Position numbers and translations under genes: made by a program. DNA of 64,000 bases from Faecalibacterium prausnitzii (GTDB lineage Bacteria; Bacillota; Clostridia; Oscillospirales; Ruminococcaceae): positions 1 through 64,000 of the forward strand of contig NZ_PXUP01000009.1 of assembly GCF_003324185.1 (NCBI RefSeq). The letters are read 5' to 3'. The stretch's first letter is position 1; the number at the start of each line of letters is the position of its first letter. A model generated the notes under the pieces. That model was not told where the DNA came from and made no database searches. It saw nothing but the letters and a program-made list of their open reading frames with translations. Below are positions 1 through 64,000 of this stretch, piece by piece.

Positions 1-1
1 G

Positions 2-58
2 GTGAATACTGAACACAAACCGTTCGATTTTGTTCTTATCAGCCACACGTACTATTGA
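2..58 (+). CDS. C-terminal tail of an unidentified protein (partial)
   Basis: An open frame enters from the left edge and ends at TGA 56-58, giving 18 residues ending in SHTYY. It is too short to identify. It may be the end of a real gene because a strong promoter for the next gene begins 40 bases later, but chance cannot be excluded. Confidence 0.3.
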   Translation: MNTEHKPFDFVLISHTYY

Positions 59-97
59 CTTTGCTTAATTGGTCTACGGCTATGAAAGCCTTTTGAA

Positions 98-126
98 TTG
101 CAAAATGATTTTTCAGTTGCTATACT
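98..126 (+). promoter_or_regulatory. Promoter of the esterase gene
   Basis: TTGCAA at 98-103 and TATACT at 121-126 are separated by 17 bases. This rules out the ATG at 98 as a start codon and supports GTG 161. Confidence 0.75.
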
Positions 127-160
127 GGGCTTATCAAAGTTTTTTCGGGAGGATGCCGCA

Positions 161-844
161 GTGACTGCACAGATAATGCAAATCGGGAACAGGCCTTGCC
201 GTATTTACGGCGAAGCCCATGCAGAATACCTACTGCTCCAAATGACCGGCGAGCACGAGCTGCAAAGCATGGACAGCGAGGTTGCCGCTATTGCACAGAG
301 TGCGCACCACTTTCTGTTTGCGGCCGTGCCCGTGGAAAGCTGGAACGATGCACTTTCTCCGTGGAAGTCTCCTGCAGTGTGGGGAAAACAAGGCTTCGGC
401 GGCAATGCTGCGGAAACCCTGCGCTTTCTGACAGAACAGGTCGTTCCCACACTGAAGCAGCAGTTTCATCTCCCGGAGGACGTCAAAATCATTCTGGGCG
501 GCTACTCGCTGGCCGGGTTGTTTGCATTGTGGGCATCCACCCAGACTGATCTGTTCTACGGTATCGCTGCCGCCTCGCCCTCTGTTTGGTTTCCGGGCTG
601 GATGGAGTTTGAACAGCAGTGCCCGATACAGGCACAGCACATTTATCTGAGCCTTGGCGACAAGGAGGAACACACGAAAAACACCGTCATGGCTGCGGTG
701 GGCGATAACATCCGCGCCCTGCACAGTCGGCTTGCAGAGCGTGGCACAGACTGCACCCTTGAATGGAACAGCGGCGGGCATTTCAAAGACGCTGACCTGC
801 GCACGGCGAAAGCCTTTCGGTGGGTGATGGAGGAAAGTCGATGA
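161..844 (+). CDS. Alpha/beta-hydrolase fold esterase
   Basis: Predicted 227-residue cytoplasmic hydrolase. The nucleophile elbow GYSLAG lies at about residues 114-119 and a candidate catalytic His is in GGHFKD near the C-terminus, as in esterase D-like and enterochelin esterase-like proteins. I start it at GTG 161 because GGGAGGA lies 7 bases upstream and the promoter -10 is at 121-126; the longer frame from 98 would overlap the promoter. It overlaps the next gene by ATGA, so the two are translationally coupled. The substrate cannot be told from sequence. Confidence 0.8.
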   Translation: MTAQIMQIGNRPCRIYGEAHAEYLLLQMTGEHELQSMDSEVAAIAQSAHHFLFAAVPVESWNDALSPWKSPAVWGKQGFGGNAAETLRFLTEQVVPTLKQQFHLPEDVKIILGGYSLAGLFALWASTQTDLFYGIAAASPSVWFPGWMEFEQQCPIQAQHIYLSLGDKEEHTKNTVMAAVGDNIRALHSRLAERGTDCTLEWNSGGHFKDADLRTAKAFRWVMEESR

Positions 845-1278
845 ATATTTTGGTCGATGCCGACGGCTGCCCAGTCGTTAATCTGACGTTGCAGATTGCA
901 AAGCGGTTTGGCGTTCCGGTCATCATCCTGTGCGACACCTCTCACCAAATCGAGCGAGAAGGTGCGCAGACGCTGGTGTTCGACAAAGGAGCGGACAGCG
1001 TGGACTTTGCGCTGGTCAACCGGGTCAAACCGGGGGATGTGGTCGTAACACAGGACTACGGGCTGGCGAGTATGTGCCTTGCCAAGTGCGCCCGGGTGCT
1101 GAACCAGAATGGTCTGGAATACACCGCCGACAACATAGACGCTCTCATGCTGCGGCGGTATGAAAACAAAAAGCTCCTCCGTGCCGGAAAGCACCCCAAG
1201 GGGAGCCCAAAGCGGACGAAGGAGCAGGATGTCAGGTTTGCGGACACGCTTGAGAAAATCTTGAACTACAACCATTGA
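841..1278 (+). CDS. YaiI/YqxD family protein (DUF188)
   Basis: A 145-residue protein beginning with the family signature of a DADGCPV stretch at residues 6-12, followed by a TQDYGLA segment and an RRYENKK basic segment. These are features of the UPF0178/DUF188 family, which has a PIN-like fold and a predicted nuclease role; biochemical function is not established. The ATG at 841 overlaps the esterase stop and has GGAGGA just upstream, so an earlier in-frame ATG at 820 is not needed. Full family length. Confidence 0.9.
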   Translation: MNILVDADGCPVVNLTLQIAKRFGVPVIILCDTSHQIEREGAQTLVFDKGADSVDFALVNRVKPGDVVVTQDYGLASMCLAKCARVLNQNGLEYTADNIDALMLRRYENKKLLRAGKHPKGSPKRTKEQDVRFADTLEKILNYNH

Positions 1279-1319
1279 TACATACTTTTGGAAGGCTGGA
1301 AAAATCCGGTTGGATATGC

Positions 1320-1350
1320 AAAAAAGCACCAGCCTGAGCCGGTGCTTTTT
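1320..1350. terminator. Hairpin terminator between yaiI-like gene and tRNA-Ser
   Basis: AAAAAGCACC pairs with GGTGCTTTTT around a 10-base loop. It has T-runs in both directions, so it can end the minus-strand tRNA and the plus-strand operon. Confidence 0.75.
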
Positions 1351-1352
1351 GT

Positions 1353-1443
1353 TGGCGGAGATGGTGGGATTCGAACCCACGTGCCCGATTAAGGACAAAA
1401 CGATTTCGAGTCGTTCTCGTTACGACCGCTTCGATACATCTCC
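1353..1443 (-). tRNA. tRNA-Ser (anticodon CGA)
   Basis: On the minus strand the 91-base gene starts GGAGATGT and ends in encoded CCA. The acceptor stem GGAGATG/CATCTCC, the GGTTCGAATCC T-arm, the long class II variable arm and a CTCGAAA anticodon loop are all visible. CGA decodes UCG serine codons. CCA is encoded in the DNA. Confidence 0.95.
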
Positions 1444-1641
1444 ATAATAAACCTTATACAGTATAACAAAAAAGCCTGCTGCCGTCAACACTTTTCTCCA
1501 AGTGCCTCGCAAAGCGCGGTGCAGCGCCGGGTGCTGTGCCTGAATCATCCGCACACAGTACAAAACGGCCTGCACACAAAAACAGACCGCCGCACAAAGT
1601 CTTGTGCAGCAGCCTGCGGTCATAGTTCAGCTATGATATGC
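1444..1641. other. Gap without recognised gene
   Basis: Short frames here lack ribosome sites and family features. I see only the probable promoter side of the minus-strand tRNA and the 3' end of the next minus-strand gene. Confidence 0.4.
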
Positions 1642-2181
1642 TCAGTTCTTGCTGGTGCTCTGATTTGCGATGAACTCTTCGTACACTTCCTTGGTGATCT
1701 CCCAAGTCATGGAATACTCGGAGTTCTCGCGGATGGGCATAAACTTGAACACCACGGTCTGACCTTCTTCCAGAGTGGGGAAGTGGTCGGCGGCCAGATG
1801 GATGGTGATGGGCTTTTTCTGTTGGATCAGGCTGTTCTCAGCGTCTAGAATGCGCACGCCGCCCCAGTTATCGCTGAAGTAGACCGGCTTGTCCTCGGTG
1901 CCCTTGACGGCAACAGAGAAGCGGTAGGGATCCAGCGGGATGGGGTTTGCACGGGCAGACTCAATGTCCACCTCCAGAGTGCAGGTGCCGCCGGCGATCT
2001 TCATGGTCTTCAGGCCGGCAATGACCTGCAGCTCGCTGGTGATCGCACTGGGCAGTTTTTTGCTCACCGGGTTTTGGGGGTCCTGATATTCACAGCCGCC
2101 CAGCAGACTGGCACCGGCTACAGCCACTGCGGTGGCTGCCGAATACTTCAGGAATGCGCGGCGGGAAAATGTATAAGACAT
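1642..2181 (-). CDS. Tat-type lipoprotein, DUF4352-like Ig fold
   Basis: 179 residues. The N-terminus has a twin-arginine motif SRRAFLK, a hydrophobic stretch and a lipobox LLGGC near residue 29, so export as a surface lipoprotein is predicted. The rest is a beta-rich domain with alternating hydrophobics resembling DUF4352/telokin-like domains of Firmicute lipoproteins; the ligand is unknown. GGAGGAATAAGCC precedes the ATG. It follows the paralogue at 2217-2705 by 35 bases and is probably cotranscribed with it. Related copies lie at 2879 and 6097. Confidence 0.75.
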   Translation of the reverse strand: MSYTFSRRAFLKYSAATAVAVAGASLLGGCEYQDPQNPVSKKLPSAITSELQVIAGLKTMKIAGGTCTLEVDIESARANPIPLDPYRFSVAVKGTEDKPVYFSDNWGGVRILDAENSLIQQKKPITIHLAADHFPTLEEGQTVVFKFMPIRENSEYSMTWEITKEVYEEFIANQSTSKN

Positions 2182-2216
2182 GGCTTATTCCTCCGTTTTT
2201 ACCAGAATGTTAGGGC

Positions 2217-2705
2217 TCAGGTCGTAGACTTCAAAGCGTCTGCGGTCAGTTCCCAGTTCGCGTTGAACTCACTGTACTCCAGATCGGGATAGAAGGTAAG
2301 GGTCACCGGACCGTCCGTCCGTGCATTCAGACCCTTTGCGGTCACATAATAAGTAACGGTCTCGCCCTTTTTGACCTGATGGCTCAGCGCATCCGGGCTG
2401 GTCACCTGCAGCTTGTCGTTCTGGTAGGCCAGATATCCGTCTGCCTTCACGGCAAAGTTTGCTCTGGTCACGTCCAGCGCATTATTGCGGCCGTTTTTCA
2501 CCACCAACTTAAAGGTGGTGAAAGTTGCAGTGCATTCTACCTGCTCCAGCGTGGATACGACCTTCAGCACCTTGTTGCTGGTGCCAACGGCGTGCTGTAC
2601 CGGGGCATACCCGGAGCAGCCGGTCAGCAGGCTGCTGCCCGCCACAGCCACAGCGGTGAGGGCGGTATATTTCAGGAAAGAGCGGCGGGAAAATTCCCCA
2701 GTCAT
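2217..2705 (-). CDS. Tat-type lipoprotein, DUF4352-like
   Basis: 162 residues with SRRSFLK, a hydrophobic segment and lipobox LLTGC. The C-terminal domain is beta-rich (FTTFKLVVKN, YYVTAKG, LTFYPD). I start at 2705 where AAGGAGG lies 8-9 bases upstream; the longer frame from 2750 lacks a ribosome site and would hide the Tat motif. Paralogue of the genes on both sides. It has its own consensus promoter (2765-2793). Role unknown; an adhesin or ligand-binding lipoprotein is a guess. Confidence 0.75.
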   Translation of the reverse strand: MTGEFSRRSFLKYTALTAVAVAGSSLLTGCSGYAPVQHAVGTSNKVLKVVSTLEQVECTATFTTFKLVVKNGRNNALDVTRANFAVKADGYLAYQNDKLQVTSPDALSHQVKKGETVTYYVTAKGLNARTDGPVTLTFYPDLEYSEFNANWELTADALKSTT

Positions 2706-2764
2706 ATTCGTTCCTCCTTTGGGACACATCAATAATACAGATTCTGCCATAAGGCACTACCTAT

Positions 2765-2793
2765 ACAATAGGCGAAACAGAGAAAAATGTCAA
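2765..2793 (-). promoter_or_regulatory. Promoter of the 2217-2705 lipoprotein
   Basis: On the minus strand TTGACA, 17 bases, TATTGT. The same two hexamers and spacing precede the paralogue at 6097. Confidence 0.75.
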
Positions 2794-2878
2794 TGATTTT
2801 TCACAAAACAAATGTGAAGATTTTGTGGCAGCATCGCGCATTTTAGACGAAGCTTAAGTGATTTTTCTGGTGATTTTG

Positions 2879-3496
2879 TCAGCTGCGGATCACGTCAGAG
2901 GCATTCATGACGAAGGTCAGGCTCTTACCCTCCAGGAAGGTGGGCACATAAGTGACCTTCAGCTGCTTCCAGTCCTTGGGCACCATGAGCATCAGCACGA
3001 TGTAGGCGCTGCCCTGCGGGGGCAGGCTCTCCACATCGGAAAAGCTCTGGGAATTGGCGTTATACAACGAGATATTGGCGCAGCAGGCTGCGGGCTGGCC
3101 ATCGCAGACGGCGGTAAAGTCCGGGGTAGCGGCGGCCATGGCCTGAAAGTTTGCGTCCACGTTCTCCAGCGGGGGCACGGGGTAGGCCTCGTTGATGGCG
3201 TCAATGCCCTGTGCGCCGATGGCGTAGCTCTCGGTCTTGCTGCGGTTGACGGTGGTCACCCGCACGCCCAGATACTCGTAGCCTGCCGGCTGTACGGGGT
3301 CCTGCGTCAGGTGGAACACGCTGGTCAGCTGCACGCCCAAGCCGTTCCAGTTGCGGACGGTATCGCCGACCTTGACCTCCACCACGGTGTCGTCGCCGTT
3401 GGACTTGCAGCCGCCCAGCAGGCTGGCTGCGCCCAGTACGGCGGCAGATGCACCGGTGCACTTGAGGAAGCTGCGGCGGGAAATGACAGTAGACAT
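2879..3496 (-). CDS. Tat-type lipoprotein, DUF4352-like
   Basis: 205 residues: SRRSFLK twin-arginine motif, hydrophobic core, lipobox LLGGC, then a beta-rich domain that includes VKVGDTVRNWNGL and LGVRVTTVNRS. This is the pattern of DUF4352-type extracytoplasmic Ig-like domains. AAGGAGG lies upstream of the ATG. Transcribed from its own promoter at 3544-3572 and separated by 173 bases from the two downstream paralogues. The fourth copy (6097) is most similar to this one in length and domain layout. Ligand unknown. Confidence 0.75.
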   Translation of the reverse strand: MSTVISRRSFLKCTGASAAVLGAASLLGGCKSNGDDTVVEVKVGDTVRNWNGLGVQLTSVFHLTQDPVQPAGYEYLGVRVTTVNRSKTESYAIGAQGIDAINEAYPVPPLENVDANFQAMAAATPDFTAVCDGQPAACCANISLYNANSQSFSDVESLPPQGSAYIVLMLMVPKDWKQLKVTYVPTFLEGKSLTFVMNASDVIRS

Positions 3497-3543
3497 AAGG
3501 TATATCCTCCTTGAAGGGTCAGTTTCTTTTTCTTCTTTCTCTG

Positions 3544-3572
3544 GTTATACCGTTTCCGGCGCACAGATGCAA
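3544..3572 (-). promoter_or_regulatory. Promoter of the 2879-3496 lipoprotein
   Basis: TTGCAT, 17 bases, TATAAC on the minus strand, about 48 bases before the ATG. Confidence 0.65.
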
Positions 3573-3612
3573 GAGCTCGGGCTGATTATTTACAACAATT
3601 TCACAAGCCGGG

Positions 3613-4308
3613 TCACTCCTGCGGCGAAAGCCCCTTGACATGGGTCTCGCTGGTTTTGACCAGATTTAACAGGCTGGGCGTGTACAGCGGAAATTCCCGC
3701 GTCAGGCTTTCGGTGGTCATGGCAAGGCAGGCGGGGTCCTTGACGCCCTCGCCGCCGTTCACGTCCTGCCCGTCCAGCAGCGCCTCCACGTTGGCTTCCG
3801 CCATTCGCATCACCGCATCGGAATAGCCGTGCCAGCGGTGGGGCTCAATGCTGAACATGCTGGAGGCGTTGTGCGGCTCCGCAGAGTAGAGCAGCCGGAA
3901 CATCTTGGCCACCGCCATCATCAGGTAGGCGCTCACCTCGGTGGTCAACGCCTTGCTGTGGCACTGGCCGATCTTGGCGTAGAGCACGTTCAGGCTGTTA
4001 GAGATAAGTTTTTTGTTCATGGTGGGCAGTACGCTGCCGTGGTAGACGTTGTCCTTCATCTTTTCGGGGTTGGGCAGATCCTCGGCAGAGAGCATCATGC
4101 CGTTGCGCTCGGCGCTGCGCCCCAGCAGATAATCGCAGGAAACATTATAGTAATCTGCCACCCGCACCACAAAGTCCAATCCGCACTCGCGGATGCCTTT
4201 TTCGTAGTGGGACAGCAGCGCCTGAGAGACCCCCAGATCCTCTGCCGCCTGCTTTTGGGTAATGCCGCGCTCCTTGCGCAGCAGCTTGATGATACGATTG
4301 AACTCCAT
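3613..4308 (-). CDS. XRE-family transcriptional regulator
   Basis: 231 residues. Residues 4-60 form a Cro/C1-type helix-turn-helix (RGITQKQAAEDLGVSQALLSHYEKG), here with an FVVRVADYYNVSCDYLLGR tail typical of the family. The remaining 170 residues resemble no sensor domain I recognise. It sits between the lipoprotein paralogues and reads toward them, so it may control them or its own promoter. Own promoter at 4380-4408. DNA binding is well supported; targets are inference. Confidence 0.85.
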   Translation of the reverse strand: MEFNRIIKLLRKERGITQKQAAEDLGVSQALLSHYEKGIRECGLDFVVRVADYYNVSCDYLLGRSAERNGMMLSAEDLPNPEKMKDNVYHGSVLPTMNKKLISNSLNVLYAKIGQCHSKALTTEVSAYLMMAVAKMFRLLYSAEPHNASSMFSIEPHRWHGYSDAVMRMAEANVEALLDGQDVNGGEGVKDPACLAMTTESLTREFPLYTPSLLNLVKTSETHVKGLSPQE

Positions 4309-4379
4309 GGTGTGCTCTCCTCAATGTCCGCAGGATCTGTTTTTTGGTAACATCCTTGTTTTTGGTTTACAACAGGTTG

Positions 4380-4408
4380 ATTATACACATTGGAAAACGG
4401 CTTGTAAA
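4380..4408 (-). promoter_or_regulatory. Promoter of the XRE regulator
   Basis: TTTACA, 17 bases, TATAAT on the minus strand; 5' leader about 65 bases. Confidence 0.75.
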
Positions 4409-4616
4409 GCAAGAAAAATGCCGATATTTTTCGTCTTTTTTCGTCATTATTGTCAAAAGTCTTGCCGGAGACCCCACATCTATGCTAAACTATGGGTATT
4501 AACACATAGATTTTGTGTTTCCGCTGCGGCAAAAAAACGACAGGCGTAGTGAAAGCAGGTCTTTTTCGAAACAAAATTTTTTCAAAGAGGTGGTTCCATC
4601 TTTCTGCAGTTTGTGC
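4409..4616. other. Intergenic space between XRE gene and LRR lipoprotein
   Basis: No gene seen. It holds an inverted repeat CTATG-N10-CATAG near 4492-4511, a possible operator, and an AT-rich tract before the extended -10 promoter of the next gene. Confidence 0.4.
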
Positions 4617-4622
4617 TATAAT
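4594..4622 (+). promoter_or_regulatory. Extended -10 promoter of the LRR lipoprotein gene
   Basis: TATAAT at 4617-4622 is preceded by TGC (extended -10); the -35 is weak (TTCCAT). Leader about 100 bases. Confidence 0.55.
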
Positions 4623-4724
4623 CTCTTTTTGGCGACTGTTCTTGACCGGCGCACAAATCCGCGAAGGGCAAGGCAGACGCTATAAAAGGTAATATACCAA
4701 GAATAAGAAAGAGGAAACTTCATC

Positions 4725-5291
4725 ATGAAACTCGAGCGCAAAGTCCGTCTGTGCAGCGCTGCCGCTGCCGTCCTGATCGCCGCCATCGCCCTGACCGGCT
4801 GCGGCGGCTCCAAGACCACTGCTTCTTCCGCAGCCGCTTCTTCTGTGGCTGCTTCCACCGCTGCTGCCACCAACAACAGCTGCGGCGAGGGTGTGACCTG
4901 GGCACTGGCTGACGGCACCCTGACCATCAGCGGCACCGGCCGTATGACCAACTTCACCAAGGACGCTCCGGCTCCTTGGGCTGATCAGGCCGACCAGATC
5001 ACCACCGTTGAGGTGGAAGGCACCGTTACCAGCGTGGGCGCTACCGCCTTCAAGGACTGCACTGCCCTGACCACCGTGAACATCGCCGACGGTGTGGAGT
5101 ACATCGAGGCCGGCGCTTTCAACGGCTGCACCGCCCTGACCGAGGTCAACATCCCCCTGAGCGTGGGCTACATCAAGACCGGCGCTTTCAAGGACTGCAA
5201 CGCCCTGACCAGCGTGACCATCCGCGACAACTGCCGTCTGGACATGAATGTGTTCCCCGCTACCGTGGAGGTCAACTACGCCGAGGGCTAA
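4725..5291 (+). CDS. BspA-type leucine-rich-repeat lipoprotein
   Basis: 188 residues. Signal peptide with lipobox IALTGC at about residue 26, an Ala/Ser-rich linker, then a small beta segment (TLTISGTGRM) and three LRR_5 repeats of the form AFKDCTALTTVNI from about residue 100 to 180. BspA-like LRR_5 proteins are surface proteins linked to adhesion. Short for the family. Single gene with its own promoter; 38 bases separate it from the phosphatase gene downstream, so partial cotranscription is likely. Confidence 0.85.
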   Translation: MKLERKVRLCSAAAAVLIAAIALTGCGGSKTTASSAAASSVAASTAAATNNSCGEGVTWALADGTLTISGTGRMTNFTKDAPAPWADQADQITTVEVEGTVTSVGATAFKDCTALTTVNIADGVEYIEAGAFNGCTALTEVNIPLSVGYIKTGAFKDCNALTSVTIRDNCRLDMNVFPATVEVNYAEG

Positions 5292-5329
5292 GCCCTATCC
5301 GGAACTTTAAACCAAAAGAGGTGTGATCC

Positions 5330-6004
5330 ATGAAAACCTTCAAGCTTCATCTCATCCGCCACGGCATGACCGCGGGCAACCTGCAGGGCCTGTACATCGG
5401 CAGCGGCACCGACCTGCCCCTGTGCGACGAGGGCCGTGCGCAGCTTGCCGAGCTGAAAGAGCGGTTCGTCTACCCGCAGGTAGATACTGTTTTCTCCTCC
5501 CCCCTGCTGCGTGCGGTGGAGACCGCCAACATCCTGTTCCCCGGGGCTGCCCACCAGTTTACGGTGCACGATCTGCGGGAGGCCGGTTTTGGCAAGTTTG
5601 AGGGGCGCCCGGTGAAGGATCTCGTCCACGACGAGGACTTCAAAAAGTGGATCACCCCGGGCTCCGGCTATCTGCCGGAGGGCGCTGAGCCCACCGAGCA
5701 GTTCCACGCCCGCTGTGCCGACAGCCTTATGAAGCTGTTTGAGTACATGATCCGCATGGACGTTACCGAGGCCGCCTGCGTGACCCACGGCGGTGTGATC
5801 ATGAGTATGCTCAGCCAGCGCGCCGTACCCACCCGCCGCCCCGAGCAGTGGATGGCAGACCCGGGCTGCGGCTACACCGTGCAGACCGATGTACAGCTGT
5901 GGATGCGGGACAAGCTGGTAGAGGCCATCGACATCGTACCCTTTGGCTACGCCGACACCCTGCAGGGGCAGGCCGAAGCCGAGGAGAACGAGGCCTACGA
6001 ATAA
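5330..6004 (+). CDS. Histidine phosphatase family protein
   Basis: 224 residues. LIRHGMTAGN at residues 8-17 gives the catalytic RHG triad; the second His is in VTHGG near residue 143, and an LCDEGRAQL segment follows as in cobalamin-type and broad phosphatases of the phosphoglycerate mutase superfamily. AGAGGTG precedes the ATG. Acts on a phosphate ester in the cytosol; the substrate cannot be deduced, and there are no cobalamin genes nearby to suggest CobC. Confidence 0.85.
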   Translation: MKTFKLHLIRHGMTAGNLQGLYIGSGTDLPLCDEGRAQLAELKERFVYPQVDTVFSSPLLRAVETANILFPGAAHQFTVHDLREAGFGKFEGRPVKDLVHDEDFKKWITPGSGYLPEGAEPTEQFHARCADSLMKLFEYMIRMDVTEAACVTHGGVIMSMLSQRAVPTRRPEQWMADPGCGYTVQTDVQLWMRDKLVEAIDIVPFGYADTLQGQAEAEENEAYE

Positions 6005-6025
6005 GTTACAGTTTCCCGCCGCCCC

Positions 6026-6054
6026 TTGACAGAACGCGCAGAATCCTTTATTGT
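6026..6054 (+). promoter_or_regulatory. Promoter of the fourth Tat-type protein
   Basis: TTGACA, 17 bases, TATTGT, identical hexamers to the promoter at 2765-2793. Confidence 0.75.
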
Positions 6055-6096
6055 TAAAGGGTAGTGTATTGTATCATATACAGGAGGAACGCTGTC

Positions 6097-6702
6097 ATGT
6101 CCCAATCCATCTCCCGCCGGTCATTCCTGAAATGTGCCGGTTCCGGTGCGGTCAGCCTTGCGGCTGCCCTGCTTACCGGGGTCTGTGCTGCGGCGCAGCA
6201 GCCGTGTCTTGCGGGCGAGCCTGCCCTGCTGGACGGCAAAGCCGCCGTGGAGCTGCTGGGCTATGCCCCGGCACCGGAGCTGGGCGGTGTGCTGGTGTAC
6301 CTCTCGGTGGAAAACCTCTCGGCAGCCAGCCTGCCGGTGGATACCAGCTACCTGCAAAGTCGGGGTCTGCGTACCCGGGAGCAGCTGTATAGCATGGGCA
6401 CCGGCGTGACCGCTGCCTGCAACGGCCAGAGCGTGCCCTGCGGCAGCTTTGCCGCCCCGCTGTACAACGAGAACGCGGCGGACGCCTCGGTGTTCACCCT
6501 GAACCTTGCCGCCGGACGCGGTGCGCTGCTGCACTGCTTCTGCGCCGTGCCGGAGGACTGGCAGACCCTTGCGCTGACATGGCACCCGGACTTTGCCGCC
6601 GGACGCAGCGCCATCTTTACGGTGCGCCGCGATGCCGACGAGGCCGCTCTGGGCCCCGTGCCCACCACCCCCGCCGAGGTCGGCAGCGTGGTGGATCTGT
6701 AA
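6097..6702 (+). CDS. Tat-type secreted protein, DUF4352-like paralogue
   Basis: 201 residues with SRRSFLK at the N-terminus followed by a hydrophobic stretch. Unlike its three paralogues, the end of the signal reads LLTGVCAA, so the Cys is displaced by one residue and the lipobox is imperfect; cleavage by signal peptidase I (AAA-type site) or a broken lipobox are both possible. The beta-rich body (LGGVLVYLSVENLS, FTLNLAAG) matches the 2879 paralogue. AGGAGG lies 8 bases before ATG 6097, not at the upstream ATG 6064. Confidence 0.7.
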   Translation: MSQSISRRSFLKCAGSGAVSLAAALLTGVCAAAQQPCLAGEPALLDGKAAVELLGYAPAPELGGVLVYLSVENLSAASLPVDTSYLQSRGLRTREQLYSMGTGVTAACNGQSVPCGSFAAPLYNENAADASVFTLNLAAGRGALLHCFCAVPEDWQTLALTWHPDFAAGRSAIFTVRRDADEAALGPVPTTPAEVGSVVDL

Positions 6703-6711
6703 CAGCATACC

Positions 6712-6753
6712 AAAAGAGCCATTGCACAAATTGCGTGCAATGGCTCTTTTTTT
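6712..6753 (+). terminator. Terminator after the fourth Tat-type protein
   Basis: AAAAGAGCCATTGCA pairs with its complement and ends in seven T. Confidence 0.85.
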
Positions 6754-6775
6754 GTAGCAAATGCCGTTCGCCGCT

Positions 6776-6905
6776 GTGGCCCCTCCCGTGAAAAAGCGGC
6801 TCAGAAACGTCCGCAGACGTTTCTGAGCCGCAAATTATGATAATAAATTTTCCGCTGAATATGCGCAAAGCAACGCAGAGCGCATTCAAAATCGTCCCGT
6901 TGCCG
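6776..6905 (-). repeat. 3'-end structured repeat, copy E1
   Basis: In the sense of the upstream minus-strand gene it runs: GACGATTTTGAATGC, short stem ATGCGC/GCGCAT (6880-6885 with 6861-6866), AGCGGA, AT-rich spacer, a 15-bp hairpin capped by TGCG (6795-6830), then TTTTTCACGGGAGGGG. It begins right after the stop of the 6910-7986 gene. Same order and orientation in copies E2-E5. Confidence 0.7.
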
Positions 6906-6909
6906 GAGA

Positions 6910-7986
6910 TCAACCGGCTCCCACCAGCGCTTCGCCGGTGCTGCTTTGCACCAGCAGCTCCTGCCCCGTAAGGCTGGAGAGCAGGGCGATGTAGCTGCGC
7001 CCTGCCGGGAGCTCCAGCGGCTTGCCATTGGAATCGTAGAGGGCAAGGGTGCTCTGGGTGCCCTGCGTCCATGTGACCTGCCACAGGTGCCCGCCATTCA
7101 GCCAGACGCCGCCGCCCATGGAAAGGTCGTAGTCCAGCGTGCGGCCATCGTCCCGCAGGGAGGAGCCGCTGTACAGGATGAGCAGGTTGTCAAAGACCGC
7201 CTGTGTGCCGGTGTTGGCATCCAGCTGGGGGGTGCCGTCGGCGTGCAGCATCCCGTAGGCGGCAAGGGCATCGTCATAGACAAAGCCGGTGGCACCGCCG
7301 GACTGGAAATTCACGGTCGCCTTTACCGCATCGGCGGCGTTTGCGTCCGGCAGATGGCCGGTGTCCCGCTGGGGCAGCAGGGCGGGCAGAACGCCTGCCG
7401 TTTCACTCTCGCTGCCGGAAGCGCTCTGGTTCACGGCGGTGGAGATGCTCAGGCTGTCCAGCACCGAGGCGACCGCCTTGCCGCTGGTGCGCCACAAAGG
7501 GGTGTTGTCCCAGCTGTAACCGGTGCTGACAAAGGCATTGCGTCCCACCTCCTGCGCGTCCACCGCGCGGAGATTATAGTATTCCAGATACCGCTTGGCA
7601 TAGGCGCTGCTGCCGCACTGGATGGGCAGCACCTGCTGTCCGCTGAGCAGCCGCCAGTATAAGTCCTGCCCGCGCGTCACCGGCCCTACCACAGGCATGG
7701 CGCTGAGGGCGGGGTACACCAGACACAGCTCGGTGGAGCTGCCGCTCTCGGTCATTGCTTCCAGCACCACCGAGGCGCTGCCGATGCCCCACTGGGTGGT
7801 GCTGTCGGTGGTGTTTTCAATGACCACCGCCGCCGCCCGCTGCTCCGGGTACAGCAGCTGCTGCCCGGTAAGCGGATCTGCCGGGGCGGTGCTTTCTGCG
7901 GGCGCAGCGGCGGTGCTCCCGCAGCTGCCCAGCAGCACCGCGCACAGCACGGCTGCACCAAGGCGCAGACTCCATTTGCGTTTCAT
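6910..7986 (-). CDS. DUF3048-family lipoprotein
   Basis: 358 residues. Lipobox LLGSC at about residue 22 after a short signal; then PLTGQQL and a segment AVVIENTTDSTTQWGIGSASVVLEA followed by VGPVTRGQDLYWRLL, which match the DUF3048 pattern (bound-to-cell-wall protein of unknown function, related to YerB). It is divergent: the usual N-terminal ARPQxG motif is altered. Twelve bases downstream of the other DUF3048 gene, so cotranscribed. Ends at repeat E1, which supplies a terminator. Confidence 0.7.
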   Translation of the reverse strand: MKRKWSLRLGAAVLCAVLLGSCGSTAAAPAESTAPADPLTGQQLLYPEQRAAAVVIENTTDSTTQWGIGSASVVLEAMTESGSSTELCLVYPALSAMPVVGPVTRGQDLYWRLLSGQQVLPIQCGSSAYAKRYLEYYNLRAVDAQEVGRNAFVSTGYSWDNTPLWRTSGKAVASVLDSLSISTAVNQSASGSESETAGVLPALLPQRDTGHLPDANAADAVKATVNFQSGGATGFVYDDALAAYGMLHADGTPQLDANTGTQAVFDNLLILYSGSSLRDDGRTLDYDLSMGGGVWLNGGHLWQVTWTQGTQSTLALYDSNGKPLELPAGRSYIALLSSLTGQELLVQSSTGEALVGAG

Positions 7987-7998
7987 GGGCTTCTCCCC

Positions 7999-9234
7999 TT
8001 ACTGATAGTTGAAGTTTTGCCACTCGTCATCGTCCACGATGGCCAGATAGGTCTTGCCCCGGTTGAAGCAGATCTCGCTGCCGTCGGCGGCGTAGACCTT
8101 GAGCGGGTGCTCCGGGGAGGCCTTCTGCCATGTGCCGCGCTGCACTGCGCCCCGGGTAAAGAAATAGGCCTCGCCGCCGGACACATAGTCCACCTGCTGC
8201 ACGCCGCCGGAGTTGCCGGGGTAGTCTGCGATGCCCGCAAAGCAGACCAGCAGGTTGGTAAAGCCAAGCTGCTTGCCGGTCAGCTCGTCCACGGTGTTTT
8301 CAAAGGCACCGGCGGCGCGGCTGTACATGGACATTTTATAAAGGTGATCCCAGCGGTTGTAGCTGAAGGTGGTCTTGTAGCTGTCCGAGTGCACGATGTT
8401 GATGGTCTTGGCGGCGGCAGCGCCGGACATCTTGTTCTCTGCGCCGGTGCGGTAGTCCGCAAAGCGGAAGAAGGTGCTCTCATAAGGGTATTGCAGCCCG
8501 ATCCCCGCGTTGGCGGCAGCTTTCCGGATCTCGGCACCGGAGGTAAATTCGGTGTGCTCGTAAGCCACGTTGCGGCCGCGACTGTCGCGGTGCGCCACAT
8601 GTGGATGGGTGGGGGTGTTGAAGTAGCTCTTGCCGCCGATGTTCAGGCCGGAGTAGTTGTACACGTTGATGAACTTGGTGCAGGGGGCACTTTCGCCATC
8701 GTGGTAGTACAGCGCCTGCCACGGCATGAGCAGCTGCAGGAACTGGTCACGGCCGGAGCGCAGCGGGCCCACCTCCGGGATGGCGTTGGCGTCATAATAC
8801 ACCGCGCAGAAGCGGGAGATGCCGCCCTCCACCTTGCTCTCGATGAGCAGGTCGGCAGAACCGATGCCGCGCTGCGGGCGGGCGTTCTGCCGCTGGGTGT
8901 TGCTGATATTGTTCACCATCACGCCCACCATGCGGCCGTTGCTGCGGCGCGGCTCGCCGGTAAGGGGGTCGGCGTTGTAGGCGGGCAGGCTGGTGTCGGC
9001 ACTTTCCGCAGGGGGTTCAGACGCCGCTCCGGCGTCCGGGGTTCCTGCATCCGGGGCTGCGGCCTCTGCGCTTTCAGAAGAGGCGGCGCTGTCCTTCCCG
9101 AAGGTCTGCTTCAGCCAGTCGGAAAAACCGTTGCCCACACAGGCGCTGCCGGCGGGCGCGCAGCCGGACAGAGCCAGCGAGGCGGCTGCCAGCCCCGAGG
9201 CACGGAGAATGGTACGACGCGTGATCTTTTTCAT
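7999..9234 (-). CDS. DUF3048 domain-containing lipoprotein with Tat-like signal
   Basis: 411 residues. N-terminus TRRTILRASG resembles a twin-arginine motif and is followed by a lipobox ALSGC. Residues 85-240 carry the DUF3048 signature: DPLTGEPRRSNGRMVGVMVNN, ARPQRGIGSADLLIE, FCAVYYD and VGPLRSGRDQ; the C-terminal half fits the second DUF3048 subdomain (FTRGAVQRGTWQK). Family members resemble YerB of Bacillus; role unknown. First gene of a two-gene unit with the paralogue downstream, from a strong promoter at 9340-9368. Confidence 0.85.
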   Translation of the reverse strand: MKKITRRTILRASGLAAASLALSGCAPAGSACVGNGFSDWLKQTFGKDSAASSESAEAAAPDAGTPDAGAASEPPAESADTSLPAYNADPLTGEPRRSNGRMVGVMVNNISNTQRQNARPQRGIGSADLLIESKVEGGISRFCAVYYDANAIPEVGPLRSGRDQFLQLLMPWQALYYHDGESAPCTKFINVYNYSGLNIGGKSYFNTPTHPHVAHRDSRGRNVAYEHTEFTSGAEIRKAAANAGIGLQYPYESTFFRFADYRTGAENKMSGAAAAKTINIVHSDSYKTTFSYNRWDHLYKMSMYSRAAGAFENTVDELTGKQLGFTNLLVCFAGIADYPGNSGGVQQVDYVSGGEAYFFTRGAVQRGTWQKASPEHPLKVYAADGSEICFNRGKTYLAIVDDDEWQNFNYQ

Positions 9235-9504
9235 GCAAAAAACCTCCTGATAAGAGCGTTTTGCGCAGCCCCGGCGCTGTCGGAACGGTTGCGCGCGGTG
9301 GATGAAAACGAACGGCCTTTCGGCACTGCTTTGATTGTAATTGTAACGGTTCTTGCGGCGTTTGTAAAGTGAAAATTAGCGGCAGCGTAGAAGAGGGGTC
9401 ACCGCCGGGAAGTGACCCTTCCGGGGCAGCCCCCGGCAAAAAGGCAGAATCCTCTGCCATGATAGCATGGAGAAAAAGTCCCGGAGAAAAAGTCCCCGCG
9501 TTTC
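9235..9504. other. Divergent intergenic region
   Basis: Apart from two promoters it holds an inverted repeat GGGTCAC/GTGACCC at about 9394-9417 and an adjacent CCGGGG/CCCCGG hairpin. Neither has a T-run. No gene seen. Confidence 0.4.
9340..9368 (-). promoter_or_regulatory. Promoter of the DUF3048 pair
   Basis: TTTACA, 17 bases, TACAAT on the minus strand. Confidence 0.7.
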
Positions 9505-9533
9505 TTGCATTTTGGTGCGCGGTATGGTATCTT
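9505..9533 (+). promoter_or_regulatory. Promoter of the EIIA gene
   Basis: TTGCAT, 17 bases, TATCTT, with GTATGG before the -10. Confidence 0.65.
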
Positions 9534-9615
9534 TTATACAGGTAAACCATTCAGGGTCGGCAAACATTTTGTTACCTTTGCCGCCCTTGCATGATGACAG
9601 GAAGGAATGATACTT

Positions 9616-10128
9616 ATGGGTTTTTTTGACAAGCTTTTTGGCGGCAAGTCCAAGGACGAAAACACCGCTAAGTTCACCAACCAGAGCAAGACCGTGCTGA
9701 CCCCGCTGCAGGGCAAGGTGCTGGCACAGGCCGACATCCCGGACGAGACCTTTGCACAGGGCATTCTGGGCCCCGGCTGTGGCATTGAGCCCACCGGCGA
9801 CACCGTGTACGCCCCCTTTGACGGCACTGTGACCCAGATCGCCACCACCCTGCACGCTGTGGGCATTACCAGCAACGACGGCATCGAGCTGCTGATCCAC
9901 GTCGGCATGGACACCGTGGACATGAAGGGTCAGGGCTTTACCGTTCTGGTCAAGGAGAACCAGAAGGTCACCGCCGGCACCCCGCTGCTGAAGGTGGATC
10001 TGGACGCCATCCGCGCCGCCGGCCACCCCACCGCCACCGCCATCATCGTGACCGATGGTGCAGGCGACGAAGTGAAGATGCTGGCAGAGGGCGATGTCGC
10101 TCCCGGCACCCCGCTGTTCAAGGTCTGA
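9616..10128 (+). CDS. crr: PTS EIIA, glucose type
   Basis: 170 residues. The EIIA-Glc fold is evident: PLQGKVLAQADIPDETFAQG, YAPFDGTVTQI, a supporting His in TTLHAVGI and the phosphorylated His in ELLIHVGMDTV. It accepts phosphate from HPr and gives it to the IIB domain of a glucose-family permease; the EIICB at 11580 lacks an IIA domain and is the obvious partner. I prefer ATG 9616 (AGGA spaced 9) over ATG 9607, which abuts the ribosome site. Confidence 0.92.
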   Translation: MGFFDKLFGGKSKDENTAKFTNQSKTVLTPLQGKVLAQADIPDETFAQGILGPGCGIEPTGDTVYAPFDGTVTQIATTLHAVGITSNDGIELLIHVGMDTVDMKGQGFTVLVKENQKVTAGTPLLKVDLDAIRAAGHPTATAIIVTDGAGDEVKMLAEGDVAPGTPLFKV

Positions 10129-10141
10129 TTTTCTGCATCAC

Positions 10142-10178
10142 AAAAGAGGCCGCTGCAATTGCGCAGCGGCCTCTTTTT
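10142..10178 (+). terminator. Terminator after EIIA gene
   Basis: AAAGAGGCCGCTGC pairs with GCAGCGGCCTCTTTTT. Confidence 0.85.
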
Positions 10179-10248
10179 GCAGAAAGCATCTTTTTACAGC
10201 GTGATGCCGGGCAGTCTGCGGCTGCCCGGCATCACTTTTTTACAAAGC

Positions 10249-11376
10249 TCAGACGATGCGGACGCCCTTCTGGATGACGGCCTTGAGGTTCAGTTCCTTG
10301 TCCGCAAGGATGACGTTGCCGTAGCGTCCGGCGGCAAGGCTGCCGTAGTCGTTATCCACGCCGATGCTCTTGGCGGGGGTCTCGCTGGCGGCGCGGACAG
10401 CGCTTTCCAGCGGCACGTTCATTTCCAGCACAGCACGCTTCATGCAGTCGTACAGGCAGGTGTTGCTGCCTGCAATGGTGTCCGGGTGCTCGGTCAGGGT
10501 AGCGCGGGGTCCCTTGACTGTAATAGCCTGTCCGCCCAGACTGTACTGGCCGTCCGGCAGGCCGCAGGACATGGCGCTGTCTGCGATCAGGCAGACGTGG
10601 TCGTCCCCGAAGGTGTTGAAGGTGAACCGCACCACGGCGGGGTGGATGTGCACGTTATCGGTGATGAGTTCCACCTCGGCGTCGTGCTCCATGGCCGCAA
10701 TGATGGGGCCGGGCGCACGGTGGGTGATGCCGGGCATGGCGTTGTACAGGTGGGTCATGTGGGTGGCACCGGCCTCAAAGGCCTTGACGGCGGTGTCGTA
10801 GTCGGTGCAGGTGTGGGCGATGGAGATGCGCACCTCGTTATGGCACTCCCGGATAAAGTCCAGATTGCCCGGCTCCTCGGGGGCAACGTCCACCAGCTTG
10901 ATCAGACCGTTTGCACGCTTTTGCAGGCGGCGGAACATGGCGGCGTCTGCGCCCTGCACATACTCCGGGTTCTGTGCGCCCACCTTTTTGGGGCTGATGA
11001 AGGGGCCCTCCATGTTGATGCCCACAAGGTCGGCACCCTTGCCGTTTTTATGGGCGGCAGCGGCGTCCATCACCTTGTTCAGAAACTCCTCCGGGTAGGT
11101 CATGGTAGCAGGGCAGATGGCCAGCACGCCCTTGCTGGCCTCAAAATCTGCCAGCGTCTGGATGGCCTCCTCGGTGCCGTCGCAGAAATCCTTGCCCATT
11201 GCCCCGTGGAAGTGGATATCCACAAGGCCCGGCAGGGCGTACAGACCCTCGGCGTCCAGCACCTCCTCGCCCTCTTCCGGGGCGGCAAAGGGCACGATGC
11301 GGCCATCGCGGATGACGATGGTGCCGCGCTCAAAGGTGTGGCGCGGGGTATAGACCAGTGCATTCTGAAGGATCAT
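10249..11376 (-). CDS. nagA: N-acetylglucosamine-6-phosphate deacetylase
   Basis: 375 residues. Amidohydrolase-fold metal site LVDIHFHGAMG near residue 57, NMEGPFISPKKVGAQ for substrate, HTCTDYD and THMTHLYNAM for metal and phosphate, and the catalytic Asp in LIADSAMSCG. It turns GlcNAc-6-P into GlcN-6-P and acetate. It lies downstream of the EIICB gene on the same strand with a terminator hairpin between them, so its expression is partly uncoupled. No nagB is in the window. Confidence 0.95.
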   Translation of the reverse strand: MILQNALVYTPRHTFERGTIVIRDGRIVPFAAPEEGEEVLDAEGLYALPGLVDIHFHGAMGKDFCDGTEEAIQTLADFEASKGVLAICPATMTYPEEFLNKVMDAAAAHKNGKGADLVGINMEGPFISPKKVGAQNPEYVQGADAAMFRRLQKRANGLIKLVDVAPEEPGNLDFIRECHNEVRISIAHTCTDYDTAVKAFEAGATHMTHLYNAMPGITHRAPGPIIAAMEHDAEVELITDNVHIHPAVVRFTFNTFGDDHVCLIADSAMSCGLPDGQYSLGGQAITVKGPRATLTEHPDTIAGSNTCLYDCMKRAVLEMNVPLESAVRAASETPAKSIGVDNDYGSLAAGRYGNVILADKELNLKAVIQKGVRIV

Positions 11377-11470
11377 AAAAACACCTCGTTTTTTCTTCTT
11401 TTCACCCAGTATAGCACGCCGGGTGTTTTTTCAAAAGTCCTTTTGTGTGAACATTGTACCGCCGTGCATA

Positions 11471-11521
11471 AAAATCGGGCCGCCGGAAGGGGGCGCTGTG
11501 CACCCCGCCCCCGGCGGCCCG
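11471..11521 (-). terminator. Hairpin terminator between EIICB gene and nagA
   Basis: GGGCCGCCGG and CCGGCGGCCC form a 10-bp stem around a nested GGGGGCG/CGCCCCC stem. On the minus strand it is followed by ATTTTTA. Confidence 0.7.
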
Positions 11522-11579
11522 GTTCATACTGCAAAATCAACCAGACTTTTGCAGTTCATTCTTTTTCAGAAGTGCAGGA

Positions 11580-13046
11580 TCACAGCATCTTCTTCAGCTC
11601 GTCGTAGACGAACTGCACCTTGGTGCCGATGATGACCTGGCAAGCGTTCTTGCTGGGACGGATGACACCGGCAGCACCGGCAGCCTTGACAGCCTTCTCA
11701 TCGACCTTAGCGTTATCCTTCACCTCAAAACGCAGACGGGTTGCGCAGTAACCAACGTCCTTCACGTTCTCCTTGCCGCCGACAGCAGCCAGAACAGCAG
11801 AAGCGACTTCGGTGTAGTTGTTGTTAGCCAGAACAACCTTCTTCTCAGCTTCCTCGTCGTCATCCTCACGGCCGGGGGTCTTCAGGTCGAACTTGGTGAT
11901 AGCGAAGTAGAACACTGCGTAGAACACCAGGAATGCTGCGATGCCCAGAGGAATGATCATCCAGGTCTTAGCAGCTGCGGGCAGGGATGCAGAGAAGATC
12001 AGGTCGGTAGCACCTGCGGAGAAGCAGAAGCCAGCACGGAAACCGGAGTAGTAGGTGATGATGGTGAAGATGCCGTACAGAGCGGAGTACACAACGTACA
12101 GCGGGAAGCACAGGAACATGAAGCCGAACTCGAAGGGCTCGGTAACGCCGCAGACGAATGCGCAGATTGCAGCGGACAGAACCAGACCGATGGCGGCCTT
12201 CTTGTTCTTAGCGGTCTTGACCATAGCCAGAGCAGCACCGGCAACACCGAACATCATGCAGGGGAAGAAGCCGGACATATACATACCAAGGCTCCAGCCC
12301 ACATCAGCGCTGGTCTCACCTGCCCAGAAGTGGGTCAGGTCGCCCAGACCGATGGTATCGAACCAGAACACGTTGTTCAGAGCGTGGTGCAGACCGGTGG
12401 GGATGAGCAGACGGTTCAGGAAGGCGTAGATGCCGGCGCCGATGCCGTCCATGTCAGCGATGCCGTTGCCGATTGCGATCAGAGCGTCGAAGATGACGGG
12501 CCAGACGAACAGCAGAACAACGGACACCAGAATGGAGATCAGACCGGTAGCGATTGCAACGAAGCGCTTGCCGGAGAAGAATGCCAGCCAGTCAGGCAGC
12601 TGGGTATTCTTGAACTTGTTGTAGCAGGCAGCACCCACAACAGCGGCCAGAATACCGATGAAGGAGTTGCCGGCGACCTTCTGGAAAGCGATGTAGGTAG
12701 CGGTGCCCTCTTCCAGGGTGCGCACCATGCCGACCACGCCGGGGCTCAGCAGCTGCTGCATCATCAGGTAGCTGACCAGACCGGCCAGACCTGCGGTACC
12801 GTCGTTGTCAGCCAGGCCGACAGCGGCACCAATGGCAAACAGCCATGCCATGTTATCGATCAGAGCGCCGCCTGCCTTGACCAGCAGGAAGCCGACGGTG
12901 TAAGCTGCACCGGAGGTTGCAGCACCGGGAACGCCCATAACGCCCGGAGCGAGGGCATAACCAAGACCCATCAGGATGCCGCAGATCGGCAGCACAGCGA
13001 CGGGAAGCATCAGCGCTTTGCCCAGTTTCTGGAGATACTTCATCAT
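11580..13046 (-). CDS. PTS EIICB, glucose/N-acetylglucosamine family
   Basis: 488 residues. N-terminal EIIC of about ten membrane segments (KYLQKLGKALMLPVAVLPICG start, PTGLHHALNNVFWF substrate loop, CGVTEPFEFGFMF), then an EIIB domain from about residue 405 with the phospho-Cys in GYCATRLRFEV. It imports and phosphorylates a hexose; the neighbour nagA suggests GlcNAc. No IIA domain; the EIIA gene at 9616 fits. Start set at 13046, where GGAGG is 10 bases upstream; the ATG at 13055 touches the ribosome site. Confidence 0.9.
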   Translation of the reverse strand: MMKYLQKLGKALMLPVAVLPICGILMGLGYALAPGVMGVPGAATSGAAYTVGFLLVKAGGALIDNMAWLFAIGAAVGLADNDGTAGLAGLVSYLMMQQLLSPGVVGMVRTLEEGTATYIAFQKVAGNSFIGILAAVVGAACYNKFKNTQLPDWLAFFSGKRFVAIATGLISILVSVVLLFVWPVIFDALIAIGNGIADMDGIGAGIYAFLNRLLIPTGLHHALNNVFWFDTIGLGDLTHFWAGETSADVGWSLGMYMSGFFPCMMFGVAGAALAMVKTAKNKKAAIGLVLSAAICAFVCGVTEPFEFGFMFLCFPLYVVYSALYGIFTIITYYSGFRAGFCFSAGATDLIFSASLPAAAKTWMIIPLGIAAFLVFYAVFYFAITKFDLKTPGREDDDEEAEKKVVLANNNYTEVASAVLAAVGGKENVKDVGYCATRLRFEVKDNAKVDEKAVKAAGAAGVIRPSKNACQVIIGTKVQFVYDELKKML

Positions 13047-13332
13047 AAGACACATTCCTCCTTAAGAAATGTTTGTGTTTACAGACAGTCTCTGGTTGTA
13101 GGCTGTCCACAGTTCCGTAACAGAATAGTAACATATTTTTGCAAAAAAAGAAAGTGGTTTTTTCTTTTTTCTATTAAAATGCGTCAAAAGTCCTTATTCG
13201 ATGGCACATCTGTCAGTATTTTTTGTTTTTTCTGCACGCGTCCTGATTTAAGTGCTGAAAAATCTTTTCTTTTTATGTCTATTTTGTCCAAAGGGTTGCA
13301 TCCCACCATAAGTCCATATATTTTGCACCTTT

Positions 13333-13842
13333 TTATACGATGCGTTTTCCGTCCAGCACGGCCTGTTTGAGGGTGTCGCCGTCATACACCAGCTTGAGGG
13401 AAAAGTAGGGGTGCTCTTCCTCCAGCAGACGGAAAAAGAGCTTGTCCCCCTCCCAGATGGGCAGTTTTTGCACCTCAGACTTTTGCACCCACTGCAGTTC
13501 TCCCTCGGCGCAGGCATCGCCCCGGATCATCTCGCCCTCCCACCGGTCGGCGGTGTACAGGTGGATGAACTCGGTCATGTTGCCCCACACAAAGGTCAGC
13601 AGTCCCCGGGCACGGTAGCGCGTCAGGGTAAGGCCGGTCTCCTCCCGCACCTCCCGTACAAGGCAGTCCTCCGGGCTTTCAAACCGCTCAAATTTGCCGC
13701 CCACGCCCACCCATTTGTCGTGGTTGTAGTCGTCCTGCTTTTTGATGCGGTGCAGCATCAGGTAGGCGTCCTCCCGCTCCAGATAGCAAAGAGTAGTGCT
13801 GAAGATGGGAAATTCCGGGTCCATAAATGCGCCTAAGTTCAT
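13333..13842 (-). CDS. NUDIX hydrolase, 8-oxo-dGTP diphosphatase-like
   Basis: 169 residues. Nudix box GGKFERFESPEDCLVREV continuing as REETGLTL at about residues 48-72 holds the metal-binding REVREE motif. The N-terminus TTLCYLEREDAYLMLHR resembles MutT/YtkD-like proteins. Probably cleans oxidised nucleotides. ATG preceded by AGGAG at 8 bases. Upstream is a perfect GC hairpin (13898-13925). Confidence 0.88.
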   Translation of the reverse strand: MNLGAFMDPEFPIFSTTLCYLEREDAYLMLHRIKKQDDYNHDKWVGVGGKFERFESPEDCLVREVREETGLTLTRYRARGLLTFVWGNMTEFIHLYTADRWEGEMIRGDACAEGELQWVQKSEVQKLPIWEGDKLFFRLLEEEHPYFSLKLVYDGDTLKQAVLDGKRIV

Positions 13843-13897
13843 GGGTCGTTCTCCTTTTTTGTCCGATGTTTTTTCGCCAGAGGGCGAGAATGCTTAC

Positions 13898-13925
13898 CGT
13901 ATGCCGCCGCGCAGCGGCGGCATAC
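13898..13925. repeat. GC-rich inverted repeat upstream of NUDIX gene
   Basis: GTATGCCGCCGC and GCGGCGGCATAC form a perfect 12-bp stem with a 4-base loop, about 55 bases before the NUDIX ATG. No T-run follows. Confidence 0.5.
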
Positions 13926-13944
13926 GCGTATCTTTTTTCATAAG

Positions 13945-13982
13945 AAAGGGCTGCTGCATGAAACGCTGTGCAGCAGCCCTTT
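13945..13982 (-). terminator. Terminator of the ricin-type lectin gene
   Basis: AAAGGGCTGCTGCA pairs with its complement; on the minus strand it ends in CTTT. Confidence 0.65.
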
Positions 13983-14034
13983 GGGAAGTGTTTCCGCTGC
14001 GGATGCCCACAAAGCAGCGGAAGCGTTTTTCGAT

Positions 14035-14625
14035 TTATGCCTTGCGCCCGGCGCGGCCCTTGCCTGCGCTGTTCAGCTTGCGCACCAAGTCGTTCTGGTG
14101 CTTGCGCTGGCTGGGGGTGGGCTGGGGGTCTTTTGCCTCGCCGGCGCGCTTGCCGGTCTGGGCAGCATCGGGGTCGATGCGTTCCAGCGTCCACTCCTGA
14201 TTGCCGCCCGCCACATAGTTCCAGATCTGCGCCTGTGCGCCGTTGGCGGTGTTCATGCCCACAAGGTCGATGTATTTATCCGCCAGCACATTGCGGATGC
14301 GGGTGCGCCCGCTGCGGGTGGGCTCCAGCGCCCAGCACTGGCTCAGCCCGCTGGTGCGGCTCCACTGGTGCAGCCATGTGCCCTCCACCACGCCGCCAAG
14401 TGCCAGATCGATCATCTTGCCGGTAAAGCGGTTCTGGATGCGCCAGCGTCCCTCGCCCGCGTCCACAAACTGCCACTGCTGCCACGGATGACCCGCATAG
14501 CTCCACAGCTGGATGCCGGCGCCGTTCTCCGTGTTGAAATCCTTTACTTCCAGTACCTTCCCGTTGGGGGACTTGATAATGTAGTATTCCCCCTCCATAA
14601 TGACGACCTGCGATGCCTTTGCCAT
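14035..14625 (-). CDS. Ricin-type beta-trefoil lectin-like protein
   Basis: 196 residues. The N-terminal 140 residues form a RICIN/ricin B-like trefoil: repeated blocks YYIIKSPNGKVLEVKDF, WRIQNRFTGKMIDLALGG and TRIRNVLADKYIDLVGM, each followed by a W-Q pattern (QQWQFV, QEWTLE). The lysine/arginine-rich C-terminus (HQNDLVRKLNSAGKGRAGRKA) is low complexity. No signal peptide, so cytoplasmic or non-classically exported. I use ATG 14625 (AAGGAG 9 bases upstream) rather than TTG 14634. Sugar specificity unknown. Confidence 0.8.
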   Translation of the reverse strand: MAKASQVVIMEGEYYIIKSPNGKVLEVKDFNTENGAGIQLWSYAGHPWQQWQFVDAGEGRWRIQNRFTGKMIDLALGGVVEGTWLHQWSRTSGLSQCWALEPTRSGRTRIRNVLADKYIDLVGMNTANGAQAQIWNYVAGGNQEWTLERIDPDAAQTGKRAGEAKDPQPTPSQRKHQNDLVRKLNSAGKGRAGRKA

Positions 14626-14789
14626 AGAGCACAACTCCTTTCCGCTATGGTAGCCCTATTATACCCGATTTGTCCGCTGGCAACAAGAATGCTTTTCCAT
14701 AATCTTTCTTTTGTTTTTTGTGCATTCTGTCGTGTTTTTGCAGCGCAAACGTTTTCGGAAGCCGATCATGATTTTTACCGGCGGGCACT

Positions 14790-14818
14790 TTGCACTCCGG
14801 CGCAGGTTGTGGTACAAT
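14790..14818 (+). promoter_or_regulatory. Promoter of the nitroreductase-GNAT operon
   Basis: TTGCAC, 17 bases, TACAAT. Confidence 0.75.
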
Positions 14819-14850
14819 AAAGCCATCCACTATTAAGGAGGGGATCTTTC

Positions 14851-15372
14851 ATGACTAACGAGACTTTACAAACCATTCGCAGCCGCCGCAGCTGCCGCGC
14901 CTACGAGCCCCGGCAGATCACGGATGCAGAGCTGGACGCCGTACTGGAGGCCGGCACCTACGCCGCCAGCGCTATGGGACGCCAGAGCGCTAAGATCGTG
15001 GTCGTGCAGGATGCCGCCACCCGCGCCCAGCTGACCCGGATGAACGCCGCCGTCATGGGCACCGACAGCGACCCCATGTACGGCGCACCCACCATTCTGG
15101 TGGTGCTGGCCGATGCACACGCAAACTGCGCCGTGCAGGACGGCAGCCTTGTTATGGGCAACCTGATGCTGGCTGCTGCATCGCTGGGGCTGGGCAGCTG
15201 CTGGATCAACCGTGCCCGGGAGGAGTTCGACTCCGCCGAGGGCAAGGCACTGCTGAAAAAGTGGGGCATCGAGGGGGACTGGATCGGCGTAGGCCACTGC
15301 ATTCTGGGCTACCCCGCCGCCGCGCCCAAGCCCGCCGCGCCCCGCAAGCCAAATTACATCGTAAAAGTATAA
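14851..15372 (+). CDS. Nitroreductase family flavoprotein
   Basis: 173 residues. IRSRRSCRAYEPRQITDAEL at the N-terminus is the FMN-binding start of the nitroreductase family; AASAMGRQSAKIVVV and the LGLGSCWINR block complete the flavin site. Predicted NAD(P)H:FMN oxidoreductase of unknown substrate. AGGAGGGG lies upstream of the ATG. The GNAT gene follows after 8 bases. Confidence 0.9.
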   Translation: MTNETLQTIRSRRSCRAYEPRQITDAELDAVLEAGTYAASAMGRQSAKIVVVQDAATRAQLTRMNAAVMGTDSDPMYGAPTILVVLADAHANCAVQDGSLVMGNLMLAAASLGLGSCWINRAREEFDSAEGKALLKKWGIEGDWIGVGHCILGYPAAAPKPAAPRKPNYIVKV

Positions 15373-15380
15373 GGAGTTTT

Positions 15381-15875
15381 ATGAAGCCTGATTACAAGCT
15401 GGTCGCAAAGGCCAAATACATCCACAACACCGCCGACCTTGCCAGCGAGCTGTGGCACGAGGTCTACAAGCGCTACTACCCCGCAAAGCAGCTGGACACC
15501 CTTGTGGAGGAGCTGCAAAGTGCCGATGCCATTGAAGCGGACATCGACAATGACGTGAACTATTTTCTGGTGTTTCTGGGGGGCAAGCTCATCGGCTACT
15601 TTGCGTGGAAGATGGAGAACACCGCCCTGCACCTGATGCACCTGTACCTCAAGCCGGAATACCGCGGCAAAGCCATCGGCCGGGATATCGTGCAGACCTG
15701 TGAGCGGCTGGCCAAGGGCGAGGGCAAAGGCCGGGTGTGGTGCACCATCCATGCCAAGGCACTGCCGGTGCAGCAGTTCTTCAAGGCACTGCGCTACCGT
15801 GAACTGCGCCCCGCCGAGCAGGAAAACGGCACCGTGCCCCGCAACGAGCTGGTGTATGAGCACACCCTGAGTTGA
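15381..15875 (+). CDS. GNAT family N-acetyltransferase
   Basis: 164 residues. GNAT core: LHLMHLYLKPEYRGKAIGRDIV carries the acetyl-CoA pyrophosphate loop (R/Q-x-x-G-x-G/A as YRGKAIG), followed by a beta strand VWCTIHAKALPVQQFFKALRY typical of motif B. Start at ATG 15381 directly after AAGGAG. Cotranscribed with the nitroreductase. Substrate unknown. Confidence 0.85.
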   Translation: MKPDYKLVAKAKYIHNTADLASELWHEVYKRYYPAKQLDTLVEELQSADAIEADIDNDVNYFLVFLGGKLIGYFAWKMENTALHLMHLYLKPEYRGKAIGRDIVQTCERLAKGEGKGRVWCTIHAKALPVQQFFKALRYRELRPAEQENGTVPRNELVYEHTLS

Positions 15876-15921
15876 TTTCCGAAAAATCACAAAATAGCCA
15901 TTGAAATTTATCCGCGTTTGT

Positions 15922-15937
15922 ACTACACTGATGTAGT
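15922..15937 (+). promoter_or_regulatory. Palindromic operator candidate before yerC-like gene
   Basis: ACTACA and TGTAGT are perfect 6-bp inverted arms with a 4-base spacer, lying between a TTGTAC (15918) and a TAATAA (15939) that could be -35 and -10. Position and symmetry suit a repressor site, perhaps for the TrpR-like protein itself. Confidence 0.5.
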
Positions 15938-15985
15938 GTAATAAAGCCGCTGTTTGCGGGCATTCTGTGCAAAAAGGAGACTATC

Positions 15986-16279
15986 ATGGCGAAAGATCAT
16001 CCCACCGGCAACTCCGGCCTGTACCGGGCTTTTCTGCAGCTCAAGACCCCGGAGGAATGCTATCGTTTTCTGCAGGACGTGTGCAGCTATTCGGAGCTCA
16101 GCGCAATGGAGCAGCGCTACAACATTGCCGAGTTGCTGGCCGACAAGTGCATCTACACCGAGATCATGGACAAGACCGGCGCGTCCAGCGCCATCATCAG
16201 CCGGGTCAGCCGGGTGCTGAGCGCGGACGACAGTGTGCTGCGTGCGCTGCTGGAAGCTGAAAAAAAGTCCGCTGACTGA
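15986..16279 (+). CDS. YerC/YecD family TrpR-like regulator
   Basis: 97 residues, full length for the family. LKTPEECYRFLQDVCSYSEL and the MEQRYNIAELLADK block followed by TGASSAIISRVSRVL form the TrpR-type helical dimer fold with helix-turn-helix. Family members are DNA-binding proteins without a known tryptophan response. AAGGAG precedes the ATG. A palindrome sits in its promoter. Confidence 0.88.
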   Translation: MAKDHPTGNSGLYRAFLQLKTPEECYRFLQDVCSYSELSAMEQRYNIAELLADKCIYTEIMDKTGASSAIISRVSRVLSADDSVLRALLEAEKKSAD

Positions 16280-16282
16280 TAC

Positions 16283-16327
16283 AAAAGCCGCGTACCGCCC
16301 AAAGCTGCGGCACGCGGCTTTTCTTTT
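16283..16327 (+). terminator. Terminator after yerC-like gene
   Basis: AAAAGCCGCGT pairs with ACGCGGCTTTT, followed by CTTTTT. Confidence 0.85.
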
Positions 16328-16353
16328 TAAGATTTGAACAGGAGGTTTTTCTT

Positions 16354-16905
16354 ATGGCAAAAGCTGTTGTATTTTTTGCGGAGGGCACCGAGGAGTGCGA
16401 AGCACTGCTGGTGGTGGATCTGCTCCGCCGCGCCAAGGTGGAGGTGCTGGTGGCCAGTGCTTCCGGCAGCCGGGAGATTTTGAGCAGCCATAAGGTGCAC
16501 ATCACCGCCGATGCGCTGGCAGAGGAGGTCGATTATTCCGATGTGGATCTGGTGGTGCTGCCCGGCGGCATTCCCGGCACGCCGAACCTTGCCGCCAACA
16601 AGACGGTGACCGACACCTGCATCGCCTTTGCAAAGGCGGGCAAAAAGGTAGCCGCCATCTGTGCCGCACCCAGCGTGCTGGCAGCACTGGGTCTGCTGGA
16701 GGGCAAAAACGCCACCGCTCACGCCGCATTTCAGGACAAGCTGGCCGGCGCCCATGTGCTGGACACCGAGGTCGTGGTGGACGGCAACATCACCACCAGC
16801 TACGGTCTGGGCGGCGCTATCCCCTTTGCGCTGGAGCTGGTGCGCCAGCTGGCGGGAGAAGCGGAAGCCGACCGCATCCGCAGCGCCATCGCCTACCGGC
16901 ACTGA
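16354..16905 (+). CDS. DJ-1/PfpI family protein
   Basis: 183 residues. The class I glutaminase-like fold is shown by AVVFFAEGTEECEAL at the N-terminus (the Glu that hydrogen-bonds the active Cys), VLPGGIPGT, and the nucleophile elbow AAICAAPSVLAALGLL with Cys near residue 103. DJ-1 members act as protein/nucleotide deglycases or chaperones; the exact role is unresolved. AGGAGG precedes it, and the FAH gene follows after 15 bases in one operon. Confidence 0.9.
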   Translation: MAKAVVFFAEGTEECEALLVVDLLRRAKVEVLVASASGSREILSSHKVHITADALAEEVDYSDVDLVVLPGGIPGTPNLAANKTVTDTCIAFAKAGKKVAAICAAPSVLAALGLLEGKNATAHAAFQDKLAGAHVLDTEVVVDGNITTSYGLGGAIPFALELVRQLAGEAEADRIRSAIAYRH

Positions 16906-16920
16906 GGGGAGGGAGACTAT

Positions 16921-17805
16921 ATGCGTTTTGTCACCTGCCGCCTGCCGGACGGTGTGGAGGACCCCGCCATCCTCTCGCAGGACGGCACACAGGTCTGGCC
17001 GCTGAGCTGGCTGGGGCTCTCCTACGAGACCCTGTCTGACGCCATCCCCTTTCTCACCCCGCAGGTGCGGTTCGGTTTGCAGCTGGCCATCAGCGGCATC
17101 CCCGCACTGCCGGTGGAGGCCGTCACCCTGCAAAGCCCCATCCCCTGCCCCGCGCAGGACGTGGTCTGTCTGGGCATCAACTATATGGCGCACTCGGACG
17201 AAGCCGAAAAATACTCTGCGGATGCCTTTTCCACCCAGCATCAGGACGCCATCTACTTCTCCAAGCGGGTCAGCCGCGCGGTACCGGACGGCGGCTTTAT
17301 CGAGGCGCACACCGACCTTGTGCAGAAGTTGGACTACGAGTGTGAGCTGGCTGTGGTGCTGGGCAAGGATGCCAAGGATGTGCCCGCCGGGCAGACCAAA
17401 GACTATGTGTTCGGCTACACCATCCTGAACGATGTCTCCGCCCGGGACGTGCAGACCGCCCACAAGCAGTGGTACTTCGGCAAAAGTCTGGACGGCTTTA
17501 CCCCCATGGGGCCCTGCATCGTCACGGCCGATGAATTTGACACCTACCCGCCCGCACTGCCTATCCGCAGCCGGGTGAACGGCGAGCTGCGGCAGGATTC
17601 CAACACCAAGCTGCAAATTTTTGATATCGACCATGTCATCCACGAGCTTTCGCAGGGCATGACCCTGAAAGCCGGTACCATCATCGCCACCGGCACCCCT
17701 GCCGGGGTGGGCATGGGCATGGACCCGCCGCAATTTTTGCACCCGGGCGACACCGTGCAGTGCGAGATCGAAGGAATTGGCACGCTGACCAACACCGTGC
17801 GCTGA
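16921..17805 (+). CDS. Fumarylacetoacetate hydrolase family protein
   Basis: 294 residues. C-terminal FAH domain from about residue 75: VVCLGINYMAHSDE, then DYECELAVVLGKDAK and FGYTILNDVSARDVQ carry the acidic metal ligands, and ATGTPAGVGMGMDPPQFLHPGD is the family's closing motif. Such enzymes hydrolyse or decarboxylate acylpyruvate-type compounds; the substrate is unknown. The GGGAGGGAG site precedes the ATG. Second gene after the DJ-1 gene. Confidence 0.9.
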   Translation: MRFVTCRLPDGVEDPAILSQDGTQVWPLSWLGLSYETLSDAIPFLTPQVRFGLQLAISGIPALPVEAVTLQSPIPCPAQDVVCLGINYMAHSDEAEKYSADAFSTQHQDAIYFSKRVSRAVPDGGFIEAHTDLVQKLDYECELAVVLGKDAKDVPAGQTKDYVFGYTILNDVSARDVQTAHKQWYFGKSLDGFTPMGPCIVTADEFDTYPPALPIRSRVNGELRQDSNTKLQIFDIDHVIHELSQGMTLKAGTIIATGTPAGVGMGMDPPQFLHPGDTVQCEIEGIGTLTNTVR

Positions 17806-17955
17806 ATTCCCTTGTGGAACTGCCCAAAATTTTACACAGATTTCAGTCCGATTGCACGAAATGCCGCCGCAGTACTGCTCTTTTGCGGAAAAATATGGTA
17901 TACTATAAAATACTGATAAAAAATGCGGCGCATCCGCATCAAAGGGGTAAATGAC

Positions 17956-18906
17956 ATGAAGGAATATGCATTTGGCATCGATCTGGGCGGCACTACCGCC
18001 AAGGTCGGCCTGTTCACCACCAGCGGCAAGCTGCTGGAAAAGTGGGAGGTAAGCACCGATACCTCTAATAACGGTGCTCACATTCTGGAAAATCTGGCTG
18101 CTGCCGTGCAGCAGAAGATGCAGGAAAAGGGTCTGTCCGCAGACGAGGTCGAGGGTGTCGGTCTGGGTGTGCCCGGCCCGGTGCTGGATTCCAGCATTGT
18201 GCCCATCGTGTGTGCAAACCTTGGCGGCTGGGGCAATCGCAACGTCTCCATTGAGCTCAGCGAGCTGCTGGGCGGCATCCGGGTGCTGGTGGGCAACGAC
18301 GCCAACGTGGCTGCGCTGGGCGAGATTTGGATGGGCACGGCACAGGGCTGCCGCAGCGCCGTCATGGTCACGCTGGGCACCGGCGTGGGCGGCGGTGTCA
18401 TCGTAAACGGCAAGGTCATCGACGGCGCTCATGGTGCCGGCGGCGAGATCGGCCACATCACCGTCAACCCCCACGAGACCGCCGTCTGCGGCTGCGGCAA
18501 GCACGGCTGCCTTGAGCAGTACTCCAGCGCCACCGGCGTTGTGCGCTGCATGAAGAAACTGCTGGACGCAAACCCGGACACCGCCTGCACCCTGCGCGGC
18601 AAGGACTTTGAAGCCAAGGACGTGTTCGACGCCGCCCGCGCCGGGGACGCACTGGCTGCCCGTGAGGTGGACGAGATGGCCTCCACGCTGGGCATGGCAC
18701 TGGCAAACATTGCCGCCACCACCGACCCCGAAATGTTCATGATCGGCGGCGGCGTGGCCCGCGCCGGGGAAGTCCTGTTCAACCCGCTGGTGCGCCACTA
18801 CAAGGAGTACGCCTTCCAGTCCTGCAAGGAGACCCCCATCAAGGCCGCCAGCCTTGGCAACGACGCCGGCATCTACGGTGCCGTGCGCCTGATCGTGGGT
18901 GCCTGA
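17956..18906 (+). CDS. ROK-family glucokinase
   Basis: 316 residues. ATP phosphate loop FGIDLGGTTAKVGLF at residues 5-19, sugar-binding GHITVNPHE and zinc motif CGCGKHGCLEQYSSA (C-x-C-G-x-x-G-C), and catalytic Asp in GNDANVAALGE. This is the ROK glucokinase pattern (glcK). It phosphorylates free glucose that does not enter by PTS. Start at ATG 17956 with GGGG 8 bases upstream. An extended -10 (TGGTATACT) lies at 17896-17904. Confidence 0.9.
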   Translation: MKEYAFGIDLGGTTAKVGLFTTSGKLLEKWEVSTDTSNNGAHILENLAAAVQQKMQEKGLSADEVEGVGLGVPGPVLDSSIVPIVCANLGGWGNRNVSIELSELLGGIRVLVGNDANVAALGEIWMGTAQGCRSAVMVTLGTGVGGGVIVNGKVIDGAHGAGGEIGHITVNPHETAVCGCGKHGCLEQYSSATGVVRCMKKLLDANPDTACTLRGKDFEAKDVFDAARAGDALAAREVDEMASTLGMALANIAATTDPEMFMIGGGVARAGEVLFNPLVRHYKEYAFQSCKETPIKAASLGNDAGIYGAVRLIVGA

Positions 18907-18928
18907 TCAGGGAATAGCGATCGCTTTC

Positions 18929-18967
18929 AAACCAGCCAAGCCTGCGGGCTTGGCTGGTTTTGTTTTT
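18929..18967 (+). terminator. Terminator after glucokinase gene
   Basis: AAACCAGCCAAGCC-TGCG-GGCTTGGCTGGTTT then GTTTTT. The loop is C(TGCG)G, a UNCG-type tetraloop. Confidence 0.88.
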
Positions 18968-19034
18968 ACAGGAGACAAAACAAGTCTGATTTTCCAAAAG
19001 CGTTGCATATCGGCGCAAAAAGGCAACTGCCGTC

Positions 19035-19063
19035 TTGTTTATTTTGTGCATTTATGCTAAAAT
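19035..19063 (+). promoter_or_regulatory. Promoter of the 5'-nucleotidase gene
   Basis: TTGTTT, 17 bases, TAAAAT; leader about 95 bases. Confidence 0.6.
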
Positions 19064-19166
19064 AGCGTGCAGATAGTTGATTTTTATAGAGTGGTATTAC
19101 TTTTTCTGATGCTGTAAAAATTCGGCTGAGCCGAAAAAATAAGGACGCAACAAAGGAGAACACGCC

Positions 19167-21119
19167 ATGAAAAAACTTTTTGCCATGACGGTGGCCGTGC
19201 TGCTGCTGTTTTCAGTGCTGCTGGGCATTCCCGCCGCCTATGGGCAGGCACCGGAGACAGGCAAAACGCTGGACATCCTGTTCAGCCACGACACCCACTC
19301 CCACCTGAACGCCTTCACCACCGTTGTGGAGGACGAGGAAACGGACATCGGCGGCTTTGCCCGCGCCAACACCCTCATCAAGGCACAGCGCGCCAAAGAC
19401 CCGGACACCCTTGTGATCGACGGCGGTGACTTTTCCATGGGCACCCTGATCCAGACCGTGTTTGAAACGCAGGCCGCAGAGCTGCGGATGCTGGGCTACA
19501 TGGGCTACGATGTGACCACCTTCGGCAACCACGAGTTCGATTACCGCTCCAAGGGTCTTGCCAATATGCTTACCAGCGCCCGCACCTCCGGCGATGCCGT
19601 CCCGTCCATCGTGGTCTGCAATGTGGACTGGGATGCCATGGAGGCCGCCGGCCTCACTGAGGGTCAGCAGCTGCTCAAAGACGCCTTTGCCGCCTATGGC
19701 GTGCAGGACTACACCGTGGTGCAGAAGGGCGATGTGCGCATTGCCGTGGTGGGCGTTTTCGGCAAGGATGCCCTCTCCTGCGCGCCCACCTGTGAACTGA
19801 AATTCAAGGACCCGGTACAGGCGGTAAAAGCCACCGTGGCAGAGATCAAGGCGAACGAAACCGCGGACATGATCGTCTGCGTTTCCCACAGCGGCACATG
19901 GGACGACCCCAAAAAGTCTGAGGACGAGCTGCTGGCTAAAGGTGTGCCTGAGCTCGACCTTATCCTGAGCGGCCACACCCACAGCCGCATTCAGGAACCC
20001 ATCCGGCACGGGGACACCTATGTGGTATCCTGCGGCGAATACGGCAAAAATCTGGGCAGCCTGTCCATGGCGCAAAAAGCGGACGGACGCTGGCAGGTGA
20101 CCGATTACCAGCTGATCCCCATCACTTCCGATATTCCCGCCGATGTGGAAACGCAAGAGGTCATCGACCGCTTTATGGACACAGTGGACGAAGATTATCT
20201 GGCGCAGTTCGGCTACACCAAGGATCAGGTTCTGGCGGAAAATGACGTTGTTTTCTCCAACCTGAAAGATCTGGGCAAGGTGCACACCGAGCACAATCTG
20301 GGCGATCTCATCGCGGATGCCTATGTGTACGCGGTGGAGAACGCCGCCGACTATGACGGCGTGCCGGTAGATCTGGCGGTGGTGCCCAGCGGCACCGTGC
20401 GCGACACCTACGCCCGGGGCGATATCACGGTGGAGCAGGTGTTCAACTCCTTCTCGCTGGGCATCGGCGCGGACGGCGTGCCGGGCTATCCTCTCATCGA
20501 AGTCTACCTCACCGGCAAGGAACTGCGCACCGCCGCCGAGATCGACGCTTCCGTGTCGGATTTCATGACCACCGCGCGACTGTATTGCAGCGGCCTGAAC
20601 TTTACCTACAACCCCCACCGTCTGCTGCTGAACAAGGTGACGGACGTCTATCTGGTCAAGGACGGTCAGCGTGTGGAGCTGCAGGACGACAAGCTGTACC
20701 GCATCGTAGCAGACCTTTACAGCGGGCAGATGCTGAGCGCTGTGACGGATATGTCCTACGGCATTTTGTCCATCGTGCCGAAGTACGCCGACGGCACTCC
20801 CATCGAAGATTTTGAGGATGTGATCCTGACCGAAAACGGCAAAGAGCTGAAGGGCTGGGACGCCATTGCGCGGTACATGGCCTCGTTCGAGGATACCGAC
20901 GGCGACGGCATCGGCAACGTGCCGGACTACTACAGCACCCTGCACGACCGCAAAAAGGTAGAGGACAGCCGCAGCCTTTCCGCGCTGCTGAAAAAGCCCA
21001 ACCGCTTTACCTTTATCCTCCTTGGTCTGATCCTCACCGTCATTCTGCTGGTGGTGTGCCTTGTGCTGCTGCTCCGTAAGCTGGTGCGCAAACTCCGCCG
21101 CAGAAAAAAAGCACGTTAA
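19167..21119 (+). CDS. Surface 5'-nucleotidase / 2',3'-cyclic phosphodiesterase
   Basis: 650 residues. Signal peptide (residues 1-27), then a metallophosphatase domain with FSHDTHSHLNAF, VIDGGDFSMG, TFGNHEFDY and LSGHTHSR metal ligands, and a C-terminal 5'-nucleotidase domain (residues 340-560) that binds the nucleoside. Residues about 613-637 form a membrane anchor followed by RKLVRKLRRRKKAR, so the enzyme is held on the outer face of the membrane. It releases nucleosides and phosphate from extracellular nucleotides. Full length for this family. Monocistronic. Confidence 0.92.
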   Translation: MKKLFAMTVAVLLLFSVLLGIPAAYGQAPETGKTLDILFSHDTHSHLNAFTTVVEDEETDIGGFARANTLIKAQRAKDPDTLVIDGGDFSMGTLIQTVFETQAAELRMLGYMGYDVTTFGNHEFDYRSKGLANMLTSARTSGDAVPSIVVCNVDWDAMEAAGLTEGQQLLKDAFAAYGVQDYTVVQKGDVRIAVVGVFGKDALSCAPTCELKFKDPVQAVKATVAEIKANETADMIVCVSHSGTWDDPKKSEDELLAKGVPELDLILSGHTHSRIQEPIRHGDTYVVSCGEYGKNLGSLSMAQKADGRWQVTDYQLIPITSDIPADVETQEVIDRFMDTVDEDYLAQFGYTKDQVLAENDVVFSNLKDLGKVHTEHNLGDLIADAYVYAVENAADYDGVPVDLAVVPSGTVRDTYARGDITVEQVFNSFSLGIGADGVPGYPLIEVYLTGKELRTAAEIDASVSDFMTTARLYCSGLNFTYNPHRLLLNKVTDVYLVKDGQRVELQDDKLYRIVADLYSGQMLSAVTDMSYGILSIVPKYADGTPIEDFEDVILTENGKELKGWDAIARYMASFEDTDGDGIGNVPDYYSTLHDRKKVEDSRSLSALLKKPNRFTFILLGLILTVILLVVCLVLLLRKLVRKLRRRKKAR

Positions 21120-21127
21120 AATAGCAC

Positions 21128-21160
21128 AATGCCGGACAGCCTGCGGGCTGTCCGGCATTG
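21128..21160 (+). terminator. Terminator after 5'-nucleotidase gene
   Basis: CAATGCCGGACAGCC-TGCG-GGCTGTCCGGCATTG, another TGCG-capped stem, then TATTTTC. Confidence 0.75.
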
Positions 21161-21171
21161 TATTTTCACAA

Positions 21172-21825
21172 TCAGAATCTCCCCTTCTGCAAGCCTTCCA
21201 GCACCTCGTACAGGTCGCAGCACTCGGCGGTGTACAGACGGCGCATCTCGTCGTTGGCGGGGGCCATGTCCGGCACCATCACGGTGACAAAGTGCCCGGC
21301 GGCACCGGCGCGCACGCCGTTGTAACTGTCCTCCAGCACAAGGGTGCGGCCGGGCTGGGTGCCCAGCGCCTCCGCTGCCCGCAAAAAAATTTCCGGGTCG
21401 GGCTTGGAGGCTGAGAACTGCTCGCCGGAGACGATCACCTTGAAGTAGTGGGTCAAGCCCCAGCCGTCCAAATGGTGCCGGATAGACGCCATCCGGCTGG
21501 AGGAGGCCACTGCCATGGGGATGTGCTGCGCGTCCAGCCATGTCAGAATTTCGTCCAGTCCGGGCTTTTTGGGCGGCGGTGCCTGAAACGCCTTTTCCGC
21601 CTGTGCGTGCAGCGCCTCGATGATGGCGTCCGTGTCGCAGTTTTCCCCGTAGAAGCGGCGCAGCACCGCCCGCATGGTGTCCCCTGCCGTGCCGCGGGCG
21701 GCAACGTCCAGCCCTTCCTTATAAGAAAGCCCAAGGGTGGCAAGTGCAGGCTCCCACAGGGTAGCCCAGACCCGCTCGGTGTCAAACATCAGACCGTCCA
21801 TATCAAAAATAACGCTGTCGATCAT
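21172..21825 (-). CDS. HAD hydrolase, beta-phosphoglucomutase-like
   Basis: 217 residues. Motif I FDMDGLMFDTE near residues 7-17, motif II VASSSR, motif III K in SASKPDPEIFLRAA and motif IV LVLEDSYNGV, with a helical cap between I and II. This is the subfamily of beta-phosphoglucomutase and small sugar-phosphate phosphatases. The substrate is not determinable. Convergent with the 5'-nucleotidase gene. Confidence 0.88.
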   Translation of the reverse strand: MIDSVIFDMDGLMFDTERVWATLWEPALATLGLSYKEGLDVAARGTAGDTMRAVLRRFYGENCDTDAIIEALHAQAEKAFQAPPPKKPGLDEILTWLDAQHIPMAVASSSRMASIRHHLDGWGLTHYFKVIVSGEQFSASKPDPEIFLRAAEALGTQPGRTLVLEDSYNGVRAGAAGHFVTVMVPDMAPANDEMRRLYTAECCDLYEVLEGLQKGRF

Positions 21826-21976
21826 GGCAGTATGCTCCTTCCGTAGAAAAGCGGAGCTGTGCTCCGCAAAAGTGCTCTGTGCCCCTATTGTACCATAGAT
21901 TTGGCAGTTTGCACACCATTGTGCTCACAATCTGGTGCAACTTTACCGGTGGAAAGATGAAACATTTTTTGATTCC

Positions 21977-22004
21977 TTGCAAAACCGCTCCGGAATATTA
22001 TAAT
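21977..22004 (+). promoter_or_regulatory. Promoter of ilvE
   Basis: TTGCAA, 16 bases, TATAAT. I see no T-box or leucine leader between it and the start codon. Confidence 0.75.
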
Positions 22005-22077
22005 AGAAACCAACATTTGTGTCATAAAGCGCCGGAAATCGTGCGCACGCGCATAAAAGGAAAGAGGGAAACTCACT

Positions 22078-23157
22078 ATGTTGGATATCAAGATCACCCG
22101 CACGGCTACGCCCAAGGCAAAGCCCACCGATGAGACGAAGCTCGGCTTCGGCAAAAAGTTCTCCGACCACATGTTCGTCATGGATTACACCGAGGGCGAG
22201 GGCTGGCACGATGCCCGCATCGTCCCCTATGGCCCCTTTGAGCTGGACCCCGCTACCGTGGTGTTCCACTACGCACAGGAGATCTTTGAGGGCATGAAGG
22301 CCTACCGCACCGCCGACGACACCGTGCAGCTGTTCCGCCCGGACTGCAACGCCAAGCGTTTTCAGGATTCTGCTGACCGTCTGTGCATCCCCAAGATCCC
22401 GGTAGAGGACTACATTCAGGCTGTTGAGGCTCTGGTGGACGTGGACCGCGACTGGGTGCCCCACACCGACGGCGCTTCCCTGTACATCCGTCCCTTCATC
22501 TTTGCCAATGATGTGGGTCTGGGCGTGCACGCTTCCAAGCACTATATCTTCTGCATCATCTGCGCTCCCTCCGGTGCTTACTACGCCGAGGGCATCAATC
22601 CCGTGCGCATCTACGTGGAAGATGAGTATATCCGCGCCGCCCCGGGCCTGACCGGCTTTACCAAGTGCGGCGGCAACTATGCAGCTTCCATCAAGGCCGG
22701 CGAGCTGGCCGAGGAGCAGGGCTACGCACAGGTGCTGTGGCTGGACGGCGTGGAGAAGAAGTACGTTGAAGAAGTTGGCAGCATGAACATCATGTTCAAG
22801 ATCGACGGCAAGGTGTACACCGCCGCTACCGTAGGCACCGTGCTGCCCGGCGTCACCCGCCGCAGCTGCATCGAGCTGCTGAAGGACTGGGGCTACGAGG
22901 TCGTTGAGGGCAAGATCGCCATTGCCGACATCATGGCTGCTGCCCGCGAAGGCAAGCTGGAAGAGGTGTTCGGCACCGGTACTGCTGCTGTCGTCTCCCC
23001 CGTCAAGGAGCTGGTCTGGAAGGGCGAGCACGCCTTCATCGGTGACGGCAAGATCGGCCCTGTCACCCAGAAGCTGTACGACACCATGACCGGTATGCAG
23101 TGGGGCAAGATCCCCGATACCAAGGGCTGGATCGTGCCTGTGGAAAAGAAATATTGA
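22078..23157 (+). CDS. ilvE: Branched-chain amino-acid aminotransferase
   Basis: 359 residues, the longer type II (eukaryotic-like) form. PLP lysine in GFTKCGGNYAAS near residue 197; VFHYAQEIFEGMKAYR, LYIRPFIFAND, QVLWLDGVEKKYVEEVG and GTGTAAVVSP are family hallmarks. It transfers amino groups between glutamate and the keto acids of Leu, Ile and Val. Strong promoter and terminator flank it, so it is expressed singly. Confidence 0.95.
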   Translation: MLDIKITRTATPKAKPTDETKLGFGKKFSDHMFVMDYTEGEGWHDARIVPYGPFELDPATVVFHYAQEIFEGMKAYRTADDTVQLFRPDCNAKRFQDSADRLCIPKIPVEDYIQAVEALVDVDRDWVPHTDGASLYIRPFIFANDVGLGVHASKHYIFCIICAPSGAYYAEGINPVRIYVEDEYIRAAPGLTGFTKCGGNYAASIKAGELAEEQGYAQVLWLDGVEKKYVEEVGSMNIMFKIDGKVYTAATVGTVLPGVTRRSCIELLKDWGYEVVEGKIAIADIMAAAREGKLEEVFGTGTAAVVSPVKELVWKGEHAFIGDGKIGPVTQKLYDTMTGMQWGKIPDTKGWIVPVEKKY

Positions 23158-23181
23158 GCCGCCTGTCACCCTACGGCTTTT

Positions 23182-23221
23182 AAAGGGACTGTTGCACACC
23201 GTCTGGGGCAGCAGTCCCTTT
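23182..23221 (+). terminator. Terminator after ilvE
   Basis: AAAGGGACTG.TGC stem ending in AGTCCCTTT. Confidence 0.7.
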
Positions 23222-23233
23222 GCTCTATAATCA

Positions 23234-23262
23234 TTGCAATTCCCGCCGCATGGTGCTACACT
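23234..23262 (+). promoter_or_regulatory. Promoter of the esterase pair
   Basis: TTGCAA, 17 bases, TACACT. Confidence 0.7.
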
Positions 23263-23328
23263 ACCTATAAAGGGCGTGGGCTTGCCGCCTGTGCCCCTTG
23301 CAGGAAGATTTGAGAGGAAAGAAGCACC

Positions 23329-24099
23329 ATGATCAAAAAATGGAGCATGAGTTACCCGGCGGTCAACGGCACCGAACAGCGCCGGGCGTATGTCTATCTG
23401 CCCACCATGTACGAGGCACAGCCGGAGCGCCGGTTTCCCGTGCTGTATATGTTCGATGGGCAGAACGTGTTTTTCAACGAAGATGCCACCTACGGCAAAA
23501 GCTGGGGCGTGGCAGATTATCTGGACTATACCGACACCCCGCTGATCGTGGCGGCCATCGAGTGCAACGCCGGGGCGAACAACGAGCGTCTGGTGGAGTA
23601 TTCCCCCTACCGCTTCGATGACCCCACCTACGGCCACTTTGACGGCAAGGGACAGGCCACCATGAGCTGGTTCGTCCACCGGTTCAAGCCTTTGATCGAC
23701 CAGAATTTCCGCACCCTGCCGGACAGGGCAAATACCTTTATCGGCGGCAGCAGCATGGGCGGACTGATGAGCTTGTACGCCCTGCTGCAATATAACGATA
23801 CTTACAGCCGCGCCGCAGCGCTGTCGCCCTCTATCTGGGTGGCACCGGATAAGCTTTCCGGCCTTGTGGGGCGCGCAAAACTTGCCCCCGGCACGGTGTT
23901 GTACATGGACTACGGCTCCCGGGAGATGGGCAACCACGATGGCATCCGCCGGGAGTTTTCCAACTTGAGCGGCAAGCTGATGACCCGGGGCATCCACCTG
24001 ACCAGCCGCATCGTGCCCGGCGGCACCCACTGCGAGGCCAGCTGGGAAAAACAGCTGCCCTTCGTGTTCCACACCCTGCTGTATGAGGTGGAGGAATAA
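23329..24099 (+). CDS. Esterase, alpha/beta-hydrolase fold (esterase D type)
   Basis: 256 residues. FPVLYMFDGQNVFF is the oxyanion strand typical of putative esterases (Fes/IroE, esterase D), GGSSMGG near residue 142 holds the Ser nucleophile, and GGTHCEASWE holds the His. No signal peptide. Followed by a second esterase-like gene and an ATP-grasp gene on the same strand, which suggests shared work on an esterified or amidated small molecule. The substrate is unknown. Confidence 0.85.
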   Translation: MIKKWSMSYPAVNGTEQRRAYVYLPTMYEAQPERRFPVLYMFDGQNVFFNEDATYGKSWGVADYLDYTDTPLIVAAIECNAGANNERLVEYSPYRFDDPTYGHFDGKGQATMSWFVHRFKPLIDQNFRTLPDRANTFIGGSSMGGLMSLYALLQYNDTYSRAAALSPSIWVAPDKLSGLVGRAKLAPGTVLYMDYGSREMGNHDGIRREFSNLSGKLMTRGIHLTSRIVPGGTHCEASWEKQLPFVFHTLLYEVEE

Positions 24100-24140
24100 A
24101 AGAAGGGTGACACCATCACCACACCAAAGGAGGAAACACC

Positions 24141-24899
24141 ATGGAGATGCAGTATTTCAAGGAGTACAGCCCGGAACTGGGACGGGATATGGAGTGCAAG
24201 CTTTACGGCCATGCAGGCCGCCCGATGCTGTATATCCCCTGTCAGGACGGTCGATTCTTCGATTTTGAAAACTTCCACATGACCGATGCCCTTGCCCCGT
24301 GGATCGAGTCCGGGCAGATCATGGTGCTTTCCATCGACACCATGGATCAGGAAACCTGGTCGGACGCGCAGGGCAACCCCTACTGGCGCATCCGCCGCTA
24401 TGAGCAGTGGCTGCGCTACATCACCCGCGAGGTCGCTCCGATGCTTCAGCATCTGGCGCAGCAGCGCAACGGCTGGAGCGACCTGCCCGGCATCATCGCC
24501 TTCGGGTGCAGTCTGGGCGCCACCCACGCGGTAAACCTGTACCTGCGCCGCCCGGATATCTTCTGCGGCTGTCTGGCACTCAGCGGCATCTACACTGCTC
24601 ACTACGGCTTTGGCGACTATATGGACGAGCTGGTGTACATGAACTCCCCCGTGGACTACATGAAGAACTTCCCGGAGGATCACCCCTATATGCAGCTGTT
24701 CCGCAGCCAGAAGGCCGTTATCTGCTGCGGTCAGGGCGACTGGGAACAGCCGGACACCACATGGCTGCTCAAGCGCATCTTTGAGGCAAAGCATATCCCC
24801 ATCTGGGTAGACCTGTGGGGTCACGATGTCAACCACGACTGGAACTGGTGGTACAAGCAGGTGGCCTACTATATGCCCTACGTTCTGGGCCAGCAGTGA
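24141..24899 (+). CDS. Second esterase-family protein
   Basis: 252 residues. Starts MEMQYFKEYSPELGRDMECKLYG, a layout seen in small cytosolic esterase-like proteins; GCSLGATHAVNLYLRRPD provides the nucleophile elbow (Ser near residue 119) and LWGHDVNHDWNWW a candidate His. AAAGGAGG upstream. It is 41 bases after the first esterase gene, with 38 percent or lower similarity judging by eye, so this is not a recent duplication. Confidence 0.75.
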   Translation: MEMQYFKEYSPELGRDMECKLYGHAGRPMLYIPCQDGRFFDFENFHMTDALAPWIESGQIMVLSIDTMDQETWSDAQGNPYWRIRRYEQWLRYITREVAPMLQHLAQQRNGWSDLPGIIAFGCSLGATHAVNLYLRRPDIFCGCLALSGIYTAHYGFGDYMDELVYMNSPVDYMKNFPEDHPYMQLFRSQKAVICCGQGDWEQPDTTWLLKRIFEAKHIPIWVDLWGHDVNHDWNWWYKQVAYYMPYVLGQQ

Positions 24900-24918
24900 C
24901 CCATCCTGTGAAAATGGC

Positions 24919-24948
24919 ACAACGGCGCGTCCATGGACGCGCCGTTGT
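24919..24948 (+). terminator. Hairpin after the second esterase gene
   Basis: ACAACGGCGCGTCC pairs with GGACGCGCCGTTGT, then TTCCC; may be a weak terminator, so readthrough to the ATP-grasp gene is possible. Confidence 0.6.
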
Positions 24949-25027
24949 TTCCCAATATTAAAATCTGTCCCGCCCCGCAGGGGCATTGCAATCATAGAGG
25001 TAACGGAAAGAGGAATCAACAAATACT

Positions 25028-26299
25028 ATGCAGAACTTTATTTTTATCTCCCCCAACTTCCCCACGAACTACTGGCAGTTCTGCCGGGAGCTGAAAAACA
25101 ACGGCCTGAACGTGCTGGGCATCGGCGACCAGCCCTACGAGGAGCTGAAGCCGGAGCTGAAGGCAAGCCTGAACGAGTACTACAAGGTGAACAGCTTGGA
25201 AAACTACGACGAGGTATACCGCGCCGTGGCCTTTTTCACCTTCAAGTATGGCCGCATCGACTGGCTGGAGTCCAACAATGAATACTGGCTGGAGCGAGAT
25301 GCCGCCCTGCGCACCGATTTCCACATTACCAGCGGCTTCCAGACCTCTGATATGCCCCGCATCAAGTACAAGAGCAAGATGAAGGAGTACTATCAGAAGG
25401 CCGGTATCGCCACCGCCCGCTACCACATGGTGGATGACCTTGCAGGCTGCAAGGCCTTTGTGGAACAGGTGGGCTACCCGGTGGTGGTCAAGCCGGACAA
25501 TGGCGTGGGCGCTTCGGATACCCACCGCCTTTCCAGCGACAAGGAGCTGGAGGCATTTCTGACCTACAAGGAAAAAGAGCACCCGGATGTGGCTTACATC
25601 ATGGAGGAGTTCGTCCGTGCCGAGGTGAACAGCTACGATGCCATCATTGACGCCCACGGCAACCCCATCTTTGAGGCGGGCAACGTGAGCCCGGTATCCA
25701 TCATGGACATCGTGAACAACGACGATAACTCCATCTACTACATCATCAAAGATCTGCCGGAGGACACCCGCGCTGCGGGCCGTGCCGCCGTCAAGAGCTT
25801 TGGGGTGAAGAGCCGCTTTGTCCACTTCGAGTTCTTCCGCATGACCGAGAATCAGTCCAGCATGGGCAAAAAGGGTCAAATCGTGGCGCTGGAAGTCAAC
25901 ATGCGTCCCTGCGGCGGCTTTACCCCGGACATGATCGACTTTGCCCGCTCCACCAACGTGTACAAGATCTGGGCGGACATGATTGCCTTCGGCGGCACCG
26001 ATATGCCGGTGGGTGAGCACTACTATTGCGCCTTTGCCGGCCGCCGGGACGGCAAGAGCTTCGTTTACAGCCACGAGCAGCTGATGCAGAAGTATCAGGA
26101 CAACATGCGCATGGTAGACCGCATCCCCGAGGCCCTGTCCGGTGCCATGGGCAACCAGATGTATGTGGCCACCTTCTCCACCCGTGACGAGATGGAAAAG
26201 TTCTATTCCGATGTGCTGGCCGTCACCGATGCCACCAACGCAAAGGTGCAGGCCGAGCTGACGAAAGTACTGGCTCTTGGTGAGCCGGAGGCCGTTTAA
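25028..26299 (+). CDS. ATP-grasp family carboxylate-amine/thiol ligase-like protein
   Basis: 423 residues. Central ATP-grasp: GYPVVVKPDNGVGASDTHRL (ATP lysine and glycine loop) near residues 154-173, YIMEEFVRAEVNSYDA, and LEVNMRPCGGFTPDM with Asn and Arg for Mg-ATP near residues 289-303. An N-terminal preATP-grasp domain (FIFISPNFPTNYWQFC) matches the amino-acid ligase-like group. Expected to activate a carboxylate as acyl phosphate and join it to an amine or thiol. Neighbouring esterases hint at a small-molecule or peptide pathway. Confidence 0.8.
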   Translation: MQNFIFISPNFPTNYWQFCRELKNNGLNVLGIGDQPYEELKPELKASLNEYYKVNSLENYDEVYRAVAFFTFKYGRIDWLESNNEYWLERDAALRTDFHITSGFQTSDMPRIKYKSKMKEYYQKAGIATARYHMVDDLAGCKAFVEQVGYPVVVKPDNGVGASDTHRLSSDKELEAFLTYKEKEHPDVAYIMEEFVRAEVNSYDAIIDAHGNPIFEAGNVSPVSIMDIVNNDDNSIYYIIKDLPEDTRAAGRAAVKSFGVKSRFVHFEFFRMTENQSSMGKKGQIVALEVNMRPCGGFTPDMIDFARSTNVYKIWADMIAFGGTDMPVGEHYYCAFAGRRDGKSFVYSHEQLMQKYQDNMRMVDRIPEALSGAMGNQMYVATFSTRDEMEKFYSDVLAVTDATNAKVQAELTKVLALGEPEAV

Positions 26300-26311
26300 A
26301 GCCAAAAATTC

Positions 26312-26343
26312 AAGCCCGGAAAGTCCGCAGACTTTCCGGGCTT
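26312..26343 (-). terminator. Terminator shared by ATP-grasp and MATE genes
   Basis: AAGCCCGGAAAGTC-TGCG-GACTTTCCGGGCTT on the minus strand; the TGCG cap is on the MATE side. Confidence 0.8.
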
Positions 26344-26354
26344 GTTCTATTTCA

Positions 26355-27722
26355 TTACACCTTCGCAGCGCCCCGTTCCAGAATACCGTTGAAGCGGGAG
26401 AAGAAGGTGATGGTGGTAATGGTGGCTGCCAGAATATCGCTGACCGGCTCTGCCAGAAAAACACCGAATACCGGGTCCGGCAGCAGGTGCGGCAGGATGA
26501 AGATGAGCGGGATCAGCAAAATGATCTTGCGCAGACAGGCCAGCAGCAGGCTGACCTTGGCCTGACCCAGCGCCATAAAGCTCTGCTGACAGGCGATCTG
26601 GAAGCCCATGGCAAAGATACCGGCCATGTAGATGCGCATGGACCATGTGGTGTAGGAAATGAGCGCCGTATCCGAGGTGAAGATGCCCGCCACAGCCCCC
26701 GGCGCCAGCATCATGAGCAGCCAGAACAGACAGGTGTAGCAGCTGCACAGCAGCAGCTGGAAGCGGAACGCCTCCTTGACGCGGAGCTTTTTGCCCGCGC
26801 CGAAATTGAAGCTCATCACCGGCTGACCGCCCTGACAGATGCCCTGAATGGGCAGGGTGCACAGCTGGGAAGCGCTGGTGATGACGGTCATGGCGCCCAC
26901 AGCCACGTCGCCGCCGTACCGCGCCAGACTGGAACTGAAGCTGATGGACAGCAGACTCTCAGTGGACATCATCACAAAGGTGGAGACGCCCAGCGCCATC
27001 ACCGGCAGAATGACCTTCTTTTCCGGGCGCATATAGTCCTTGCGCAGGCGCAGGATGGTCTTTTTGCCGGTGAGGAAGTGCAGGATCCACACCGCGCCCA
27101 CAGCCTGACTGAGCACGGTGGCAATGGCAGCGCCCCGCACGCCCAGACCCAGACCAAAGATCAGGATGGGGTCGAGAATAATGTTGATGACCGCACCGAT
27201 GACGGTGGTAAGCATACTGGTCTTGGCAAAGCCCTGCGTGGTGATGAAGGGGTTCATGCCCAGCACCAGCAGCACAAACACCGAGCCCAGAATGTAGATG
27301 CGGCTGTAACTCAGCGCATAGGGCAGGGTGGCGTCACTGGCACCAAAGAGCCGCAGCAGGGTGGGTGCTCCGGCGTAGAACACCACGGTCAGCACCACCG
27401 AAAAGAGCAGCAGCATGGTAAAGCTGTTGGAGATGATCTTCTCCGCCTGCTCCTTGTCGCCCTGTCCCAGCGCAATGGCGGTGCGGGGTGCGCCGCCCGC
27501 GCCCACCAGCATGGCGAATGCGTTCAGCAGCATAAGGATGGGGGTGAACAGTCCCACGCCGGTCAGCGCTGCCGCGCCGATGCCGGCAATATGTCCGATG
27601 TAAATGCGGTCCACGATGTTATACAGCAGGTTGACCACCTGTGCAACGACCGCCGGGATCATGAGCTGCAGCATCAGCTTTTTTACGCTGCCGGAACCCA
27701 TATCCTGTTTTGCCTGTGCCAT
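26355..27722 (-). CDS. MATE family efflux transporter
   Basis: 455 residues with about twelve membrane segments. N-terminal KKLMLQLMIPAVVAQVVNLLYNIVDRIYIGHIAGIGAAALTG is the classic MATE start, and the internal pseudo-repeat FSFNFGAGKKLRVKEAF matches the second half. Expected to export cationic drugs or metabolites by Na+ or H+ antiport. AAGGAG precedes the ATG, and a perfect palindrome TTCAAATTTGAA (27743-27754) lies between start and -10, a likely repressor site. Confidence 0.92.
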   Translation of the reverse strand: MAQAKQDMGSGSVKKLMLQLMIPAVVAQVVNLLYNIVDRIYIGHIAGIGAAALTGVGLFTPILMLLNAFAMLVGAGGAPRTAIALGQGDKEQAEKIISNSFTMLLLFSVVLTVVFYAGAPTLLRLFGASDATLPYALSYSRIYILGSVFVLLVLGMNPFITTQGFAKTSMLTTVIGAVINIILDPILIFGLGLGVRGAAIATVLSQAVGAVWILHFLTGKKTILRLRKDYMRPEKKVILPVMALGVSTFVMMSTESLLSISFSSSLARYGGDVAVGAMTVITSASQLCTLPIQGICQGGQPVMSFNFGAGKKLRVKEAFRFQLLLCSCYTCLFWLLMMLAPGAVAGIFTSDTALISYTTWSMRIYMAGIFAMGFQIACQQSFMALGQAKVSLLLACLRKIILLIPLIFILPHLLPDPVFGVFLAEPVSDILAATITTITFFSRFNGILERGAAKV

Positions 27723-27742
27723 GGATGTGATTCTCCTTTTAC

Positions 27743-27754
27743 TTCAAATTTGAA
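27743..27754 (-). promoter_or_regulatory. Perfect palindrome before MATE gene
   Basis: TTCAAATTTGAA, 12 bp, between a TATAAT-like -10 (27766-27771) and the start codon. MarR-type repressors often bind such AT-rich palindromes upstream of pumps; no regulator gene is adjacent. Confidence 0.45.
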
Positions 27755-27771
27755 CTATCTCTTATATTATA

Positions 27772-27971
27772 CTCAAAACCCGCAAAAATACCAGTCCCTT
27801 TTTGCAAAATTTTCCGTGTTGCGCAAAAAGGCACACTTCTCCCCTGTCATAGCGCCGGGCTTGCCGCTGTGCCCCCTTTGCGGTGCGGCATTCCGGGCGG
27901 CAGCGGCCTTTGCATCCAAGTTTTCGGCGATATGTCTGTAAAAAAGCAAGGTTTTTCGTCAGGTTTGTGTC
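27772..27971. other. Divergent intergenic region, no gene seen
   Basis: Contains short frames without ribosome sites or family features. I see no repeat or RNA structure here apart from the two promoters at its edges. Confidence 0.4.
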
Positions 27972-28000
27972 TTGTGCACAGCGGCATTTTTCAGTACAAT
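27972..28000 (+). promoter_or_regulatory. Promoter of the phosphoribosyltransferase-like gene
   Basis: TTGTGC, 17 bases, TACAAT. Confidence 0.6.
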
Positions 28001-28104
28001 AAAGAGGCAGAGAAGAAAAATAAGCGCTGCGACCGGAACGGGTTGCCGCGCTGTTTTGTATTTTGCGGCGCAGCTGCGCCCGGTGAAAAAAGGAGTGCTG
28101 TACA

Positions 28105-28740
28105 ATGATCAACATGGTCAAGCTTCCCACCAGCAAAAGCGAACTGTTCCTGCGGGTGGCCAAGGGACATTTTGCCACCAGCCACAGCCACATCAACTAT
28201 TACATCGACGTGACCACCCAAAAGACCCGCCTTTCCGAGGCAAAAGCCGTGGCAAAGGAGCTGGTCAGCGCTTATCAGCACAGCACCATCGTGGATACCG
28301 TGCTTTGCTTGGACGGCACGCAGGTCATTGGCACCTGCCTTGCCAACGAGCTGACCAAGGACGGCTTTACCAATATGAACGCCCACAAGACCATCTACAT
28401 CGTCACGCCGGAATACACCTCCGGCAGCCAGATCATTCTGCGGGATAATCTTGCTCCCATGGTCAAGGGCAAGCACGTCCTCATTCTGGCCGCATCCATC
28501 ACCACCGGCTACACCATTCAGGCAGCCGTGGAAGCCGTAAACTACTACGGCGGCATCGTGGCTGGGCTTTCGGCGATTTTTGCCACCACCCACGAGTGCC
28601 TTGGCTACCCGGTCACCTCTATCTTCGACCCCACCAGCCTGCCGGATTACGCCAGCTTCGACTCCCGCGACTGCCCCTTGTGCAAGGCCGGGCAGCACAT
28701 TGACGCGCTGGTGAACAGCTTCGGCTACTCGGCGCTGTAA
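28105..28740 (+). CDS. Phosphoribosyltransferase-like protein, altered PRPP loop
   Basis: 211 residues. The fold and length fit orotate phosphoribosyltransferases: VDTVLCLDGTQVIGTCLANEL, a hood region, and a C-terminal CPLCKAGQHIDALVN segment like that of OPRT. The PRPP loop reads HVLILAASITTGYT (residues 124-137), keeping TTG but with Ala-Ala (129-130) where the two acidic residues (usually DD or ED) stand. Enzymatic activity may be lost or changed. Single gene. Confidence 0.7.
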   Translation: MINMVKLPTSKSELFLRVAKGHFATSHSHINYYIDVTTQKTRLSEAKAVAKELVSAYQHSTIVDTVLCLDGTQVIGTCLANELTKDGFTNMNAHKTIYIVTPEYTSGSQIILRDNLAPMVKGKHVLILAASITTGYTIQAAVEAVNYYGGIVAGLSAIFATTHECLGYPVTSIFDPTSLPDYASFDSRDCPLCKAGQHIDALVNSFGYSAL

Positions 28741-28753
28741 GCAAAACTGTTAT

Positions 28754-28789
28754 AGGCTGTTGCACAAACCGCTGTGCAGCAGCCTTTTT
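28754..28789 (+). terminator. Terminator after the phosphoribosyltransferase-like gene
   Basis: AGGCTGTTGCAC stem ending in GTGCAGCAGCCTTTTTG. Confidence 0.8.
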
Positions 28790-28799
28790 GTTGCAGAAC

Positions 28800-28918
28800 G
28801 ATCAAAAATGGCTTCCGCTTCGCTCTAGCCATATTCAGCGGAAATATTATTTTTATTTCGGGATAGCGGAGCGTCTGCGGACGCTCCGCTATCCCATTTT
28901 CACGGGAGGGGTCGTAAA
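28800..28918 (+). repeat. 3'-end structured repeat, copy E2
   Basis: Short stem ATGGCT (28808-28813)/AGCCAT (28827-28832) with loop TCCGCT (28814-28819), AGCGGA (28837-28842), AT spacer, perfect 16-bp hairpin capped by TGCG (28860-28895), then ATTTTCACGGGAGGGG. Downstream of the phosphoribosyltransferase gene in the same orientation. Confidence 0.75.
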
Positions 28919-28950
28919 GGCAAACGGCATCTACAACGCCGCTTCCAGTG

Positions 28951-28976
28951 GAAGCGCATTCCAAATCGTCCCACAC
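28951..28976 (-). repeat. Fragment of the 3'-end repeat
   Basis: On the minus strand this reads GGGACGATTTGGAATGCGC, matching the start of copy E1 (GGGACGATTTTGAATGCGC). Only the 5' part is present and it points the opposite way. Confidence 0.5.
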
Positions 28977-29007
28977 AAAAGGAACGGCAGCGCCGCCGTT
29001 CCTTTTT
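28977..29007 (+). terminator. Hairpin with T-run before MYG1 gene
   Basis: AAAAGGAACGGC pairs with GCCGTTCCTTTTT. Confidence 0.7.
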
Positions 29008-29008
29008 G

Positions 29009-29037
29009 TTGTCCCATGGGCGGGATTGTGCTATACT
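29009..29037 (+). promoter_or_regulatory. Promoter of the MYG1 gene
   Basis: TTGTCC, 17 bases, TATACT. Confidence 0.7.
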
Positions 29038-29075
29038 GATACCAGACGAAACTAGGAGAACGAGGTATCAAGTCC

Positions 29076-29906
29076 ATGAAAATTCCCGCAAACGGTTTTA
29101 CCCACGCCGGCAAGTTCCATGCCGATGACGTGTTTGCTACGGCGCTATTGCAAATTCTGCGCCCGGATATCAAGATCACCCGCGGCTTTACCGTGCCTGA
29201 CGATTTTTACGGCATCGTGTACGATATCGGCTTTGGGATGTTCGACCACCATCAGGAGCCCCGGGAGTACCGCGCCAACGGCGTGCCTTACGCGGCCTTT
29301 GGCCTGCTGTGGCGGGTGCTGGGCCCCGGCCTTGTGGGCGAGCGGCAGGCGCGGCTCATTGACGAAAACTTCATCCAGCCGCTGGACCTGAACGACAACA
29401 CCGGCGAGCAGAACAGCCTGTGCGATGCCATTGGCTTTTTCAACCCGGTGTGGGACTCCAAGGAGGATCAGGACAGCTGCTTTTTCAAGGCGGTTGCTGT
29501 GGCAAAGCAGATCCTGGAAAACCAGATCGACAGCGCCAACGCCGTGAACCGCGCGGACGAAAAAGTGCAGCAGGCCTACCGCAGCTCCCGCGACGGCATC
29601 GTGGTGCTGCCCTGCTATCTGCCGTGGAAAAACGGCCTGTACAAGACTGATGCTCTGTTTGTGGTGTACCCCAGCCAGCGCGGCGGGTGGAGCGCCCAGT
29701 GCGTCACCGACCACAAGACCAAAAAGTCCAAGCTGCCCTTTCCCCAGTCTTGGGCGGGGCAGCCGCAGGAGGTCATCGAGCAGAAGAGTGGCATCCCGGG
29801 CATCAGCTTCTGCCACGCCAGCCGCTTCCTCATCACCGCCAAGGACAAGGAGACCGCCCTTGCCGCCTGCCGTCAGGTGTTGAAAAACAATGGACGCCTT
29901 GCCTGA
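29076..29906 (+). CDS. MYG1-family DHH-like hydrolase
   Basis: 276 residues. THAGKFHADDVFATALL at residues 9-25 and FDHHQEP near residue 57 are the conserved metal-ligand motifs of the MYG1 (UPF0160) family, whose eukaryotic members are 3'-5' exoribonucleases; LDLNDNTGEQNS and the C-terminal GIPGISFCHASRF are also family features. Slightly short for the family. Overlaps the GIY-YIG gene by 17 bases, so the two nucleic-acid genes are likely coupled. Confidence 0.85.
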   Translation: MKIPANGFTHAGKFHADDVFATALLQILRPDIKITRGFTVPDDFYGIVYDIGFGMFDHHQEPREYRANGVPYAAFGLLWRVLGPGLVGERQARLIDENFIQPLDLNDNTGEQNSLCDAIGFFNPVWDSKEDQDSCFFKAVAVAKQILENQIDSANAVNRADEKVQQAYRSSRDGIVVLPCYLPWKNGLYKTDALFVVYPSQRGGWSAQCVTDHKTKKSKLPFPQSWAGQPQEVIEQKSGIPGISFCHASRFLITAKDKETALAACRQVLKNNGRLA

Positions 29907-30183
29907 CGTCGCCTACGTCTATATGGTGCGCTGCACCGGCGGGCAGCTGTACACCGGTTGGACGAACCACCCCGCCGCCCGGCTGAAAGCGCACCAGAGC
30001 GGCAAGGGTGCCCGCTACACCCGCGCCCACGGCGCGGTAGGCTTTGCCTATCTGGAGCGCTGCGCGGACAAACGCACCGCCCTGCGCCGGGAAGCCGCCC
30101 TGAAAAAGCTCTCCAAGCCGGAAAAAGAGGTACTGTGCGCCGCATGGCGCACCGCCGGGTGCCCCGGGGTGGAGAACGATTGA
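29890..30183 (+). CDS. GIY-YIG nuclease family protein (YhbQ-like)
   Basis: 97 residues. VYMVRCTGGQLYTGWT is the GIY-YIG strand pair, ARYTRAHGAV and RTALRREAALKKLSK complete the small UPF0213/YhbQ type. Endonuclease-like fold of unknown physiological role. It starts at ATG 29890 inside the end of the MYG1 gene (17-base overlap). Confidence 0.88.
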   Translation: MDALPDVAYVYMVRCTGGQLYTGWTNHPAARLKAHQSGKGARYTRAHGAVGFAYLERCADKRTALRREAALKKLSKPEKEVLCAAWRTAGCPGVEND

Positions 30184-30293
30184 AAATGCCCTCCGCTGCG
30201 CTTTGGGCATATTCAGCGGAAGAATTATTTTAATTTTCGGGATAGCGGAGCGTCTGCGGACGCTCCGCTATCCCATTTTCACGGGTGGGGCAA
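30178..30293 (+). repeat. 3'-end structured repeat, copy E3
   Basis: Stem ATGCCC (30186-30191)/GGGCAT (30205-30210), loop TCCGCT (30192-30197), AGCGGA (30215-30220), AT spacer, perfect 16-bp TGCG-capped hairpin at 30239-30274 identical to E2, then ATTTTCACGGGTGGGG. It starts at the stop codon of the GIY-YIG gene. Confidence 0.75.
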
Positions 30294-30294
30294 T

Positions 30295-30334
30295 GCAGCA
30301 AGGCCGTCCGGCGAATGCCGGACGGCCTTGCTGC
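30295..30334. terminator. Bidirectional perfect hairpin
   Basis: 18-bp perfect stem GCAGCAAGGCCGTCCGGC with loop GAAT, between convergent genes. No clear T-run on the plus strand. Confidence 0.65.
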
Positions 30335-30370
30335 GCTTATTGGAAAGGATCGATCGGGAGATGGCAATTG

Positions 30371-30607
30371 TTATTTCGCCAGACCCAGCTTTTTCAGCCG
30401 GTTCCATGCGCGGATGACCTGTACCTTGGTCACACGCTTGCCGGGCGTAAAGGCGCCCTCGCCCATGTCGGGCAGCAGCCCGGCCTCCACAGCCCAGCGG
30501 GCTGCCTTGGCGGTGTCGGGCGGGGCGCTCTGGGCAAGGGCGGGCAGCGGCATTGCGGTCAGTGCCATGCTCAGCGCCAGAACCATGCTGATGAGCCGTT
30601 TTTGCAT
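30371..30607 (-). CDS. Small secreted protein with a partial SLH domain
   Basis: 78 residues. Signal peptide LISMVLALSMALTAMPLPALAQ, then a single S-layer-homology-like segment: AARWAVEAGLLPDMGEGAFTPGKRVTKVQVIRAWNRL. SLH domains normally come in three and bind cell-wall polymers; one alone is unusually short. A hairpin GAAGCGCCC/GGGCGC-type lies in the leader (about 30620-30645). Ribosome site GAAGGAGAG. It could be a truncated SLH protein or a real small wall protein. Confidence 0.65.
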   Translation of the reverse strand: MQKRLISMVLALSMALTAMPLPALAQSAPPDTAKAARWAVEAGLLPDMGEGAFTPGKRVTKVQVIRAWNRLKKLGLAK

Positions 30608-30750
30608 AAGATTCTCTCCTTCTCAAGCGCCCTCCAAGCCGGGCGCTTTTGTTGTACCCAGTGTACCACGTTTTGCCCGCTTTGGACGGTTTTGGACACG
30701 AATCGCCCCGCAAATGCGCTGAAACGACCCGGTGCACCACACGCACCCGC

Positions 30751-30844
30751 AAAAAACAGAAAACCGCCCGGTTTGCGGTTACCGGACGGTTTTCTGCTCT
30801 ATAGGAATTACGGGAATGGCATATTGAACAGAGCACTGCTCTGT
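30751..30844 (-). ncRNA. Candidate small RNA
   Basis: A TATACT -10 with extended TGG (minus strand, 30851-30856) would start a transcript of about 94 bases that opens with the palindromic hairpin CAGAGC-AGT-GCTCTG (30829-30843) and ends in the terminator AGAAAACCGTCCGGT/ACCGGGCGGTTTTCT plus T-run (30751-30795). No -35 is convincing and there is no open reading frame with a ribosome site. Confidence 0.3.
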
Positions 30845-30856
30845 GTCTGTAGTATA

Positions 30857-30999
30857 CCACGAACGGCGGCAAAAGTAGAGCAATTCTGCGTGAATGGCCC
30901 CTGAAATGCATCGAATCGCCCTGAAAAACCCCAAAAAAGCCCTTGCGCACCCTTTTGGGACGCAAAAAAAGGGTTGCAAACGAATGTGCGCCTGAGAGG
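30857..30999. other. Intergenic stretch before the arg cluster, no gene seen
   Basis: Frames here do not match any family and lack ribosome sites. Confidence 0.4.
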
Positions 31000-31238
31000 C
31001 TTTCCACCGCAATCTCTCCCATAAAAAAGCAGTTCCGAAACGCCCGCAGGCGTTTCGGAACTGCAAATAAAAAATACTCTTTCCGCTCTTTATGCCCAAA
31101 GTGCAACGACGACCGCCGCCAGCGGCGGAAACAGGGAGGAGTTGTTGGGGCAGCGGCCAGCAAGACGCGCGTGCCGCCCAAGGCACGATGCGGATGCTGG
31201 GTGCCGCAACCCGATAGCGGCGGGCATTCAAAATCGTT
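31000..31238 (-). repeat. 3'-end structured repeat, copy E4 with loop insertion
   Basis: In minus sense: CGATTTTGAATGCCC, a 115-base GC-rich insertion, GGGCAT, AGAGCGGAA, AT spacer, hairpin GCAGTTCCGAAACGCC-TGCG-GGCGTTTCGGAACTGC (31040-31075), TTTTTATGGGAGAG. Same layout as E1-E3, but the first loop is expanded. It starts at the stop of argF. Confidence 0.7.
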
Positions 31239-32153
31239 TTACTTGCCCGCCAGCAGCACCGCCAGCACGGCTTTCTGGACGTGCAGACGGTTCTCCGCCT
31301 CGTCAAAGATCTCGTCCGCATGCTGCTCGAACAGGGCGGTGGAGATCTCCTCGCCCCGGTGGGCGGGCAGACAGTGCAGCACCAGCGCGTTGGGCTTTGC
31401 GTTTTCCAGCAGACGGCCGGTGAGCTGGAAGCCCACAAAATCCCGCAGACGCTGCTCGCTCTCGGCAGTGCCGGGGGCGGTGGTGTTCCACGCGGCGGTG
31501 GCCACGATATCCGCATCCCGCAGGCCCTCGGCGGGGTCGGTGGTCAGGTGGAAGGCATCGCCGTATTTGTGGGCAAACATCAGCACATCCGCTGCCGGGC
31601 GGTAGCCCGGAGGACAGACGCAGGATACCTGCATCCCCGCCAAAAGGCCGCCCACGATCAGGCTGTTGGCCATGTTGCTGCCGTCACCCACAAAGCAGAG
31701 CTTCAGCCCTGCCAGCGTGCCCCGGCGCTCCCGAATGGTCATCAGGTCAGCCAGCACCTGACAGGGGTGTGCGTAGTCGGTCAGGCCGTTGATCACCGGA
31801 ATGCCGGAAAGCTCCGCCAGCTCCTCCAAGTCCCGCTGGCGGTAGGTGCGCCAGACGGCGCAGTCGTAGTAGCGCCCCAGCACCCGGGCAGTGTCCCGCA
31901 GGGGCTCGCCGCGCCCGGCCTGCAGCTCGGCGGTGTTCATGTAGTTGCCAAGGCCGCCCATCTGGTACACGCCCACCTCAAAGCTGGTGCGGGTGCGGGT
32001 GGACGCTTTAGAGAACAGCAACGCCACGCTTTTGCCCGCCAGCAGCGGCTCGGTGCGGCCCGCCTTGCAGTCCGCCTTCAGCTGGTCTGCCACATCCAGA
32101 ATGTGGGTTAGCTCGGCGGGGGAAAGGTCGCTCATTTTCAGCAGATTTTTCAT
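31239..32153 (-). CDS. argF: Ornithine carbamoyltransferase
   Basis: 304 residues. Carbamoyl-phosphate site SKASTRTRTSFEVG, NGLTDYAHPCQVLADLMT and the ornithine motif HCLPAHRGEEIS near the C-terminus. Makes citrulline. Last gene of the arg cluster; its ATG overlaps the argD stop by four bases, so translation is coupled. Repeat E4 ends the transcript. Confidence 0.95.
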   Translation of the reverse strand: MKNLLKMSDLSPAELTHILDVADQLKADCKAGRTEPLLAGKSVALLFSKASTRTRTSFEVGVYQMGGLGNYMNTAELQAGRGEPLRDTARVLGRYYDCAVWRTYRQRDLEELAELSGIPVINGLTDYAHPCQVLADLMTIRERRGTLAGLKLCFVGDGSNMANSLIVGGLLAGMQVSCVCPPGYRPAADVLMFAHKYGDAFHLTTDPAEGLRDADIVATAAWNTTAPGTAESEQRLRDFVGFQLTGRLLENAKPNALVLHCLPAHRGEEISTALFEQHADEIFDEAENRLHVQKAVLAVLLAGK

Positions 32154-33352
32154 GCCTGCTCCTTCGGAGCCGTCGGCTCCATCGTGCCCAGCACCTCGGC
32201 CAGCACCTCCAGCGCCATGTCTACTTCGTGCTCGGAGACGGTCAGCGGCGGCAGCAGACGCAGCCGGGTCTTTGCAGTAAGCACCAGCAAGCCCTTTTCG
32301 CGGCAGGCAGCCAGCACATCCGCAGCCTGCACGTCAAAGAATTCGATGCCCACCATCAGGCCGATGCCGGAAATGTTCTTGACGTGGGGCAGCTTTGCCA
32401 GACCGGTGCGCAGCTGTACGGCGCGCTCGCTGACCTGTGCAAGGAAGCTCTGGTCCAGACGATCCACCACCACGTTGGCACCGGCGCAGACCACCGGGTT
32501 GCCGCCAAAGGTGGAGCCGTGGGTGCCGGGGCCCATGCCCTCGGCTACCTTTTCATTCATCAGCACCGCGCCGATGGGCAAGCCGCCGCCCAGCCCCTTG
32601 GCAAGGGTGACGATATCCGGCTTGAGGTTATAGTGCTCACAGCACAGGAAGGTGCCGGTGCGGCCTACGCCGGTCTGCACTTCGTCCACGATGAGCACAA
32701 GGTCTTTTTCGTCGCACAAAGCGCGCACGGCCTGCACATACTCCGGGTCCAGCGCCATCACGCCGCCTTCGCCCTGAATCAGCTCCATCATCACGGCGCA
32801 GGTGTGGCGGTCTACCAGTTCCCGCAGCGCCTCGATATCCCCCGCCGGGACGTACTGGAAGCCCTCGTTGAAGGGGCCGAAGTAGTTGTGGAACACCTCC
32901 TGCCCGGTGGCGGTCAGGGTGGCAAGGGTGCGGCCATGGAAGCTGTTGACCAGCGTGATGACGTTGTAGCGGTCTTTGCCATAGTGGTCTACGCTGTACT
33001 TGCGGGCGGCCTTGATGGCGCCCTCGTTGGCTTCGGCGCCGGAGTTGCCGAAGAACACCTTGCTCATGCCGGTGCGCTTGCACAGCTTTTTCGCCAGCTT
33101 GCCGCAGGGCGCGGTATAGTAGAGGTTGGAGGTGTGCTGCAGCTTGTGTGCCTGCTGGGACACGGCTTCTGCCCAAGCAAGGTCGCAGTAGCCAAGGCTG
33201 TTTACCCCGATGCCGCTGGTGAAGTCCAGATACTTCTGTCCCTCAGGGCCCTCGGCGTACAGCCCGTGGCCTTTTTCCAGCACGATGGGGCTGCGGTTAT
33301 AGGTGTGCAGGACGTACTCGTTGTCCCGCTTGATGACTTTTTCAGAATCCAT
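32150..33352 (-). CDS. argD: Acetylornithine aminotransferase
   Basis: 400 residues. Class III aminotransferase: LVDEVQTGVGRTG (Asp and Gln near the cofactor) and PLP lysine in TLAKGLGGGLPIGA near residue 250; FHGRTLATLTATGQ and THGSTFGGNPV fit ArgD. Converts N-acetylglutamate semialdehyde to N-acetylornithine. Start at 33352, where ACAGGAGGT lies upstream; the long extension of the frame is repeat sequence. Preceded by a 319-base gap carrying an inverted repeat. Confidence 0.93.
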   Translation of the reverse strand: MDSEKVIKRDNEYVLHTYNRSPIVLEKGHGLYAEGPEGQKYLDFTSGIGVNSLGYCDLAWAEAVSQQAHKLQHTSNLYYTAPCGKLAKKLCKRTGMSKVFFGNSGAEANEGAIKAARKYSVDHYGKDRYNVITLVNSFHGRTLATLTATGQEVFHNYFGPFNEGFQYVPAGDIEALRELVDRHTCAVMMELIQGEGGVMALDPEYVQAVRALCDEKDLVLIVDEVQTGVGRTGTFLCCEHYNLKPDIVTLAKGLGGGLPIGAVLMNEKVAEGMGPGTHGSTFGGNPVVCAGANVVVDRLDQSFLAQVSERAVQLRTGLAKLPHVKNISGIGLMVGIEFFDVQAADVLAACREKGLLVLTAKTRLRLLPPLTVSEHEVDMALEVLAEVLGTMEPTAPKEQA

Positions 33353-33671
33353 AGGTGTACCTCCTGTAACATGGAGCGATTGCGCAAAGCCTTGCGGCTG
33401 ACGCTCGGAACATTGCTGCACACGGGCAGCGTCCTCGCCCTCTCCGTCACCTACGGTGACACCTCTCCCAAAGGGAGAGGCCTTGGCAAAAAGATGAACC
33501 TTGCGTGGACTGCCAAGGGCTCCCACTTTGGGGGAGCTGGCATCGCGCAGCGATGACTGAGAGGGCGAGCCCGCTAAAATAAAAGCATCAGCATTATGCC
33601 AACCGCCGCGCAGCAGCGGATCGGGCTCGTTGCCTTTATTATAACTTTCCGCCGGCGATTGCGCAATCTTT
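33353..33671. other. Gap between argB and argD
   Basis: No gene. Filled mostly by the inverted-repeat element at 33434-33569; a possible weak promoter lies in the AT-rich part near 33580-33600. Confidence 0.45.
33434..33569. repeat. 136-bp inverted-repeat element inside the arg cluster
   Basis: Terminal CTCGCCCTCTC.GTCA and its complement TGACTGAGAGGGCGAG enclose CTCTCCCAAAGGGAGAG and CTCCCACTTTGGGGGAG sub-hairpins. Related half-elements occur at 39763, 40028 and 46249. Confidence 0.7.
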
Positions 33672-34526
33672 TTATTCGCGGTGGCTGCGGCGGTAGAAGC
33701 GGGTACCGGAGCCGCGGTCGGAGAACAGTTCCAGCAGGATGGAGTGTGGCACGCGGCCATCAATGATGACTGCTTCGTGCACGCCCTGATAGATGGCATC
33801 CGCCATGCCGCCGATCTTGGGGATCATGCCGCCCGCAATGATGCCGGCGGACTTGTAGCCCTCGATCTCGGTCACTTCCACCTCGGGGATGAGGGTGGTC
33901 TCGTCCTCCTTATCCCGCAGCAGACCCGCGATATCGGTCATGGACACCAGCTTTTCGGCCTTGAGGGCAATAGCGATCTGCGCCGCGGCGGTGTCCGCGT
34001 TGACGTTGTACGCCTGCCCGAGGTCATCCATGCCCACGGTGGCGATGACCGGGATAAAGCCGCCGTCCAGCAGGCTTTCGATCAGGGTGGCGTCCACATG
34101 GACGATCTCGCCCACATGACCCAGCTGGGGGTCCAGCTCGGTGCAGCGGAGCATCTGTCCGTCCATGCCGCACAGACCCACGCCGCGCCCGCGCAGCTTT
34201 GCCACAAGGTCCTTGTTCACCTTACCGGCCAGCACCTGCTGCACGATCTCCATGGTGGCATCGTCCGTCACCCGCAGACCGCCCGCAAAGTGGCTCTCCA
34301 CGCCCACCTTCTTGAGCATCTCGTTGATGGCAGGCCCGCCGCCGTGCACCAGCACTACCCGCACGCCCAGCAGCGTCAGGGTGACAAGGTCGTTCATCAC
34401 GGCGTTTTTCAAGCTCTCGTTGATCATGGCGTTGCCGCCGTACTTGATGACCATGGTCCTGCCATGGTACTTTTGGATATAAGGGGTGGCTTCCGAAAAA
34501 AGCCGCGCCATTTCTTCGTTTTTCAT
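33672..34526 (-). CDS. argB: Acetylglutamate kinase
   Basis: 284 residues. KYGGNAM phosphate loop near residue 28, VHGGGPAINEML, and the NADTAAAQIAIALKAEKLVSMTD nucleotide site. Phosphorylates N-acetylglutamate. The N-terminal kinked helix MARLFSEATPYIQKYHGR suggests the arginine-inhibited hexameric type, though this cannot be proven here. 16 bases after argJ. Confidence 0.94.
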   Translation of the reverse strand: MKNEEMARLFSEATPYIQKYHGRTMVIKYGGNAMINESLKNAVMNDLVTLTLLGVRVVLVHGGGPAINEMLKKVGVESHFAGGLRVTDDATMEIVQQVLAGKVNKDLVAKLRGRGVGLCGMDGQMLRCTELDPQLGHVGEIVHVDATLIESLLDGGFIPVIATVGMDDLGQAYNVNADTAAAQIAIALKAEKLVSMTDIAGLLRDKEDETTLIPEVEVTEIEGYKSAGIIAGGMIPKIGGMADAIYQGVHEAVIIDGRVPHSILLELFSDRGSGTRFYRRSHRE

Positions 34527-34542
34527 CTGTTTCGCGCTCCTG

Positions 34543-35772
34543 TCAGGTTCTGTAATCGCCGTTGATCTTCACATAGTCGTAGGTCAGGTCACAGCCCCAT
34601 GCCTTGGCGCTTGCATCGCCGGTGCCCATATCCACCTTGACCAGAATATCGTGCTCAGCCAGCACCTTGGCGGCTTCGTCCTCGCTGTAAGGGTGGTAGG
34701 CGGCGTTCTCGCACACATACACCTCGCCCGCCTTGCTGGAAAGCCAGACGCAGACTTTATCAATGGAGAAATCCCCGGGGGTGTAGCCGATGGCGCACAG
34801 GATGCGTCCCCAGTTGGCATCGCGGCCAAAGACCGCTGCCTTGAACAGGTTGGAGCAGACCACGCTGCGGCTGACGGCGCGGGCGGTTTTCAGGTCGGGC
34901 GCGTGGGTCACCTCGCAGGTGATCAGGTGGGTGGCACCCTCGCCGTCTCCGGCGTGCTCGGCGCACATGTGCTCTGCAATGGCGGTCAGCGCTGCCACAA
35001 AGGCGGCGTAGTCCGCGTTCTCCTCGCAGATCTCCGGGTTGCCCGCAAGACCGGATGCCATGATGATGAGGGTATCGTTGGTGGAGGTGTCCAGATCCAC
35101 GCTCATCTGGTTATAGGTGCCGGGCACAACGGTCTTGAGCGCCTTTTCCAGCAGCGCGGGCGAGACGGCGGCGTCGGTGGTGTAGAACGCCAGCATGGTA
35201 GCCATGTTGGGGGCGATCATGCCGCTGCCCTTGCCGATGGCACCCACGGTGCACACCTTGCCGCCCAGCTCGAACTGGATGGCGTACTCCTTTTTATGGG
35301 TGTCGGTGGTCATGATGGCAGTGGCGGCGTCCGTGCTGCCCTGCGCGGTGGCAGCCAGCTTTTCCGCCGCCGCCGGGATTCCCCGGGCAAAGGGGTCGAT
35401 GACCATGGGCTGACCGATGACGCCGGTGGAGGCGGGCAGAACGTCCTTTTCGTCAATGTTCAGCGCCTTGCCTACCAGGGCACAGCACTCCTCAGCCAGC
35501 GCCACGCCGTTGGCGGCGCAGGTGTTGGCGTTGCCGCTGTTTACCACAATGGCCTGTGCATAGCCATCGGCCAGATGGGCGCGGTCCACCTTGATGGGCG
35601 CACCGCAGACCTTGTTGGTGGTGTACACGCCCGCAGCAGCGCAGCGCACCTCGGCCTTGATGAGCGCCAGATCGTATTTTTCGCTGTGATTTGCCCGGAT
35701 GCCGCAATGGACACCGGCGGCGGCAAAGCCCTTGGGCGCGCAGATGCCGCCCGCAACTTTCTTATACTGCAT
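34543..35772 (-). CDS. argJ: Bifunctional ornithine acetyltransferase / N-acetylglutamate synthase
   Basis: 409 residues. Autocleavage site in NMATMLAFYTTDA gives two subunits with Thr as nucleophile (near residue 192); VNSGNANTCAANG and VDLDTSTNDTLIIMASG are family motifs. Recycles the acetyl group from N-acetylornithine to glutamate, so no argE is needed. Start at 35772 after AAAGGAAAA; the seven residues upstream lack a ribosome site. Confidence 0.93.
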   Translation of the reverse strand: MQYKKVAGGICAPKGFAAAGVHCGIRANHSEKYDLALIKAEVRCAAAGVYTTNKVCGAPIKVDRAHLADGYAQAIVVNSGNANTCAANGVALAEECCALVGKALNIDEKDVLPASTGVIGQPMVIDPFARGIPAAAEKLAATAQGSTDAATAIMTTDTHKKEYAIQFELGGKVCTVGAIGKGSGMIAPNMATMLAFYTTDAAVSPALLEKALKTVVPGTYNQMSVDLDTSTNDTLIIMASGLAGNPEICEENADYAAFVAALTAIAEHMCAEHAGDGEGATHLITCEVTHAPDLKTARAVSRSVVCSNLFKAAVFGRDANWGRILCAIGYTPGDFSIDKVCVWLSSKAGEVYVCENAAYHPYSEDEAAKVLAEHDILVKVDMGTGDASAKAWGCDLTYDYVKINGDYRT

Positions 35773-35805
35773 AACGATTTTCCTTTCCCACAAAGAAAAA
35801 CAAGT

Positions 35806-36747
35806 TTATTCCAACCCTTTGGTCTCTTCCAGACCCAGCATCAGATTCATGCACTGGACGGCGGCACCGGAGGAGCCCTTGCCCAGATTATCAAACAACG
35901 AGACCAGCATCATCTGATCTCCGGCGGCGTTCACGGTCAGGTACAGCTCCATGCGGTCGGTGCCCGCCATGGCATTGGAGTACAGGCCGTTTTCCGGCAG
36001 CGGCTCGTTCAGGCCGTGCACCTTGACGGTGGCGGCGTCCTTGTAGTAGTCCGCAAGGGCGGCAGCTACGGCTTCGGCAGTGGTGCCCGCAAGGCCAAGA
36101 TCCAGCGGCACCAGCACCTGCATCCCGCAGTAGTAGTCACACACCACCGGCACGAACATCGGCGTGTGCGCAAGGCCGCTGATCTTCTGCATCTCCGGCA
36201 GGTGCTTGTGGCCAAGGCTCAGGCCGTAGCTTTTGGGCGCATCCAGCTTGCTGTGCGCTGGGCGGTCGGGGCTTTCGTAGTCCGCGATCATCTTTTTACC
36301 GCCGCCGGAGTAGCCGGAGATGCCGGTGCAGCTAAAGGGGTAGTCCTTTGCCACCAGCCCCAGCTCCACCAGTGGGCGGGCAATGCTGATAAAGCCGCTG
36401 GCATAGCAGCCGGGCACTGCCACGCGGTAAGAGTTCTGAATTTTTTCCTTCTGTCCCTTCAGCTCCGGGAAGCCGTAGTCCCATGCGGCGTCGGTGCGGA
36501 AGGCGGTGGAGGTGTCCAGCACCTTCACGTCCGGGCGCAGCAGGGGCATGACTTCTTTAGAAGCCGCATCCGGCAGGCAGAGGAAGGCAAGGTCGGCAGA
36601 ATTGATGACCTTTGCCCGCTCGTGCACGTCCTTGCGCCCTTCGGCAGAGATGGACAGCAGCTCGATCTCCGGCCGGACTGCCAGACGGTCGGCGATGCGC
36701 AGGCCGGTGGTGCCGGAAGAGCCATCAATAAATACCTTTACCTTCAT
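35806..36747 (-). CDS. argC: N-acetyl-gamma-glutamyl-phosphate reductase (short type)
   Basis: 313 residues, the type II argC length. NADP loop VFIDGSSGTTGLRI at residues 3-16, catalytic Cys in VPGCYASGFISI near residue 112, and LGHKHLPEM for catalysis. Start at 36747 with GGAGGAAAACGC upstream; its ATGA overlaps the argH stop. Confidence 0.93.
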   Translation of the reverse strand: MKVKVFIDGSSGTTGLRIADRLAVRPEIELLSISAEGRKDVHERAKVINSADLAFLCLPDAASKEVMPLLRPDVKVLDTSTAFRTDAAWDYGFPELKGQKEKIQNSYRVAVPGCYASGFISIARPLVELGLVAKDYPFSCTGISGYSGGGKKMIADYESPDRPAHSKLDAPKSYGLSLGHKHLPEMQKISGLAHTPMFVPVVCDYYCGMQVLVPLDLGLAGTTAEAVAAALADYYKDAATVKVHGLNEPLPENGLYSNAMAGTDRMELYLTVNAAGDQMMLVSLFDNLGKGSSGAAVQCMNLMLGLEETKGLE

Positions 36748-38144
36748 GCGTTTTCCTCCTCCCATGCGTCCAGCCGCGCCGTTGCCAGCGCGATCTGGCG
36801 CTGGACGCTGGCGGCGCTGGGGCCACCGTAGCTGGTGCGTCCCTCGCAGCAGTGCACAAGGTCGATGGCATCATAGATATCGTCCTCAAACAGCGGGCTG
36901 TAGGTCTGGAACTGGGTCAGGGTCAGCTCTTCCAGCGTTTTGTCGGCGGCAATGCAGTCCGACACCATGCAGCCGGTCAGCTTGTAGGCATCCCGGAAGG
37001 GCATTCCCTTCTTGGTCAGGTAGTCGGCGCAGTCGGTGGCGTTGATAAAGCCCTTTGCGGCGGCGCGGCGCATATTGGCGGGCAGGGTCTTCATGGTATC
37101 CAGCATGGGGGTGATGGTCTTGAGACAGAGTTCCAAGGTATCCACTGCATCAAAGATGGCTTCCTTGTCCTCCTGCATATCCTTGTTGTAGGCCAGCGGC
37201 AGGCCCTTCATCATCACCAGCAGGGTGTTCAGGTCGCCGTACACCCGGCCGGTCTTGCCGCGGATGAGTTCGGTCACGTCGGGGTTCTTCTTCTGGGGCA
37301 TGATGGACGAGCCGGTGGTAAAGGCATCGTCCAGCTCGATGAACTTGAACTCCCAGCTGCACCACAGGATGATCTCCTCCGAAAGGCGGGACAGGTGCAT
37401 CATGCAGATGGAGATGGCGCTTGCCAGCTCGATGCAGAAATCACGGTCAGACACGCCGTCCAGACTGTTGGCGCAGGGGGCGGCAAAGCCCAGCTTTTCG
37501 GCGGTGAAATCCCGGTCCAGCGGGTAGGTGGTGCCTGCCAGAGCGCCAGAGCCCAGCGGGCACTGGCTGTCCATGCGGGCGGTGGCGTCCGCAAAGCGGT
37601 CAAGGTCGCGCAGCAGCATGGAAGCGTAGGCCATCAGCGCGTGACCAAAGGTGATGGGCTGGGCGCGCTGCAGGTGGGTATAGCCGGGCATGACGGCGGC
37701 GGTATTCTCCGCAGCCTTTTTGCACAGCACCCGCACCAGCTCCACGATGTAAGCCTGCAGGGTCTTGCTGTAATCCCGCAAAGTCAGGCGGATATCCAGC
37801 GCCACCTGATCGTTGCGGCTGCGGCCGGTGTGCAGCCGCTTGCCCGCATCCCCGATGCGGGCGGTCAGGGTCTGCTCCACAAAGGTGTGCACGTCCTCGG
37901 CGGCGGGGTCGATGGTCAGCGCACCGCTGGACAGGTCGTCCGCGATGGAAGCCAGACCGCTGAGGATGTCCGCACAGTCCTGCTCCGAGATGATGCCCTG
38001 CCGTGCCAGCATGGCGGCATGGACGCCGCTGCCGCGCATATCCTGCGCGATCATCCGCTGGTCGAAGCGGATGGAGGAGTTGAAGTCGTTGACGCGGCTG
38101 TCCACCGCCTTGGAAAACCGACCCTTCCAGAGTTGTTCTGCCAT
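36744..38144 (-). CDS. argH: Argininosuccinate lyase
   Basis: 466 residues. Fumarase-superfamily signature GSSIMPQKKNPD near residue 285 and HTGRSRNDQVALDIR near residue 105; the catalytic Ser and His are present. Splits argininosuccinate to arginine and fumarate. Four-base overlap with argC. Upstream is a terminator-like hairpin that separates it from argG. Confidence 0.95.
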   Translation of the reverse strand: MAEQLWKGRFSKAVDSRVNDFNSSIRFDQRMIAQDMRGSGVHAAMLARQGIISEQDCADILSGLASIADDLSSGALTIDPAAEDVHTFVEQTLTARIGDAGKRLHTGRSRNDQVALDIRLTLRDYSKTLQAYIVELVRVLCKKAAENTAAVMPGYTHLQRAQPITFGHALMAYASMLLRDLDRFADATARMDSQCPLGSGALAGTTYPLDRDFTAEKLGFAAPCANSLDGVSDRDFCIELASAISICMMHLSRLSEEIILWCSWEFKFIELDDAFTTGSSIMPQKKNPDVTELIRGKTGRVYGDLNTLLVMMKGLPLAYNKDMQEDKEAIFDAVDTLELCLKTITPMLDTMKTLPANMRRAAAKGFINATDCADYLTKKGMPFRDAYKLTGCMVSDCIAADKTLEELTLTQFQTYSPLFEDDIYDAIDLVHCCEGRTSYGGPSAASVQRQIALATARLDAWEEENA

Positions 38145-38158
38145 AATATAAACTCCTT

Positions 38159-38203
38159 ATAAAAACGGCAAAGCCGCCGCAGGGGAAAACGCTCCTGCGG
38201 CGG
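38159..38203 (-). terminator. Attenuator-like hairpin between argG and argH
   Basis: CCGCCGCAGG/CCTGCGGCGG stem with a TTTTTAT tract on the minus strand. A second GTGTGAAA/TTTTCACAC stem lies just upstream (about 38240-38262). May reduce expression of argH and beyond relative to argG. Confidence 0.55.
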
Positions 38204-38278
38204 TGCCGCCGGCAACGATGCCGGTGTGAGAACCCGCGTGTGAAAGTGTGAAAACACACGCAGTCGAAAATGTTGCGA

Positions 38279-39511
38279 TTACTTGACCTCCGGCCAGTTC
38301 TTGGACAGCTTTGCGCGCTCCTTGATGGACAGGCCGAACAGGTTGATGAAGCCGGTGGCATCGGACTGGTCGTAATCCTTATCGACGCCGAAGGAAGCGG
38401 TCTGCTCATCGTACAGGGTGTACGGAGAGGTCACACCGGCGTTGATCATGTTGCCCTTGTAGAGCTTCAGCTTGACATCGCCGGTCACAGTCTTCTCCAG
38501 GCTGTCGGCAAAGGCATCCAGTGCCTCGCGCAGCGGGGTGAACCACTGGCCGTTGTACACGATGTCGGCGTACTTCTGTGCCAGCTGTGCCTTGAAGTGA
38601 GCGCTCTCCTTATCCAGCGTAATGGTCTCCAGCACGTCGATGGCCTTGTACAGGATAGCGCCGCCGGGGGTCTCGTACACGCCGCGGCTCTTCATGCCCA
38701 CCAGACGGTTCTCCACGATGTCCAGCAGACCGATGCCGTTTGCACCACCCAGCTTATTCAGGTACTCCACCAGCTCCACAGCGCCCATCTCCTTGCCGTC
38801 CACGGCAGTGGGGATGCCCTTTTCAAAGTGAATGGTCACATAGGTGGGAACATCGGGTGCCTGCTCGGGGCTGACACCCAGCTCCAGGAAGCCGGGCTTA
38901 TTGTACTGGGGCTCGTTGGCGGGGTTCTCCAGATCCAGACCCTCGTGGCTCAGATGCCACAGGTTCTTGTCCTTGGAGTAGTTGGTCTCACGGTTGATCT
39001 TCAGGGGGATGTTGTGCGCCTCGGCGTAGTCGATCTCCTCGTCACGGCTCTCGATGTCCCACTCACGCCACGGAGCGATGATGGCCATATCCGGGCACAG
39101 TGCCTTGAGGGTCAGCTCAAAACGCACCTGATCGTTGCCCTTGCCGGTGCAGCCGTGGCAGATGGCATCTGCACCCTCCTTGATGGCGATATCAGCCAGT
39201 GCCTTGGCGATGCACGGACGTGCAAAGCTGGTGCCCAGCAGGTAGTCCTCGTACTTAGCGCCGAACTTCAGGGTGGGGAAGATGTAGTTCTCCACAAAGT
39301 CCTTCTTCAGGTCCAGCACATACAGCTTGGATGCGCCGGTAGCCTTGGCCTTTTCTTCCAGACCGTCCAGCTCGGTGCCCTGACCCACGTCACCGGAAAC
39401 AGCAACGACCTCGCAGTTATTGTAGTTTTCCTTCAGCCAGGGAATGATGATGGAGGTATCCAGACCGCCGGAGTAAGCCAGCACAACTTTTTTGATGTTT
39501 TCCTTTTTCAT
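38279..39511 (-). CDS. argG: Argininosuccinate synthase
   Basis: 410 residues. ATP pyrophosphatase loop [18 protein letters not shown] at residues 9-26, the [12 protein letters not shown] block and [11 protein letters not shown] follow as in the family. Joins citrulline and aspartate. Start at 39511 with AAAGGAGC upstream, not at 39649. First gene of the cluster, with a strong promoter at 39606-39633. Confidence 0.95.
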
Positions 39512-39605
39512 GATAAACGCGCTCCTTTTAATAAAAATACACTTTTGTTCTCTGATGCGCATTTCCCTTCGCATCCTCTGTCTTTCGTTTGCGGTTGATG
39601 CTTTT

Positions 39606-39633
39606 ATTATACGCAGCGCGGGTTTTCCGTCAA
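39606..39633 (-). promoter_or_regulatory. Promoter of the arg cluster
   Basis: TTGACG, 16 bases, TATAAT on the minus strand. About 80 bases upstream is an imperfect inverted repeat TATGCG-TATTT-TATGCA (39714-39730), a possible ArgR site. Confidence 0.75.
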
Positions 39634-39713
39634 TGCTAAAAACTGCCAAACATAGCGCCCGTTTCGCTTTTCTTTTGGTTTAATCTGTATCTTTATGCAA
39701 ATATTTTTAAATA

Positions 39714-39731
39714 TATGCGTATTTTATGCAA
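39714..39731 (-). promoter_or_regulatory. Possible ArgR operator
   Basis: TGCATA-type half sites (TTGCATAA and ACGCATA) with spacing near that of Firmicute ARG boxes, plus an extra TTTGCATAA about 20 bases nearer the gene. Weak: position is far upstream of the -35. Confidence 0.35.
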
Positions 39732-39762
39732 TCTGAGTGTATTTTTTCATGGGATTTTGCGG

Positions 39763-39832
39763 GGACTCCCTCAGGCAAAGCCTGACGGCTTTGCCAGCTC
39801 CCTCGGGGAGGGAGCCTCTGGCGCGGCGGTAA
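39763..39832. repeat. Half-element of the inverted-repeat family
   Basis: Contains CTCCCTC..GGGGAGGGAGCC with TTTGCCAGCTCC, related to the 33434 element. Confidence 0.5.
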
Positions 39833-39867
39833 AGTTTGCGGTCAAACCATAAATCTTATGGGTGCGC

Positions 39868-40013
39868 TAAAGCCTTCCCCCGGTCGGGGGAAGGTGGATG
39901 CGAACGCAGTGAGCAGACGGATGAGGGCGCAGGCAAGCAGCAGCTTACGGCAAATTACCCCTCATCCGGCGCTGCGCGCCACCTTCCCCCCAAGGGGGGA
40001 AGGCTTCAGCGGT
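39868..40013. repeat. 146-bp inverted-repeat element
   Basis: Left arm AAAGCCTTCCCCCGG.CGGGGGAAGGTGG and right arm of complementary content (CCACCTTCCCCCC..GGGGGGAAGGCTT), each arm itself a hairpin, with GGATGAGGG inner repeats. A half copy is at 59505-59552. Confidence 0.7.
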
Positions 40014-40027
40014 AGCGGCAAACTTTG

Positions 40028-40118
40028 CGGTTTAGCCGGAAACTGTGCCGCCATGCCAAAGGCCCCATCCCAGAGGGGGCTGGCACGGCGCAGCCGTGAC
40101 TGGGGGAGTTCATCCCCC
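40028..40118. repeat. Half-element of the inverted-repeat family
   Basis: GCCCCATCCCAGAGGGGGCTGGCAC then CAGCCGTGACTGGGGGAG, same core as at 46249-46302 (GAGCTGGCAC...GTGACTGAGAGG). Confidence 0.55.
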
Positions 40119-40126
40119 CACAAACA

Positions 40127-40160
40127 AACCACCGGAGCATCCGCAGACGCTCCGGTGGTT
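40127..40160 (-). terminator. Terminator of the PTS EIIC-like gene
   Basis: AACCACCGGAGCGTC-TGCG-GATGCTCCGGTGGTT on the minus strand (one G-T pair). Confidence 0.75.
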
Positions 40161-40173
40161 TTACTATAACTAT

Positions 40174-41232
40174 TTAGTTCAGCTTCAAATCGCCTTCCTT
40201 GATCCAGCCCAGCTTGCGCTCCACCGCGCAGAACACCACGCTGAGCACGGCGGGCAGCACAAAGCACAGCAGCACCATGGCAGCCCAGTCCATGGGGGTG
40301 ATAGCGGCCTTGGTACCGGCGGCAATGTCGCTGACCCAGCCGGTGTAAACGCCGATCTGACCCACCAGACCGCAGGTGCCCATGCCGGAGGAGACCGCTG
40401 CGCCGTTCATCTCAAAGTGGAACAGGCAGGTAGCCAGCGGGCCGGTGATGGCACTGGCCAGCGTGGGGGCGATCCAGATGCGGGGGTTCTTGATGATGTT
40501 GCCCATCTGCAGCATACTGGTGCCCAGACCCTGACTGACAAGGCCGCCCACGCCGTTCTCCTTGTAGCTCATCACGGCAAAGCCCACCATCTGGGCGCAG
40601 CAGCCTGCCACGGCAGCGCCGCCTGCAAGGCCGGTCAGACCCAGTGCGGCGCAGATGGCAGCGGAGGAGATGGGCAGGGTCAGCGCCACGCCCACGATGA
40701 CCGACACCAGAATGCCCATGACCAGCGGAGCCTGTTCGGTGGCCCACATGATCAGGGTGCCCACCTGACTTGCGGCTGCACCGATGGGGGCGGCGATGAG
40801 CATGGACAGCCCGACGCCCGCAAAGATGGTCACCAGCGGGGTGACAAGGATATCCACCTTGGTCTCCTTGCTCACGGCCTTGCCCAGCTCTGCCGCCACA
40901 ATGGCGATGATGAGCACAGCCAGCGGGCCGCCTGCGCCGCCCAGCGCATTGGCCGAGTAGCCCACGGTGATCAGGCTGAACAGCACCAGCGGCGGGCAAT
41001 GCAGTGCCCAGCCGATGGCGCAGGCCATGGCGGGGCCGCTCATGGCAGTGGCGTAGCCGCCCAGATCCACCAGCAGGGCAAGACCGGTCTGCTGACCCAC
41101 CGTCTTGATGATGGTGCCGATCAGCAGGCTGGCGAACAGACCCTGTGCCATTGCGCCCAGCGCGTCAATGAGGTAACGCTGCGGAGAGATGACGATATCC
41201 TTCCGCGCCAAAAATTCTTTCAGCTTCGACAT
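40174..41232 (-). CDS. PTS EIIC-like membrane protein (PTS_EIIC_2 type)
   Basis: 352 residues, about nine membrane segments: AMAQGLFASLLIGTIIK, ATAMSGPAMACAIGWAL, PLAVLIIAIVAAELG, IFAGVGLSMLIAAPIGAAA, GILVSVIVGVALTLPISSAAI and others. The layout resembles PF13303-type EIIC proteins rather than the glucose family. No IIA/IIB partner is adjacent, so its part in PTS transport is uncertain. I start at ATG 41232 with AAAGG 9 bases upstream. Confidence 0.7.
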   Translation of the reverse strand: MSKLKEFLARKDIVISPQRYLIDALGAMAQGLFASLLIGTIIKTVGQQTGLALLVDLGGYATAMSGPAMACAIGWALHCPPLVLFSLITVGYSANALGGAGGPLAVLIIAIVAAELGKAVSKETKVDILVTPLVTIFAGVGLSMLIAAPIGAAASQVGTLIMWATEQAPLVMGILVSVIVGVALTLPISSAAICAALGLTGLAGGAAVAGCCAQMVGFAVMSYKENGVGGLVSQGLGTSMLQMGNIIKNPRIWIAPTLASAITGPLATCLFHFEMNGAAVSSGMGTCGLVGQIGVYTGWVSDIAAGTKAAITPMDWAAMVLLCFVLPAVLSVVFCAVERKLGWIKEGDLKLN

Positions 41233-41287
41233 AAAACTTGCCTTTCTATCCAAAACAGATCGTTAAAGTTACGAACGTATGCCCTGT

Positions 41288-41316
41288 ATCATACCATACA
41301 CCTGTCAAGACAGCAA
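41288..41316 (-). promoter_or_regulatory. Promoter of the PTS EIIC-like gene
   Basis: TTGCTG, 17 bases, TATGAT with TGG before the -10. Confidence 0.55.
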
Positions 41317-41444
41317 GGGGTTGCTGGAAAAAATGTGAAATTTCGGCTTTGTGCAATGTTCTGCCCCACCGGAACGTATTCCATTTGGAACATTTTCCGA
41401 CACACTGCCCCGGTGGAGAATTTGTGTAGAAGCCCGCTGTGCCG

Positions 41445-41474
41445 TTGACTGCTCCCCGCGTGCGGGTGTATACT
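41445..41474 (+). promoter_or_regulatory. Promoter of the muramidase gene
   Basis: TTGACT, 18 bases, TATACT. The leader is about 150 bases. Confidence 0.7.
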
Positions 41475-41623
41475 AGAGGAAACGTAAAGTTATCATCCGC
41501 CGTCCTTTTTATCCTGAATCCATGGGCGGCGTGGAATAAAAGCAGGCCCGCCCCGGGCAAGGGGGCAAAGACCCGGGCAGCGCTACGCTGCACCACCGGG
41601 AGATTCGGAGGCAGAGACGACAG

Positions 41624-43063
41624 ATGAAAAAACGATTTGACCGATCCGGCACAGCCCGCCGCAAAGCGGCGGCAGCCGTTGCAGCGCTGACCATGGCGCT
41701 GGTTCTGGCTGTGGGCGGCGCAGGGGCAGCGACCCTGCTGTCTGCACAGCCGGAAACTTTGACCGTGGGCGCAGTCGTGCCCCACATCACCGCCGGGACG
41801 CCGCAGGCAAGCAGCCCGGCAGCGGCTGACCGGGAGGTTTGCACCGCCCCGGAAGCCGAGAGCATAGTGACCGCCGCCCCGGAGCCGGCAGCAGAAAGCG
41901 CCGCACAGCCGCAGCAGACTGCGCCCGCCCCGGAACAGACAGAAAAGCCGGAAACCACTGAAACCGCCCCGTCTGAACCGGAAGAAGCTGTTGAAACGCC
42001 GGAAACACCGGCACAGCCCGCTGAGGATACCGCCCTGGAAGAGGAAAACTCTCCCACACGGCTGCTGGAGGAGACCCCGGAGCTGGCCGCACAGGACCCG
42101 CAGGCTCCCGCAGCGGACGGCACCGCCCAGAACGATACCGCCAGCCAGCACACCCCGGAGGGCAGCGTGCTGCTGACCCCGGAGCAGATCCAGCAGGCAC
42201 TGGATTCCGGCGCGCTGGAGGATGCCGAAGCGCAGTGCATCGACCTGACCGATGAAAACGGCTTTTTCCGGTGGCTGTTCAACTGGCTGTTCGGCACCAA
42301 AGACAGGGAAGAAGAGCCGGTGTACTCCGGCTGGCGCACCGAGAACGGCAAGACCTACTACTACGCGCAGGACACCAACAAAAAGGTCACCGGGCTGCGC
42401 TCCATTGACGGCAAGCTGTATTATTTCGATGCCAACGGCGTTAAACAGGACAATGTGACTTTTGGCATCGATGTGTCCAAGTATCAGTCCGGGCTGGACT
42501 GGAACAAGATCAAAAAATCCGGCGTGAGCTTCGTCATCATCCGCATCGGCTACCGGGGCTACGGTGCTGCGGGAAACCTGGTCAAGGACCCCATGTTCGA
42601 AGAGCACTTCACCAATGCCCGCAACGCGGGGTTGAAGGTTGGCGTGTATTTCTTTACGCAGGCCGTAAACGAGGCCGAAGCGCAGGAGGAGGCCGAGGGC
42701 TGCAACTGGGCGCTGAACGGCCGGATGCTGGACTACCCCATTTTCTATGACACCGAGGCTTCCACCGCCCCGGGCGGCACCGGCCGCGCCGACGGTCTGG
42801 GCGCTGAGGACCGCACCAAGTGCGCCATCGCCTTCTGCGAGCGGGTAAAGGAACTGGGCTACAAGCCCGGCGTGTACGCTTCCACCACATGGTACCGCAA
42901 GCGGGTGGATTATAACACCCTGCGCAGCCGCTACACCATCTGGAACGCCCACTACGGCGTCTCTTCCAGCCCCATCGGCTGCGATCTGTGGCAGGGCACC
43001 GAGAAAGCCCGCATCAACGGTTACAGCGGCGAGCTGGACGCCAATATCAGCTATATCGGGTAA
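41624..43063 (+). CDS. GH25 muramidase with N-terminal signal and repeat domain
   Basis: 479 residues. Signal/anchor (residues 1-45), Glu/Pro/Ala-rich linker (50-190), a tandem cell-wall-binding-like segment (GWRTENGKTYYYAQDTNKKVTGLRSIDGKLYYFDANG, about 225-265) resembling choline-binding repeats, then GH25 lysozyme domain FGIDVSKYQSG...FVIIRIGYRG, PIFYDTEAS (catalytic Asp/Glu) and CDLWQGT. Cleaves peptidoglycan outside the cell. Long structured leader. Confidence 0.9.
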   Translation: MKKRFDRSGTARRKAAAAVAALTMALVLAVGGAGAATLLSAQPETLTVGAVVPHITAGTPQASSPAAADREVCTAPEAESIVTAAPEPAAESAAQPQQTAPAPEQTEKPETTETAPSEPEEAVETPETPAQPAEDTALEEENSPTRLLEETPELAAQDPQAPAADGTAQNDTASQHTPEGSVLLTPEQIQQALDSGALEDAEAQCIDLTDENGFFRWLFNWLFGTKDREEEPVYSGWRTENGKTYYYAQDTNKKVTGLRSIDGKLYYFDANGVKQDNVTFGIDVSKYQSGLDWNKIKKSGVSFVIIRIGYRGYGAAGNLVKDPMFEEHFTNARNAGLKVGVYFFTQAVNEAEAQEEAEGCNWALNGRMLDYPIFYDTEASTAPGGTGRADGLGAEDRTKCAIAFCERVKELGYKPGVYASTTWYRKRVDYNTLRSRYTIWNAHYGVSSSPIGCDLWQGTEKARINGYSGELDANISYIG

Positions 43064-43072
43064 AAGAGACTA

Positions 43073-43116
43073 AACACCCCCGGTCAGCGGCGCAAGCCCT
43101 GACCGGGGGTGTTTTT
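43073..43116 (+). terminator. Terminator after the muramidase gene
   Basis: ACACCCCCGGTCAG pairs with CTGACCGGGGGTGTTTTT. Confidence 0.88.
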
Positions 43117-43190
43117 ATCATACTTCCCTGTTTTTGTGCATAAGCTGGTGGCAGAGTATGCAAGCGCAAATGGCGGGGAGGCATGGGGAT

Positions 43191-43844
43191 ATGTTTGTGG
43201 TAACACTGAGCAAGACGAGCCTGAAAAAACTGGGAGCAGGGGCGGCGTGCTGCGCACTGGTGGTGTTCAGCGCCATGCTGGGGCGGTTCATCAGTACCCG
43301 GACGGTGGCGGTGGCTGCCCCGGTGAACCGTATCGAGAGCGCACAGGACATCCAGACATGGTTCACCGGCTACGGGCTGGAGGTGGACGGCGCGTCCATC
43401 ACGGCGGATAAGGTCAAAATTCCCCGCAGGTGGGACGACAGCTTTTCCGCTTTCAACGGGGTGGTGCAGCAAAGCGGCATGGATCTTGCCCGCTACAAGG
43501 GCAAAACGGTGGAAAAATGGTCGGCGCTGCTCCCGGCGGCAAGCAACGGCGAGACCAGCCGCTACGGGGTGCTGCTGGTGTACAAAAAGAAAGCCGTGGG
43601 CGCGTATCTGCTGGAAAAGCCCTCCGGCACGGTGCTGGGGCTGCAGGACGCCCAGAACGAGCTGGCAAAGCAGACCTCCGGCGAGGATTACAGCGGCGAC
43701 TGGGGCGAGCGGCACGACGAGCAGCTGACCAACAGCACCGCACAGCAGACTTCCGGCGAACCGGAGACAGAGCCCGAAGCCGCCCCGCAGGCAGCCCCCT
43801 ACACCGAGCTGCCGCTGGACGCAGAAGGCTACCCCGTGGAATAG
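43191..43844 (+). CDS. DUF4830 domain-containing protein
   Basis: 217 residues. A short N-terminal membrane segment (KLGAGAACCALVVFSAMLG), then the DUF4830 domain VNRIESAQDIQTWFTGYGLEVD and RRWDDSFSAFNGVVQQSGMD, ending with an acidic Pro-rich tail. Function unknown; topology suggests a surface or lipid-facing protein. Start at ATG 43191 with GGGGAGG 9 bases upstream; the ATG at 43134 has none. Confidence 0.75.
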   Translation: MFVVTLSKTSLKKLGAGAACCALVVFSAMLGRFISTRTVAVAAPVNRIESAQDIQTWFTGYGLEVDGASITADKVKIPRRWDDSFSAFNGVVQQSGMDLARYKGKTVEKWSALLPAASNGETSRYGVLLVYKKKAVGAYLLEKPSGTVLGLQDAQNELAKQTSGEDYSGDWGERHDEQLTNSTAQQTSGEPETEPEAAPQAAPYTELPLDAEGYPVE

Positions 43845-44015
43845 GGACGGCATCCGGGGGAAAAACGACCTTTTTTAAGCTCTTGTCCGGCAGTTGCACA
43901 AACTGCCTAGTTTTTACAAACGATTCGGCAAAAATTAGGCAAAACACGGATTTTTGTAGCATCCGTATGTTCAAATATAACAAAAAATTCTTGTAAAAAT
44001 CGGCAATATGAAACG

Positions 44016-44044
44016 GTGCAAAAATACCGGGACGGGTTTATAAT
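44016..44044 (+). promoter_or_regulatory. Promoter of ptsH
   Basis: GTGCAA, 17 bases, TATAAT (44039-44044). The 290-base gap before it holds AT-rich sequence and no gene. Confidence 0.6.
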
Positions 44045-44132
44045 AGTAGTATACCAATCCCCATTGGCAAAGCCATGTTCCGGGGCTGAATGTGCAGTCC
44101 GGGCAGAGGGATCAAGTAAGGAGAAAATGATT

Positions 44133-44390
44133 ATGAAGGAATTTCAGTACACTGTTAAGGATGCCTGCGGCATCCATGCCCGTCCCGCCGGTCTGCTGGT
44201 CAAGACCGTGAAGGGCTTTGCAAGCACCGCTACCCTCGAGAAGGACGGCAAGAGCTGCGATATGCGCAAGCTGATGGCTCTGATGGGCATGGGCGTCAAG
44301 CAGGGCGAGACCGTGACCATCAAGGTCGAAGGCGATGATGAAGAAGCAGCCGCAGAGGCCATCCAGAAGTTCCTGAGCGAGAACGTCTGA
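44133..44390 (+). CDS. ptsH: HPr phosphocarrier protein with Lys46
   Basis: 85 residues. GIHARPAGLL gives the phosphorylated His15. The segment normally reading KSIMGVMSLG is RKLMALMGMG here, so residue 46 is Lys rather than Ser. Passes phosphate from EI to the EIIA and EIIB domains, but cannot be phosphorylated at position 46 by HPr kinase. Start at ATG 44133 (AAGGAG spaced 9), not the closer ATG 44127. Confidence 0.93.
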   Translation: MKEFQYTVKDACGIHARPAGLLVKTVKGFASTATLEKDGKSCDMRKLMALMGMGVKQGETVTIKVEGDDEEAAAEAIQKFLSENV

Positions 44391-44408
44391 GCCGCGGCTT
44401 AAAAGCCG

Positions 44409-44440
44409 AGCCCTCGCGGGAAAACTGCGGGGGCTTTTTT
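44409..44440 (+). terminator. Attenuator between ptsH and ptsI
   Basis: AGCCCTCGC pairs with GCGGGGGCTTTTTT; favours excess HPr over EI. Confidence 0.75.
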
Positions 44441-44492
44441 GACAAAACGCCGGGCGCTGCACGCCCGGCTGTAAGTGGAAGGAGAACGTGCT

Positions 44493-46136
44493 ATGCAGGT
44501 AGGCACCGGCAAGAGCGTGCTCAATGGCATCGCCATTGGCAAGCTGAAGATCTATAAGAAAAAAGATACCGCGATTTCCACCGCTCCTGTGGCAGATACT
44601 GCCGCAGAACTGGAGCGTTTTGAAGCTGCCCGCCAGAAGGCCATTGAGCAGCAGACCGCCCTGTACGAAAAGGCACTGGCAGAGGCCGGTGAGGACATCG
44701 CCGAGGTGTTCAACATCCACGCCATGATGCTGGATGACGACGACTTTGTGGATGCCATCAAGGAGATCATCAACGGGCAGAAGATGTGCGCCGAGTACGC
44801 CGTCAAGACCGCCGGCAACAATCAGGCTGCGGTGTTCTCTGCCATGGACGACCCGTATCTGCAGGCCCGCAGCGCGGATGTGCTGGACATTGCGCAGGCC
44901 ATGCTGGACATTCTGCAGGGGGTGGACAACGCTTCCCTGCAGGGCACCGAGCCCAGCATTCTGGTAGCCGAGGATCTGGCTCCCTCCGAGACCGTGCGCA
45001 TGGACAAGAGCCTGCTGCTGGGCTTTATCACCCGCGAGGGCAGCTCCAACAGCCACACCGCCATTCTGGCACGCAGCATGAACATCCCCGCCCTGATCCA
45101 GTGCAAGGATATTCAGGAGGACTGGGACGGCAAGATGGCTGTGGTGGACGGCTACAACGCCTGTGTGTATGTGGACCCCACCCCCGACCTGCTCAAGAGC
45201 CTGAAAAAGCGCCAGCAGGAGGACCAGAAAAAGCAGGCTCTGCTGCAGGAGCTGAAGGGCAAGCCCAACACCACGCTGGACGGCAAGACCATCAATGTGT
45301 TCGCCAACATCGGCGGCATGGGCGACGTGGGCGCAGTGCAGCAGAACGACGCCGGCGGCGTAGGTCTGTTCCGCACCGAGTTCGTCTACCTGAACTGCAA
45401 GGACTTCCCCACCGAGGACTACCAGTTCGAGGCTTACAAGCAGGTGGTGGAAAGCCTTGCACCCCGCAAGGTGGTGGTGCGCACCTGTGATATCGGCGCA
45501 GACAAGACCGTGGATTACATGAAGCTGGACCACGAGGACAACCCCGCACTGGGCTACCGCGCCATCCGCATCTGCCTGACCCGCAAGGACTTTTTCAAGA
45601 CCCAGCTGCGCGCACTGCTGCGGGCTTCCGCCTACGGCAACATGAGCATCATGTTCCCCATGATCACCAGCCTGCGGGAGCTGCAGGACGCAAAGGCTGT
45701 TCTGGAAGAGTGCCGCGCCGAGCTGACCGCCGAGGGCGTCAAGATGGGGCAGAACATTGAAGTGGGCACCATGATCGAGACCCCCGCCGCCGTGCTCATC
45801 GCGGACGAGCTGGCCGCCGAGTGCGACTTCTTCTCCATCGGCACCAACGACCTGACCCAGTACACCTGCGCGCTGGACCGCCAGAACGCAAAGCTGGAGC
45901 CCTTCTTCAACCCCCATCACCCCGCCGTGCTGCGCGCCATCAAGATGACCATTGAAGCCGGTCACCGCCACGGCATCTGGGTGGGCATCTGCGGCGAGCT
46001 GGGCGCTGACACCGCCCTGACCGAGACCTTCCTGCGCATGGGCGTGGACGAGCTGTCCATGAACGCCAAGAGCATCCTGCCGGTGCGCAAGATCATCCGC
46101 AGCGTAGACCTGAGCAAGCCCTCTGAGAAGGCTTGA
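44493..46136 (+). CDS. ptsI: PTS enzyme I
   Basis: 547 residues. Phospho-His in EGSSNSHTAILARSMNIPA near residue 188; DGYNACVYVDPTPD hinge; PEP-binding TIM barrel with VGLFRTEFVYL, MFPMITS and EVGTMIETPAAVL, and Cys-containing GICGELGAD. Feeds phosphate from PEP to HPr. Full length. AAGGAG precedes ATG 44493. Repeat E5 follows the stop. Confidence 0.94.
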   Translation: MQVGTGKSVLNGIAIGKLKIYKKKDTAISTAPVADTAAELERFEAARQKAIEQQTALYEKALAEAGEDIAEVFNIHAMMLDDDDFVDAIKEIINGQKMCAEYAVKTAGNNQAAVFSAMDDPYLQARSADVLDIAQAMLDILQGVDNASLQGTEPSILVAEDLAPSETVRMDKSLLLGFITREGSSNSHTAILARSMNIPALIQCKDIQEDWDGKMAVVDGYNACVYVDPTPDLLKSLKKRQQEDQKKQALLQELKGKPNTTLDGKTINVFANIGGMGDVGAVQQNDAGGVGLFRTEFVYLNCKDFPTEDYQFEAYKQVVESLAPRKVVVRTCDIGADKTVDYMKLDHEDNPALGYRAIRICLTRKDFFKTQLRALLRASAYGNMSIMFPMITSLRELQDAKAVLEECRAELTAEGVKMGQNIEVGTMIETPAAVLIADELAAECDFFSIGTNDLTQYTCALDRQNAKLEPFFNPHHPAVLRAIKMTIEAGHRHGIWVGICGELGADTALTETFLRMGVDELSMNAKSILPVRKIIRSVDLSKPSEKA

Positions 46137-46139
46137 ACC

Positions 46140-46212
46140 GCGGAAAAAATATTATTATAATTTGTGGCTCCGAAACGCCTGCGGGCGTTTCTGAGCCACT
46201 TTTTTCACAGAA
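46140..46212 (+). repeat. 3'-end structured repeat, copy E5 (5'-truncated)
   Basis: After the ptsI stop: CCGCGGAA, AT spacer ATATTATTATAATTT, hairpin GTGGCTCCGAAACGCC-TGCG-GGCGTTTCTGAGCCAC (46164-46199, one mismatch), then TTTTTTCAC and AGGGG. Lacks the first stem of E1-E4. Acts as the ptsI terminator. Confidence 0.7.
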
Positions 46213-46248
46213 GGGGTAACTCCCGGACAGGCAAACCTTGCCGCCACA

Positions 46249-46302
46249 CAAAAAAGCTCCCCCTTTCGGGGGAGCTGGCACGCCGTAAGGCGTGACTGAG
46301 AG
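46249..46302. repeat. Half-element of the inverted-repeat family
   Basis: GCTCCCCCTTTCGGGGGAGC hairpin then TGGCACGCCGTAAGGCGTGACTGAGAGG, the conserved right half of the 33434 element. Confidence 0.6.
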
Positions 46303-46326
46303 GGTTCGCGCAATGCGCATACCCAA

Positions 46327-46812
46327 TCATTTCCGCTGTTCCAGCATGGTCTGGATGCGGGTCTTGGCGCGGTAATAGGTCACCCGCGCCCATGCGGCAT
46401 TGTGGCCGAAAATCGCCCCGATGCGGTCAAAGGGCAGCTCGCCAAACACCCGCAGGCTGAACACCTCTTTGTAAGGCTCTTCCAGCGCGTGCAGACACTG
46501 ATGCACCGTAAAGGCGGCATCCTTGTCCACCAGCAGCTGCGCGATATCCGGGCTGTCGGCGGCTTTTGTTTCGGCATCTTCCAGCGGGGCTGCGTGCTTT
46601 GCGCGGCGGCAGTGGTCGTAGTAGGCGTTGCGCGCCACCGTAAACAGCCACGCCCGCACATCCTGCTTGCCGTCATAGTCTTTCAGGCCATCCAGTGCCC
46701 GGAAAAAGTTCTCCTGCGTCAGCTCCTCGGCCAGCGCTTCGCTGCGGGTAAGTCCCTGCAAAAACAGGCAGACGTCCCGGAAGTAGAGCCGATAGATGGT
46801 TTCAATGTCCAT
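46327..46812 (-). CDS. ECF-type sigma factor
   Basis: 161 residues. Region 2 (YRLYFRDVCLFLQGLTRSEALAEELTQENFFRAL, then VRAWLFTVARNAYYDHCRR) and region 4 with a helix-turn-helix (YKEVFSLRVFGELPFDRIGAIFGHNAAWARVTYYRAK) are clear. It directs polymerase to a regulon set by extracytoplasmic signals. It is downstream of its zinc-finger anti-sigma partner rather than before it. Start at 46812 with GGAG 8 bases upstream. Confidence 0.85.
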   Translation of the reverse strand: MDIETIYRLYFRDVCLFLQGLTRSEALAEELTQENFFRALDGLKDYDGKQDVRAWLFTVARNAYYDHCRRAKHAAPLEDAETKAADSPDIAQLLVDKDAAFTVHQCLHALEEPYKEVFSLRVFGELPFDRIGAIFGHNAAWARVTYYRAKTRIQTMLEQRK

Positions 46813-46817
46813 AGGCA

Positions 46818-47468
46818 TCACTCCGGCCATTCGACCTCATCCCATGCCGCAGGCTCGCTGCCCACTGCATACCATGTACCGTCCTGACCGTTGAACGCCG
46901 CCGTCATGTCCGCTGCATCCACCACCGCCGAGTGGTCAGTGCGCATCCATCCGGTGCTACGGAGCAGGTCTGTGTCCTTTTTCAACAGCTTGTCAAGGGT
47001 ATCGTGCACCCACGGGATGCGGTAGCGGATGGCCTCGTAGTGCCAGTCGGCATGGGTCGGCTTCAGGTATACGTCCTCGGCGCGGGTCTCCAGCACCCAA
47101 CCGTTTGCACCGTTTTCCGCCTGCTGGTAGTAAGCCTGCAATCGTGCATCAAAAAAGGATACCCGGTCGCAGGCGGTGTAGCCGTACCAGCCAAAGCCGC
47201 ACACCGCCGCCAGCGCCAGCGCTGCCGCAAAGCTGCACAGCATGGTGCGCAGACGGCGGCGGTTCAGGCTGCTGCGGATGTTTTTCAGCGGTGCATCCGG
47301 CTGGGGTTCCGGCTGCACCGGCACCGGCTTTTCCATCTGTTCCAGCTCTGCACGGCAGGCAGGGCACGCTGCAAGGTGCTGCTCCACCAGCGCACTGCTG
47401 GCGGGGCTGGCAAGCTTTTCGGCGTACAGGGGCAGTAAGTCGCGGATCACGTCACATTCCAGCTTCAT
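46818..47468 (-). CDS. Zinc-finger anti-sigma factor, membrane-anchored
   Basis: 216 residues. CDVIRDLLPLYAEKL then VEQHLAACPACRAEL is a zf-HC2 domain that binds zinc with H-x3-C-x2-C. Residues about 78-98 form one membrane span (FAAALALAAVCGFGWYGY), followed by an extracytoplasmic domain of about 110 residues. Expected to hold the adjacent ECF sigma until a signal cuts or releases it. The gene precedes the sigma gene by 5 bases, an uncommon order. Start at 47468 (AAAGGAGG, 8 bases). Confidence 0.82.
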   Translation of the reverse strand: MKLECDVIRDLLPLYAEKLASPASSALVEQHLAACPACRAELEQMEKPVPVQPEPQPDAPLKNIRSSLNRRRLRTMLCSFAAALALAAVCGFGWYGYTACDRVSFFDARLQAYYQQAENGANGWVLETRAEDVYLKPTHADWHYEAIRYRIPWVHDTLDKLLKKDTDLLRSTGWMRTDHSAVVDAADMTAAFNGQDGTWYAVGSEPAAWDEVEWPE

Positions 47469-47550
47469 GGTCATTTCCTCCTTTGCGGGCTTTCGTGCGC
47501 CCTTTCACCCCAATAACGCACAAAGAGGAAAAACGTTACAGGTTTTTTCA

Positions 47551-47593
47551 AAAAACTCCCCCAGCCACGCAGAAGCGAAGACTGAGGGAGTTT
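47551..47593 (-). terminator. Terminator of the M23-like gene
   Basis: AAACTCCCTCAG pairs with CTGGGGGAGTTTTTTG on the minus strand. Confidence 0.75.
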
Positions 47594-47595
47594 GT

Positions 47596-48897
47596 TCAGT
47601 TTTCCTTCCAGAACAGCCCGCCGGAGGTCTGGAACAGCAGGCGCGGGTTCACGCTTCTGCTGCCCAGCTTGAAGTCCATGGTCAGCTCCTCGCCCAGTGC
47701 GCCCACAGCCTGTCCCTTTTCCACGGTCTGTCCCCTGCTGACCGAAAGCTCCTGCAAGCCGTACAGGTAGCTGCGCAGCCCGCAGCCGTGGTCGATGACC
47801 ACCGTGTTGCCGGTAAGTTCCAGACTGCCCGCAAACACCACCGTGCCGTTGGCTGCGGCGCGGCAGGGCGCGCCCGGGATGGTGTACAGCTTTGTGGAGT
47901 TGGAGCGGCTGCCCTGCTGGCCGTTCGTTACCTTGATTTGCCCGTAGTCCACCAAGGTCATGGAGTCCTCAGCCGGGGGCACAAAGCCGCCCTGCCACTG
48001 CTTGGCGGTGACGGCAGCCTCGTACAGCGGCCAGATGGCACTGCGGAACTGGGCGTTGGCGCTCTCCGCAGCCGGTTCTTCGGCTTCCACCTCCACCGTG
48101 CCGAAGTCCTTCGGCAGCACGGTCAGGGTGCGGGTGATGGTCTCGCCGTTCACCGTGATGTTTATCTCGTGCCCGCCGGAGGAGGCGTTATAGGCTGCCG
48201 GGATATAGGCGCGCCAGCCCTCGGCGGCGCGCACGCACTGCACGCTGCCAAGGTCGGTCTCGATGGTGGGCACGGCGTCTCCGGTCATGCCGGAGATGCG
48301 CACGCCTACCGTGCCGCCCTGCTCCACCCGCTCGGCGGAAAGCTCCACCTCCGCACTGGCCTGCAGGGTGAACCGGAAGCTGTACCGGTACCAGCCGGTG
48401 GGCTTTGCGGGGCGCTCCAGACCTAAGTTTTTGCGCAGCTGTCCGGTGCTGCCGCCCTCGAACTGGGTGATGACCCCGCCCTTGGGCACACGCCACGCGG
48501 TCAGCTCCGCCTTATACTCGCCGTTCGCAGGGAAGAGGAAGTTCTGGTACTCCCCCGCGCTGCCCGCAAACAGCACATCCCCCGCCGCATTCTGGATGGT
48601 CAGGGCGGTGTAGCAGGTCCACTCCGGCAAGGCAAGTTCCGGGTGAGCGGTGTACAGCACACCCAGCTTCTGCACACTCAGGGTGGCGGGGCTGGCGAAC
48701 ACCTTATCCAGCTGACCACCCAGCAACGGCACCTGCCAGCAGGAGCCGTTGGCTTCCAGCGCCTGCCCGCCGAACTGTGCCGCACCGTCCGGACAGCCGC
48801 CCTCGGTGGTAAAGGCATAGCTTACCCCCATCACAGCCGCCAGCAGCACCACCACACCCAGCGCCACACTGATGATCCAGAGCAAAAAACGCTTCAT
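47596..48897 (-). CDS. M23-like peptidase fold protein with degenerate active site
   Basis: 433 residues. N-terminal membrane anchor (FLLWIISVALGVVVLLAAVMGVSYAF), two long beta-rich domains (residues 80-280), then a C-terminal LytM fold: NGTVVFAGSL, TVVIDHGCGLRSYLYGL and VEKGQAVGALGEELTMDFKLG. Where active M23 enzymes have H-x-H and a GHL-type His, this protein has YLYGLQ and TMDFKL, so all three zinc ligands appear missing. Probably an EnvC/NlpD-like regulator rather than a hydrolase. Start at 48897 with AAGGAGAAGG upstream. Confidence 0.8.
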   Translation of the reverse strand: MKRFLLWIISVALGVVVLLAAVMGVSYAFTTEGGCPDGAAQFGGQALEANGSCWQVPLLGGQLDKVFASPATLSVQKLGVLYTAHPELALPEWTCYTALTIQNAAGDVLFAGSAGEYQNFLFPANGEYKAELTAWRVPKGGVITQFEGGSTGQLRKNLGLERPAKPTGWYRYSFRFTLQASAEVELSAERVEQGGTVGVRISGMTGDAVPTIETDLGSVQCVRAAEGWRAYIPAAYNASSGGHEINITVNGETITRTLTVLPKDFGTVEVEAEEPAAESANAQFRSAIWPLYEAAVTAKQWQGGFVPPAEDSMTLVDYGQIKVTNGQQGSRSNSTKLYTIPGAPCRAAANGTVVFAGSLELTGNTVVIDHGCGLRSYLYGLQELSVSRGQTVEKGQAVGALGEELTMDFKLGSRSVNPRLLFQTSGGLFWKEN

Positions 48898-48919
48898 GTT
48901 CCTTCTCCTTATGTACAAA

Positions 48920-48968
48920 AAGGGCGCACCGGGGCAAGTCCGTTCAGACAGACTGCTCCGTGCGCCCC
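48920..48968 (-). terminator. Terminator after the 64-residue protein gene
   Basis: GGGCGCAC pairs with GTGCGCCC, then TTTTTG on the minus strand. Confidence 0.75.
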
Positions 48969-49009
48969 GATGTGCTCATCTTCCCGGCAGTTTCCGGTAT
49001 TTCAGGGAA

Positions 49010-49204
49010 TTATTCTGCGTCGGTCTCGTCCTCGGCAGCGGCTTCCTCCGGCTCTACGGTTTCTGCGTCATCCTCGCCGAACAGCAGACGCTCGTATTCG
49101 TCCAGCTCCTTCTCGCGGCGGTTCAGGTAAAGTGCCACAGCAGCCAGCGCACCAGCCACAGCAGCCAGAACGGCGATCACAGCGACCAAGCAAGATTTTT
49201 TCAT
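49010..49204 (-). CDS. Small membrane protein of unknown function
   Basis: 64 residues. One N-terminal membrane span (VAVIAVLAAVAGALAAVALYLNRR) followed by an acidic tail (EDDAETVEPEEAAAEDETDAE). Ribosome site AAGGAG, own promoter TTGTAA-17-TATAAT at 49320-49348. No family recognised; the acidic tail could bind a partner. Confidence 0.55.
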   Translation of the reverse strand: MKKSCLVAVIAVLAAVAGALAAVALYLNRREKELDEYERLLFGEDDAETVEPEEAAAEDETDAE

Positions 49205-49319
49205 AGATTCAGTACACTCCTTTTTGCAGTTGAAACGTTGTTTCAGCTTGATTTTTCCAGCGGGCGTCCCGCAAAAGGATCTTGATGCAAACGGCGATCA
49301 GCGCCGCTTTGTAGCTTTT

Positions 49320-49348
49320 ATTATACCCGTTCCCGCCCAAAATTACAA
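49320..49348 (-). promoter_or_regulatory. Promoter of the 64-residue protein gene
   Basis: TTGTAA, 17 bases, TATAAT on the minus strand; leader about 116 bases. Confidence 0.7.
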
Positions 49349-49445
49349 CCGTTGCACCCCAATTTTCACGCCCCGAAAGTGCTGCGGGGCGCAGTTTGGG
49401 CAGTGTGCCGGTTTTGGCGCGGTGCTTTTCGGCAGAATGCCAATA

Positions 49446-50489
49446 TCACAGCAGCAGCGGCTTATATGCTCGGAACGCCCCGGGCAGGGTGTAGGTGGTG
49501 CGCAGCTGCTCCCGGCTTGCCCAGACATAGCCTGCCGGGGCACTCTGCACCGGAACGTGCAGCTGTACCCCGGACATGAGCCACTCGATGTGGGTAAAGA
49601 TGTGCTTTGCGGCGGGCAGGGCGGCGGGAGCTGCCGTGCCGGTGTCCAGCCCCAGTGCCGCAAGCCGCGCCAGCACCTCGGCCTGCAAAAGATGCTCGCC
49701 CTCCCACAAGACCGGCTGCCACAGCCCGGCCAGCAGGCCTTTTTCCGGCCGCTGCTGCACCAGAAAGCCCGCCGGGCTTTCCACCAGTGCCAGCGTTACC
49801 GGCACAATCTTGCGGGGCTTTGGCTTTGCCTTTTGGGGCAGCTGGGCGGTGGTGCCCGCCGCCCGGGCAAGGCAGAGCGCCGCCAGCGGGCACTGTCCGC
49901 ACAGGGGTGCGCCGTTGGGTACGCAGACCAGCGCACCCAGCTCCATCAGCGCCTGATTGTAGTCCCCGGCCTTTTCCGGCGGCTGATGCTCCATGACCCG
50001 GGCGGTAAAGGCCTTTTTTACCGCCGGTTCTGTAATCACACCCGGGTCATTATACAGACGGGAAAACACCCGCAGCACATTGCCGTCCACGGCGGGCACG
50101 GGAAGTCCGAAGCTGATGGATGCGATGGCTCCGGCGGTGTACTCCCCGATGCCGGGCAAAGCAAGCAGGGCGGCGTAGTCGGCGGGCAGCTGCCCGCCGT
50201 ACTGCGCACAGACGAGCTTTGCGGCCTTTTGCAGGTTGCGCACCCGGCTGTAATAGCCCAGCCCCTCCCACAGCTTATGCAGCTTTTCTTCCTCGCAGGC
50301 GGCAAGCGCCGGGATATCCGGCAGCGCTTCCAGAAAGCGGTAGTAATACGGCAGCACCGCCGACACTCGGGTCTGCTGCAGCATCACCTCACTGAGCCAC
50401 ACATGGTAGGGGGTGGGGTCCTCCCGGAAGGGCAGGCTGCGGCGGTTCTTGTAAAACCACTCCAGCAGGGCAGGCGAAATGTTTTCCAC
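49446..50489 (-). CDS. mutY: A/G-specific adenine glycosylase
   Basis: 347 residues. HhH-GPD: WLSEVMLQQTRV holds the catalytic Glu, LPGIGEYTAGAIAS is the helix-hairpin-helix, VDGNVLRV holds the Asp, and CVPNGAPLCGQCPLAALC binds the 4Fe-4S cluster. The C-terminal NUDIX-like MutY domain (residues 235-347) recognises 8-oxoG. Full length. Follows asnS after a terminator. Confidence 0.94.
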   Translation of the reverse strand: MENISPALLEWFYKNRRSLPFREDPTPYHVWLSEVMLQQTRVSAVLPYYYRFLEALPDIPALAACEEEKLHKLWEGLGYYSRVRNLQKAAKLVCAQYGGQLPADYAALLALPGIGEYTAGAIASISFGLPVPAVDGNVLRVFSRLYNDPGVITEPAVKKAFTARVMEHQPPEKAGDYNQALMELGALVCVPNGAPLCGQCPLAALCLARAAGTTAQLPQKAKPKPRKIVPVTLALVESPAGFLVQQRPEKGLLAGLWQPVLWEGEHLLQAEVLARLAALGLDTGTAAPAALPAAKHIFTHIEWLMSGVQLHVPVQSAPAGYVWASREQLRTTYTLPGAFRAYKPLLL

Positions 50490-50523
50490 TTGTTTTGTGC
50501 TCCTTGTTGAAAAATAAAGAACT

Positions 50524-50555
50524 AAGAAAGCCGCCGCAAAGGCGGCGGCTTTCTT
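50524..50555 (-). terminator. Terminator after asnS
   Basis: AAGAAAGCCGCCGC pairs with GCGGCGGCTTTCTT on the minus strand. Confidence 0.8.
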
Positions 50556-50575
50556 GATTACAGTATGCGTGCTTC

Positions 50576-51964
50576 TCAGAAGCCGTATGCGGTGCGGGGG
50601 AAGGGCAGCACGTCACGGATGTTCTGGATGCCGGTGAGGTACATGATCATGCGCTCAAAGCCCAAGCCGTAGCCTGCGTGCTCCACGCCGCCGAACTTGC
50701 GCAGATTCAGGTACCACTCGTAGTTGGTCTTGTCCATGCCCAGCTCGTCCATGCGAGCCACCAGCTTGCCGTAGTCCTCTTCACGCTGGCTGCCGCCGAT
50801 CAGCTCGCCGATGCCGGGCACCAGCATATCTGCTGCTGCCACAGTCTTACCGTCGGCATTCTGCTTCATGTAGAAGCTCTTGATCTCCTTGGGGTAGTCG
50901 GTGACAAAGACCGGCTTCTTGAACACCACCTCGGTCAGGTAGCGCTCGTGCTCGGTCTGGATATCCACGCCCCACTCCACGGGGTACTGGAACTTCTTGT
51001 TGTTCTTTTCCAAGATCTCAATGGCTTCGGTGTAGCTGATGCGGCCGAACTCGCTGTTTGCCACCAGCTCCAGACGCTCGACAAGACCCTTGTCGATGAA
51101 CTGGTTGAAGAAGGCCATCTCGTCCGGGCAGTTGTCCAGCACATAGCGGATGACGTACTTGATCATAGCTTCGGCGTTGTCCATATAGCCGTTCAGGTCG
51201 CAGAAGGCCATCTCCGGCTCGATCATCCAGAACTCCGCAGCGTGGCGGGTGGTAAAGCTCTTCTCGGCGCGGAAGGTGGGGCCAAAGGTGTAAACCTTGC
51301 CAAAGGCCATCGCCATGGCCTCGGCTTCCAGCTGACCGGAAACGGTCAGGTTGACCGGCTTTTCAAAGAAGTCCTTGCTGTAATCCACAGCGCCATCCTC
51401 GGTCTTGGGCACATTGTCCAGATCCAGTGTAGTCACGCGGAACATCTCGCCTGCACCCTCGCAGTCGGAGGCGGTGATCAGCGGAGAGTGGGCGTAGACA
51501 AAGCCGTTCTCCTGGAAAAACTTGTGGATGGCATAGGCAGCCACGCTGCGCACGCGGAAAGCGGCGTTGAAGGTGTTGGTGCGGGGACGCAGGGTGGGCA
51601 TGGTGCGCAGATACTCCATGCTCATCTTCTTTTTCTGCAGGGGGTACTCGTCGGCGGGGCAGTCGCCCAAGATCTCCACGCTCTCGGCGTTCAGCTCAAA
51701 GGGCTGCTTTGCCTGCGGGGTGAGCACCAGCTTGCCCTTGATGCGCAGGCTGCTGTACAGACCGGTGTGGATGACTTCATCGTAGTTTGCCAGCTTACCG
51801 GCTTCCAGCACGACCTGCAGGGTCTTGAAGCAGCCGCCGTCCGACAGGGCGATGAAGCCGATGTTCTTGGAGTCGCGGATGTTCTTTGCCCAGCCGCAGA
51901 CGGTGATCTCGGTGCCGTCTGCCGGGGTGTTCTTGAACAGCGAAAGGATCTCGGTACGTTCCAT
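50576..51964 (-). CDS. asnS: Asparaginyl-tRNA synthetase
   Basis: 462 residues. N-terminal OB-fold anticodon domain ([23 protein letters not shown]), then the class II core with motif 2 [30 protein letters not shown] and motif 3 [25 protein letters not shown], which ends the protein as in AsnRS. Charges tRNA-Asn. Controlled by the T-box leader upstream. Confidence 0.95.
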
Positions 51965-51980
51965 AGTAGTTCTCCTTTAT

Positions 51981-52270
51981 AAACAAAAAAGACAGCTTTT
52001 GCCCTGAAAGTTCAGGGCGAACAAGCTGTCTTGTAATGTCCGCGGTGCCACCTGAATTACCGGAAGTGTCCGGTCGCTCACGCGCTCTTTGTTTAAGCGC
52101 TGTCCCTGTAACGCTGGACCTGCGGCGCACCTACTTAACGGCAGACACACTGCCGTGTTCAGTTTGCTGCTCCCGGGTGTTCGTTCACGCGGCGCACGGG
52201 CGCGGCTCTCAGCTGTGCCGCACTCTCTGGGCCGGACGGCCCGCGCTACTTTTCCCGTTCCTTGCATTTG
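51981..52270 (-). promoter_or_regulatory. T-box leader of asnS
   Basis: In minus sense the leader contains the T-box core AGGTGGCACCGCGG (52043-52058), preceded by a long GC-rich stem I that holds an AAC codon near 52175 that could be the Asn specifier, and followed by a terminator AAGACAGCTTG...AAGCTGTCTTTTTT (51984-52034). Uncharged tRNA-Asn should favour antitermination. Confidence 0.9.
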
Positions 52271-52277
52271 CTGTTTT

Positions 52278-52306
52278 AAAATAGCACGTTGGCGGCATTT
52301 TGTCAA
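52278..52306 (-). promoter_or_regulatory. Promoter of the T-box transcript
   Basis: TTGACA, 17 bases, TATTTT on the minus strand. Confidence 0.7.
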
Positions 52307-52417
52307 CCTTACCGCGCGGCATCGGGGAAAATTCTGTGTTTTTTCTTGTCAGAACGCCTTTTCTCTGATAAAATGGGAAAAAGCGGTATTCCGCAAAAAC
52401 AGATTCTGGAGGAGATC

Positions 52418-52966
52418 ATGAAGCACACACACCGCATCATCCGTCTGCTGACCCTCGCTGTGGTCAGCTGCGCACTGGCCGCCCTGCTGAGCGGCTGCAC
52501 CAAAGAGGAATTCATTGCCGGGTACAACGAGTTTTTGTTCGGCGACTGGTTCCCCTCTCCCCCAAGCGCCGGGGAGACCACCGCTGCGGAAGGTTCCGCA
52601 TCGGGGGACTCCGGTCACGTCTACGCCGAGCCCAACCCCGAGTGCGACGCCAAGATCTCGTCGCTGATGAGCGAGCTGTACTCGCTGGAGTCCTCTGCAC
52701 GGTCGGATGTCAGCAGTGCCATCCAGAGCGCAAAGGATGAATACCACGCTCTGCCCGCCTCTCAGCGGACCTTTGCCAATAAAGTCAGCATCGCCTACAA
52801 GCATCTTTCCTCGGTGGAGAGCACCTACGACAGTGCCGTCTCCTCGGTGGTCAGCGAGATGCGCAGTGTGCTGCGGGAGTATAACCAGCCCGAGACCATA
52901 GCCGATCAGGCCTGGAGCTACTATCAGTCTGCCAAGAGCAGCATGATCTCCAGCCTTGGCGGCTGA
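52418..52966 (+). CDS. Lipoprotein of unknown function
   Basis: 182 residues. Signal with lipobox LLSGC at about residue 27; a linker (EPNPECDAKISSL) and a mostly helical domain with AKDEYHALPASQRTFANKVS and SSVVSEMRSVLREYNQ. I do not recognise a family. GGAGG immediately precedes ATG 52418. The gene faces a candidate MITE and convergent spoIIP. Confidence 0.7.
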   Translation: MKHTHRIIRLLTLAVVSCALAALLSGCTKEEFIAGYNEFLFGDWFPSPPSAGETTAAEGSASGDSGHVYAEPNPECDAKISSLMSELYSLESSARSDVSSAIQSAKDEYHALPASQRTFANKVSIAYKHLSSVESTYDSAVSSVVSEMRSVLREYNQPETIADQAWSYYQSAKSSMISSLGG

Positions 52967-52971
52967 TTCAG

Positions 52972-53143
52972 GGCAATACCGCATAATTCTAAGTGCCGAT
53001 ACGGCGAGTGAGGTGCGGCAGATGCTAAGCCAAAAGCACAGATAATACTTTGTGTATTATCGAGCATTTTGGCAACGCAGATGCCGTGCCGCAGCCGCCG
53101 GAGTGGTGCTTAAGCCGTAAGGCGGGAATTGTGCGGTGTTGCC
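52972..53143. mobile_element. MITE-like inverted-repeat element
   Basis: 172 bp with imperfect terminal inverted repeats GGCAATACCGCATAATTC and GGCAACACCGCACAATTC, long complementary arms, and a central CAGATAATACTTTGTGTATTATC palindrome-like core. No coding sequence. It ends exactly at the spoIIP stop codon; a TTA- or TA-type duplication is not evident. Confidence 0.55.
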
Positions 53144-54268
53144 TCAGCCTAATAATGTTTCCGCGAGGCCCTGTGCTGCCAGATATCCGGCGTACAGGGC
53201 CTCATTTAAGTTGTTGCCGTGCCCGCCGATCTCGATCAGCAGACTGCCGGTGGTCAGGTCCTGATTATAGAACCGGTAGCTGAACAGCACCGGGCGGGTA
53301 AGGCCGGGGTATTTTGCTTCCATGCTGCGCTCCCACGCAGCGGCAAAGCGCAGGTTCTGCCGCCATGCGGGCAGCTGCACGCTGGTGCCGTTGTCGCACC
53401 CGCAGATGATCATCACCTGCGCCGCCTGCCGTCCGTCTATGGTGCATACCGGGGCGCAGCGGGTGCCGTTTTCCCGCTCGATGGCGTCGCGGTGGACGTC
53501 CAGCACCACCTTGATGCTGGGGTACTGCGCCAGATACTGCTGCACCACCGCCCGGCTGTTGGCGTAGCTGCCGGTGTAGCTGGGGTAGTCGTTCAGGGTC
53601 TCGTCGTGCAGGGTGCAGATCCCCGCCGCGTTGAGGGTATCGGCCATCACCCGCCCCACCGCGCACATATTGATGCTGCGGTCGGTGCTGCGCGCCCCGT
53701 CCCCGGGGGTGAACCACAGCCCGGCAGAAAGGCGGTAGTCCTCGGTGGCGTGGGTGTGCATGATGAGCACCTGCGGCGCGGCGCTGTCTTTTTCGATGGC
53801 AAAGGGCAGGGGCTGCGCCGCCTCGGCGGCAATGTCTGCCGCCGTCTGCCGGGTGTTATTCTTGATGCTGCCCGCACCGCAGGGAATGTACTTTTCGCCG
53901 CTGCCGTGCCCAAACTGCTGCTCCGTCACCGTACCTGCATCGGCGGGGCGGGCTTCGTCCGGCTGCAGCGCCACAAAATACCGCTCCACTCCGGTCTGCA
54001 CCGGGACGGCAGCTTCCTGCGCCGGAGAGGGCGCGGACACGTCCTCCGGCACGCTTTCCGCAGATGCCGCAGCGCGGCTCTCCACGGCCTGCTGTCCCAG
54101 ATGCAGCAAAGTCTGCGCGGCAGGCACCGGCGCTGCCAGAAAGGCCGCCAGCACCAGCGCGGCGCTGCGGGCAAAGATGCACAGCGCTGCAAACAGCACC
54201 GCAGCCTGCAAAAAGGGCACTGCTCTGCTCTGCCCCGCAGGCAGACGCCAAGGCTCTCTGCTGCGCAT
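53144..54268 (-). CDS. spoIIP: Stage II sporulation protein P
   Basis: 374 residues. N-terminal membrane anchor (LLLAALVFAALCIFARSAA type), linker, and the SpoIIP amidase/endopeptidase domain: LIMHTHATEDY, VLDVHRDAIE and LLIEIGGHGNNLNEAL supply the zinc ligands. Degrades septal peptidoglycan during forespore engulfment. 17 bases downstream of gpr. Ribosome site AAAGGAGG. Confidence 0.9.
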   Translation of the reverse strand: MRSREPWRLPAGQSRAVPFLQAAVLFAALCIFARSAALVLAAFLAAPVPAAQTLLHLGQQAVESRAAASAESVPEDVSAPSPAQEAAVPVQTGVERYFVALQPDEARPADAGTVTEQQFGHGSGEKYIPCGAGSIKNNTRQTAADIAAEAAQPLPFAIEKDSAAPQVLIMHTHATEDYRLSAGLWFTPGDGARSTDRSINMCAVGRVMADTLNAAGICTLHDETLNDYPSYTGSYANSRAVVQQYLAQYPSIKVVLDVHRDAIERENGTRCAPVCTIDGRQAAQVMIICGCDNGTSVQLPAWRQNLRFAAAWERSMEAKYPGLTRPVLFSYRFYNQDLTTGSLLIEIGGHGNNLNEALYAGYLAAQGLAETLLG

Positions 54269-54285
54269 GGCAAGACCTCCTTTCT

Positions 54286-55071
54286 TCACCCCGTCAGCCA
54301 GCAGAGCTGCTGCACGGTAAGGCGGGGCTGCAAGGCGCGGTTGACGCTGCCCGCCAGCAGAGCCGCGCCGTGGGCGATGACGCTGTCCAGTGCGCGGGGC
54401 GTGACCACAAGATCTGCGCCCTCCTGCGCCTGCATCAGGGTAGGGATGCCCGCCGCCACCACCGGCACGCCAAGGGTGTCCCGGGTCAGGTGGCGGGTGT
54501 GGTCGGCCTGCGCCGGGTAGAGCCCCGTGTCCGAAAACTGCACCGTGCGCCCCAGCCGCTGCCCCTCGGCGGAGCAGAGACTGTCCACGCAGACCACCGC
54601 CGCCGGGTGCAGCTGCCCCACCAGCGCCGCCGCCAGCTGCTGAAGCGAAAGCCCGGTGGCCGCCGCCACCCCGGGCGCAACGGCTGCTACCGGGCGCAAG
54701 CCCCGCACCGGCGGGGCAGCGCCCGCGCCCATGGTGACAAGGATGCGCTGCACCGTGCGCGGGCCAAGGGCATCGGCGGTGATGCGGCGGTTGCCCACAC
54801 CCAGCACCAGCACCGGCCCTTCCGGCGGCAAAAGGGCGCGCAGCTCCCGGGCGCACACCTCGATGACGGCGGCGTCCCGCTCGTCCAGCACGCTGACGCT
54901 GGGCATTTCCAGCGTCACATACCTGCCCCGGGGACGGCTGAGCCCCTCGCGGGCGATCTCCACCCGGGTCACTGTCACCCCGCCGTGGCGGGCGGTGGCC
55001 AGCCGCACCCCTGCGGGCAGCGGCTGCGCCGCGCCGCTGAACAGCTCGTCAGCCATATCCGTAGTACGCAT
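54286..55071 (-). CDS. gpr: Germination protease GPR
   Basis: 261 residues. VLGVGNRRITADALGP, AVAPGVAAATGLSL and a FSDTGLYPAQADHTRHLTRDTLGVPVVAAGIPT block are GPR family motifs. Cleaves small acid-soluble spore proteins at germination. Shorter than Bacillus GPR (about 370) but near Clostridia lengths. Start at ATG 55071; 28 residues of the longer frame lie in non-coding sequence. First gene of a gpr-spoIIP unit. Confidence 0.88.
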   Translation of the reverse strand: MRTTDMADELFSGAAQPLPAGVRLATARHGGVTVTRVEIAREGLSRPRGRYVTLEMPSVSVLDERDAAVIEVCARELRALLPPEGPVLVLGVGNRRITADALGPRTVQRILVTMGAGAAPPVRGLRPVAAVAPGVAAATGLSLQQLAAALVGQLHPAAVVCVDSLCSAEGQRLGRTVQFSDTGLYPAQADHTRHLTRDTLGVPVVAAGIPTLMQAQEGADLVVTPRALDSVIAHGAALLAGSVNRALQPRLTVQQLCWLTG

Positions 55072-55170
55072 TTTCCACACTCTCCGTTCCTTTTTTGGGG
55101 CAAAAGCCCGCCTTATTGCCGGAAAGTATGGGAAAAACAAAACTTTTCCAAACAAAAATCAAAAAAACGC

Positions 55171-55199
55171 TTGCGCTGGTACGCGAAATATGGTATCAT
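55171..55199 (+). promoter_or_regulatory. Promoter of rpsT
   Basis: TTGCGC, 17 bases, TATCAT. Confidence 0.6.
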
Positions 55200-55237
55200 A
55201 GGGTGCGCTGTTATAGGTAGCCAAGGAGGTGGAACGA

Positions 55238-55498
55238 ATGCCTAACATCAAATCTCAGAAGGACCGCGTCGTGCAGGCTGCTGCAGAGCAGGCTCACAAC
55301 AAGGCCATTAAGACCAACCTGAAAACAGTCGTCAAGAAGGCAGACGCTGCCATCGATGCGAATGCCGCTGACAAGGACGCAACCGTCCTGGCTGCTGTTT
55401 CCGCGATCGACAAGGCTCGCGCTAAGGGTGTCATCAAGAAGAACACCGCCAGCCGCAAGATCAGCCGTATGGCAAAGCGTGCTAACAAGAACGCTTGA
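55238..55498 (+). CDS. rpsT: 30S ribosomal protein S20
   Basis: 86 residues. MPNIKSQKDRVVQAAAEQ and KKNTASRKISRMAKRANK, full family length. Binds 16S rRNA. AAGGAGGT lies ahead of ATG 55238. The gene next to gpr is a common Clostridia arrangement, though here it is divergent from gpr. Confidence 0.95.
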   Translation: MPNIKSQKDRVVQAAAEQAHNKAIKTNLKTVVKKADAAIDANAADKDATVLAAVSAIDKARAKGVIKKNTASRKISRMAKRANKNA

Positions 55499-55520
55499 TC
55501 GCGCAGTTTGATTGACGAAC

Positions 55521-55557
55521 AAAACCTCTGTACCGGGTAACCGGCACAGGGGTTTTT
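55521..55557 (+). terminator. Terminator after rpsT
   Basis: AAAACCTCTGT.CCGG pairs with CCGG.ACAGGGGTTTTT. Confidence 0.85.
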
Positions 55558-55570
55558 GTTTTTTTCGCTG

Positions 55571-55822
55571 TTATGTCCCGCACAGTGCGGCAAGGCTCTG
55601 CCGCTGTACCGGTTCCAGCAGCTGCTCCGGCGGCAACGGCTGCGGCGGCACCACCACCCACCACACCGCCCACGCTGCGGGAACCACCGCCGCCAGCGAA
55701 AGTCCCGGGTACAAAAGCGCCGGCTCGTGCAGCCACGGACTGCCCGGCGGCAGCACCAGCGCCGTGCACAGGCACAGCGCCGCCCACAGCTCCCACAATA
55801 CGGTCTGTCCGCTGTGTTTCAT
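55571..55822 (-). CDS. Small Trp-rich membrane protein, unknown
   Basis: 83 residues with two likely membrane segments (LWELWAALCLCTALVL and SLAAVVPAAWAVWWVVV). GGAGG lies 8 bases before ATG 55822. 75 bases after spoVAE on the same strand, so may be a fourth gene of the spoVA operon. No family recognised. Not certain to be a real gene. Confidence 0.5.
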   Translation of the reverse strand: MKHSGQTVLWELWAALCLCTALVLPPGSPWLHEPALLYPGLSLAAVVPAAWAVWWVVVPPQPLPPEQLLEPVQRQSLAALCGT

Positions 55823-55897
55823 GCGCCTCACCTCCGTTTTGCCCCCAGTTTACCAGCCGCCGGGCGCAAAATGTGGCGAAGCAGCGCGGACAAAACA

Positions 55898-56254
55898 TCA
55901 GTTCTGGTCGTGGCTTTTGCCCACAAGGCTGCATACCACGCCGCAGACAAGGCTTGCGGTGATGCCCGCAGAAGCCGCGGTCAGCCCGCCGGTCAGGATG
56001 CCGATGGCACCCTTTTCCGCCACGGCGGTGCGCACCCCCTTTGCCAGCAGATGCCCAAAGCCCAGCAGGGGCACGCTCGCCCCCGCACCGGCAAACTCTG
56101 CCAGCGGCGCATACAGCCCCACCGCCGAGAGCACCACCCCCGCCACCACATAGCCGGTGAGGATGCGTGCCGGGGTCAGCTTTGTCAGGTCGATGAACAG
56201 CTGCCCCACCGCGCAGAGGACACCGCCTATTAAAAATGCCCACAGATAGTTCAT
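55898..56254 (-). CDS. spoVAE: Stage V sporulation protein AE
   Basis: 118 residues with four membrane segments (YLWAFLIGGVLCAVGQL, ILTGYVVAGVVLSAVGLY, PLLGFGHLLAKG, ASAGITASLVCGVVCSLV). Matches the SpoVAEb type of SpoVA channel protein for dipicolinic acid. One base after the stop of spoVAD. Confidence 0.88.
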   Translation of the reverse strand: MNYLWAFLIGGVLCAVGQLFIDLTKLTPARILTGYVVAGVVLSAVGLYAPLAEFAGAGASVPLLGFGHLLAKGVRTAVAEKGAIGILTGGLTAASAGITASLVCGVVCSLVGKSHDQN

Positions 56255-56255
56255 T

Positions 56256-57272
56256 TCAGTTCTCCTTTTCCGGCGCGGTCAGCTCTACCAAGTGCGCCAC
56301 CGCCGGGATGCTCTCCTTCTGCAAAAAGGTAGTCTGACTCATCAGTGCCCCGGTGGCGATGAACAGCACCCGGCGGCTGCCACGGCGCAGCAGCTTTGGC
56401 AGGATATGCCCACAGAGCACGGCGGCGCAGCAGCCCGCGCCCGAGCCGCCGCTTTTCACCCGCTGCTCCCCGGCATCGTAGAGCAGACAGCCGCAGTCCG
56501 CGTGGTTTTTCAGCAGCAGACCCTCTGCTGCCAACAGCTCCCGCAGCATCTGACTGCCCACCAGCCCAAGGTCGCCGGTGTAGATGCAGTCAAAATCCCG
56601 CAGTTCTGCATGGGTATCGGCAAGATAGTGCAGCAGGGTGGCAGCTGCTGCCGGTGCCATGGCTGCGCCCATATTGTTGATATCCTTGATGTTATAATCC
56701 TGCACCCGCCCAAGGGTGGCGGCGGCAACGCCCACCCCCTGCCCTGCCGGACGCAGCAGGCAGCACCCGGCGGCGGTGGCCGTCCACTGCGCGGTAGGAG
56801 TGCGCACCGCGCCGTAGCTCAGCGGGGTGCGGAACTGACGTTCTGCCGCGCAGAAATGGCTGGAGGTCATAGCCAGCAGGTTCTGCGCCGCCCCGCTGCT
56901 GCACAGCGCCGCGCCCAGCGCCAGCGCCTCGGCCATGGTGCTGCACGCCCCGAACAGCCCCGCAAAGGGCACGCCCAGCTCCCGCAGCGCGTAGCCGGAG
57001 GCGGTGCACTGCGCCTGCAAGTCCCCTGCCAGCGCAAGGTCCACCCGCTCGGCGGGCAGAGCCGCCTTTTGCAGGCAGAGCCGTGCCGCCCGCAGCTGCA
57101 ATTGCTTTTCGGCGGCCTCCCAGCTGCGCTGTCCCAGCCGGTTGTCGGTGGTCAGCTCGTCAAAGCCCGCCGCCAGCGGGCCCTCGCTCTCTTTTTTGCC
57201 GCCCACCGCCGCCTGTGCGGCGATGACCGGCGGGGTATGGAACAACAGGGTATCACCCCGGCGCTCTGTCAT
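56256..57272 (-). CDS. spoVAD: Stage V sporulation protein AD
   Basis: 338 residues. Thiolase-like fold: PVIAAQAAVGGKKESEGPL start, GLFGACSTMAEALALGAAL (Cys position retained), DYNIKDINNMGAAMAPAAA and IYTGDLGLVGSQML. SpoVAD binds dipicolinic acid in spores. 89 bases after spoVAC. Confidence 0.88.
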   Translation of the reverse strand: MTERRGDTLLFHTPPVIAAQAAVGGKKESEGPLAAGFDELTTDNRLGQRSWEAAEKQLQLRAARLCLQKAALPAERVDLALAGDLQAQCTASGYALRELGVPFAGLFGACSTMAEALALGAALCSSGAAQNLLAMTSSHFCAAERQFRTPLSYGAVRTPTAQWTATAAGCCLLRPAGQGVGVAAATLGRVQDYNIKDINNMGAAMAPAAAATLLHYLADTHAELRDFDCIYTGDLGLVGSQMLRELLAAEGLLLKNHADCGCLLYDAGEQRVKSGGSGAGCCAAVLCGHILPKLLRRGSRRVLFIATGALMSQTTFLQKESIPAVAHLVELTAPEKEN

Positions 57273-57361
57273 AAAATTTTCTCCTTTTTTCTACAAAAAA
57301 TGCCCCGGCACGTGCTATACTGGTGCTGCGGCGCTGCAATATCCGGCGGGGCTGTTCCGTA

Positions 57362-57811
57362 TTATAAAGCAGAGGCCCCCAGCAGCCAGAGCACCGCGCC
57401 GTACACCACCGCCGCCAGCGTGCCGTACACGATGACCGGCCCGGCGATGAGGAACATCTTGGCTCCCGTGCCCGTCACCCGTCCCTCGGCCTTGAACTCG
57501 ATGGCCGCACTGACCACCGCGTTGGCAAAGCCGGTGATGGGTACCAGCGACCCCGCCCCGGCCTTTGCCGCCAGCTTCTGGTACCAGCCCAGCGTGGTCA
57601 GCACCGCCGAGAGCAATATCAAGGTGCAGCTGGTCAGGGTACCCGCCGCTTCGGCGTCCGCGCCCTGCCGCAGAAACAGCTGGCGCAGCCCTTCACCCAG
57701 CAGGCAGATGCCGCCGCCTACACAGAACGCCCACAGGCAGTCTGCCAGAAGCGGCGAATGCGGCCCCGCCTTCTGCACCCGGCGTGCGTATTCCTGCGCT
57801 GTCATCTTCAT
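57362..57811 (-). CDS. spoVAC: Stage V sporulation protein AC
   Basis: 149 residues, four membrane segments. TAQEYARRVQKAGPHSPLLADCLWAFCVGGGICLLGEGL and LTTLGWYQKLAAKAGAGSLVPITGFANAVVSAAIEFKAEG are SpoVAC family features. Mechanosensitive channel component for dipicolinic acid transport. First gene of spoVAC-AD-AE. Start at 57811; a possible sigma-G-like promoter is at 57835-57864. Confidence 0.88.
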   Translation of the reverse strand: MKMTAQEYARRVQKAGPHSPLLADCLWAFCVGGGICLLGEGLRQLFLRQGADAEAAGTLTSCTLILLSAVLTTLGWYQKLAAKAGAGSLVPITGFANAVVSAAIEFKAEGRVTGTGAKMFLIAGPVIVYGTLAAVVYGAVLWLLGASAL

Positions 57812-57834
57812 CTTCCCGCGCCCCCTTTTGCGGA

Positions 57835-57864
57835 TAGTCTGCCCGGGGCGGCGGGTGCTTATCC
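57835..57864 (-). promoter_or_regulatory. Possible sigma-F/G-type promoter of the spoVA genes
   Basis: GGATAA, 17 bases, CAGACTA on the minus strand; close to GYATA - CATNNTA, one mismatch. No vegetative promoter is visible there. Confidence 0.35.
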
Positions 57865-57889
57865 TTTTTTGTGAAAGAAGGTAGGTTCT

Positions 57890-58708
57890 ATGCGTTCTTC
57901 CCATCACCGTAACCATCACGCCCGGCGTCTGCTCTGCCTGACGGCGCTGGCCTGCTTTGTGGCAGGCGGCACCGCCTACGCCTGCACCCGCAAGGCTGCG
58001 GTGCCGCAGCTGCCCGAGCTGCCTGCCGAGAGCCTTGCGCTGCCCGCCGAGAACGGCGCGCAGCAGAGCCTCCTTACCGCCGCACAGGCGCAGGCGCTGC
58101 TGGACGACCCCCGTATGATCCTTGTGAGCCGCACCCACCCGATAACGGAGGACTACCCTGTCGAGACCAAGGAATGCGGCTCGGCTACCGCCATCAACAA
58201 GACCTTGCAGACCGAAGCCGCCGAGGCCTTTCTCTCCATGCAGGCCGCTGCCGCCAGGGACGGCGTGGACGTGCGGATGCAGAGCGGCTACCGCAGCGTC
58301 AGCTACCAGAAAAAGCTGTACGACAACAAGACCCAGTACTACCGCAACAAGGGTCTGAGCGAAGCCGCCGCCCGGGAAAAGGCGGCTGCCATCGTCAACC
58401 CGCCGGGCTGCTCGGAGCACAACTGCGGCCTTGCCGCCGACCTGAACAGCCCGGAGCACACCGCCCTTGACACCGGCTTTGCCGACACCGCCGCTTTCCG
58501 CTGGCTGTGCGAGAACGCAGAGCAGTACGGCTTTATCCTGCGCTACCCCAAGGAAGCCGAAAGCGTGACCGGCATCACCTACGAGCCGTGGCACTGGCGC
58601 TATGTGGGCGCGGAAAACGCCGCCCTGCTCAACCGGAGCGGCCTGTGTCTGGAGGACGCAGTAGCCGTTTTGCAGCGCATTGCCGCCGGGGAGACCGTGA
58701 CCGGTTAA
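57890..58708 (+). CDS. M15B D-alanyl-D-alanine carboxypeptidase (VanY-like)
   Basis: 272 residues. N-terminal signal/anchor (LLCLTALACFVAGGTAYAC), then the M15 domain: MQSGYRSVSYQ, zinc ligands in SEHNCGLAADL (H-x6-D) and EPWHWRYVG. Trims the pentapeptide stem of peptidoglycan outside the membrane. It faces the spoVA genes. AGAAGGTAGG precedes the ATG. Confidence 0.88.
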   Translation: MRSSHHRNHHARRLLCLTALACFVAGGTAYACTRKAAVPQLPELPAESLALPAENGAQQSLLTAAQAQALLDDPRMILVSRTHPITEDYPVETKECGSATAINKTLQTEAAEAFLSMQAAAARDGVDVRMQSGYRSVSYQKKLYDNKTQYYRNKGLSEAAAREKAAAIVNPPGCSEHNCGLAADLNSPEHTALDTGFADTAAFRWLCENAEQYGFILRYPKEAESVTGITYEPWHWRYVGAENAALLNRSGLCLEDAVAVLQRIAAGETVTG

Positions 58709-58849
58709 AATCCGATGAAAACTGCCGGAAAACCCTGTGGGGTGCGTTGCAATTTACCTGCTGTTATGGTAAGATAAATACAGTTTGCCCGTGTGCGCGG
58801 CGCAGCCCCGCACCCCGACAAACGAATTCAACAAAAGAAGGAATATTTT

Positions 58850-59419
58850 ATGATAAACCGCACAAAACTCTCTGTGATCGCCGTCAGCGCCGTGCTGGCT
58901 GTTGCCCTGACCGGCTGCGGCGGCAGCGCTTCTTCCGCGCCGTCCTCCGTGTCCAGCGCCTCTGCCTCTGCACCGGCTTCCAGCACTGCCGCCCCGGCGG
59001 CGGATACCGCTGAAAACGGCACTGCCGATCTGGACAGCGCTGTGGAGACCCTGCTGGCTGCGAACCCCATCTCCAACCAGTTCGAGATCGCTGCCATGAA
59101 CATCGAGTACGACTTCGGCCTGAAGGCCGAGGACGTAGCCGCCTACAAGGGCGTAAAGAGCAACGACAATGGCGATGCCGGCCTTGTGCTGGTGGTGGAA
59201 GCCGCTTCCGGCAAGGCACAGGACGTGGTGACCGCGCTGGAAAGCTACAAGCAGGATCAGGTGGCTTTCTACGGCAACTACGCCGAGTTTGCACAGGCAC
59301 AGAGCAACGTGGAAAACGCTATCATCTCCTCCAAGGGCGACCGTGTGGTCATGGTGATCGCCTCCAACGAGTGCACCGCAGACCTGAACAGTGCTGTGGA
59401 CAGCGCCCTGAACAGCTGA
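58850..59419 (+). CDS. DUF4358 lipoprotein
   Basis: 189 residues. Signal with lipobox ALTGC at about residue 22, Ser/Ala-rich linker, then the DUF4358 domain: SNQFEIAAMNIEYDFGLKAEDVAAYKGV, VLVVEAASGKAQDVVTALESYKQDQ and NVENAIISSKGDRVVMVIASN. Function unknown. Often found next to MBOAT/DHHW O-acetylation genes, as here. Confidence 0.85.
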   Translation: MINRTKLSVIAVSAVLAVALTGCGGSASSAPSSVSSASASAPASSTAAPAADTAENGTADLDSAVETLLAANPISNQFEIAAMNIEYDFGLKAEDVAAYKGVKSNDNGDAGLVLVVEAASGKAQDVVTALESYKQDQVAFYGNYAEFAQAQSNVENAIISSKGDRVVMVIASNECTADLNSAVDSALNS

Positions 59420-59432
59420 ATCTGACCTTCCG

Positions 59433-59463
59433 AGCCGGTGCCATCTGCGGCATCGGCTTTTTT
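59433..59463 (+). terminator. Terminator after DUF4358 gene
   Basis: AGCCGGTGCC pairs with GGCATCGGCT (one wobble), then TTTTTT. Confidence 0.65.
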
Positions 59464-59504
59464 CAGTAGAAAGCCCCTGATGAGGGGTATTTCTGCTGAA
59501 GCTG

Positions 59505-59552
59505 CGCCCGCATCCGTCATGCCACCTTCCCCCGGCCGGGGGAAGGCTGAGT
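59505..59552. repeat. Half copy of the 39868 inverted repeat
   Basis: CACCTTCCCCCGGCCGGGGGAAGG next to GCATCCGTCATGC, related to AAGCCTTCCCCCGG...GACGGATG at 39868. Confidence 0.55.
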
Positions 59553-59585
59553 CTGTAATTCCGTGTAAAAAAGGAGGCTGACCCC

Positions 59586-61004
59586 TTGGTTTTCAGCACC
59601 ATCATCTTCCTGTTCCGCTTTTTGCCCATCACGCTGGCGCTGTACTATCTTGCCCCCGCAAAACTGAAGAACACCGTGCTGTTTTTGTGCAGTCTGGTGT
59701 TCTACTGCTGGGGCGAGGTGCGCTTTTTCCCGGTCATGGTGGCGCTTATCCTCATCAACTATCTCAGCGGCCTTGCCATCGAGCACTTTGATGCAAAGCC
59801 CGCGCTGCGCCGCTTTTTTCTGCTGGTGGCGCTCATTGGCAGCTTAGGGATGCTGTTCTACTTCAAGTACGCAAACTTTGTGCTGCGCAGCGCCAATGCC
59901 CTGCTGGGCACCGCCTTTGCCGAAATTCAAGGCATCGGCACCCTGCCGCTGGGCATCAGCTTCTACACCTTCCAGACCCTTTCCTACTCCATCGACGTCT
60001 ACCGCCGGGATGTAAAAGCCGAGCGCAACATCATCGATTTCGGCGCTTATGTGGTCATGTTCCCGCAGCTCATCGCGGGGCCCATCGTCAAGTACCGGGA
60101 CGTCTCCGACCAGCTGCACGTCTACAGGCACCGCTATAACCTCAAACAAATTGAAGAGGGCATGACCCTGTTCACCTTCGGTCTTGCCAAAAAGGTGCTG
60201 CTGGCGGACGCCGTGGGCGCATTGTGGACAGATATTATCGGAGTAGCCGACAGCCCCTCCACCACCTTTGTGGGTCTGGCAAACGCCTCCACCCCGCTGG
60301 TGTGGCTGGGCATCATCGCATACAGTTTGCAGCTGTACTTCGATTTCTCCGGCTACTCCCTCATGGGCATCGGCATGGGCAAGATGCTGGGCTTCGACTT
60401 CCCTGCAAACTTCAACTACCCCTATATCTCCGCTTCCATCACCGAGTTCTGGCGGCGCTGGCACATGACCCTGTCCGGCTGGTTTAGGGAGTATGTGTAT
60501 ATCCCGCTGGGCGGCAACCGCAAGGGGCTCAAGCGGCAGATCTTGAACCTGTTCATCGTGGAGCTGCTCACCGGCATCTGGCACGGCGCGAACTGGAACT
60601 TTATCTGCTGGGGTCTTTACTACTTTGTGCTGCTGGCGGCTGAAAAGCTGTTTTTGCTGCCCTACCTGAAAAAAGGCAGGGTGTGGCCGCATTTCTACAC
60701 CCTGTTCCTTGTGGTGGTAGGCTGGGCGATGTTCGTGGGCAACGACACCGGCGTGTCCTTCGGGCTGCTGTTCCAAAAGCTCTTTATCCCCTCCGGCGGG
60801 GTGTCGCCGCTGTATTTCCTGCGGAATTACGGCGTGCTGCTGGCGGTAAGCGTGGTGTGCTGCACCCCGCTGATCGAAAAGCTGTGGGATGTGCTGCGCA
60901 AGAACGTGGTCACCCGCTGCGCCGCCATCCTGACGCTGCTGGTGGTCTCCACCGCCTATGTGGTGGGCAGCACCAACAGCCCGTTCCTGTATTTTAACTT
61001 TTAA
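59586..61004 (+). CDS. MBOAT-family O-acyltransferase (AlgI/DltB type)
   Basis: 472 residues. TTG start, supported by AAAGGAGG 10 bases upstream and by the family start VFSTIIFLFRFLP. About ten membrane segments; EFWRRWHMTLSGWFREYVYIPLGGNRKG and the catalytic His in LLTGIWHGANWNF are MBOAT hallmarks. Carries acetyl groups across the membrane to a wall or surface polymer. Twelve bases before its DHHW partner. Confidence 0.9.
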   Translation: MVFSTIIFLFRFLPITLALYYLAPAKLKNTVLFLCSLVFYCWGEVRFFPVMVALILINYLSGLAIEHFDAKPALRRFFLLVALIGSLGMLFYFKYANFVLRSANALLGTAFAEIQGIGTLPLGISFYTFQTLSYSIDVYRRDVKAERNIIDFGAYVVMFPQLIAGPIVKYRDVSDQLHVYRHRYNLKQIEEGMTLFTFGLAKKVLLADAVGALWTDIIGVADSPSTTFVGLANASTPLVWLGIIAYSLQLYFDFSGYSLMGIGMGKMLGFDFPANFNYPYISASITEFWRRWHMTLSGWFREYVYIPLGGNRKGLKRQILNLFIVELLTGIWHGANWNFICWGLYYFVLLAAEKLFLLPYLKKGRVWPHFYTLFLVVVGWAMFVGNDTGVSFGLLFQKLFIPSGGVSPLYFLRNYGVLLAVSVVCCTPLIEKLWDVLRKNVVTRCAAILTLLVVSTAYVVGSTNSPFLYFNF

Positions 61005-61016
61005 GGAGGCGGGAAG

Positions 61017-62189
61017 ATGTCCAAACACGAGAAAAAGACCTCCTCCCTTTTGCACTACCCGGTGCTGGTGGTGTTCAGCCTGTTCTTTATCGGGCTGTTC
61101 GCGCTGGATATGGTCACCCCGGATCGCAGCTACAGTGAGCTGGAGAATACCACCCTGAGCCAGCGCCCGGCGCTGACCCAGTTCACCGCCAAGGGGCTGA
61201 ACAGCTACTTTACCGCCTACACCAAATACGTCAAGGATCAGGTGGCGGGGCGCGACCAGTGGATCAGCCTGCAGAGCGTGGTGGAGACCACCCTGCTGCA
61301 AAAGCAGCAGAACGGCGGCATCCTGCTGGGCAAGGAGCACATGATGTTCCCCCGCACCTACGGGCTGCTTTCCAGCGAGGAGCGCACCCTGCCCAAAAAT
61401 ACCGCAGCGCTCACCAGCCTGTGCCAGCGCTACCCGGGCAAGGTGAATGTGCTGCTGGCACCCGCTGCCAGCGATATCTATAAAGAAAACGTGCCCGCAA
61501 ACGCCCCCCTGCTGGACGAGGACGGCTACCTTGACCAGCTTTCCGCTGCGGTGCAGGCGGCCGGCGGCAGCTTTGTGGACGTGCGCCAGACCCTTGCCGC
61601 CCACAAGAGCGAGTATATCTACTACCGCACCGACCACCACTGGACGAGCCTTGGCGCCTACTACGCTTACAGCCAGCTGTGCCAGACCCTTGGCCTTACC
61701 CCCTTTGATACCGCCGCCCACACTGCGCTGACTGCCGACGGCTTTTACGGCACCCACTACGCCAAGGCGCGCACATGGAACGCCGTGCCGGACGTGATCA
61801 CCTACTACGACCTTGCCAACACCCTGACGGTATGGAACGTGACGGCGGCAGGCCAGCCCACCGAGGGGCAGGCCACCGGCCTGTACGACACAGAGAAGCT
61901 CTCCGTTTATGATAAATACGCCATGTTCCTGCACGGCAACAACGGTTTAAGCCGGGTGCAGGGCAACGGCAGCGGGCGCATCCTTGTCATCAAGGACAGC
62001 TACGCCAACTGCTTTGTACCCTACCTGACCGCCAACTACGCTGACATCGACGTGGTGGACTTCCGCAACTACAACTACGGCTTGGATCAGCTGATCGCCG
62101 ATAACGGCTACGACCAGATCCTTGTGCTGTATAACTTTGACAGCTTCAAGAGCGACCCCTACCTCTACCGCGTCGGGGTACAGGGGTAA
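61017..62189 (+). CDS. DHHW-family acyl-transfer protein (AlgJ-like)
   Basis: 390 residues. N-terminal membrane anchor (YPVLVVFSLFFIGLFALDM), then an SGNH/AlgJ-like domain with the YYRTDHHWTSLGAYYAY motif and a VIKDSYANCFVPY nucleophile loop. Expected to pass acetyl from the MBOAT protein to an extracellular acceptor. AAGGAGG precedes the ATG. Confidence 0.9.
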   Translation: MSKHEKKTSSLLHYPVLVVFSLFFIGLFALDMVTPDRSYSELENTTLSQRPALTQFTAKGLNSYFTAYTKYVKDQVAGRDQWISLQSVVETTLLQKQQNGGILLGKEHMMFPRTYGLLSSEERTLPKNTAALTSLCQRYPGKVNVLLAPAASDIYKENVPANAPLLDEDGYLDQLSAAVQAAGGSFVDVRQTLAAHKSEYIYYRTDHHWTSLGAYYAYSQLCQTLGLTPFDTAAHTALTADGFYGTHYAKARTWNAVPDVITYYDLANTLTVWNVTAAGQPTEGQATGLYDTEKLSVYDKYAMFLHGNNGLSRVQGNGSGRILVIKDSYANCFVPYLTANYADIDVVDFRNYNYGLDQLIADNGYDQILVLYNFDSFKSDPYLYRVGVQG

Positions 62190-62286
62190 ACAGCCAAAAG
62201 CCTAAATTATTGCAGTCTATTTTCACAAATTTATAGCCGCAATTTCATGCGTCCCGCCAGTTTTTGCACAGATGTGCCAAAACCCC

Positions 62287-62315
62287 TTGATAAAATCCGA
62301 CCACTGTTGTAGAAT
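62287..62315 (+). promoter_or_regulatory. Promoter of the leader-peptide genes
   Basis: TTGATA, 17 bases, TAGAAT; leader about 95 bases. Confidence 0.65.
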
Positions 62316-62412
62316 GGTCATATAGAGAACAATGCTCTATCGGCAATTGGGTATAGACGCCGGGGGATCGGGATGCAATGCGGCATTTCCCTTTGACAAA
62401 GGAGTATTGAAG

Positions 62413-62766
62413 ATGAAAAAGATGAATTATCCCGCAGATTATGCGGTACTTTCCAACGAAGAAATGACCTATACCACCGGCGGCGGCGCAGTGGATGATG
62501 CTGCCAGTCTCGCCACTACTGCCGCAACGGTCGTAGGTGCTGTGGTGCTGGCCTCCAGCTACATCTGGGGCATCAAGCAGGCACGCACATGGTTGCAGCA
62601 GGACGGCAACAAGGACGGCAACTTCTTTACCGTGATGGGCCGCGCCACCGATGCCCTTGCCGCCGATATGGGCAAATCCGCCGGCAACTTTGTGCGGGAT
62701 GCCGTTTCCACCACCATGGTGGTGGCGCTGGCTCCCCTGAGCGCCGTTCTGCTGATCGTGCGCTGA
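62413..62766 (+). CDS. Double-glycine leader peptide 1, bacteriocin-like precursor
   Basis: 117 residues. Residues 1-24 form a leader ending ...LSNEEMTYTTGG: L at -12, S at -11, E at -8, M at -7 and Gly-Gly at -2/-1 match double-glycine export leaders. The core of 93 residues is Ala/Gly-rich with a helix-prone hydrophobic stretch (TVVGAVVLASSYIWG) and the segment DALAADMGKSAGNFVRD, which its neighbour shares. GAAGGAG-type ribosome site (AAAGGAG, 8 bases). No immunity or export gene is in the window. Confidence 0.7.
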   Translation: MKKMNYPADYAVLSNEEMTYTTGGGAVDDAASLATTAATVVGAVVLASSYIWGIKQARTWLQQDGNKDGNFFTVMGRATDALAADMGKSAGNFVRDAVSTTMVVALAPLSAVLLIVR

Positions 62767-62781
62767 CCTTTTTAATCAGAT

Positions 62782-62811
62782 AAAACGGTGCTTTTTTGGA
62801 TGCACCGTTTT
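62782..62811 (+). terminator. Hairpin between the two peptide genes
   Basis: AAAACGGTGC pairs with GCACCGTTTT around TTTTTTGGAT. May be a partial terminator that adjusts the second gene. Confidence 0.55.
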
Positions 62812-62841
62812 GGATAGCTTTGTTTCAAAAGGAGTGTTATT

Positions 62842-63171
62842 ATGGAAAAAATGATGATGCCCGCGTACTACAATGTACTGTCCACTGAGGAAATGACCTA
62901 CACCGAAGGCGGCGCCAATGCTACCATGTCTGAGGCTCTGCTGTGCTGGCTGATTCCCCCGTACGGCTGGTTCAAGGGTCTGACCGCTGTCCGCAATTAC
63001 CGCCGTAAGAACCCCAACACTTGGACTGAGACCGGTCTGGATGCTCTGACTGCCGATATGGAGAAGAGCACTGCCAACGCCATCCGTGACATCGCCTGCA
63101 CCGCTTACATGATCAGCTCCACCGCTACCGGTGTCGGCCTGATCATCAATGCAGCAGTCATCCTGCTCTGA
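62842..63171 (+). CDS. Double-glycine leader peptide 2, bacteriocin-like precursor
   Basis: 109 residues. The leader MEKMMMPAYYNVLSTEEMTYTEGG is in the same register as peptide 1 and again ends Gly23-Gly24. The 85-residue core has hydrophobic ends, a basic RNYRRKNPN middle and DALTADMEKSTANAIRD, aligned with peptide 1 (residues 80-96 and 67-83). AAGGAG is 8 bases before the ATG. Two-peptide bacteriocin or other processed peptide pair. Confidence 0.7.
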   Translation: MEKMMMPAYYNVLSTEEMTYTEGGANATMSEALLCWLIPPYGWFKGLTAVRNYRRKNPNTWTETGLDALTADMEKSTANAIRDIACTAYMISSTATGVGLIINAAVILL

Positions 63172-63221
63172 TCCATCTTATCTCATAAGACCGGCTCGGA
63201 GTACACCAAAGAACAAAGCAG

Positions 63222-63261
63222 GCGGAGGCGCTGCCCGAAAGGGCAGCGCCTCCGCTGTTTT
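63222..63261. terminator. Terminator between peptide and toxin genes
   Basis: GCGGAGGCGCTGCCC-GAAA-GGGCAGCGCCTCCGC, then TGTTTTTA. Perfect 15-bp stem with a GAAA loop; serves both converging genes. Confidence 0.85.
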
Positions 63262-63266
63262 TATGC

Positions 63267-63623
63267 TCATTCTTCCGGCAAAGAATCCTCTTCCAAAGGT
63301 TCTTCCCTTGTTTTATCAAACAACACGCTCAGATAGTCCCTGCGGCCATAGAGTACACGGTCGACCGTGACCACCGATTTTCCGGTATGGTAAAAAATCA
63401 AATAGTTCTCGCATACAAGGAACCGTTCTTCTCCTATTACTTCCGATATGGATGAAAGCAGCATTCCGCTCTCCGCAAAATCTTCCAGCTGATCTACTCT
63501 GTCCATGATTTTATTGACAAGTCTTTCCGCCGCCTGCTGATTTTGCAGATCAAGTGCAATATAATCCCAGATCGAATCCAAATCACAGCGTGCCTCGTCT
63601 GTGTATAAGATCTTATTTTTCAT
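63267..63623 (-). CDS. Type II toxin, RelE/ParE superfamily
   Basis: 118 residues. KILYTDEARCDLDSIWDYIALDLQNQQAAERLVNKIMDRVDQLEDF and EERFLVCENYLIFYHTGKSVVTVDRVLYGRRDYLSVLF match the ParE/RelE plasmid-stabilisation fold. Probable gyrase poison or ribosome-associated endoribonuclease; not separable here. I start at ATG 63623, which overlaps the antitoxin stop by 11 bases. The GTG at 63635 is an alternative. Confidence 0.85.
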   Translation of the reverse strand: MKNKILYTDEARCDLDSIWDYIALDLQNQQAAERLVNKIMDRVDQLEDFAESGMLLSSISEVIGEERFLVCENYLIFYHTGKSVVTVDRVLYGRRDYLSVLFDKTREEPLEEDSLPEE

Positions 63624-63873
63624 TTGCTCTTGCACGGAAATGCGCCCTCATTTCTTCACTGGTCAGACAGCCTTTCTCTTCCCCGGAGCGGCGACCTTTT
63701 GCGATCTCACTCATCAGACGGATCGTTGCCTGTGCTTTCTCATAATCACGCAGTTCCACAATGGCATATTTTCCGCGGCCGTTCTTGGTCAGAAAGACCG
63801 GCGAGCCTTCCTCCACATCCCGCAATACCTCGTTATAATTTCGCAAATCAGAGATCGGTTTAATATTCGGCAT
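63613..63873 (-). CDS. Antitoxin, Phd/YefM family
   Basis: 86 residues. PNIKPISDLRNYNEVLRDVEEGSPVFLTKNGRGKYAIVELRDYEK is the Phd/YefM DNA-binding half; the C-terminal tail (EKGCLTSEEMRAHFRARANEK) should bind the toxin. Expected to repress its own promoter. Start at ATG 63873 with AAAGGAG upstream; TTGAAT-17-TATACT promoter at 63896-63924. Confidence 0.9.
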   Translation of the reverse strand: MPNIKPISDLRNYNEVLRDVEEGSPVFLTKNGRGKYAIVELRDYEKAQATIRLMSEIAKGRRSGEEKGCLTSEEMRAHFRARANEK

Positions 63874-63895
63874 ATTATCCACTCCTTTCAGTTTT

Positions 63896-63924
63896 AGTAT
63901 AACGCATCTTGTTGTAAAATTCAA
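63896..63924 (-). promoter_or_regulatory. Promoter of the antitoxin-toxin operon
   Basis: TTGAAT, 17 bases, TATACT on the minus strand. Confidence 0.7.
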
Positions 63925-63948
63925 CGTAAAATTTGCAGCAAAAAACAA

Positions 63949-63988
63949 AAATCCCCTGAACTGCTGTTCCCGGCAGCTCAGGGGATTT
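63949..63988 (-). terminator. Terminator of a gene beyond the right edge
   Basis: AAATCCCCTGA pairs with TCAGGGGATTT and the minus-strand T-run TTTTGTTTTTT follows, so it ends a minus-strand gene outside the window. Confidence 0.75.
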
Positions 63989-64000
63989 CATACCTTATGC

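Follow-up and report, generated by a model that had tools for sequence, protein, structure and literature searches.

Two adjacent genes in the window (the whole 64,000-nucleotide stretch of Faecalibacterium prausnitzii DNA that was analysed), here called pepA and pepB, each start with a double-glycine leader, and the locus raises the question of what these leaders head and which exporter would take up the products. Judged by sequence, the leaders are of the type found in Faecalibacterium MAM (Microbial Anti-inflammatory Molecule), which PMC12184118 reports to be more abundant than any other envelope protein in F. duncaniae, and the cores are not MAM-like. The best explanation is that the two genes encode precursors belonging to a family of small, helical, hydrophobic proteins restricted to Faecalibacterium. 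A literature search covering titles and abstract starts of open-access papers returned no paper describing these genes.

The gene pair and its transcription

The elements of the locus are as follows.

62287–62315, + strand: promoter-like TTGATA-N17-TAGAAT, 5' of the pair (consensus scan, 10 of 12 positions)
62413–62766, + strand: pepA, type-A precursor of 117 amino acids (ORF with AAGGAG ribosome site)
62413–62484, + strand: pepA leader, residues 1–24, ending in Gly23-Gly24 (sequence; C39 consensus)
62782–62811, + strand: putative hairpin AAAACGGTGC ... GCACCGTTTT in the pepA–pepB gap (read from the sequence; folded)
62842–63171, + strand: pepB, type-B precursor of 109 amino acids (ORF with AAGGAG ribosome site)
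62842–62913, + strand: pepB leader, residues 1–24, ending in Gly23-Gly24, with MMMPA as in MAM (sequence; MAM leader comparison)
63221–63256, + strand: intrinsic terminator, a 16-pair stem followed by GTTTTT (terminator scan)

The leaders of pepA and pepB, LSNEEMTYTTGG and LSTEEMTYTEGG, both end at Gly23-Gly24 and precede cores of 93 and 85 residues, respectively, which have the block DALxADMxKSxxNxxRD in common. With the leader included, the two proteins find each other at E-values of 3e-8 and 1e-8, and the leaderless profiles of types A and B also match each other. The first-pass annotation had described two adjacent genes of these lengths, each with a double-glycine leader and with a core block in common; they are confirmed at these positions, and are conserved and under selection. 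At the DNA level, the leader pattern GARATGACNTAYNNNNNNGGNGG was matched 85 times (forward and reverse summed) in 31 genomes, and its reversed control not once in the same 31.

The promoter scan returned 3 sites, against 1.2 expected in shuffles, and the terminator scan 3 terminator-like sites, also against 1.2. In 12 of 13 loci (window included; an uncontrolled count), gene A has a loosely similar promoter site 111–134 bp ahead of it. With the promoter-like site at one end and the strong terminator at the other, the pair looks like a separate transcription unit, in which a promoter of its own probably drives pepA and pepB. Between the first two genes of the array, the gap (62767–62841 in the window) measures 73–111 nt across loci and, despite its varying sequence, is predicted to fold in all 13 loci, with uncontrolled energies of −18 to −35 kcal/mol; its hairpin possibly serves attenuation or mRNA processing. 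Directly downstream, on the − strand, lies a ParE/Phd-type toxin-antitoxin pair (63267–63873), found near the array in only two of 16 other neighbourhoods, with Phd 93% and ParE only 41–46% identical.

Compared with three close relatives, dN/dS is 0.15–0.29 for pepA and 0.12–0.19 for pepB, which indicates that both are translated and under purifying selection. The flanking MBOAT, DHHW and spoVAD genes give 0.03–0.11 with the same relatives. The pair evolves faster than its neighbours, DHHW coming near it in one comparison (0.107 versus 0.125). The leader has a dN of zero in five of six comparisons, and it is the core that drifts.

Leader type and candidate exporter

The C39 leader consensus quoted in PMC12184118 consists of Leu at −12, Glu at −8, Leu or Met at −7, Val at −4 and Gly at −2 and −1. 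In line with it, both leaders have a hydrophobic residue at −12, Glu at −8, Leu or Met at −7 and Gly-Gly at −2/−1, with Thr in place of the quoted Val at −4. The pepB leader, MMMPAYYNVLSTEEMTYTEGG, resembles the MAM amino-terminus printed in the same paper and that of MAM from the window's own genome, MMMPANFSAVSENEMTYVMGG, where a true MAM gene is located at C35:20312–20740, on another contig than the pair. MAM-like proteins were found in that work by a strict leader motif, MMMPANx(8,11)VxGG, from which both leaders depart: pepA reads MNYPAD...TTGG and pepB MMMPAY...TEGG. The double-glycine call of the first-pass annotation was correct, while the MAM type of the leader and the genus-wide array had escaped it.

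The resemblance ends with the leader. Leaderless profiles of types A, B and C, compared by hhalign with a seven-row MAM profile, give probabilities of 0.31, 0.24 and 0.15%, and core homology to MAM was rejected at these values. Since the core is unrelated, the function of MAM is not transferable to the pair. Sporulation genes have been reported near mam in PMC8836110; the spoVA proteins of the window have no tblastn match in 19 kb around the MAM gene of the same genome (L010), so the array locus and that mam locus are not equated here. MAM transcription is described as high and steady (PMC10781979).

PCAT, a C39 peptidase ABC exporter, is described as the cognate exporter of MAM, and cutting of the MAM leader by it has been argued in silico (PMC12184118); such cutting was also raised in PMC8836110, which notes strains whose PCAT and mam genes are not neighbours. 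In the window's own genome a single locus was found (C44:125306 onward, E-value 4.9e-26), with an intact frame of 782 residues containing the ABC domains, and with Gln8 and Cys14 placed as in the F. duncaniae PCAT (positions as given in PMC12184118). HlyD and Big_2 genes are nearby. The first-pass annotation had guessed at an exporter elsewhere, and the intact PCAT is indeed on another contig than the pair; it is not beside the array, and the two are at different places in every genome that has both. From the sequences, export of the pair by this PCAT is very likely. The same leader type on an unrelated body, in two adjacent genes, indicates that MAM is probably not the sole cargo of its exporter.

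Two more stand-alone genes with MAM-type leaders and other cores are present in this genome, encoding 77 amino acids (G000:C5:62167, L005) and 156 amino acids (G000:C35:192997, L007). The latter has clear relatives in three genomes (L134, L165, L166), and longer genes of similar appearance exist in more.

The array across the genus

A search for the shared core together with mapping of neighbourhoods, as the first-pass annotation had proposed, revealed a genus-wide array in constant surroundings. The search set comprised 31 congeneric genomes, the window's own included, and 26 of these contain, at the core level, an array of homologous types A, B and C, usually two or three genes long. Type A occurs in 23 genomes, G027, G028 and G030 have type B only, and the contents vary between A+B, A+C, A+B+C and B only. 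A tree of 58 different proteins, from the loci collected by then, has 23 rows of type A, 20 of type B from 16 genomes and 15 of type C from 14 genomes; L109_8582 forms a long branch of unsure placement, and long-branch effects may account for several of the deep joins. Leaderless profiles match with probabilities of 95.5% (A–B), 97.5% (A–C) and 85.0% (B–C). These mutual matches, with none to MAM, indicate one core family, MAM being another, under one leader type. The homologues neither lack the leader nor belong to larger proteins, the two outcomes that would have spoken against precursor genes: 22 of 23 type-A matches begin at query residues 1–4, and the remaining one (G005) has a leader too. 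With their leaders and open frames of 112–238 amino acids, the type-A homologues are stand-alone small leader genes. G005 has a single array gene because its contig ends there.

The order spoVAE-D-C, VanY, lipoprotein, MBOAT, DHHW, array is the same in all 16 neighbourhoods fetched from the 26 array genomes, which were compared with the window genes only. In 25 of the 26 (the 16 neighbourhoods, eight more contigs and the own genome), spoVAD shares the contig with the array at a distance of no more than about 8 kb; it was not found in G010. A convergent dnaJ follows 3' of the array in 12 of 16 neighbourhoods, starting 89–329 nt after it in nine of the 16, while G003, G008 and G014 have a thioredoxin-like gene (read from the sequence) instead. 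Coupling of the array to MBOAT and DHHW was not adopted, because a separate promoter seems to serve the array and MBOAT-DHHW persists where the array is missing.

Outside the genus the core is scarce. In 394 genomes of the order, some of them Faecalibacterium, it was strong only in four Faecalibacterium genomes, and three weak matches elsewhere, in frames of 592–654 amino acids, were taken as chance. A search with the leader included, in 297 genomes of the family, found four that do not belong to the genus, with the match falling mostly within the leader; one of these (G086) carries an internal stop. The GTDB scan yielded 20 Faecalibacterium loci, one in Butyrivibrio and one in Roseburia.

A phage or plasmid origin was rejected, with pepB or the type-B profile as the only query: there were no relatives among 57 pattern matches in the IMG/VR scan, nor in the plasmid set. 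The sole phage record, MT839569.1 (L216; 4.2 kb), contains part of MBOAT, DHHW, pepA, pepB, ParE and Phd at 86–99% identity, a gene content that identifies it as a piece of Faecalibacterium chromosome deposited under the name 'UNVERIFIED: Bacteriophage sp.'.

A full C39 signal is present in 26 of the 31 genomes, and MAM in the same 26; a 27th match, in G020, is weak and in a 293-residue frame. The distribution of the array differs from that of PCAT and MAM only at G024 (79% complete), with PCAT and MAM and no array found, and at G025 (77% complete), with an array and neither PCAT nor MAM found. Four genomes (G018, G019, G020 and G026) are without PCAT, MAM and array, and all four keep MBOAT-DHHW; no leader gene is present in the 2.4–7.2 kb downstream of it, the contigs of G018 and G026 ending there. 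The co-occurrence has a Fisher p of 0.0008, which overstates independence: the four lacking genomes are one clade (support 100/99 in an MBOAT tree of 22 rows), so the pattern amounts to about one event. In G028, which has array and MAM, the C39 frame (G028:C1:1947568) is only 203 amino acids long, against 776–846 in the other 25 genomes, and represents either a broken PCAT or an assembly error.

Hydrophobicity, predicted fold and family matches

The mature proteins have GRAVY values of 0.51 (pepA) and 0.23 (pepB), compared with 0.04 for MAM of the same genome. Hydrophobic 19-residue stretches are located close to both ends of the pepA core and, in pepB, where the core ends. The predicted model of the pepB core is all-helical (pLDDT 72.7, pTM 0.61), while that of pepA (pLDDT 59.3) is too poor for use. 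Among fold neighbours of the pepB model, the PDB gave one match at an E-value of 6.2 and the viral library 24 matches, none at 0.001 or better. Sequence searches of the PDB gave no matches for type B and seven for type A, the best at 0.19.

The cores of 85–93 residues had been annotated as matching no known family, and no curated family in Pfam or NCBIfam was matched above cut-off; this includes all bacteriocin models for pepA and pepB. Pfam QslA matches type A weakly in 11 of 18 cases (best 0.0018; pepA scores 15.7 bits, below the cut-off of 25). Single homologues weakly match Pfam Mersacidin (0.001), Antimicrobial17 (0.0067) and Bacteriocin_IIc (0.013), and NCBIfam lactococcin G-alpha (0.0049); we infer that these matches come from the leader.

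Proposed role and alternative readings

In the mechanism we propose, the MAM-type leader of pepA and pepB would be recognised by the genome's only PCAT, the C39 domain would cut after Gly24, and a mature protein of 85–93 residues would be exported. By analogy with MAM, and more weakly inferred, the mature proteins may remain associated with the envelope, where they would insert into the membrane or cover it, and may have a structural or contact role next to that of MAM. Taken as a whole, the reading of MAM-exporter cargo that is cleaved behind Gly24 and ends up in the envelope is the one towards which we lean, by a modest degree of confidence.

A multi-component bacteriocin, in which mature A, B and C would insert into and kill related strains with immunity encoded elsewhere, would account for the double-glycine leader, the tandem homologous genes, the hydrophobic helices, the variable gene content, the evolution faster than the neighbours and the weak model matches of single homologues. 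Such a system leads one to look for an immunity gene and an exporter close by. The search for a two-peptide bacteriocin immunity gene, which covers linked, conserved ORFs, found no small ORF after the array (between it and dnaJ, or in the 4 kb that follow) common to more than three of the 16 loci; six of the nine short dnaJ gaps hold no ATG-initiated ORF of 30 amino acids, and no C39 exporter is beside the array. The same chromosomal place throughout the genus, the absence of plasmid or IMG/VR relatives of pepB, cores of 85 residues and more, and three core types also argue against it. We consider it rather unlikely, albeit with an appreciable share of the probability, and the two-component bacteriocin suggested in the first-pass annotation gained no specific support.

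Pheromones exported by C39 exporters are far shorter than the pepA and pepB cores, which makes it improbable that these are signalling peptides sensed by the same population. That C39 exporters serve pheromones as well (PMC8836110) speaks for such a role. Modified-peptide (RiPP) precursors with their enzymes elsewhere are the least credible reading, very improbable in our estimate: the NCBIfam lantibiotic model TIGR03893 matches pepA at an E-value of 0.0018, yet with 18.6 bits it is below its cut-off of 32.95 and, at residues 13–50, partly on the leader; the pepA core contains no cysteine and that of pepB two; and the own genome has no LanC-like cyclase domain (PF05147, 0 of 1), LanC-like being the RiPP enzyme family covered.

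Returning to cargo of the MAM exporter, a wider proposal is offered tentatively, as a minority possibility: small helical proteins delivered by PCAT (MAM, the A/B/C array and other leader-sharing genes) might form much of the surface, assembling species-specifically, with PCAT a general surface-protein exporter and not a peptide-specific one. MAM is a leading candidate to explain the beneficial effect of Faecalibacterium; because several unrelated cores throughout the genus carry this one leader type, disruption of PCAT or envelope proteomics would report on more than MAM. Test objects are the five leader genes and one exporter of the own genome; other genomes offer up to six pattern matches.

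Comparison with known systems

Class II double-glycine-leader bacteriocins (Pfam PF10439 and relatives) are like the pair in their leader, in candidate C39 export and in a small, hydrophobic, probably helical product. The pair differs in matching no model above cut-off, in its longer core, in having neither a common small gene nor a C39 exporter adjoining, and in its core-genome position.

Genes in Butyrivibrio (L168), Roseburia (L169) and three genomes of the family (L173, L175 and L176) have nearly the same leader, MPxxYxxxxEEEMTYxxGG. They are in tandem in L169, L175 and L176, and their cores look unlike those of the array, the matches being mainly in the leader; by sequence, the MAM-type leader seems to be reused beyond Faecalibacterium.

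The array differs from MAM in its unrelated core, its departure from the published motif, its organisation as a tandem family of three types and its greater hydrophobicity. Array and MAM are alike in their genus, in the leader type MPA....EMTY..GG, roughly in size, in their candidate exporter and nearly so in their distribution, each being present in 26 of the 31 genomes with differences at G024 and G025.
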